Shown: one piece after another, positions 1-34,683 of the stretch
Layout of the letters: each line of letters begins with the position of its first letter
Position numbering within the stretch: the first letter of the stretch is position 1
Assembly (NCBI GenBank): GCA_016868665.1
Contig: VGGK01000022.1
Coordinates: forward strand, 1 to 34,683
Direction: 5' to 3'
DNA from: Chlorobiota bacterium
Lineage (GTDB): Bacteria > Bacteroidota > Chlorobiia > Chlorobiales > Chlorobiaceae
Length of the DNA stretch: 34,683 nt
Translations under genes and position numbers: made by a program
The notes under the pieces: model-generated
Databases searched by the model: none
Told to the model about the DNA's origin: nothing
The model's input: the letters and a program-made list of their open reading frames with translations, nothing else

Positions 1-34
1 CAGCCGGGCAAACCCTTCAAGCAACCATTCACTC

Positions 35-2568
<2,534 letters not shown>

Positions 2569-2593
2569 GCACCTGCACGAATCTTTTTTCAGG

Positions 2594-2622
2594 GAGGGCG
2601 GTACAACCGCCCTCTTTTTTTT
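2594..2622 (+). terminator. Intrinsic terminator after gap
   Basis: A 9-bp perfect stem (GAGGGCGGT / ACCGCCCTC) with a 3-nt loop is followed directly by eight T residues, 25 bp after the gap stop codon. Confidence 0.92.
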
Positions 2623-2725
2623 CCCCTTCCCTTTACGGCAGGCCGATTAGCGATTTTTCATCGAATGTATTATAATCAGATACTATTCCATCAACACACG
2701 GCAGCGCCACAACCAGATCATTTCC

Positions 2726-3376
2726 ATGACACAAGCAACGCAGCAGCAGATGAGAGCTGTTATCCTCTACGACAGCCGCACCTCCGGCGGTTCGACCGAC
2801 AAGCTGATCGATTCGATAGGCAGAGAACTGGCTAAAACCGGAGCCTACGTTGAAAAGGCAAGATGCAAGGCAACCGGCGACTACAGTTTCATCCAGGATT
2901 TCGATGTCGTCATCATGGGAGCCCCGATCTACTACCTTCTCGTTTCCTCTCAGCTTCTGGGAGCGCTGATCCAGAGCAACCTGAAAAAGTATCTCAGACG
3001 AAAAAAAATCGCCCTCTTCCTTACGTGCGGAAGCCCGGAACCTATGGCTACGCTGCTCTACCTCCCGCAGCTGAAAATGCATCTGGTGCGAAACAGAATT
3101 CTTACAGAAAAGATTTTCGCGCCGCAGCAGCTCTCGGACCCCGAAGCGGTGGAATCATTCATCGAAGAGCTGAGCGAAGCGTACAAAAAAGACACGCGGC
3201 GCAGAAACGCCTCCATGCAATGGACGGACGAAGCGCTCGCACTGCTCGATGCGATACCCTCCTTCTTCCGCAACAGGATCAAGATCGCAACCGAAGAATA
3301 TGCCGAAGAGATGGGTTATCGGGAGATAACCATTGAAGTGGTAGAAGAAGCGAAAGCCGAAACCGGCGCCCTGTAA
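2726..3376 (+). CDS. Flavodoxin-fold protein with C-terminal PCP_red (BchB/ChlB-type) domain
   Basis: 216 residues. The N-terminal ~150 residues look like a flavodoxin: MRAVILYDSRTSGGSTDKL resembles the first beta strand and FMN-phosphate loop, and FDVVIMGAPIYYL the second FMN loop. The C-terminal ~50 residues (WTDEALALLDAIPSFFRNRI, then EEYAEEMGYREITIEVVEEA) resemble the PCP_red domain found at the end of the BchB/ChlB subunit of dark-operative protochlorophyllide reductase. I infer a redox protein possibly linked to chlorophyll or other tetrapyrrole metabolism; the exact reaction is unknown. An internal ATG at 2750 (residue 9) fits a typical flavodoxin start better than 2726. The gene stands alone between gap (with its terminator) and the convergent dnaJ. 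Confidence 0.75.
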   Translation: MTQATQQQMRAVILYDSRTSGGSTDKLIDSIGRELAKTGAYVEKARCKATGDYSFIQDFDVVIMGAPIYYLLVSSQLLGALIQSNLKKYLRRKKIALFLTCGSPEPMATLLYLPQLKMHLVRNRILTEKIFAPQQLSDPEAVESFIEELSEAYKKDTRRRNASMQWTDEALALLDAIPSFFRNRIKIATEEYAEEMGYREITIEVVEEAKAETGAL

Positions 3377-3402
3377 GCCTTCATGCAAAGGAACGATACA
3401 TA

Positions 3403-3437
3403 ACGCTGAAAGCCGGCTGCAAGCCGGCTTTCAGCGT
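3403..3437. terminator. Perfect hairpin between convergent genes
   Basis: A 16-bp perfect inverted repeat (ACGCTGAAAGCCGGCT and its complement) with a 3-nt loop lies between the flavodoxin gene (+) and dnaJ (-). Its symmetry and position suggest a bidirectional terminator, although neither side has a good T-tract. Confidence 0.6.
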
Positions 3438-3456
3438 CAGATGCTGTTTGCGCCCG

Positions 3457-4653
3457 TTAACTGAAAATATCACGGGCTTTCTCAAAAAAACTCTTTTCCT
3501 CTCTGCTGTCGCTGCTGCCCGACGGAGAAAACGCCACCGATTTCTTCATCTCCCTGAGCATTTCCCTGTCGCTATGCGAAAGATCTTTCGGAACATACAC
3601 ATTGACCCTGACGAGCTGGTCCCCGCGGCCCGATCCCCTGAGGTGACCGATGCCATGCCCTGCGATACGCAGCATGGTTTCCGGCTGCGTCGCGGCGGGA
3701 ATGGTAAGCTTCACCTCTCCGTCGAGAGTCGGCACATCGATTTTCGTGCCCATGACAAGATCGGGATAACTCACGGCAAGATCGAAAATCACATCATTGC
3801 CGCTGCGCTTGAACAATTCATGCGGCTTCTCCTCGATAACCACAATGAGATCTCCCGGTTCACCGCCCCTCGGACCCGCATTGCCCTGTCCCCTCAGCGT
3901 CAGATAATTGCCGTCCTGAACGCCGGCAGGAACCGTCACTTTCACGGTCGTCTCCCCCTGCCTGATGCCTTCTCCGTAACAGGAAGTACAGCGATCCTTC
4001 ACCACCCGGCCTTCGCCGCCGCATGTCGGACATGCTGCTATGTTGACGAACTGGCCGAACATGGTTTTCGAAGCCTGACGAACCTCTCCGGAACCGTGAC
4101 AGGTCGGGCATGTTTCCGAACTGCCGGTTTTCGAGCCGCTGCCATTACACTCCTTGCAGGCTACCTGCTTTTTGATCTTCAGGGTTTTATCGACGCCTTT
4201 GGCAATCTCTTCAAGGGTCAGCTTCAGGCGGATTTTCAGGTCCGTTCCCGGAATGCCGGCCGAAGCACGCCCGCGTCGTGCGCCGCCGCCGCCGAAGACA
4301 TCCTCGAATCCGAAAGGTGAACCGCCTCCCCTTGCGCGGCCGCCGAACATATCGTTGAACGCGCTGAAAATATCGCTGAAATCATTCACGCCGCCTCCGT
4401 ATGCCCCTCCGGCTCCCGATGCGGCCGAAGAACCAACGCCCGCATGACCGAACTGATCGTAACGCCGACGCTTGTCGTCGTTGCTGAGCACCTCGTAAGC
4501 CTCGTTGACCTCCTTGAAATGCTCCTCGGCATCCTTGTTATCGGGATTCTTGTCAGGATGATACTGCAAGGCCAGCTTGCGATATGCTTTCTTTATATCG
4601 TCCTTCGAAGCTGAACGGCTGACGCCGAGCACCTCGTAATAGTCTTTTTTCAT
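3457..4653 (-). CDS. dnaJ: Chaperone DnaJ (Hsp40)
   Basis: 398 residues with all type I DnaJ parts in order. The J domain has HPD at residues 32-34. A Gly/Phe-rich linker follows to about residue 130. Four CxxCxGxG zinc repeats come next ([24 protein letters not shown] and a variant CTSCYGEG), then the substrate-binding C-terminal domains. It stimulates DnaK ATPase and presents unfolded proteins. It is last in the hrcA-grpE-dnaJ operon, 57 bp after grpE; dnaK is not in the window. A polar C-terminal tail ([20 protein letters not shown]) ends the protein. Confidence 0.97.
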
Positions 4654-4710
4654 AGTTCAGATCTCTAAAGAGCGTCACACGCCAACAATAAATTAGTGGA
4701 ATCCATCATT

Positions 4711-5319
4711 CTATTTTGCAACGATCACCCTTGCATGCCGCAGAACCCTGTCCCCGAGAAGATAGCCGGACTGATACTCCTCGACAATCGTCTCCGGTTC
4801 GGTATCCGGAACATCGATCATGGAAATCGCCTCATGAAAATTCACATCGAGCTTCCTGCCGACAGCCTCGATTTCGCTGACCCCTTTTTCAGCAAGCCAG
4901 TTATCGAAACTCCTCTTCAGCAACTCGACGCCGTCCACATAAGGCTTCGCTTCGGCAGTAATCTCAAGCATCATGGGAGCATTCCGAACAACCCGTTTCA
5001 AATCGTCTACCAGCGGGAGAAGCTCCCTGATTGTTGACTCCAGGGCTCTTGACCCGGCAGCAATAGACTCGCGCTCCTTGACTTTCCTGAAATTCTCGAA
5101 CTCCGCGGCTTTTCGGAGCAGCTCGTCCCGATAACGCTCGATCTCCGACTGCTTCGAGGCTATTTCGGCTTCGAGCTCCGGAATTCTCGACAGCTGCTGC
5201 TGCATATCGCCCGCCGCTTCAGACCCGGATTCAGATACGCCCTGCCCCTGCAGATCCGATGATGCGCTTGCCTGATTATGAAGTTCCTTGTCCGCTGATA
5301 CTTTCTTTTTCATAAACAT
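4711..5319 (-). CDS. grpE: Nucleotide exchange factor GrpE
   Basis: 202 residues. A charged, low-complexity N-terminus of about 45 residues precedes a long predicted coiled coil ([20 protein letters not shown] onward) with the GrpE core pattern [16 protein letters not shown]. The beta domain follows, with the conserved [12 protein letters not shown] region and a [17 protein letters not shown] ending typical of GrpE. It releases ADP from DnaK. ATGs occur at 5319 and 5313; the choice changes only two residues. It lies 19 bp downstream of hrcA and 57 bp upstream of dnaJ, so co-transcription is very likely. Confidence 0.95.
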
Positions 5320-5338
5320 GAAAAACGGTTAAAAAAAT

Positions 5339-6412
5339 TTACGTGACATCCGACAATGTTGCCGAAAGACGGTCCGACATATAATTCAGAACCCTGACGG
5401 CATGCTCATAATCCATTCTCGTCGGCCCGAGAATACCGAGCTTGCCGACCATTTCGCCGACATAATATGGCGTCGAAACGATGGTCAGCTCACCTGCGTT
5501 TCCCTGGCTGTTTTCCTTTCCGATGCTGATCGACACATCCATACCCTGCGGCTTCAGAGCCTCGCCATCCTGAGGAGTGACGCCGACAAGCTGGGCAACG
5601 CGGGTTTTATCCTCGATCATGGAAATGAGATCCCGTACCTTTTCCGGCTGCTTGAACTCCGGCTGATCGATAATATACTCGGTACCGGAAATGTAAAGCC
5701 GTTCTATAATAGGCGTTTCATCGAACAATTCGCCTGCAGAACGGATCACCCGTTCGAGAAGGGCCGTATCGCAGGAACTGTCGCTGAGCCTTGCCGCGAT
5801 GCTCCTTCTGATTTCGGCAAGCGTAAGACCGGCAAGACGTTCATTGAGCAGCGCCGTCACCTGATCGACCTCATGACGCGAAACCGCGATATCGAGCTCC
5901 ATCAGAATGGTTTTCAGAAACAGCGAACGGATCGACAGAATAACCATCATTCTCGACGAACTGAGCAGCACCATGTCGAGCTTCTCGAAAACCGCGGTGG
6001 AAAAAGCCGGAGAGAGCACCACACTGAGCTGGCGCGATATGCTCCCGAGAACCCGCGCAGCCGAAAGAAGCACTTCGGAAGAAGTGCCTCTCCTGTCGGC
6101 ACCTATCTGACCGAAATCTGCATCGATACGGCGCTTTTCGTCGTCATTGATGCGCTGCACCTCCATAATCAGATCGACATAGTAGCGATACCCCTTGTCT
6201 GTCGGCACCCTTCCGGCAGAAGTATGCGGTTGGCTAATGAAGCCCTCATCCTCAAGATCCGCCATCACATTGCGAATAGAGGCATCCGACAATCCGAGAT
6301 TGTAATTCCTCGCTATATACCTTGACCCCACCGGAGCGGCTGAAACGATATACGACTGGATAATGATACCCAGTACCTGCCGTTCCCGCAAGGTCAGTTC
6401 TCGAGCACCCAT
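5339..6412 (-). CDS. hrcA: Heat-inducible transcription repressor HrcA
   Basis: About 357 residues from the ATG at 6412. The N-terminal winged helix is clear ([20 protein letters not shown], then [20 protein letters not shown] and [23 protein letters not shown]). The GAF-like dimerisation region follows, and the C-terminus has the family motif [19 protein letters not shown]. HrcA represses hsp operons by binding CIRCE with help from GroEL. A further in-frame ATG lies 15 codons upstream at 6457, but that extension is Cys-rich and unlike the family, so I prefer 6412. It is the first gene of hrcA-grpE-dnaJ. A sigma-70-like promoter lies about 100 bp upstream. I could not find a CIRCE element nearby. 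Confidence 0.95.
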
Positions 6413-6513
6413 GGACAAGCACCTTTCCTGTTCACTTCCGCAGTCCGGAAAAAACACTCCGGATCTGGAATATTACGATAAATATCTCTTCATGAGAAAA
6501 CAAACGGTTAACA

Positions 6514-6542
6514 GTATACGAACGAAGCGGAAAACCATCAAG
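6514..6542 (-). promoter_or_regulatory. Sigma-70-type promoter for hrcA-grpE-dnaJ
   Basis: On the minus strand a -35 TTGATG (6537-6542) is separated by exactly 17 bp from a -10 TATACT (6514-6519). It points into hrcA and leaves a leader of about 95 nt before the ATG at 6412. No CIRCE-like TTAGCACTC-N9-GAGTGCTAA is present in the leader. Confidence 0.6.
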
Positions 6543-6636
6543 AATCCCTGCGCGATCATATAACTTTTTCATAGCAACTGCCGCCGCACTCCTGCAGGAA
6601 ACCCGCAATGGTAACGCGGAACTGCTCCTATAAATT

Positions 6637-7536
6637 TCAGGAAGCGAACGTACCGGAGACGATCCTGTCGTTACCCGAATAGTCCTTCCTGACAATAATG
6701 CCGCAGAAACCGGCCGACTCCATCAGGGCTCTTGCCCTCAGGGCGCCATCGGCATGCACTTCCAGGCAAAGCTCGCCGCCCGGCTTCAGGATCGATGGAG
6801 CCAATCGGCATATCGCCATATAAGAAGCCGTTCCATCCGGAGTGACAAGCGCTTCTTTCGGCTCGAATCCCTGTACCTCTTTCTGCAGTCCCGCCCACTC
6901 CTCTTCGGGAATATACGGAGGATTGGAGACGATGAGATCGAAACGGTCATCGAACCGCGAAGCAAGCCCGGCATCGAACATATCGGCTTCAAGAAACCTG
7001 ATCCTCGAAAGCACGCCGTGCTTTTCCGCATTGGAACGGGCCACCTCAAGGGCCGGAACCGACCGGTCGATGGCGGTAAAGGCCGGATAGCCCAGCAGAA
7101 GAGCCAGGGTAACGGAAATACAGCCGCTCCCCGTGCCGATATCAAGCACCCGGCAAACAAAACCGGAATCCCGGTCCTTGCGGGAATCGAGCGCGGATGC
7201 AACATGCTCGACAAGCAGCTCGGTTTCAGGCCTGGGAATCAGCACCCGTTCATCGACCAGAAAACGCTTGCCGTAAAAATACTGCTCCCCGGTTATATAC
7301 TGAACCGGCCGTCCTTCCAGCCTCTGTCGGCAAAGCTCCCGATAGACAGCAAGCTCGCTTCCGGATACCGGACGTTCGTGATTAAGATAAAGCCACAACC
7401 GCTCCTTGCCGAAAACATGCGAGAGCAGTATCTCCGCGCTTAACCGCGGTTCATCGACCTGCCGGCCGGCAAAAAAAACGGCTGTCGTTTTCAGAAGATC
7501 GACAATACACCACTGCTTCTGCTGTTCAGCGTTCAT
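6637..7536 (-). CDS. prmC: Peptide chain release factor N5-glutamine methyltransferase
   Basis: About 299 residues from the ATG at 7536. An N-terminal helical domain recognises release factors (RPVQYITGEQYFYGKRFLVD, then VLIPRPETELLVEH). A Rossmann SAM-binding fold follows, with VLDIGTGSGCISVTLALLL and the hallmark NPPY motif (LIVSNPPYIPEEEW) that holds the target glutamine. It methylates the GGQ glutamine of RF1 and RF2. An ATG 15 codons further upstream (7581) would add a hydrophobic stretch unlike the family, so 7536 is preferred. It lies 224 bp ahead of hrcA on the same strand, but the promoter in that gap suggests hrcA can be transcribed separately. Confidence 0.93.
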   Translation of the reverse strand: MNAEQQKQWCIVDLLKTTAVFFAGRQVDEPRLSAEILLSHVFGKERLWLYLNHERPVSGSELAVYRELCRQRLEGRPVQYITGEQYFYGKRFLVDERVLIPRPETELLVEHVASALDSRKDRDSGFVCRVLDIGTGSGCISVTLALLLGYPAFTAIDRSVPALEVARSNAEKHGVLSRIRFLEADMFDAGLASRFDDRFDLIVSNPPYIPEEEWAGLQKEVQGFEPKEALVTPDGTASYMAICRLAPSILKPGGELCLEVHADGALRARALMESAGFCGIIVRKDYSGNDRIVSGTFAS

Positions 7537-7727
7537 AAACAAGAGATAAAGTCTGAAAAAAGAATCAAAAAGCTGAGGCAATAAAGGAAATCGAAAGCGA
7601 ACATCAGAGAAAAAAAAGTTTCGGGAAACGGCTTTGCAATTTATTCGTTAAGTTTTAAGCTTGATGACGACACAAACGGTCATGCATGACAAAGATATTA
7701 ATTAATCAATCATTAGCTTTTGTTACG

Positions 7728-8471
7728 ATGAAAAAGGCCCTGTTTCTCATGACGCTTCTATCCTGCAGCCTGCTCTTCTCGCCGAACGGCTTCGCATCCT
7801 CCAGATTCACCGGCATCATGGACATGATACTGAACATGCCGGGAGGAAACGCAGATATTACCTACTACTTCGGAAACGGAGCCCAGCGCATGGATATGGT
7901 CATGCGCATGACCCGTATTCCCGAACCGCTGAAAACTACCGTCATCACCAAAGCCGACAGTCCAGACGAAGCCCTGCTGGTCAACCACGAAACAAAAAAA
8001 TACAGTATCGTAAACCTCAGAACAGCAGCCGAAAACGCAACGCTGCTGGACTTCGACAGTAACTACAAGCTGAAAAGGCTCGGCAAGGAAACCATCAAGG
8101 GATACGCGTGCGAACACATAAGCCTCACAAGCTCCACTGAAAAACTCGAGCTCTGGGTCACTTCAGGCCTCGGCGATTTTTCAACATTCCGCATTCTGCA
8201 ATCGCAGAATCCCCGGCTTTCGAACACATCCCTTGCGCGCACGCTCAAAGAGGCCGGAATCGAAGGATTTCCGGTAAAAATCGTACAGCGCAACCAGAAC
8301 GGACTCTATACCATGAACCTTGGAACCGTCAGGGAAAAAGAGCTTGCCTCCTCGGTATTCAGCGTACCGAAAGGATATGCAAAAACCGAAGCCGGAACGA
8401 AACCCGTCAGCGGCAAAGAAAAGGAGCATCTGCGGAACCTCATGGAAAAAATGAAAAAGTTCGAAGAGTAG
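7728..8471 (+). CDS. Secreted protein, DUF4412-like
   Basis: About 247 residues from the ATG at 7728. The N-terminus is a clean signal peptide: MKKALFLMTLLSCSLLFSPN followed by GFASS, with likely cleavage after FAS. The mature part is beta-rich with an outer-membrane-carrier-like pattern: TGIMDMILNMPGGNADITYY, a methionine-rich RMDMVMRMTR stretch, then KKYSIVNL and LGKETIKGYACEHI. This resembles DUF4412, periplasmic proteins with an LolA/LolB-like half-barrel; the function is unknown. A second ATG 14 codons upstream (7686) would bury the signal peptide and is less likely. The C-terminus is Lys/Glu-rich (KEKEHLRNLMEKMKKFEE). It lies 51 bp ahead of proS and may be co-transcribed, with no obvious functional link. 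Confidence 0.7.
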   Translation: MKKALFLMTLLSCSLLFSPNGFASSRFTGIMDMILNMPGGNADITYYFGNGAQRMDMVMRMTRIPEPLKTTVITKADSPDEALLVNHETKKYSIVNLRTAAENATLLDFDSNYKLKRLGKETIKGYACEHISLTSSTEKLELWVTSGLGDFSTFRILQSQNPRLSNTSLARTLKEAGIEGFPVKIVQRNQNGLYTMNLGTVREKELASSVFSVPKGYAKTEAGTKPVSGKEKEHLRNLMEKMKKFEE

Positions 8472-8522
8472 GCTGTATATTTTTCCGCTTATGTCAACCA
8501 AAAACCATCAGAAAACAGCACC

Positions 8523-9968
8523 GTGGCAGATAAAATAACCTCAAGAAGTCAGGATTATTCCCAGTGGTATATCGACCTGGTCAGGTCGGCCAAACTTGCA
8601 GACTACTCCGATGTCCGGGGCTGTATGGTCATCCGGCCGAACGGCTACGCCATCTGGGAAAAAATGCAGGCCGCGCTCGACCGCATGTTCAAGGAAACCG
8701 GCCACGTCAACGCCTACTTTCCGCTCTTCATACCGGAAAGCTATATAGCAAAGGAAGCCGAACATATCGAAGGTTTCGCTCCGGAATGCGCCGTAGTAAC
8801 GCATGGCGGCGGCGAAGAACTCACCGAAAAACTCTACGTGCGCCCGACCTCGGAAACCATCATCTGGGCATCCTACAAAAAGTGGATCCAGTCATACCGC
8901 GACCTGCCGATCCTCATCAACCAGTGGGCGAACGTCGTCCGCTGGGAAATGCGGACCAGACTGTTCCTTCGTACCGCCGAGTTCCTCTGGCAGGAAGGTC
9001 ACACGGCGCATGCCACCCGCGAAGAAGCTTCCGAAGAGGTCATGCGCATGATAGGCATCTACAAAAAATTCGCCGAAGAGTACATGGCCCTGCCGGTCAT
9101 CATGGGCAGAAAAACCGACAGCGAAAAATTCGCCGGTGCCGACGAAACCTACTGTATCGAAGCCATGATGCAGGACGGAAAAGCCCTTCAGGCCGGAACA
9201 TCGCACCACCTCGGCCAGAACTTCGCCAAAGCCTTCGACTGCCAGTTCCAGACCGCCGAAGGCAGACTCGACCATGTATGGGCCACCAGCTGGGGCGTCT
9301 CGACAAGGCTCATCGGCGCGCTCATCATGGCGCACTCCGATGACCGGGGTCTTGTGCTTCCCCCGAAACTTGCCACCCGGCAGGTCGTCATCATCCCGAT
9401 CCTCCGGGGCGACAGAAGCGCTGTGCTCGCCGGAGCCGAAACCATTGCCCGGACGCTGAATCAACAGGGCATACCGGCATTCGTCGACGGCAGCGAACAG
9501 AACTCTCCCGGCTGGAAATTCGCCGAATACGAACTGCAGGGCATTCCGCTGAGAATCGAAATCGGCCCGAGAGACCTTGCGGAAAACAAATGCATTGCGG
9601 CACGCCGCGATACGCTTGAAAAAACCGAACTGGCGCTCGACGACACCCTTCCTCTCCGGATAAGCGAAATCCTCAACAACATCCAGCAGAACCTGTTCGA
9701 CAAAGCGCTGCAGTTCCGTACTGACAACACCCGTGAGGTTTCGACCTATGAGGAATTCAGGCTTGCCGTCGAAAAAGGATTCGTTATCGCCCACTGGGAC
9801 GGAACGGCGGAAACAGAAGCGAAAATCAAGGAAGAGACGAAAGCGACAATCAGGGTTCTCCCTGCGGAAGACGATTACATCCAGCAATACAGCATGAACG
9901 AACCGGGAACATGCATCTTTTCGGGAAACCCTGCAAAACAGAAAGTCGTGTTCGCAAAAGCCTATTGA
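8523..9968 (+). CDS. proS: Prolyl-tRNA synthetase, archaeal/eukaryotic (type 3) form
   Basis: 481 residues starting at a GTG (8523). The N-terminus ([20 protein letters not shown], then [16 protein letters not shown]) and the compact length without the editing insert identify the ProRS form shared with archaea and eukaryotes. Class II motif 2 is [16 protein letters not shown] and motif 3 is [20 protein letters not shown]. The anticodon-binding domain follows (VVIIPILRG), then the C-terminal zinc-binding-like domain ending in VVFAKAY. It charges tRNA-Pro. The GTG is chosen because the family sequence begins directly there and no in-frame ATG precedes it. A large hairpin lies just after the stop. 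Confidence 0.95.
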
Positions 9969-10001
9969 CGCGCCACAAGGCAACACCGCACTAAACAATG
10001 G

Positions 10002-10047
10002 ATTCCGGCAGGGCGCAAGATCACAAGCTTGAACACCCTGCCGGAAT
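10002..10047. terminator. Long-loop hairpin between proS and peroxiredoxin gene
   Basis: A 12-bp perfect inverted repeat (ATTCCGGCAGGG and its complement) brackets a 22-nt loop that itself contains CAAG...CTTG. It sits between the convergent stops of proS (+) and the peroxiredoxin gene (-). It is probably a bidirectional transcription end; there is no proper T-tract. Confidence 0.5.
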
Positions 10048-10102
10048 TATATATTTCCCCGTCTCACAGAAAACGGAAAAACATCAGACACAGCAGCGGT
10101 AC

Positions 10103-10693
10103 TCAGGCCTCCTTGAAGAAATCCTTCAGACCCGCATCGTCGGGCTTCATGGTTTTATCGCCCTTGTTCCAGTTAGCGGGACACACTTCGCCGAACTCCT
10201 CGGTAAACTGCAGAGCATCCACCATCCGCAGCACTTCGTCGACATTCCTGCCAAGACCGAGATCGTTCACCACCTGATGGCGCACTACACCATCCCGATC
10301 GATAAGGAAAAGCCCCCTGAGCGACACCCCCGCATCCGGAGCAAGCACGTCGTAATCCCTCGATATGGTCTTGTTGATATCCGACAGGAGCGTATAGGTT
10401 ACCCCCTCGATGCCCCCCAGATTTTTTGGCGTACGCAGCCAGGCGTGATGTGAAAATTTCGAATCCACCGAACAGCCTATCACCTCGACATTACGCTTGG
10501 CAAACTCGCCAAGCTTCTCCTGAAAAGCATGAAGCTCCGTAGGACAGACAAACGTAAAATCAAGCGGATAGAAAAACAGCACGACATACTTTCCACTGTA
10601 ATCCGACAACTTGCACGAATCCACGAACTGCGACCCGCCAGTTACCGCCTCAACGTCGAATTCCGGAGCTTTCCGGCCTACCAATACGCTCAT
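10103..10693 (-). CDS. Typical 2-Cys peroxiredoxin (AhpC/TSA family)
   Basis: 196 residues. The peroxidatic Cys is at about residue 50 in FYPLDFTFVCPTELHAFQEK, and the resolving Cys at about residue 171 in GEVCPANWNKG. This is the Prx1/AhpC-type arrangement. It reduces H2O2 and organic peroxides in the cytoplasm with electrons from thioredoxin or an AhpF-like reductase. It has a good Shine-Dalgarno (AAAGGAGA, 5 nt before ATG) and a sigma-70-like promoter just upstream, implying a well-expressed single-gene unit. Such defence is expected in a strict anaerobe exposed to oxygen. Confidence 0.93.
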   Translation of the reverse strand: MSVLVGRKAPEFDVEAVTGGSQFVDSCKLSDYSGKYVVLFFYPLDFTFVCPTELHAFQEKLGEFAKRNVEVIGCSVDSKFSHHAWLRTPKNLGGIEGVTYTLLSDINKTISRDYDVLAPDAGVSLRGLFLIDRDGVVRHQVVNDLGLGRNVDEVLRMVDALQFTEEFGEVCPANWNKGDKTMKPDDAGLKDFFKEA

Positions 10694-10716
10694 ATCAGTC
10701 TCCTTTTATTAATTGT

Positions 10717-10744
10717 GTTATAGTAAAAACCTCCTCAAGGTCAA
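10717..10744 (-). promoter_or_regulatory. Sigma-70-type promoter of the peroxiredoxin gene
   Basis: The minus strand shows -35 TTGACC (10739-10744), a 16-bp spacer and -10 TATAAC (10717-10722). The predicted start lies about 16 nt before the ATG at 10693, giving a short leader that contains the Shine-Dalgarno. Confidence 0.6.
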
Positions 10745-10887
10745 AATAACCGAAACGGCTATAATCAGGATAATTTTTATCCAATATAACTTTTTTCATG
10801 AAATAAAAAAACCTGTCGATACATCCCGTTATTATCGTTATTCGTATCTTCTTGCAGGACGCCTCGTTACCTCAGCAGCGAAAAACC

Positions 10888-12189
10888 ATGCGATCTTTTT
10901 TCGATTTCCAGCTCCACCGTACGGGATACCGTCAGGAAACACTTGCCGGCATCACGACATTCGTCACTCTCGCGTACATAATTATCGTCAACCCTGCTAT
11001 CCTATCTGCGGCGGGCGTTCCCAAAGAAGCCGCGATGACGGCCACCATCCTCACTGCCGCATTCGGCACCCTCCTGATGGCTCTCTGGGCTAAAAGGCCG
11101 TTTGCCGTAGCTCCCTACATGGGCGAAAACGCCTTTATCGCCTATACGGTCGTCAACACAATGGGATACTCATGGCAGACCGCCATGGCGGCTATCTTCA
11201 TCAGCGGAGTGCTCTTCACGCTCATGACGCTCGGAGGTCTTCGCCAGTGGCTCGCGGAAGCCATCCCCTCCTCACTCAAACACAGTTTTTCAATCGGCAT
11301 AGGGCTCTTCCTCGCCTTCATCGGACTCAACGACATGGGAGTAATCGCTCTGGGGGTACAGGGCGCGCCGGTACGGCTCGGCAACATCGCGCGCCCCGAA
11401 GTGCTCATCAGCCTGACCGGGCTGCTCTGCATGACCGTCCTGCTCATCAGGAAGGTAGCCGGCGCCATTCTTATAGGCATTGCCTGCACAACGGTCCTGC
11501 TTATCGGCTTCGGCAAGATCTCCATACCGGCCTCTCTTGTCAGCGCGCCGCCATCGATAGCCCCGATATTCATGAACATCGATATTCAGGGAGCGCTGAC
11601 CTGGGGATTCGCAGGAGTAATCGTCACAACGCTCGTCATGGATTTCGTCGATACCATGGGAACACTCTTCGGGCTCTCCTCCCGCGCAGGACTGCTCGAT
11701 GCCGAAGACAACCTTCCCGAAATCGAAAAACCCATGCTGGTCGATGCCCTCTCGACCATTGCGGCCTCCATGTTCGGCACGACGACCGCCGGCATCTATA
11801 TCGAATCAGCTGCCGGTATCGAGCAGGGAGGCAGAACCGGATTCACCGCACTGGTCGTCGCCGCCCTCTTCCTCCTTGCCCTCTTTTTCTCGCCGCTCCT
11901 GACGATGATACCCTCGCAGGCATACGGTCCGGCCCTTGTCGTCATCGGCATGTTCATGATGGAATCGGTAACGAGACTCGACTTCAGAAACTACAGCGAA
12001 CTTTTTCCGGCTTTTCTGACCATAATCCTCATCATCTTCACCTACAATATCGGGGTAGGCATTACGGCGGGCTTCATCGGCTACGCCCTGCTCCGTATAC
12101 TTACCGGAAAAATCCGGGAAGTGCACCCGGGCATGTGGATTCTCGCCCTGCTCTCGTTCGCCTTCTACTTCTTCTATCCCTACCACTGA
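10888..12189 (+). CDS. Purine permease of the AzgA/PbuG (NCS2-like) type
   Basis: About 433 residues from the ATG at 10888, with 11-13 hydrophobic segments. The N-terminus FDFQLHRTGYRQETLAGITT leads into FVTLAYIIIVNPAILSAAG, the signature of hypoxanthine/guanine/adenine permeases of the PbuG/AzgA group. The APYMGENAFIAYTVV and MDFVDTMGTLFGLSSRAGLL motifs line the substrate site, and TTTAGIYIESAAGIEQGGRTG is the late conserved region. It imports nucleobases through the inner membrane. An in-frame ATG 12 codons upstream (10852) is possible, but the family starts at MRSFFDF. It lies 13 bp before the amidohydrolase gene, so the two are probably co-transcribed. The exact base transported cannot be read from sequence. 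Confidence 0.88.
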   Translation: MRSFFDFQLHRTGYRQETLAGITTFVTLAYIIIVNPAILSAAGVPKEAAMTATILTAAFGTLLMALWAKRPFAVAPYMGENAFIAYTVVNTMGYSWQTAMAAIFISGVLFTLMTLGGLRQWLAEAIPSSLKHSFSIGIGLFLAFIGLNDMGVIALGVQGAPVRLGNIARPEVLISLTGLLCMTVLLIRKVAGAILIGIACTTVLLIGFGKISIPASLVSAPPSIAPIFMNIDIQGALTWGFAGVIVTTLVMDFVDTMGTLFGLSSRAGLLDAEDNLPEIEKPMLVDALSTIAASMFGTTTAGIYIESAAGIEQGGRTGFTALVVAALFLLALFFSPLLTMIPSQAYGPALVVIGMFMMESVTRLDFRNYSELFPAFLTIILIIFTYNIGVGITAGFIGYALLRILTGKIREVHPGMWILALLSFAFYFFYPYH

Positions 12190-12202
12190 AACCGGAGAAA
12201 CC

Positions 12203-13066
12203 ATGCTGCGCGCAACCATAAGAATAGCTCAGACAGGAAGCGTTCTTGCAAATTTCGACGAAAACCTCGATCATCACTGCGCCATCGTCGAAAATGCGAT
12301 ACGGTCAGGGAAAGATGCCGTCATTTTTCCGGAGCTGTCGCTTTCCGGCTACAACGTCCAGGATGCGGCCCAGGACATCGCCATGCATATCCGGGACGAA
12401 AAACTCGATCCGCTCCGCCTGCTGAGCGAAAAAATCTGCATCATCTGCGGCGGCATAGAGCTGAGCGACGACTACGGAGTCTACAACTCGGCATTCATGT
12501 TTGAAGACGGAGAGGGAAAAAGCATCCACAGGAAACTCTATCTTCCGACATACGGCATGTTCGAAGAACTCCGGTATTTTTCCGCCGGAGGACATGTGCG
12601 CGCTGTCGATTCAAAAAGACTGGGAAGAATCGGCGTAGCCATCTGCGAAGATTTCTGGCATGTTTCGGTGCCCTACCTGCTCGCCCACCAGGGCGCCAAA
12701 ATGCTCATCGCGCTCATGTCGAGCCCGCTGCGCCTCGCTCCAGGCAGCGGTACTCCGGCAATCGTTTCGCAATGGCAGAATATCGCGGGAACCTATGCGT
12801 TCCTGTTCAGCACCTATGTCGCCTGCGTGAACAGAACAGGAAACGAAGACAGCTTCACCTACTGGGGAAACTCCTCCCTCACCGGTCCGGACGGCACTCT
12901 TATAGCTGCGGCCCCGCTCTTCAGGGAAGAACTGCTCGACGCAGCCCTGGATTTCGGCGAGGTCAAACGAACCCGACTGCACTCGTCGCATTTCCTCGAC
13001 GAAGACATCAGGCTTTTCGCCGCCGAACTGCACCACATCATCAACGAGAAAAGACCGTTTTCATGA
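12203..13066 (+). CDS. Carbon-nitrogen hydrolase (nitrilase superfamily)
   Basis: 287 residues with the complete Glu-Lys-Cys triad: E44 in IFPELSLSGYNVQD, K111 in HRKLYLPTYGMFEE, C148 in VAICEDFWH. The PTYGMFEE and CEDFWH contexts resemble the glutaminase domain of glutamine-dependent NAD synthetase, but no synthetase domain follows, so it is a stand-alone amidase or nitrilase. The substrate is unknown. Its place 13 bp after a purine permease gene suggests nucleobase or amide nitrogen salvage, which is inference. The stop codon overlaps that of the convergent ispE (TCATGA, 13061-13066). Confidence 0.85.
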   Translation: MLRATIRIAQTGSVLANFDENLDHHCAIVENAIRSGKDAVIFPELSLSGYNVQDAAQDIAMHIRDEKLDPLRLLSEKICIICGGIELSDDYGVYNSAFMFEDGEGKSIHRKLYLPTYGMFEELRYFSAGGHVRAVDSKRLGRIGVAICEDFWHVSVPYLLAHQGAKMLIALMSSPLRLAPGSGTPAIVSQWQNIAGTYAFLFSTYVACVNRTGNEDSFTYWGNSSLTGPDGTLIAAAPLFREELLDAALDFGEVKRTRLHSSHFLDEDIRLFAAELHHIINEKRPFS

Positions 13067-13939
13067 ACACGGCTCCCGGTCCATTGAAAAGCCGGGATTC
13101 GTCAGACAGCATCTGAAACCCCGCTGCCGCATAGCATCCATGGCGGCTTCGGCTGAATCGCTACTGTCGAAAAGCGCGAAAACCGCAGAACCACTTCCCG
13201 AAAGCGAAGCGTAAAACCCGCCGTAATCGAGCAACTCCCGTTTGACCGCTTTCACCACGGGAAAATGATCGAACACCGCCGGTTCGAAATCGTTTTCGAA
13301 CGCGCCAAGCACAGAACGGTCGCCATCCAGGCAGAGTTTTTTTACAAGGTTCCTCAGATCAGGCACCACGCGGCCGAACCGCGAATAAAAATTCCTGTAA
13401 GCCCATACGGTCGAAACATGCTCCTCGGGAAAAACCGTAACCACATGGAACGGCAGAGTCAACGAAAGATCCTCGAGGTCGTCTCCGATGCCTCTGGCGT
13501 AAGCAAGGCCATTAATTTCGAGAAAATACGGAACATCCGCCCCCAGCCTGACGGCAAGCAGGTGCAGATCGTCTGCCGAAGCTCCGGCATTCCACAGTTC
13601 GTTAAGCGTCCGGAGCACCGTCGCCGCATCGCTGCTTCCTCCGCCAAGACCTGCCCCGAAAGGAATTCTCTTATCGAGAGTGATCGAAACCCCTTTGTCT
13701 GTGCCGGCAGATTCGCGAAGTATTCTGGCGGCCCTCAGGCAGAGATTGTCATCGTCGACAGGCAGTCGCGGATCGGTACAACGCATGAAAAGCATGTCGG
13801 AATCGGCAAATTCGAGCGTATCGAACCAGTCTACTGGAGCGAAAACCGTCTCTATCGTATGGTAGCCGTCGGCCCGTTTCGAAGTGATCAGAAGCCCGAG
13901 ATTGATTTTCGCATAGGATTTAACCGAAAGCGTATGCAT
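13061..13939 (-). CDS. ispE: 4-diphosphocytidyl-2-C-methyl-D-erythritol kinase
   Basis: 292 residues, a GHMP kinase. The N-terminus SYAKINLGLLITSKRADGYH carries the substrate-binding Lys and DGYH motif. The ATP loop PFGAGLGGGSSDAATVL is perfect, and the third motif SLSGSGSAVFALF is near the C-terminus. It is the fourth enzyme of the MEP isoprenoid pathway, which supplies the phytyl/farnesyl tails of bacteriochlorophylls, carotenoids and quinones. It stands alone on the minus strand and overlaps the convergent amidase gene by six bases. Confidence 0.95.
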   Translation of the reverse strand: MHTLSVKSYAKINLGLLITSKRADGYHTIETVFAPVDWFDTLEFADSDMLFMRCTDPRLPVDDDNLCLRAARILRESAGTDKGVSITLDKRIPFGAGLGGGSSDAATVLRTLNELWNAGASADDLHLLAVRLGADVPYFLEINGLAYARGIGDDLEDLSLTLPFHVVTVFPEEHVSTVWAYRNFYSRFGRVVPDLRNLVKKLCLDGDRSVLGAFENDFEPAVFDHFPVVKAVKRELLDYGGFYASLSGSGSAVFALFDSSDSAEAAMDAMRQRGFRCCLTNPGFSMDREPCS

Positions 13940-14037
13940 AAGCGTCGGATGGGTTTAAAGAAAAAATAAAATATTTGGCATATTGGTACAGAAGCGCAAA
14001 ACGCATCATTCAGTAATTCTCACATACGTCAAACACA

Positions 14038-14757
14038 ATGTCTTCTCTGCATAAATCCGGAACGGTCATAATTGCGCTGCTCCTGGCGATGCTCACGGCC
14101 GCCGGGCAGGAACTTCATGCGGCCCAGACCTCCTACGCGCCCCAGATACTGCAGTACGTTCGTGAAGATAAGGTTTATTTGTTAGAAAATATCCGGAAGA
14201 ACCTCTCAATACCATCAGAAAAACTGATTGTGGAAGCGCTGCTTTCCGAAGACGGTCCCCAGGCGGCGTACCTCTACCGGAAACAGCTTGCGGAATACCC
14301 CGATCCATCCCTTGACGCAGTCAGCACATCAAGACTTTCATCGTTTCAGTTCGCCCTGAACCAGCCACTTGCATTTGCCGAAATCGTACCGCCAGCCGTT
14401 GCGACGCCGGTACAAAAAACGTCGGCACAACCCCAGGTCGTCACACCCCGGGCAGTCGCACAGATACCGGCAGCACCACAACCCCGGCAAGTGAAAGAGA
14501 GCCCGTCCGGGCCGGTACCGACAATACATCCCGATTCCGCATCAGGATCGCTCTTCACCCTGCAGTTCGGCAGTTTCAGCAACAGGGAAAACGCCGAAAA
14601 CCTTTCTATGCAGCTCGCTTCCTATGGCGAAGTTGCGATTATTCAGAACGACGGCATGCACAAAGTAAGGCTCAAAAAAACATGGCAATCGCAAAACCAG
14701 GCGATCGATGCCGGCCGCGCCATACCCTTTACCTCCGTTGCAGTGCCTGTAAGATAA
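14038..14757 (+). CDS. Exported SPOR-domain protein
   Basis: 239 residues. The N-terminus ([24 protein letters not shown]) is a signal peptide or membrane anchor. A helical stretch follows ([20 protein letters not shown]), then a Pro/Gln/Ala/Val-rich linker at about residues 120-170. The C-terminal ~65 residues ([20 protein letters not shown], then [16 protein letters not shown]) match the SPOR fold, which binds denuded peptidoglycan glycans. I infer a periplasmic cell-wall or division-associated protein. It lies 25 bp upstream of the sigma-54 activator gene on the same strand and is probably co-transcribed with it. No partner is named by the sequence. Confidence 0.75.
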
Positions 14758-14782
14758 GCGGCAACGGCAGAACAGGATTTCC

Positions 14783-15952
14783 ATGAAACCCGCAAGAGAA
14801 CACAGTCTTCTGCTTGGTCAGTCGAGCGTCATGATCCGCCTCAGGGAACTTGCGCTGCAGGTCGCCGAAACGGATATCACCGTCCTGATCACCGGCGAAA
14901 CAGGGTCCGGAAAAGAGGTGCTCGCGCGATTCATCCACGAACACAGCCGTCGATCAGCAAACAACTTCATACCGGTCAATTGCGGAGCAATCCCATCGGG
15001 ACTGCTTGAATCCGAACTGTTCGGACATGAAAAAGGCTCGTTCACCGGTGCGGTGCAGGCCAGAAAAGGATATTTCGAAAGCGCCGACAGAGGAACCATC
15101 TTTCTTGACGAAATCGGCGAAATGCCGCCCGAAACGCAGGTAAAGTTTCTCCGCGTGCTTGAAACCGGAGAATTCCAGAGAGTCGGCGCATCCCAAACCA
15201 TCTATTCCGATGCGCGGGTCATAGCGGCAACCAACCGGAATCTCTATCAGGAAGTTGCCGAAAACAGATTCCGGGAAGATCTTTACTACCGGCTCAGAAG
15301 CGTCGAACTCCAGCTTCCGCCTCTGCGGGAACGAGGTCGCGACATCCTTGTGCTGACCGAGCACTTCGTCCGCGAAGCCGAACTGCGCCACGGCATCTCC
15401 TTCGAAGGATTCGACGCCGAAGCCGTCGATATGCTCCTTCGTTATCCATGGCCGGGAAACATCAGGGAACTCCGAAATCTCATCGACTCGCTGCTCGTGC
15501 TCGAAAAAGGACGGAAAATAACATCCGGGATCCTCGAAAAACATCTCATTCAGCGAAGCAGGCACAAAAGTCTGGTGCACGACCCGTCGCGGTCCGAAAA
15601 GCAGGAGCTGAACCTGATATACAGCAGCATCATTCAGCTTCGCCAGGAGATGAGCGAGATCCGTCACCTCCTGCAGCTGCTCCTCCACAACCGCCCGCAG
15701 CCTTCGCCACTCCTTCTCCCCGGCCCCGCGAGCCAGACCGAAGCACAAACCCGGGAACCGCCGGCAGTTCCCGCAGAAACCCGAACGGCAGAAAAGCAAG
15801 CGGCCCTGCCATCTCTCGGGGATATCGAAAAACAAACCATTATCGATACCCTGAAAGCAAGCGGCAACAACAAACGACTGGCCGCAAAAACACTGGGAAT
15901 CACCGAACGCACCCTTTACCGTAAAATCAAATCCTACGGTATCGGCAATTGA
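14783..15952 (+). CDS. Orphan sigma-54-dependent activator (AAA+ plus Fis-type HTH, no sensor domain)
   Basis: 389 residues. The AAA+ domain begins almost at the N-terminus: Walker A GETGSGKE (38-45), sigma-54-contact loop GSFTGA (85-90, the common Ser variant of GAFTGA), Walker [11 protein letters not shown] (104-113), and the R-finger region with [15 protein letters not shown] predicted coiled coil ([20 protein letters not shown] onward) and a Pro-rich linker come next. A Fis-type HTH ends the protein ([20 protein letters not shown], then ERTLYRKI). No receiver, GAF or PAS domain is present, so activity must be set by expression level or a partner protein, as in PspF-like activators. It is the only sigma-54 activator in this window and therefore a candidate for the RNA-gene promoters at 27.8-28.8 kb. 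Confidence 0.93.
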
Positions 15953-15980
15953 GTGGCAGCCAGGCCGGAAAAAAAAACGC

Positions 15981-17624
15981 TTACCCCCGTTTTCTGCCGA
16001 TAAAGGCTACACCCGCTAACGCAACGGACACCATCGCGGCTGCTCGCGGCAGCAGATCCGGAAAACGGGTATACAAAGTCAGATCGGTGTACAGCGGCAC
16101 ATCGGAGGTAAGCGTCCGCTCTTCCCACCACGGAATCTCTGCGTAGACTCTACCGTACCGGTCGATAAACCCGGTAATGCCTGTATTGGCGCAACGCGCC
16201 ATAGCCCTGCGATTCTCGATGCAGCGAAGTTTTGCAATAGCGACATGCTGGTAAGGACCGTATGAAGTCGAATACCAGCCGTCATTGGTCACCAGCGTCA
16301 GGAACTGGGCTCCATTTCGGACAAACCCCGTCACCAGACCGGGAAAAATCGATTCGTAGCAGATGATATTGGCGGTTTTCACCCTGCCATTCCTCCTCGA
16401 ATCAAACTCCATCGCCGGCGTATCCGAACCCCGTCCCCAGCTGCTGATGCCGGCCAGAGATACCGAGAACCGGTCAAGCCACGGAAAATACTCCACATAG
16501 GGAACCCTTTCCGCAAAAGGAACCAGTCTGTTCTTGCGATACACCTGCGGATTTCCGGTATCGGCATTGAGCAGCATGGACGCATTGAAAGTTTCGTAAT
16601 GCCGGCCACTCGCACTGTCAAACCTGACATCTCCGCTCCTTGCCCGTTCGGAATCCGGATGGTAATAGACAATATCCGAGAACCCGCTGAGCAGTGAAAC
16701 CCGCCACTCCCTGAGCGCAAAACGAAGCGACTGCAGATAACCTGAATTCACGGTATCGAGAATAAAAAACGGAATAGCTGTTTCCGGCCAGATAACCAGA
16801 TCGGGATCATCCCTGAAAACGGCTCGACCCGTCAGACGGTAATAGCTGTCCATCATATCCTGACCGGTATAAAGCTGCCACTTGCTGAAAGGATCGATAT
16901 TCGGCTGAACAAGCGTCACCCTGACTGTTCCCGAACGGGAATCATGCGATGCCTCCCCGCTGACAACCTTCCATCCATAAAAAAACGGCACGACGATCAG
17001 CAGCAGCAGAATTGAAAGCAACCGGCGCTGCCGGGGAACCGCTTTTCTCTCCAGCCAGAACAGCGCAGCAAGCACATTGAACAATAACAGCCAGAACGAT
17101 ATGCCCCATACGCCGGTAATATCGGCATACTGTATCATGCCCGTAAGGTTTGCCTGGGAATTACCCAGGGTAAGCCATCCGAGGGAAAGATCCTGTTCCA
17201 TGTACGCCCATTCCCAGGCGGTCCAGAAAAAAGGAAGCGAAAAAAGTGCGAAACGGTAACCCCGCCTCCGCTTAACCAGCAGAAACGGCAGAAAAGGAGC
17301 CGTCAGAAAAAAAGACTGGGCGATGACGGTCAGAATCCCTCCAGGCAACGTGGCAAGGGAGACCCACCACAGGGAAACGACGGAAAAAACCAGCATCGAC
17401 AACCAGATCTTGCGGTAAGCCTGCCCGAACGGCTCATCCCGCTTCAGGGAAAGCAGGAGCGGGACAAGACCTATCCAGGCCAGAATCTCAAGCCTGACAA
17501 AAGGATAGGATGGAAAGGAAATACCAAGCAGGATACCGCTCAGGATCGGCATACCGATCGAAGAAAAAGAAGCTGCGTTAAATTTCCCGAAATTGGCAGG
17601 CATGGAATTTTCAACGGTTTTCAT
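15981..17624 (-). CDS. lnt: Apolipoprotein N-acyltransferase
   Basis: About 547 residues. The N-terminal half is a run of hydrophobic segments (about 6-7). It is followed by a nitrilase-type periplasmic domain with the catalytic Glu in VIWPETAIPFF, Lys in VYRKNRLVPFAERVPYVEYF and Cys in NIICYESIFPG. A final membrane segment ends in arginine/lysine-rich GRKRG. It N-acylates the lipoprotein Cys as the last step of lipoprotein maturation. ATGs at 17624 and 17654 are both possible; neither has a clear Shine-Dalgarno. Its 3' end faces the sigma-54 activator gene with only 28 bp between stops. Confidence 0.92.
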   Translation of the reverse strand: MKTVENSMPANFGKFNAASFSSIGMPILSGILLGISFPSYPFVRLEILAWIGLVPLLLSLKRDEPFGQAYRKIWLSMLVFSVVSLWWVSLATLPGGILTVIAQSFFLTAPFLPFLLVKRRRGYRFALFSLPFFWTAWEWAYMEQDLSLGWLTLGNSQANLTGMIQYADITGVWGISFWLLLFNVLAALFWLERKAVPRQRRLLSILLLLIVVPFFYGWKVVSGEASHDSRSGTVRVTLVQPNIDPFSKWQLYTGQDMMDSYYRLTGRAVFRDDPDLVIWPETAIPFFILDTVNSGYLQSLRFALREWRVSLLSGFSDIVYYHPDSERARSGDVRFDSASGRHYETFNASMLLNADTGNPQVYRKNRLVPFAERVPYVEYFPWLDRFSVSLAGISSWGRGSDTPAMEFDSRRNGRVKTANIICYESIFPGLVTGFVRNGAQFLTLVTNDGWYSTSYGPYQHVAIAKLRCIENRRAMARCANTGITGFIDRYGRVYAEIPWWEERTLTSDVPLYTDLTLYTRFPDLLPRAAAMVSVALAGVAFIGRKRG

Positions 17625-17733
17625 AAAAAGGGAAATACCGCTGTCAGTATACATTATATCAATGCAATGACGAAGAGCTGCGAGATATATTTTCCTTTAA
17701 TTATTGATTTTTATTCTTTAAATTTATTACAAG

Positions 17734-17747
17734 CTGTTATTTAACAG
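17734..17747. promoter_or_regulatory. Small inverted repeat in the fmoA leader
   Basis: CTGTTA-TT-TAACAG is a perfect 6-bp inverted repeat about 67-80 bp before the fmoA ATG, in a very AT-rich region. It could be an operator or an RNA hairpin. Convincing -35/-10 boxes were not assigned. Confidence 0.3.
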
Positions 17748-17813
17748 GAATAAACTCCGTGTACTTCCTGAAAATATCCAATTTCAACGCCACCAGAAAA
17801 AGGAGAAATCACT

Positions 17814-18914
17814 ATGGCTCTTTTCGGCACAAAAGACACCACCACCGCCCACTCGGATTATGAGATAATCCTCGAGGGCGGATCGAGCTCGTGGGGAAAG
17901 GTAAAAGGTCGCGCAAAGGTGAACGTACCACCTGCAAGTCCTCTTCTCCCTGCAGACTGTAACGTCAAGATCAACGTAAAACCGCTCGATCCCGCAAAAG
18001 GGTTTGTGCGCTTTTCGGCAGTCATCGAATCGATTGTTGACAGTACCAAGAACAAGTTGGTCGTCGAGGCCGATATTGCCAATGAAACCAAGGAAAGAAG
18101 AATCTGCGTAGGCGAAGGCTCCGTTTCAGTCGGCGACTTTTCGCACACATTCTCCTTTGAAGGTTCCGTTGTCAACATGTACTACTACCGTTCAGACGCT
18201 GTCCGCAGAAACGTGCCCAACCCGATCTACATGCAGGGCCGCCAGTTCCACGACATCATCATGAAGGTGCCGCTCGACAACAACGACGTCATCGACACGT
18301 GGGAAGGCACCGTCAGAGCCATATCGAGCACCGGTACGTTCAACGACTGGATCCGCGATTTCTGGTTTATCGGCCCCGCGTTCACGGCGCTGAACGAAGG
18401 CGGTCAGAGAATTTCCAAAATTGAGGTAAACAGCATTGGAACCCAGGGCAGCGATAAAGGGCCTGTCGGGGTAACAAGGTGGCGTTTCTCCCACGGCGGT
18501 TCCGGTGTTGTAGACTCCATCTCCCGCTGGGCGGAACTCTTCCCGTCGGACAAGCTCAACAGGCCTGCCTCCGTGGAAGCCGGGTTCCGTTCCGACTCTC
18601 AGGGTATCGAAGTGAAGGTTGACGGCGAATTCCCCGGTGTATCGGTAGACGCAGGTGGCGGCCTCCGCAGAATTCTCAACCACCCGCTCATTCCGCTGGT
18701 ACACCACGGCATGGTCGGCAAATTCAACGACTTCACGGTTGACACCCAGCTCAAGATCGTACTTCCGAAAGGATACAAAGTCCGCTATGCAGCGCCTCAG
18801 TTCCGTTCGCAGAATCTCGAGGAATACCGCTGGAGCGGCGGCGCATACGCCCGCTGGGTCGAACACGTCTGCAAAGGCGGTTGCGGCCAGTTCGAAGTGC
18901 TCTACGCACAGTAA
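17814..18914 (+). CDS. fmoA: Bacteriochlorophyll a protein (Fenna-Matthews-Olson protein)
   Basis: 366 residues, full length, with no signal peptide. It forms the trimeric antenna that carries excitation from the chlorosome baseplate to the reaction centre on the cytoplasmic side of the membrane. Near-invariant stretches include SDYEIILEGGSSSWGKVKGR, RRNVPNPIYMQGRQFHDIIM and GGLRRILNHPLIPLVHHGM. Histidines expected to ligate bacteriochlorophyll Mg are present near residues 111, 146, 290, 297 and 298. The two photoprotective cysteines, C49 and C353, are present, and two extra ones occur at C98 and C357. A strong Shine-Dalgarno (AAAAGGAGA) precedes the ATG and a terminator follows, fitting a highly expressed single-gene unit. 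Confidence 0.99.
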   Translation: MALFGTKDTTTAHSDYEIILEGGSSSWGKVKGRAKVNVPPASPLLPADCNVKINVKPLDPAKGFVRFSAVIESIVDSTKNKLVVEADIANETKERRICVGEGSVSVGDFSHTFSFEGSVVNMYYYRSDAVRRNVPNPIYMQGRQFHDIIMKVPLDNNDVIDTWEGTVRAISSTGTFNDWIRDFWFIGPAFTALNEGGQRISKIEVNSIGTQGSDKGPVGVTRWRFSHGGSGVVDSISRWAELFPSDKLNRPASVEAGFRSDSQGIEVKVDGEFPGVSVDAGGGLRRILNHPLIPLVHHGMVGKFNDFTVDTQLKIVLPKGYKVRYAAPQFRSQNLEEYRWSGGAYARWVEHVCKGGCGQFEVLYAQ

Positions 18915-18932
18915 GCATTCTTCAGCTCCAAT

Positions 18933-18960
18933 AAAAAAGCCGGCTTTTGCCGGCTTTTTT
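18933..18960 (+). terminator. Intrinsic terminator after fmoA
   Basis: An 11-bp stem (AAAAAAGCCGG / CCGGCTTTTTT) with a 6-nt loop ends in a T6 run, 18 bp after the fmoA stop. It can also work in reverse for the merR-like gene. Confidence 0.9.
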
Positions 18961-18978
18961 ATTGCATGAAATCGAGTC

Positions 18979-19010
18979 AGTCCGATCCGGCAAATCAGAC
19001 CGATCGGACT
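18979..19010. repeat. 9-bp inverted repeat between fmoA and merR-like gene
   Basis: AGTCCGATC and its exact complement GATCGGACT are separated by 14 nt. It lies between the fmoA terminator and the heptamer array, just downstream of the merR-like gene as read on the minus strand. It may be a second transcription end signal. Confidence 0.45.
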
Positions 19011-19011
19011 A

Positions 19012-19046
19012 CCCACAACCCACAACCCACAACCCACAACCCACTA
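19012..19046. repeat. Heptanucleotide tandem repeat (CCCACAA), G4-capable on the minus strand
   Basis: Four exact CCCACAA units plus a fifth CCCACTA run into the stop codon of the merR-like gene (19044-19046 reads TAG on the minus strand). The minus strand carries regularly spaced GGG tracts with 4-nt loops. Confidence 0.85.
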
Positions 19047-19445
19047 CCCCAGCATCTGCAGCAGATCCTCGACCTCGTCGCGGATTTCCTGCAGCAGCAC
19101 CCGTCTGCGGTCTTCCACGGATGAACTTTTTTTCTGCTCCCGCTCTATCTGTTTCTGAAGCTTGAGAATTTCCGACGTTTTCCGATCGGCATCGACCTCA
19201 ACCGGTTCATTTTTGACAAGCTCGCTCGCCCTGCCAAGCTTGTAGCCTTTATCATAGACCAGCTCCTTGATATTGAGCACCATGGCGATATCCCTGTTGG
19301 TATAGCGCCGGTTGCCGCGCGTATCCCTTGCCGGATTCAGCTCGGTGAAAAAACCCTCCCAGTAACGCAGCAGATAGGCCGGCACGCCCGCTATCCGGCT
19401 CACCTCGCCTATGGAATAGTAACTCTTTCTTGTTTCGAACGGCAT
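19044..19445 (-). CDS. MerR-family transcriptional regulator
   Basis: 133 residues. The N-terminal winged helix (SYYSIGEVSRIAGVPAYLLR, then YWEGFFTELNPARDTRGNRR, YTNRDIAMVLNIKELV) matches the small MerR type with the pattern IGEVxxIxGVxxYxLRxWE, found in many anaerobes. The C-terminal half is a predicted coiled coil (KTSEILKLQKQIEREQKKSS onward) for dimerisation, with no Cys-rich metal site, so it is not a metal sensor of the MerR/CueR sort. The target is unknown. It is divergent from the ABC exporter gene with a 78-bp shared gap, so regulation of itself or the exporter is a reasonable guess. Its stop lies inside a heptamer repeat. Confidence 0.85.
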   Translation of the reverse strand: MPFETRKSYYSIGEVSRIAGVPAYLLRYWEGFFTELNPARDTRGNRRYTNRDIAMVLNIKELVYDKGYKLGRASELVKNEPVEVDADRKTSEILKLQKQIEREQKKSSSVEDRRRVLLQEIRDEVEDLLQMLG

Positions 19446-19523
19446 ACGATTCCCTGTCCCGGTAAAATTTTTTTTACATCTGCTTTATTATACATTACAA
19501 CGGCAATAACAAAAACACAACGG

Positions 19524-21287
19524 ATGAAAAATCTGCTCGCACTGAAACCTTACCTTCTCAGGTATAAACGTCAGCTCGGCGAAGGCTTTCTCTTCATTAT
19601 CCTCACAAACATCCTTGCGGTAGCCGGACCAAAGTATATCGGCAACGCTATCGACGCAATGCAGGGCCCGTTCAGGATCGAAAACATCCTTGGCGATGCG
19701 GCCATGTACGTTCTTTTCGCTCTCCTGAGCGGCGTCTTCCTCTTCCTTGTACGACAGAAAATCATCGTCACCTCAAGACACATCGAATACGACCTCAAAA
19801 ACGACTATTACAGTCATCTGCAGCTCCTTTCCCGAAGTTTTTACGACCGGACAAGCACCGGAGAACTTATTTCACGAGGCACCAACGACCTCAATGCGGT
19901 GCGGGATTTTCTCGGTCCCGGCATCATGTACTCCATCAGCACCTTTTTCCGGCTTCTGTTCGCCGTCATAGCGATGGTTGCGCTTTCTCCCGCGCTGACC
20001 TTCTTTGCGCTGCTTCCCGCCCCCCTGCTCAGCTATCTGGTCTACAGGATAGGCCGCTCGATGCAGAAGCGATCGAAAAGCATACAGGAAAGCTATGCGG
20101 AACTCACCAACCTTGTCCAGGAAAACCTTAACGGCATCCGGATCGTAAAAAGCTATACAAGAGAACCCTTTGAAACCGAACGGTTCGCGCAACTCAACAG
20201 AAAGTACTACGACAAAAACCTTGAACTGGCAAAACTGCAGGCGCTCTTTTTCGCCATCCTGACGGCGATGACAGCTTTCTCGCTCATACCGGTAATCTGG
20301 ATAGGGGGCATCGGCGCCATCCGCAACGAGATGACAATCGGCGGTATAACCCAGTTCATCGTCTATGTCTCCATGCTGAGCTGGCCGATCATCTCGATCG
20401 GCTGGGTAACGGGCATTATTCAGAAAGCCGCGTCAGCGCAGGAACGCCTCAACGAGATATTCGCCACCGAACCCGATATCCCCGCATCCGAACCATCGCA
20501 CTCCGCAGCGAAACAAACCGAAAAACCTAAGGGAGAACTTTCGTTCAGAAACGTATCGTTTCATTATCCTTCCCAACCGGACGCTCCTGTGCTGAAAAAC
20601 ATCACCTTCAGCATCGAACCAGGCTCGAAAATCGCGTTCGTCGGCGCAACGGGTTCAGGAAAAACAAGCCTGGTCAGCCTCATTCCCCGCCTCTACGATC
20701 CCTCGGGCGGCTCGATCCATATTGACGGACGCGACATCCGATCGATGCCGCCCGAACAGCTGCGGCAGCTGATAGGATTCGTTCCCCAGAACAATTTCCT
20801 TTTTTCCGACACCATCGAGCATAATATCGGTTACGGACGGGCAGAAAAAACCGACCCGGAAAGCATTGCCGAAGCAGCCCGCATAGCCATGCTTCACCCG
20901 GATGTAGCGGATTTCCCCGAACGATATCAGACCATGCTCGGAGAAAAAGGCATCAACCTCTCGGGCGGTCAGAAACAGCGGACATGCATAGCACGCGCCA
21001 TTGCCCGCGATCCCGCCATACTGGTGCTCGACGATGCACTCTCGGCCGTCGATACCGCAACCGAAGCAAGCATTTTCGACGCTCTCCTGAAAAAGCTGCC
21101 CGACACAACGATAATTCTGATCGGACACCGGATATCGACGGTAAAAAACTGCGACCGCATCTTCGTACTCAGCGAAGGATCGATAGCCGAACACGGCACC
21201 CACGAAGAACTGCTGCAGGAGAACGGACTGTACGCCGAACTCTACAACATGCAGCTGCTCGAAGAAGAGATTCTCGCGCTCAGCTGA
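19524..21287 (+). CDS. ABC exporter, fused membrane and ATPase domains (MsbA/BmrA-like)
   Basis: 587 residues, a half-transporter that would act as a dimer. Residues 1-310 form the type IV exporter membrane domain with about six helices; ISRGTNDLNAVRDFLGPGI is typical of the coupling region. The ATPase domain follows: Walker A VGATGSGKTSLVSL, Q-loop FVPQNNFLFSDTIEHNI, signature NLSGGQKQR, Walker B ILVLDDALSAVD, H-loop IGHRIST. The substrate cannot be read from sequence; lipids or drugs are usual for this group. It is divergent from the MerR-type gene. Its stop overlaps that of the convergent radical SAM gene by 8 bp. Confidence 0.93.
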   Translation: MKNLLALKPYLLRYKRQLGEGFLFIILTNILAVAGPKYIGNAIDAMQGPFRIENILGDAAMYVLFALLSGVFLFLVRQKIIVTSRHIEYDLKNDYYSHLQLLSRSFYDRTSTGELISRGTNDLNAVRDFLGPGIMYSISTFFRLLFAVIAMVALSPALTFFALLPAPLLSYLVYRIGRSMQKRSKSIQESYAELTNLVQENLNGIRIVKSYTREPFETERFAQLNRKYYDKNLELAKLQALFFAILTAMTAFSLIPVIWIGGIGAIRNEMTIGGITQFIVYVSMLSWPIISIGWVTGIIQKAASAQERLNEIFATEPDIPASEPSHSAAKQTEKPKGELSFRNVSFHYPSQPDAPVLKNITFSIEPGSKIAFVGATGSGKTSLVSLIPRLYDPSGGSIHIDGRDIRSMPPEQLRQLIGFVPQNNFLFSDTIEHNIGYGRAEKTDPESIAEAARIAMLHPDVADFPERYQTMLGEKGINLSGGQKQRTCIARAIARDPAILVLDDALSAVDTATEASIFDALLKKLPDTTIILIGHRISTVKNCDRIFVLSEGSIAEHGTHEELLQENGLYAELYNMQLLEEEILALS

Positions 21288-22734
21288 GCGCATGCGGAGA
21301 AGCCGGAACCGCCTGATCGGAAAGGGCGTGAAGCTGGCGGATCAGATCCTTGCGCGAGAGAGCATACATGTGCACATAGAGCATATTGAACATCAGCACC
21401 GCGCTCCTGAGCGTCGGCGCCTGCGCAGCCCGCTTGAGGGCATTGCCGAAAGTGAACACCCTCCGGGTCATGGCCGTATACGCAGGAATGAACTCCTCGA
21501 GAGGAATCCCCTTGGGACGATAGAGCATCTCCTGCCCCCAGGAGAACCTGAAAGCATCGTGATTGGCGCTGTCGTGCAGCAGCCGCCCCTCTTCGGCCAG
21601 ACGGTCGAATACGCCGGTTCCGGGAATCGGGCGAAGCAGGTTGATACCCGGCACATCGATACCGGTCTCGCAGATAAACTCTTCGATAGCCTCCGGCATG
21701 GTAAGCGTATCGCCATCGAGACCGAAAATGAAGCTCCCGTAAACGCAGATGCCGGCGCTCCGTATGGAACGGATGCACTCTGCCTGGCGGGCCGAGGGGT
21801 TATGGTATTTCCGGTGCGCGAAATTGCTGCCGTCCGACAGGCTCTCTATGCCCACAAGCAGCGCGCCGCACCCCGATTTAGCGAACATATCGAGCAACCG
21901 CGGATGCTCCCCGAGCTGTGTCGTCGCCTGGCCGACCCACCGTATCCTGAAAGGAATCAGTTCCCTGAAAAGCATCAGGGCATAAGCCTCGTCGGCATTG
22001 ACCGTATCATCGAGAAAGAAAAAAATCCGCTTGTCCTCCTTCAGATACCTCTCCACATCCCGAACCACGTCGTCGATCCGGCGATGCCGAAGCTTGTGGC
22101 CATTCATGACATGCACATTGCAGAAATCGCAGCTGTAAGGACACCCCCGCGTCGTCTGCACGACGTTCGTCGTAAAATAGCTGCCGAGGCGCAACGCATC
22201 CTTGCACACCAGACGCTCTGCGGAAAGATCCGGAAAAGCCTCTGCCCTGTACTCCGCCTTAAGCGTGCCAGACACAAGATCCCCGAGCACTTCGCTCCAT
22301 ACGTCGTCCGCCTCTCCGATAACAAGCACATCGGCATGTTCCCTGCACCGTTCAGGAAAAATCGTGACGTAAGGCCCCCCGAGCACAACCCGGATTCCCT
22401 GACGCCGGAGGACCGCCGCAAGCTCGAACGCCGGCTTCACGGCGCCCGTCTGAACGCTTATTCCGGCAAGATCCCAGCCCCTGTGGAGCGGCAGGTCGTC
22501 AAACCGGAGATCACAGATCTCCTGCCGTACCCCGCGAACCGATACGGAACTGAGAATCATCAGGGAAAGCGGCGGAATTGCGAACTGGGCTCTCTTGATC
22601 ACCTCGTTCATTGCCCGGTCGCGCATCGTTCCGAACACACCCCTTCCTCCTGACTGTCCATCGAGCAGCGAAGCACCGTCCACGCCGCTGCTTGCCTGCA
22701 CAAAAATCAGTAAAACAGACTTCTCGACATTCAT
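21280..22734 (-). CDS. B12-binding-domain radical SAM protein
   Basis: 484 residues. The N-terminal ~170 residues form a cobalamin-binding-like Rossmann domain (DLAGISVQTGAVKPAFELAA, then VVLGGPYVTIFPE). The radical SAM core has the iron-sulfur motif in TTRGCPYSCDFCNV (CxxxCxxC), later strands FFFLDDTVNADEAYAL and YGSFIFGLDGDT, and a C-terminal region with PIPGTGVFDRLAEEGRLL typical of this group. BchE, BchQ and BchR of bacteriochlorophyll synthesis belong to the same broad family, as do hopanoid and other methylases. I cannot tell which reaction this one performs. It starts 12 bp after mutS and is probably co-transcribed with it. No Shine-Dalgarno is seen, only an A-rich leader. Confidence 0.85.
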   Translation of the reverse strand: MNVEKSVLLIFVQASSGVDGASLLDGQSGGRGVFGTMRDRAMNEVIKRAQFAIPPLSLMILSSVSVRGVRQEICDLRFDDLPLHRGWDLAGISVQTGAVKPAFELAAVLRRQGIRVVLGGPYVTIFPERCREHADVLVIGEADDVWSEVLGDLVSGTLKAEYRAEAFPDLSAERLVCKDALRLGSYFTTNVVQTTRGCPYSCDFCNVHVMNGHKLRHRRIDDVVRDVERYLKEDKRIFFFLDDTVNADEAYALMLFRELIPFRIRWVGQATTQLGEHPRLLDMFAKSGCGALLVGIESLSDGSNFAHRKYHNPSARQAECIRSIRSAGICVYGSFIFGLDGDTLTMPEAIEEFICETGIDVPGINLLRPIPGTGVFDRLAEEGRLLHDSANHDAFRFSWGQEMLYRPKGIPLEEFIPAYTAMTRRVFTFGNALKRAAQAPTLRSAVLMFNMLYVHMYALSRKDLIRQLHALSDQAVPASPHALS

Positions 22735-22746
22735 ACAAAAAAAAAA

Positions 22747-25377
22747 TTAACAGCGTTCCTTTCCGGTTTTCGCGAGCACCTGCAGCCGTTTCAGTTCAAT
22801 CAGAGCATCGAGAGGCGTCATCCGGTCGATATCGATCGATTCGATCGCTCGGCGCAGACGATCGTCGATCTCGTCGAAAAGACTGATCTGCACGCTCTGC
22901 AACATCTTTTCACGTACCGCCGGCACAGCGACATCCGGGCGATCCAAGCCTGCAAGAATTTCTTTGGCCCGATCGGTCACAGCCGAAGGCATGCCCGCCA
23001 TCCGGGCAACCTCGATACCGTAACTGTTATCCGAAGCCCCCCTGACGATCTTTCTCAGAAACACCACGCTGTCGGTAGTTTCGATGACCGTCGCATTATA
23101 GTTCACGACGCCCGCAATGCGGGATTCCAGTTCCGCAAGCTCATGATAATGGGTAGCGAAAAGCGTACGTGCGCCTATCTCTCTCTGAATATATTCGCAG
23201 ATCGACCAGGCAATGCCGAGACCGTCCGAAGTACTGGTGCCCCTGCCGATCTCGTCGAGAAGCAGCAGGCTTCGCTCCGTGGCATTATTGAGAATGGCCG
23301 AAGCCTCGTTCATCTCGACCAGAAAGGTGCTCTCACCCGAAGCAAGATTATCGGATGCGCCGACCCTGGTGAAAATCCGGTCGACAATACCGATCTCAGC
23401 CTTCTCTGCCGGCACGAAACTCCCCGCCTGGGCAAGCAGAACGATAAGCCCTGTCTGGCGAAGGTAGGAACTCTTGCCGGCCATGTTCGGGCCGGTGATG
23501 ATGAACATCCGTTGCCGGTCGTCGAAAAAACAGTCGTTGGCCACATATGGCTCGTCGGCCGGCATGATCCGTTCAAGCACGGGATGACGCCCCTTTACAA
23601 TCGAAAGTCCACCCTGTCCATGCATGACGGGCTTGCAATATCCGTATTCGTCGGCGCAAAGAGCAAACGACACCAGACAGTCGATCTCGGCGACAAAAGC
23701 GGCAATATCCTGTATCGCTTCGGCATGAACGGCAATCCGGCGGCAGAGATCCTCGAAGAGCTGCCGTTCAAGCAACAGGCTGCGCTCCTCGGCATTCAGT
23801 ATCCGCTCCTCGTACTCTTTCAGTGCGGGAATGGTAAACCGCTCCGCATTGACGAGGGTCTGTTTCTTTTCGTAATACGAAGGCACCCTGTCGAGATTGG
23901 CCCTGCTGATTTCGATATAGTAACCGAACACCCTGTTGAACTGCACCTTGAGAGACGAAATCGAGGTTCGTTCACGCTCCTGCTGCTGTATTTCAAGCAG
24001 GCGCTCCTTTGCCGTCGAAGCGGTCTGGCGGAGCTCGTCGAGTTCCCCATGGTAGCCTGAACGGATATACCCCCCATCCCTCATCGAAGCGCCGGCATCG
24101 GGATCGATAGCGCCTGCAATCAGATCCGCAAGTTCGGGAAGCGGCTTCAGCGAGACGGCAATCGCGCGAAGACGCCCCGAAGAAGCTCCAAGAAGACTCT
24201 CTTTCAGTCGGGGAACAACGCAAAGAGCCGCTCCGAGCTGTCGCACCTCGCGCGGAATAGTACGAAGCGTGGCAATGCGCGAAAGCACCCGTTCGAGATC
24301 GCTGATTTCGGAAAGCAGCGCCGAAATCCCGTCTCGCAGATATTTCAGGTTCTTCAGCTCCTCGACGGCATCCTGGCGGAGCACGATATCGGAAGCATGC
24401 AAAAGCGGGCGCTGCAGCCATTGGCGTATGAGTCGCGCGCCCATCGGATTTCTCGTCCGATCGATCACCTGCAGCAGGCTTCCGCCGATCGATCCGTCCT
24501 GCATGGACGAAATGATTTCAAGATTTCTCTTCGTCTGCAGATCGAGCGTCATGAACTCGCCGCTCAGCAGCGGCCTGAGACGGGTGATATAGTGCAGACT
24601 GCTCTGACGCGTCTCCTCGAGGTAATGGAGAATCACTCCGGCGGCAATCTTCGCTGCCAGACTGCCATGAATACCGAACCCTTTCAGGGAATGCGTCCGG
24701 AACTGACGGGCAAGCAGCCCGGCAGCATGATCCTCCCGGAACAGCCACTCATCGAGCTCGGTGAACGAAGTTCCTGGCGGCAGCAGGGCCCGCAGCTGCT
24801 CCGTACGCTCGCGATCGGCTGAAGAAACCAGCAGCTCCGCAGGATGCAGTGATCGAAGAAAATCCGCAATCCTGTCGGGATGCTGTTCGCTGATCCTGAA
24901 CTCCGCGGTCGTCACATCGATAAAAGCCACGCCGCAAAGCAGCTGCCGCCCCGAACGAAGAAAAGCGACCGCGCACAGGTAATTGTTGTGCCGGTCATCA
25001 AGAATGCTGTCGCTGTAGGCAACCCCGGGAGTGACGATATCTGTGATCTCCCGGCGAACGATCCCTTTGGCCGTTGCAGGATCCTCGACCTGATCGCACA
25101 CCGCGACCTTGTACCCCCTTTTGACGAGCCTGGCAATGTATCCTTCGCTGGCATGATGCGGAAACCCCGCCATGGGAATCTCTGCCGACGAACCGTTCGA
25201 ACGCTTTGTCAGCACGATATTCAGCGCGCCGGAAACCGTACCGGCATCGTCGAAAAAAGTCTCGTAGAAATCGCCAACCCTGAATAGCAGCAGATGATCC
25301 GGATATCGTTCCTTTACCTCCAGATACTGACGCATCATGGGAGAATGCTCTTTGTTCTCAACACGTTTGCCGCTCAT
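22747..25377 (-). CDS. mutS: DNA mismatch repair protein MutS
   Basis: 876 residues, the usual MutS1 size. The mismatch-reading motif [14 protein letters not shown] with its Phe-x-Glu (in F-Y-E) is near the N-terminus. The connector, lever and clamp domains follow. The ATPase has Walker [14 protein letters not shown] (about residue 627), Walker [17 protein letters not shown] (about 703) and the ATHYHEL motif. It recognises mispairs and small loops and recruits MutL, which is not in the window. The short C-terminus ends [16 protein letters not shown]. The first ATG is used; internal Met codons at residues 14-15 are alternatives. It is followed within 12 bp by the radical SAM gene. Confidence 0.97.
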
Positions 25378-25512
25378 ACAATCGAATATTCTTCATGAAC
25401 CCGGAACCGCACAACCCCCATAATATACAACACGCCGCTTGACAACAGTTCAGCAGAACGATACTTTACAGAATAGCCGCCATAAAAACCGAAGAATCCG
25501 TACATCACAATC

Positions 25513-25950
25513 ATGGACATGAAAACCATTCTTCTTTTCGTGCACGTCACCTGTTTTGCCGCATGGTTCGGAACGGTGCTCGCATCGCTGTTCCTCCTCA
25601 GAACGCTTGAATCCAGACTGACAGAAACAGCTGAAAGCGCCGTCGAAAACGGGTTTCTCCTCAGGGAGTTCATCAGACTCGAAACGAAAGTTGCAGATGT
25701 GGCATTCATCGGCGTCGTACTGTCGGGAATTCTGCTTGCCTCCCTGTTTCATGGATGGACCTTCTGGGTTATCGTAAAATCACTCCTGATCGTACTGCAG
25801 GTAGCCCTTACCATGGGATACATCATCCGGGCCATTCAGCCACTGACTTACCCCTGTACCCTCGAATCATTCCGCAACTGGTATAAACTGTTCGCAATTT
25901 CGCTCACCATGTTTGCCCTTGTACTCTGCGTAACGTTTTTTCTGCTTTGA
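25513..25950 (+). CDS. Small integral membrane protein, function unknown
   Basis: 145 residues with four predicted membrane helices: ILLFVHVTCFAAWFGTVLAS, VADVAFIGVVLSGILLASLF, FWVIVKSLLIVLQVALTMGY and LFAISLTMFALVLCVTFFLL. The first helix has a His-x7-Trp-x-Gly pattern (HVTCFAAWFG) similar to CopD/DUF2269-type membrane proteins that bind haem or copper, but I would not assign that role from the sequence alone. The start could be Met1 or Met3. It is divergent from mutS and 84 bp upstream of rplU, which appears to have its own promoter. Confidence 0.7.
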   Translation: MDMKTILLFVHVTCFAAWFGTVLASLFLLRTLESRLTETAESAVENGFLLREFIRLETKVADVAFIGVVLSGILLASLFHGWTFWVIVKSLLIVLQVALTMGYIIRAIQPLTYPCTLESFRNWYKLFAISLTMFALVLCVTFFLL

Positions 25951-25973
25951 AGCTGTGGTAATGGGTAAATAAT

Positions 25974-26002
25974 TTGATCCTGAGAGAATGATTGACTATA
26001 TT
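25974..26002 (+). promoter_or_regulatory. Sigma-70-type promoter for rplU-rpmA
   Basis: TTGATC (25974-25979), a 17-bp spacer and TATATT (25997-26002) are followed by a leader of about 25 nt to the rplU ATG. Position, spacing and box quality fit a ribosomal-protein promoter. Confidence 0.6.
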
Positions 26003-26034
26003 CAAACCCTTTATCACTAAACTATACGAGCAAG

Positions 26035-26325
26035 ATGCAGGCGCTGATCAAGATTTCCGATAAACAGTATCTGGTAAAACAGGGTGACAAGCTTTTCGTA
26101 CCGAAGCAGAAAGCCGAAATCGGCGCAACCCTTGAGGTAACATCCATTGCGGCTGTCGATGGGGAAAATACATCATTACAATCCTCCGCAACCGTACAGG
26201 TGAAGGTTCTCGACCATGTCAAGGATGAGAAAGTCATCGTTTTCAAGAAAAAACGCAGAAAACGCTACCAGTCAAGAAACGGGCACCGCCAGCAGATGAC
26301 CCGTATCGAAGTGGTATCGCTCTGA
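26035..26325 (+). CDS. rplU: 50S ribosomal protein L21
   Basis: 96 residues. [20 protein letters not shown] corresponds to the conserved L21 N-terminus. The basic stretch [20 protein letters not shown] is the L21 signature region that binds 23S rRNA. It is immediately followed by rpmA, the standard L21-L27 pair, with a 39-bp gap. It is slightly shorter than the E. coli protein (103). Confidence 0.96.
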
Positions 26326-26364
26326 GAACCGAAAAGATTGCTAACGTTATAATCATATCTTACT

Positions 26365-26619
26365 ATGGCACATAAAAAAGGCGGCGGATCGACGAAAAAC
26401 GGACGCGACAGCAACCCTAAATATCTCGGCGTAAAAGCAGCCGGCGGATCGACAGTCGCCGCAGGCACCATCATCGTCAGACAGCGGGGCACTGTGATCA
26501 AACCGGGCAACAATGCAGGAATCGGTCGGGACCACACCATATTCTCGCTTGTTGATGGAGTTGTAACGTTCCGCAACGGACGCAACGACAAAAAACACGT
26601 TGACATCCTCCCTGCCTGA
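26365..26619 (+). CDS. rpmA: 50S ribosomal protein L27
   Basis: 84 residues. The N-terminus [20 protein letters not shown] reaches the peptidyl-transferase centre and needs no processing, as in most Gram-negative bacteria. [21 protein letters not shown] matches the family signature. It is second in the rplU-rpmA operon and ends before an intrinsic terminator. Confidence 0.97.
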
Positions 26620-26649
26620 TTTGGGTTAAAGCAAATTAAGCTTATATTT

Positions 26650-26685
26650 AAAAAAGCCGTCTACCACCACAGGGCGGCTTTTTTT
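26650..26685 (+). terminator. Intrinsic terminator after rpmA
   Basis: AAAAAAGCCG pairs with CGGCTTTTTT around an 11-15 nt loop (a T-G and a C-G pair extend the stem), with a run of seven T residues, about 30 bp after the rpmA stop. Confidence 0.88.
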
Positions 26686-26766
26686 ATGCTGCATCGCAAA
26701 AACCGGCTTTAAGCGGCAGGATCCCGAACTGCCGCTACAAGAGCTTCCTTTACACCTTAAACATAG

Positions 26767-27705
<939 letters not shown>

Positions 27706-27730
27706 AACCTGTCATGTGAGGAACATGCAT

Positions 27731-27820
27731 AAAAAGAAAAAGCGGCTTTACAGCCGCTTTTTCCTTGACCAGGTGTCCCCCATTACACCCGATCATCCTC
27801 ACGGGCGTGAGGAGTTTCAT
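27731..27820 (-). ncRNA. Small RNA copy A (two stem-loops + terminator; Chlorobi-1-like)
   Basis: On the minus strand a predicted RNA of about 90 nt starts near 27820. Stem 1 (27797-27812) is CCTCAC-GCCC-GTGAGG. Stem 2 (27767-27794) has 10 pairs, two of them G-U, around an AAUGGGGG loop. An intrinsic terminator (27738-27761) follows with a U-rich tail. The start is inferred as 12 nt after the -12 element. The two-hairpin-plus-terminator layout agrees with my recollection of the Chlorobi-1 RNA motif. Function is unknown; an antisense or protein-binding regulatory RNA is plausible. Confidence 0.82.
27738..27761. terminator. Bidirectional terminator shared by mdh and small-RNA gene A
   Basis: A 10-bp perfect stem (AAAAGCGGCT / AGCCGCTTTT) with a 4-nt loop. 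On the plus strand it ends mdh transcripts with a short T run; on the minus strand it is followed by TTTTCTTTTT. Confidence 0.88.
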
Positions 27821-27830
27821 CAGTATCAAT

Positions 27831-27847
27831 GCAATCTTCGTGCCAAC
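27831..27847 (-). promoter_or_regulatory. Sigma-54 promoter of small RNA A
   Basis: The minus strand reads GTTGGCACGAAGATTGC: GG at -24 (27843-27844) and GC at -12 (27831-27832) with exactly 10 bp between, matching YTGGCACG-N4-TTGC. The start is expected near 27819-27820. Confidence 0.88.
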
Positions 27848-28133
27848 ACATGCACAACAGCAGTCGATCTCATGATAAGCGAACCTCTCTAATAAGTCTG
27901 ATGAGCGAACAACGAAGCAAGCTCCATAAAGGAGCGAGAGTGTAAAGGCACGGATGCAGCGGAGATACCGGAGTCTTCACCGCAGTACAGGAGGATTTCG
28001 AGCACCGACGAAACCGAGCAATCCGGTCGCGCAATAACTTTTCACAGGTTCCCATAAACAGTATAGACGCTCAGTTCCGGGGCCGACCAGGCAATACGAC
28101 GATCCCGCAACAACACGATAACCGATACATAAC

Positions 28134-28168
28134 GTCTCGTTTTCAATCCTACCGTCTCAGTATGAGAC
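28134..28168 (-). promoter_or_regulatory. Putative activator sites (UAS) of unit A
   Basis: A perfect inverted repeat GTCTCA-N3-TGAGAC (28154-28168) plus a half-site GTCTCG (28134-28139) 20 bp away. It lies about 310 bp upstream of promoter A. The inverted-repeat form suits a Fis-type activator dimer. Confidence 0.6.
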
Positions 28169-28241
28169 ATAATCAGAATATACCTCCCCCTCGATCCGAT
28201 AGGCCTCATGACTTTTTCTCCATCAACATCGAAGTACGCAC

Positions 28242-28328
28242 AAAAAAAAGCGGCTTTACAGCCGCTTTTTCCTTGATCAGGTGTCCCCCATTACACCTGA
28301 TCGTCCTCACTGGCGTGAGGAATTTCAT
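28242..28328 (-). ncRNA. Small RNA copy B (two stem-loops + terminator; Chlorobi-1-like)
   Basis: About 87 nt on the minus strand. Stem 1 is at 28305-28320 (loop GCCA instead of GCCC). Stem 2 is at 28275-28302 with a perfect 10-bp helix and the same AAUGGGGG loop. The terminator stem (28245-28270, 11 bp) is followed by eight U residues. It has the best promoter, stem and enhancer spacing of the three and is probably the reference copy. Confidence 0.85.
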
Positions 28329-28338
28329 CAATGTATCT

Positions 28339-28355
28339 GCAAACTTCGTGCCAAC
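28339..28355 (-). promoter_or_regulatory. Sigma-54 promoter of small RNA B
   Basis: The minus strand reads GTTGGCACGAAGTTTGC, with GG (28351-28352) and GC (28339-28340) 10 bp apart. This is a consensus -24/-12 promoter; the start is expected near 28327-28328. Confidence 0.9.
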
Positions 28356-28507
28356 AAATGCACAACAACAGTCAAACTCACCGACCAACCCAAGCAATCT
28401 GGTCGCGCAATAACTTTTCAGAGGTTCCCATAAACAATATTGACGCCTTGTCCCGGCCGACTGCGCAACACGACGATCCCGCAACAACATGACAACTGAT
28501 ACACAAC

Positions 28508-28543
28508 GTCTCGTTTTCAATCCTGTCCGTCTCAATATGAGAC
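28508..28543 (-). promoter_or_regulatory. Putative activator sites (UAS) of unit B
   Basis: A perfect inverted repeat GTCTCA-N3-TGAGAC (28529-28543) and a half-site GTCTCG (28508-28513) 21 bp away, two helical turns. It lies about 156-190 bp upstream of promoter B, in the usual range for sigma-54 enhancers. Confidence 0.65.
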
Positions 28544-28617
28544 ACAATCAGAATATACATCCCCCCTCGATCCGATCGGCCTCATGACTTTTTTTCCATC
28601 AACATCGAAGTATGCAC

Positions 28618-28707
28618 AAAAAAAAAAGCGGCTTTAAAGCCGCTTTTTTTCCTGATCAAGTGTCCCCCATTACACCTGATCATCCTCACGGGCGTGAGGA
28701 GTTTCAC
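28618..28707 (-). ncRNA. Small RNA copy C (two stem-loops + terminator; Chlorobi-1-like)
   Basis: About 90 nt on the minus strand. Stem 1 is at 28684-28699, identical to copy A. Stem 2 is at 28654-28681 with one G-U pair and the same AAUGGGGG loop. The terminator is a perfect 30-nt palindrome (28621-28650) followed by U residues. Surrounding DNA differs from A and B, so conservation of the RNA implies selection. Confidence 0.82.
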
Positions 28708-28717
28708 GAATACATAT

Positions 28718-28733
28718 ACAAACTTCGTGCCAG
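28718..28733 (-). promoter_or_regulatory. Sigma-54-like promoter of small RNA C, weakened -12
   Basis: The minus strand reads CTGGCACGAAGTTTGT: the -24 half is consensus (GG at 28730-28731), but the -12 GC is GT (28718-28719). Spacing is unchanged. It probably works less well than A and B. Confidence 0.7.
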
Positions 28734-28820
28734 AATATCGAAACAAACCGACAAGTCATTTATAAATGAAGAGTTAAAAAATAATAACACAAAAACACCG
28801 AACAATTGCGCAGCACATAG

Positions 28821-28880
28821 TGTCTCACTTTATGAATAATAATGTCTCATAACAGGACATATCGTAACAATATGAGACAC
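28821..28880 (-). promoter_or_regulatory. Putative activator sites (UAS) of unit C
   Basis: Two TGTCTCA half-sites (28821-28827, 28843-28849) and a degenerate inverted repeat GTAACA-N3-TGAGAC (28864-28878) stand 21-22 bp apart. They start about 90 bp upstream of promoter C and end just beyond the aguA stop codon. Confidence 0.6.
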
Positions 28881-28898
28881 CTGCATCCGGAAAACACT

Positions 28899-29951
28899 TC
28901 AGTAAATCTCCAACAACGGCTCTTCATGGGTAATGCAATGGATGGCCCCGAGCCCCCATATGAGATCGGAACAATCAATACCGACAACCCTTCTGTCCGG
29001 AAAGCAATCCTGCAGCACCTGAAGGGCAATACGGTCGCGCCGGGAACGATAGGTCGGCACCAGAACAACCGACGTTGCTATATAGAAATTTGCATAGCTT
29101 GCCGGCAGGCGTTCTCCTTCATAATAAACTGGTTCCGGCATAGGTAATTTCACGATATCGAGAGGACGGCCGTCAAGGCCGGCAGAGGTTTGCAGTCGCT
29201 CATAATTATCGAGAAGGGGCCCATAATTCTCGTCCCCGGCATCATCTTCCACTGCGGTCACTATAGTGGTTTCATTCACAAAACGCGACATATCGTCAAC
29301 ATGTCCATCGGTATCGTCTCCTGCAATACCGTCACCAAGCCAGATGACCTTCTCGGCGCCGAGATAGTTCCGAAGCCGGCCCTCGATCTCTTCGCAATTC
29401 ATCGAGGGATTCCTGTTTGGATTGAGAAGACATGCCTCGGTCGTCAGCAGCAGCCCTTTGCCGTTCACGTCTATCGCGCCGCCTTCGAGCACCATGCCTG
29501 TCGATACAACAGGCACATTCTGGATCGCTCCTACCCTTTCCGGTACGGCATTGTCATCATCATACGGTTCGTATTTGCCTCCCCACGCATTGTACTCCCA
29601 ATTGACGATCACCTTCTCCGTCCGTTCGCCCCGACTCCGGAAAACATAGTTAGGGCCGTGATCGCGGCACCAGGCATCGTTGGTGGGGATCAGGTGAAAA
29701 AACACGCGCTCCATAACCGCATCGACATGCCTGTCTGCCTGGATAAGCCTGCGGGCCTCCTCCCGCATCTTTTCGTCGAGCACATTGATATGCACCTCCT
29801 CCGAAGTGCTCAGCCATGCGGCAATCTCGGCAAAAACCGCCGGAACCGGCTCGAATCTGCCCGGCCACGATTCAAGCTTGTGAGGCCATGAAAGCCATGT
29901 CGCCTTGTGAGGCGCCCATTCGGGCGGCATGATGTATCGGTAATCTGTCAT
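28899..29951 (-). CDS. aguA: Agmatine deiminase
   Basis: 350 residues, full length. Family landmarks are MPPEWAPHKATWLSWPH at the N-terminus, the substrate motif PTNDAWCRDHGPNYVFR, GDDTDGHVDD in the middle, and the nucleophile Cys at about residue 339 in GLGAIHCITHEEP. It converts agmatine to N-carbamoylputrescine and ammonia. aguB, for the next step, lies two genes upstream on the same strand. The start ATG overlaps the stop of the M48 protease gene (ATGA), so translation is likely coupled. The activator sites of small-RNA unit C start about 20 bp after its stop. Confidence 0.96.
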   Translation of the reverse strand: MTDYRYIMPPEWAPHKATWLSWPHKLESWPGRFEPVPAVFAEIAAWLSTSEEVHINVLDEKMREEARRLIQADRHVDAVMERVFFHLIPTNDAWCRDHGPNYVFRSRGERTEKVIVNWEYNAWGGKYEPYDDDNAVPERVGAIQNVPVVSTGMVLEGGAIDVNGKGLLLTTEACLLNPNRNPSMNCEEIEGRLRNYLGAEKVIWLGDGIAGDDTDGHVDDMSRFVNETTIVTAVEDDAGDENYGPLLDNYERLQTSAGLDGRPLDIVKLPMPEPVYYEGERLPASYANFYIATSVVLVPTYRSRRDRIALQVLQDCFPDRRVVGIDCSDLIWGLGAIHCITHEEPLLEIY

Positions 29952-31225
29952 GGTATGCGAAAGGTTTCGGTTGACATCTCCGCTGCTGAGAGCTGCCGGA
30001 TCCTCCGGATACGGTCAAGCACAGGCGGATGAGAGTAGTTGAGAAATACGTAGAGCGGATGAGGCGAAAGATTCGAAAGATTGCTGCGCGACAGTTTCTT
30101 CAAGGCATCCGCAAGCGCCTCTTTGCGATCCACGGTAGCGACAGCATAAGCATCGGCCTCATACTCATGCCTGCGCGAAAGCCCTTGCAGCAGAATGGAG
30201 AGCAGAAATTCCGCCGGCGTGTAAAGCAGCATAAAAAAGACGAAGCTGCCGTACACCGAAAGATCGGTCATGAAAAAGGCATCGAAAAGCTCACGGTTAT
30301 TCATGAAAAGCGACAACAGATAAAACATGATGCCGAGATTGAGCATGCCGAGCACCATATTGATCAACACATGACGCTTCCTGAAATGCCCGGTCTCATG
30401 GGCAAGCACGGCCACAAGTTCGTCAACCGTATGATTGGCGATCAGGGTATCGAAAAGCGCGATCCGTTTCCGGCGACCGAACCCGGTGAAAAAAGCGTTT
30501 GCCTTTGACGAGCGTCTGGAACCGTCTATGACGAAAATACCCGAAAGAGGAAAACCCGTTTTTGCGGCATACCCAAGGATCGCGCTCTTCAGGGGCCCTT
30601 CCCCGAGAGGCTCGAAACGGTTGAAAATCGGCATGATCAGGGCAGGAGCTATATACTGCAGCACAAGAGAAAACAGCACGAAAGCACCCCAGGCCGAAAG
30701 CCAGGCCGTCGCGCCGGCAAACGAAAAAAAAGCGAGCAGAAGCGCCAGGGCCGGAACGCCGATAATCGCGGCAAGCAGCAGGGCCTTCAGCAGATCGGCC
30801 GCAAATACGGCCGGTGTAGTCCGGTTGAAACCGAACCGCTCCTCGATCACAAAAGTACGATAGACGGTAAATGGAAGCGCGACGACATAGTGCAGCGCCA
30901 TCAGCGCAGCTATGTAAAGCACACCGGTCAGAATATCTCCGAAACCGAATCCCCTGAGGAAACGGTCAAGAACATCGAAACCACCGGAAAACCAGAACGC
31001 AAGAAGCAGCAGAAGGTCAAAAGCTTCCGCAGCAAGAGAAAACCTGGTGGTAATGCGCAGATACTCCTGCGACTTCCGGTAATCCTCCGGCTCATACACC
31101 CCCTCGAACTCAGATGGAAGGTCAACGCTCGACACCATGAGATTGAGCAGATCGGCAACCGCTTTCAGCAGAAACGTCAGAAGCAGCGTAGCAAGCACCA
31201 CAACACCGAAACCATTCATAACCAC
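29948..31225 (-). CDS. M48-family membrane zinc protease (Ste24/CAAX protease-like)
   Basis: 425 residues with several membrane helices and the zinc motif HETGH at about residue 274 (VAVLAHETGHFRKRHVL). The third zinc ligand is probably in the later EYEADAYAV segment. VIDGSRRSSKANAFFTGFGR and IALFDTLI are typical of the Ste24/HtpX branch, and the length fits Ste24 rather than the shorter HtpX. It probably cleaves membrane or misfolded proteins in the inner membrane; bacterial substrates of this type are not well known. It sits between aguB and aguA and overlaps aguA by 4 bp. A 198-bp gap with a 25-bp repeat separates it from aguB. Confidence 0.92.
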   Translation of the reverse strand: MVMNGFGVVVLATLLLTFLLKAVADLLNLMVSSVDLPSEFEGVYEPEDYRKSQEYLRITTRFSLAAEAFDLLLLLAFWFSGGFDVLDRFLRGFGFGDILTGVLYIAALMALHYVVALPFTVYRTFVIEERFGFNRTTPAVFAADLLKALLLAAIIGVPALALLLAFFSFAGATAWLSAWGAFVLFSLVLQYIAPALIMPIFNRFEPLGEGPLKSAILGYAAKTGFPLSGIFVIDGSRRSSKANAFFTGFGRRKRIALFDTLIANHTVDELVAVLAHETGHFRKRHVLINMVLGMLNLGIMFYLLSLFMNNRELFDAFFMTDLSVYGSFVFFMLLYTPAEFLLSILLQGLSRRHEYEADAYAVATVDRKEALADALKKLSRSNLSNLSPHPLYVFLNYSHPPVLDRIRRIRQLSAAEMSTETFRIP

Positions 31226-31325
31226 ACATATTCAGCAATACCATTCGTCAAAAAGCTACGCCATGCGAAGCATCCGGAAGTATCGCTCCCTGCGCGGGAA
31301 AAGATTTTTTCTCTCTTCAACTCCT

Positions 31326-31406
31326 TACTCCCGGACGGGAACCCGTCCGATACTCCCGAAAAGCGAAGCGAGCGATACTCCCGGGCACGCAGTGCCCGAT
31401 ACTCCC
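31326..31406. repeat. 25-bp-period repeat with palindromic spacers
   Basis: TACTCCC occurs at 31326, 31351, 31376 and 31400 (periods 25, 25, 24). Two of the spacers are perfect hairpins: GGACGGG-AA-CCCGTCC (31333-31348) and GGGCAC-GCA-GTGCCC (31383-31397). The middle spacer is GAAAAGCGAAGCGAGCGA. It lies in the gap between aguB and the M48 protease gene. Confidence 0.85.
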
Positions 31407-31423
31407 TCTTCCGGTCCACACTC

Positions 31424-32299
31424 TTAATCCTCGATATACCGCCGCTGCAATTCACCGTAAGTCTCTATCCTCCGATCCCGCAGAAACGGCCAGTGCGCGC
31501 GGTAGAACCCGATCCGGCTGCGGTCGCATGAAGCCATGAGAATGGTTTCATGCTGATGAGCGGCTTCCGCAATGACCTGTCCGAACGGATCGCATACGAA
31601 ACTCTGCCCCCAGAACTCAAGCTCGCCCTCGACGCCGACACGGTTCGCCGCGGCCACAAAAACGCCATTGGCGACGGCATGGGAAAGCTGCATGGTTTTC
31701 CATGCCTGATGCTGGGCCCGACGCACCGCCTGCGACTCTTCGGACGATGCCCAACCGATAGCCGTCGGATAAAAGAGGATTTCCGCCCCGCGCAGTGCGG
31801 TAAGCCTTGCAGCCTCGGGGTACCACTGATCCCAGCAGATCAGCACGCCGATACGCGCATAACGGGTATCGAACACCCTGTAACCCAGATCACCCGGCGT
31901 AAAATAAAACTTTTCGTAAAACCCCGGATCATCGGGTATATGCATCTTGCGATACTTGCCGAGATACCTTCCATCGGCATCGATAACCGCGGCAGTATTA
32001 TGGTACAGACCTCTCGCCCTCTTCTCGAACAGCGAAGCCACGATCACCACCTCCAGTTCGCGGGCAAGATCCTGCAACCGATCCGTCGAAGGACCCGGAA
32101 CTGGTTCGGCATAGTCGAACGGCCCGTAATCCTCGGTCTGGCAGAAATAGAGCGTGGTGAACAGCTCCTGAAGGCAGACGATACGGGCTCCCGAAGCAGC
32201 CGCTTCCCGTATCTTCAGACAGGCTTTCTCAAGATTATCCCGGGGATCTGCCGTGCAGGATGTCTGCACAAGCGCTATTGAAACATTTTCCGTACTCAT
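31424..32299 (-). CDS. aguB: N-carbamoylputrescine amidase
   Basis: 291 residues, nitrilase superfamily, with the triad E45 (CLQELFTTLYFCQTED), K118 (GKYRKMHIPDDPGFYEKFYF) and C155 (VLICWDQWYPEAAR). The IPDDPGFYEKFYFTPGD stretch and YPTAIGW are characteristic of AguB. It hydrolyses N-carbamoylputrescine to putrescine, CO2 and ammonia. Together with aguA on the same strand it completes the route from agmatine. It starts 15 bp after menA and may belong to the same transcript. Confidence 0.95.
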   Translation of the reverse strand: MSTENVSIALVQTSCTADPRDNLEKACLKIREAAASGARIVCLQELFTTLYFCQTEDYGPFDYAEPVPGPSTDRLQDLARELEVVIVASLFEKRARGLYHNTAAVIDADGRYLGKYRKMHIPDDPGFYEKFYFTPGDLGYRVFDTRYARIGVLICWDQWYPEAARLTALRGAEILFYPTAIGWASSEESQAVRRAQHQAWKTMQLSHAVANGVFVAAANRVGVEGELEFWGQSFVCDPFGQVIAEAAHQHETILMASCDRSRIGFYRAHWPFLRDRRIETYGELQRRYIED

Positions 32300-32314
32300 C
32301 GCTCGAAAAAAGAA

Positions 32315-34274
<1,960 letters not shown>

Positions 34275-34299
34275 TTACGAACATGAATGCAGTGCGCTG

Positions 34300-34635
34300 T
34301 TACTGGCCGGCGTCACCGCTTGAGGACTTTTTCAGATAGATCATACCTTCAGGATCGACCATGCCGTACAGAATAGTTACCAGCATGCCTGCCTCGTCAA
34401 GCTCATGAATTTCCACATGAATGGCATCGTACTTCGAAACCTGGTTGCCGGCATTATCCTTGAAATAAAAAAGCGCCCTGACTCCGCCGTGCGGCGTCTC
34501 TCCTGTAAACTGGTAGGTGCCATCCTCCAGTTCATCGAGAGCGCAGCCGGGAGCCCTGCTCTCGATCGGACATCCTGCGCACTGCGAATAAAAGCCGTCC
34601 AGGGAATCGGCGTAATCACAAACGGGAAACTTCAT
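34300..34635 (-). CDS. Small cysteine-containing protein, function unknown
   Basis: 111 residues from the ATG at 34635, which has a strong Shine-Dalgarno (GGGAGGAG) just upstream. An upstream ATG lies at the very edge of the window (34683) but has no such signal. Four cysteines cluster in the first ~35 residues (FPVCDY, SQCAGCPI, APGCAL), suggesting an iron-sulfur or zinc site. The rest looks like a small beta domain (YQFTGETPHGGVRALFYFKD, VTILYGMVD). No family recognised. It lies 40 bp before the ferredoxin-NADP reductase gene and is probably co-transcribed. Confidence 0.7.
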   Translation of the reverse strand: MKFPVCDYADSLDGFYSQCAGCPIESRAPGCALDELEDGTYQFTGETPHGGVRALFYFKDNAGNQVSKYDAIHVEIHELDEAGMLVTILYGMVDPEGMIYLKKSSSGDAGQ

Positions 34636-34683
34636 GGCTCCTCCCATGTTTTTTCTGCTGAATGGAAACCCTGCATGTGGCAT

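Follow-up and report, generated by a model that had tools for sequence, protein, structure and literature searches.

Tandem Chlorobi-1 RNA genes with conserved sigma-54-type promoters, upstream half-site arrays and a candidate two-component activator in Chlorobiaceae

The window, i.e. the whole 34.7-kb stretch of DNA that was analysed, contains three minus-strand Chlorobi-1 RNA genes at positions 27752-28705, between an aguA-like and an mdh-like gene (Table 1). In a covariance-model search, the three copies matched RF01696 over the full model length (1-67), all of them above its gathering threshold of 50 bits. The family that the initial annotation had suggested without a database search is thus the right one. 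Each copy also folds as had been described, into two hairpins and a U-tailed terminator hairpin, with energies of -44 to -48 kcal/mol (z -7.2 to -8.0) and none of 200 shuffled sequences as stable. The window harbours a member of a second Chlorobi RNA family, an Lnt RNA (RF01711, 77.5 bits; 17711-17770, minus strand), just upstream of the gene at 15981-17654.

The three units had been reported to share the same order of parts, and the RNA, -24/-12 element, candidate activator sites and terminator were indeed found in each of them. Nevertheless, part of this likeness is recent copying. The two proximal copies, B and C, arose by tandem duplication of a ~376-bp unit, with blocks 86-95% identical, and because of this recent origin their resemblance within the window is weak, non-independent evidence. 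The spacing also differs, as copy C carries ~132 extra bases that place its palindromic site ~310 bp upstream, versus ~180 bp otherwise.

Table 1. Features of the Chlorobi-1 locus (window positions) and the candidate activator gene.
Feature	Position	Strand	Details
Chlorobi-1 RNA, distal copy A	28638..28705	-	RF01696, 79.9 bits; fold z -7.2
Chlorobi-1 RNA, middle copy B	28260..28326	-	RF01696, 82.7 bits; fold z -8.0
Chlorobi-1 RNA, proximal copy C	27752..27818	-	RF01696, 76.7 bits; fold z -7.2
Predicted transcript, copy A	~28706 to ~28618	-	
Predicted transcript, copy B	~28327 to ~28240	-	
Predicted transcript, copy C	~27819 to ~27731	-	
Intrinsic terminator, copy A	28618..28652	-	sequence and fold
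Intrinsic terminator, copy B	28241..28270	-	sequence and fold
Intrinsic terminator, copy C	27731..27763	-	sequence and fold
-24/-12 element, copy A	28717..28732	-	TGGCACGAAGTTTGTA; one mismatch (TTGTA); predicted +1 28706, model start 28705
-24/-12 element, copy B	28338..28353	-	TGGCACGAAGTTTGCA; exact TGGCACG-N4-TTGCA; predicted +1 28327, model start 28326
-24/-12 element, copy C	27830..27845	-	TGGCACGAAGATTGCA; exact TGGCACG-N4-TTGCA; predicted +1 27819, model start 27818
Three TGTCTCA/TGAGACA half-sites upstream of copy A	28821..28879	-	28821-28827, 28843-28849, 28873-28879
Candidate activator site, copy B	28507..28544	-	TGTCTCATATTGAGACG (28528-28544) and GAGACG (28507-28512); one mismatch to palindrome
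Candidate activator site, copy C	28132..28169	-	TGTCTCATACTGAGACG (28153-28169) and GAGACG (28132-28137)
~132 extra bp in copy C, not in copy B, separating activator site from promoter	about 27873..28002	-	register shift 508 vs 376
aguA-like gene, conserved upstream neighbour	28899..29951	-	agmatine deiminase, read from sequence
mdh-like gene, conserved downstream neighbour, convergent with the array	26773..27705	+	malate dehydrogenase, read from sequence
EBP4, candidate activator (same genome)	G000:C1:18214-19662		receiver, AAA+ with GSFTGA sigma-54 loop, HTH

Upstream of each RNA gene lies a -24/-12 element of the sigma-54 type. When 12 nt are counted on from the -12 base, the predicted start of all three copies precedes the Rfam model by one base. 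By number, the sigma-54-like sites of the window do not significantly exceed chance (6 with up to two mismatches, versus 2.8 expected), and therefore the case for these promoters is made by exact matches at a fixed spacing and by conservation in other genomes. We searched 296 genomes of the phylum and collected 90 Chlorobi-1 matches in 41 of them. With up to five matches per genome, mostly in tandem beside mdh and aguA, the system is multi-copy, as had been proposed. The upstream DNA of all 90 matches was taken and its last 60 nt scored for -24/-12 elements. A TGGCAYG-N4-TTGY element with a score of at least 12.2 of 14.7, a value reached by 0.4% of shuffled upstream sequences, is located just upstream of 54 copies in 30 Chlorobiaceae genomes. 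Such elements are rare in windows further upstream, where they plausibly represent the promoter of a preceding tandem copy. Taking one copy per genome, none of the 29 genomes departs from the GG or from the G of TTG, and the information content is 1.2-2.5 bits per column over TGGCACG and TTG, versus a mean of 0.16 in the flanks. The distance from the -12 element to the model start is 10-11 nt in 31 copies and 17-22 nt in the other 23, which suggests that some of the RNAs have a slightly longer 5' end. The features that define a TGGCAYR-N4-TTGCW promoter, namely the GG and GC dinucleotides, a fixed distance from the start and conservation in homologues, are thus present. The genome also encodes sigma-54 itself (rpoN, G000:C32:17587-18063; E 1.3e-52). 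RpoN is found in 69 of 71 Chlorobiaceae genomes, and since it is near-universal it does not explain the patchy occurrence of the RNA.

The candidate activator sites are organized around TGTCTCA/TGAGACA half-sites. All five exact TGTCTCA heptamers of the window fall within 28163-28879, and the two best matches to the palindrome TGTCTCANNNTGAGACA in the whole genome are the sites of copies B and C. Over all homologous loci, 51 GTCTCA/TGAGAC half-sites were counted 90-195 bp upstream of the promoter, versus 3.6 +/- 1.9 expected from random strings with the same dinucleotide transitions. Forty-eight of a total of 65 lie 100-175 bp upstream, and they often recur at about 19-22 bp. The enhancer-like sites noted at this locus are therefore a clustered feature of its homologues, at the looping distance that characterizes promoters activated by enhancer-binding proteins (EBPs).

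The sigma-54 promoters are predicted from sequence, and several distant homologues have boxes of another type. A TAnnTTTG box, which we take to resemble the housekeeping promoters of Bacteroidota, is found 9-25 nt upstream of four distant copies (G005, G125, G137 and G237), as well as of a divergent copy in the genome of the window (C1:44186-44250, 32.9 bits). One might thus regard the RNAs as ordinary sigma-70/sigma-A transcripts, with a -24/-12 likeness arising by chance or from a constraint unrelated to sigma-54. We consider this most improbable, given that both hexamers are conserved position by position across 29 genomes between neutral flanks, and that a separate cluster of half-sites is present upstream. 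No sigma-54 element was found at Chlorobi-1-like RNAs of other families of the order, nor at additional types within Chlorobiaceae. The absence of the element from distant copies, some of which have the TAnnTTTG box, suggests that sigma-54 control was acquired within Chlorobiaceae. The copy of G252 (L023 1501-1566) has lost its -24/-12 element and carries a TATATTTG box 38 nt upstream, which suggests a promoter switch.

Other forms of the RNA were also detected. A 3'UTR-type variant directly follows the stop codon of a gene for an acidic-tailed protein and is devoid of its own sigma-54 promoter (L036, L037 and L031). In genus g2, a second RNA type, containing GAUCCGUGGGGGAACGUC, is present as a single copy with no sigma-54 element (L043-L046, L048 and L051), and some g2 copies that follow another copy without a promoter of their own are probably co-transcribed with it. 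Two weak matches (G000:C52:9078 and G295:C82:3306) were regarded as false; they resemble related protein-coding sequence. The initial annotation had made its proposal dependent on conservation of the -24/-12 element at homologous loci. Such conservation was found for the 54 copies in 30 genomes, and it does not extend to the distant families, the 3'UTR type or the second g2 type.

The genome of the window encodes five full EBPs, which raises the question of the identity of the activator. We profiled three of them, the orphan EBP of the window (14783-15952), the PrsR-like EBP5 and EBP4, across 71 Chlorobiaceae genomes. EBP4 occurs in 34 of these, including all 30 with an observed sigma-54-type copy and G221, whose Chlorobi-1 copy has its upstream region cut off by a contig end. 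Outside these 31 genomes, EBP4 is present in three of 40. These three related genomes (G169, G205 and G225) have no Chlorobi-1 RNA, and therefore EBP4 has another role too or is decaying there. Two RNA-bearing genomes, G102, with a 3'UTR-type copy only, and G252, with its degenerate promoter, are devoid of EBP4; G106 has neither the RNA nor EBP4. Cultured strains with the system include C. phaeovibrioides BrKhr17 and Chlorobium sp. N1. The co-occurrence of EBP4 with the sigma-54-type RNA gives, with kinship left uncorrected, a Fisher p of about 1e-16. In a tree built from the window EBP, six changes of the RNA and five of EBP4 are seen. In independent pairs, the two change together in four of four cases and never in opposite directions (p 0.125), which is thin phylogenetically independent support for EBP4 because four pairs cannot reach significance. 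G181, which is nested among genomes with neither component, carries both and shares its EBP4 type and a shortened UGUUGGGGGACA loop with G010 and G040, a pattern that fits joint transfer or joint retention of the RNA and EBP4. The two EBP4 types differ in their recognition helix, although the half-sites look alike. In most carrier genomes, the EBP4 gene comes just after a csmH-like chlorosome envelope gene (L126 3497-5666). In G010 and G040 its neighbour is instead a gene resembling a hybrid histidine kinase, as judged from a receiver-domain match, whose product is a candidate kinase for EBP4 in these genomes.

Of the other two proteins, the window EBP has an uninformative profile: it is found in 69 of 71 genomes, 38 of which have no sigma-54-type Chlorobi-1. 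The profile of EBP5, which occurs in 13 of 71 genomes and is missing from 20 of the 31 with the RNA, does not match that of the RNA. Activation by one of these or by yet another EBP, with EBP4 co-occurring through shared ancestry alone, would be compatible with the small number of independent events (four pairs) and with the linkage of the window EBP to the array, about 13 kb away. The same genome also has exopolysaccharide-type clusters with two sigma-54-like sites (L131, C31:7722-7837, and L132, C31:18437-18564), each preceded at about 85-96 bp by a near relative of the TGTCTCA site, TCTCTCA-N3-TGAGAGA; these sites possibly belong to EBP5. Nevertheless, the distributions given above speak against both proteins, and a GAF-type EBP and a NifA-like EBP are encoded beside a TolC-type operon and nifH, respectively. 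We thus regard activation by an EBP other than EBP4 as unlikely.

Two further sigma-54-like sites were noted in this genome. An exact consensus (TGGCACGGCTATTGCA) precedes a chaperone-usher-pilus-like operon (L129 7900-8607), with TCTCA and TGACACA about 100 bp upstream. The gene of a giant LapA-like adhesin (C26; L128 ~1700-2160) has a TGGCATG-N4-TTGT element together with TGAGAC-like half-sites in an array. We considered this adhesin as a co-regulated gene, but the array and CTGGCATGATTCTTGTT are found here and no such promoter is present at its relatives in G295, G040, G010 and G241. It is a weak lead.

How the RNA might act can be approached from its conservation. The UGGGGGACA loop is invariant in 24 diverse copies, whereas the stems covary: 18 of 27 base pairs are changed on both sides, versus a mean of 6.8 in shuffled alignments. 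In the two conserved hairpins, six of eight and six of ten pairs are changed on both sides, and none of 500 shuffles reaches the totals. Such invariance of a loop whose stem covaries points to recognition by a partner in trans. The constant place of the genes between aguA and mdh in many genomes could instead indicate a cis function, as a leader, attenuator or spacer for one of these neighbours. There is very little room for this possibility, as every copy is closed by a terminator and is oriented away from aguA, mdh is convergent on the opposite strand, and some genomes have copies elsewhere (G028:C11 and G189:C16).

For action in trans, our first choice, which we put forward tentatively and at somewhat below even odds, is base pairing of the loop with target mRNAs by way of a short C-rich seed. 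A search of seven genomes for the exact 10-nt loop complement gave one match outside the RNA genes here and one in G075, none of them shared, and the duplexes predicted near gene starts in the loci examined were energetically no better than those of shuffled sequences; no conserved mRNA target emerged from these two approaches. The second choice, which we find rather doubtful, is that the same sigma-54-driven RNAs use the invariant AAUGGGGG-A loop to sequester a protein, as CsrB/RsmZ or CrcZ do. The invariance of the loop on covarying stems, the tandem multiplication of the copies, as in titrating RNAs, and the lack of a conserved mRNA complement in the searches above would all suit such a role. 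CsrA-binding RNAs usually carry several GGA-like loops, however, whereas each Chlorobi-1 RNA has one.

Taking these data together, we favour sigma-54- and EBP4-dependent control of a trans-acting small RNA, with a probability of roughly 0.7 on the basis of the sequence comparisons. Sigma-54 RNA polymerase would transcribe each of the three tandem genes from a separate -24/-12 promoter. A two-component EBP, probably EBP4 switched on through phosphorylation by a kinase, would bind the arrays of TGTCTCA-N3-TGAGACA half-sites, which lie 100-190 bp upstream or, for copy C, at about 310 bp, and would activate transcription by DNA looping. Phosphorylated EBP4 would thereby cause several near-identical ~90-nt RNAs to be made at once, with the tandem copies raising the RNA dose, and each RNA would display the invariant AAUGGGGG loop on its covarying stem, most likely for pairing with mRNAs through the seed.

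This layout is reminiscent of two known systems. In Vibrio, Qrr1-5 are several near-identical small RNAs, each with a sigma-54 promoter, that are activated by the response-regulator EBP LuxO from 100-200 bp (PMC2680268). The present system has the same elements, including sites at that distance, with a candidate in place of an established EBP. The loops are different and no sequence homology is claimed, the genes here form one tandem array, and EBP4 scores 334.5 bits against the LuxO NCBIfam cut-off of 800 and is thus not a LuxO. In enterobacteria, the GlmY and GlmZ genes are under sigma-54 and the two-component EBP GlrR, with the site TGTC-N10-GACA (PMC4987338). The TGTC-N9-GACA found here resembles it with a spacer one base different, and the combination of sigma-54-type small RNA genes with a two-component EBP, a candidate in our case, is the same. 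The RNA structure and gene context differ, and EBP4 scores 329.1 against the GlrR cut-off of 763, so that it does not qualify as GlrR either. The Chlorobi-1 system is thus analogous to Qrr/LuxO and GlmY/GlrR, not homologous; it would work like them and is not a member of either.

The RNA itself is the already known Chlorobi-1 (RF01696), with matching hairpins, terminator, sequence and covariation. It was listed as a candidate RNA of Chlorobi, with no regulator in the passages of the main text consulted (Weinberg et al. 2010, PMC2864571). The sigma-54 promoter, the activator arrays and the candidate activator are added here. In the open literature, our search retrieved no account of a Chlorobi-1 promoter or regulator, nor of sigma-54 regulation in green sulfur bacteria.

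We can envisage, as a possibility that we hold with less than even confidence, a patchily inherited module composed of one response-regulator EBP and an expandable tandem array of sigma-54-driven Chlorobi-1 genes. It may have originated in Chlorobiaceae through the passage of an ancestral RNA from a housekeeping promoter to sigma-54 control, and may since have been gained and lost as a unit; the csmH neighbour hints at chlorosome or light control. For Chlorobi-1, an orphan RNA family since 2010, a sigma-54-type promoter is now seen to be conserved, the putative activator sites are defined and one activator stands out as the best candidate. If the proposed control is correct, another unrelated lineage, besides Vibrio with Qrr and enterobacteria with GlmY/Z, would have placed multi-copy small RNAs under a sigma-54 two-component switch, and the case would bear on why such wiring recurs.
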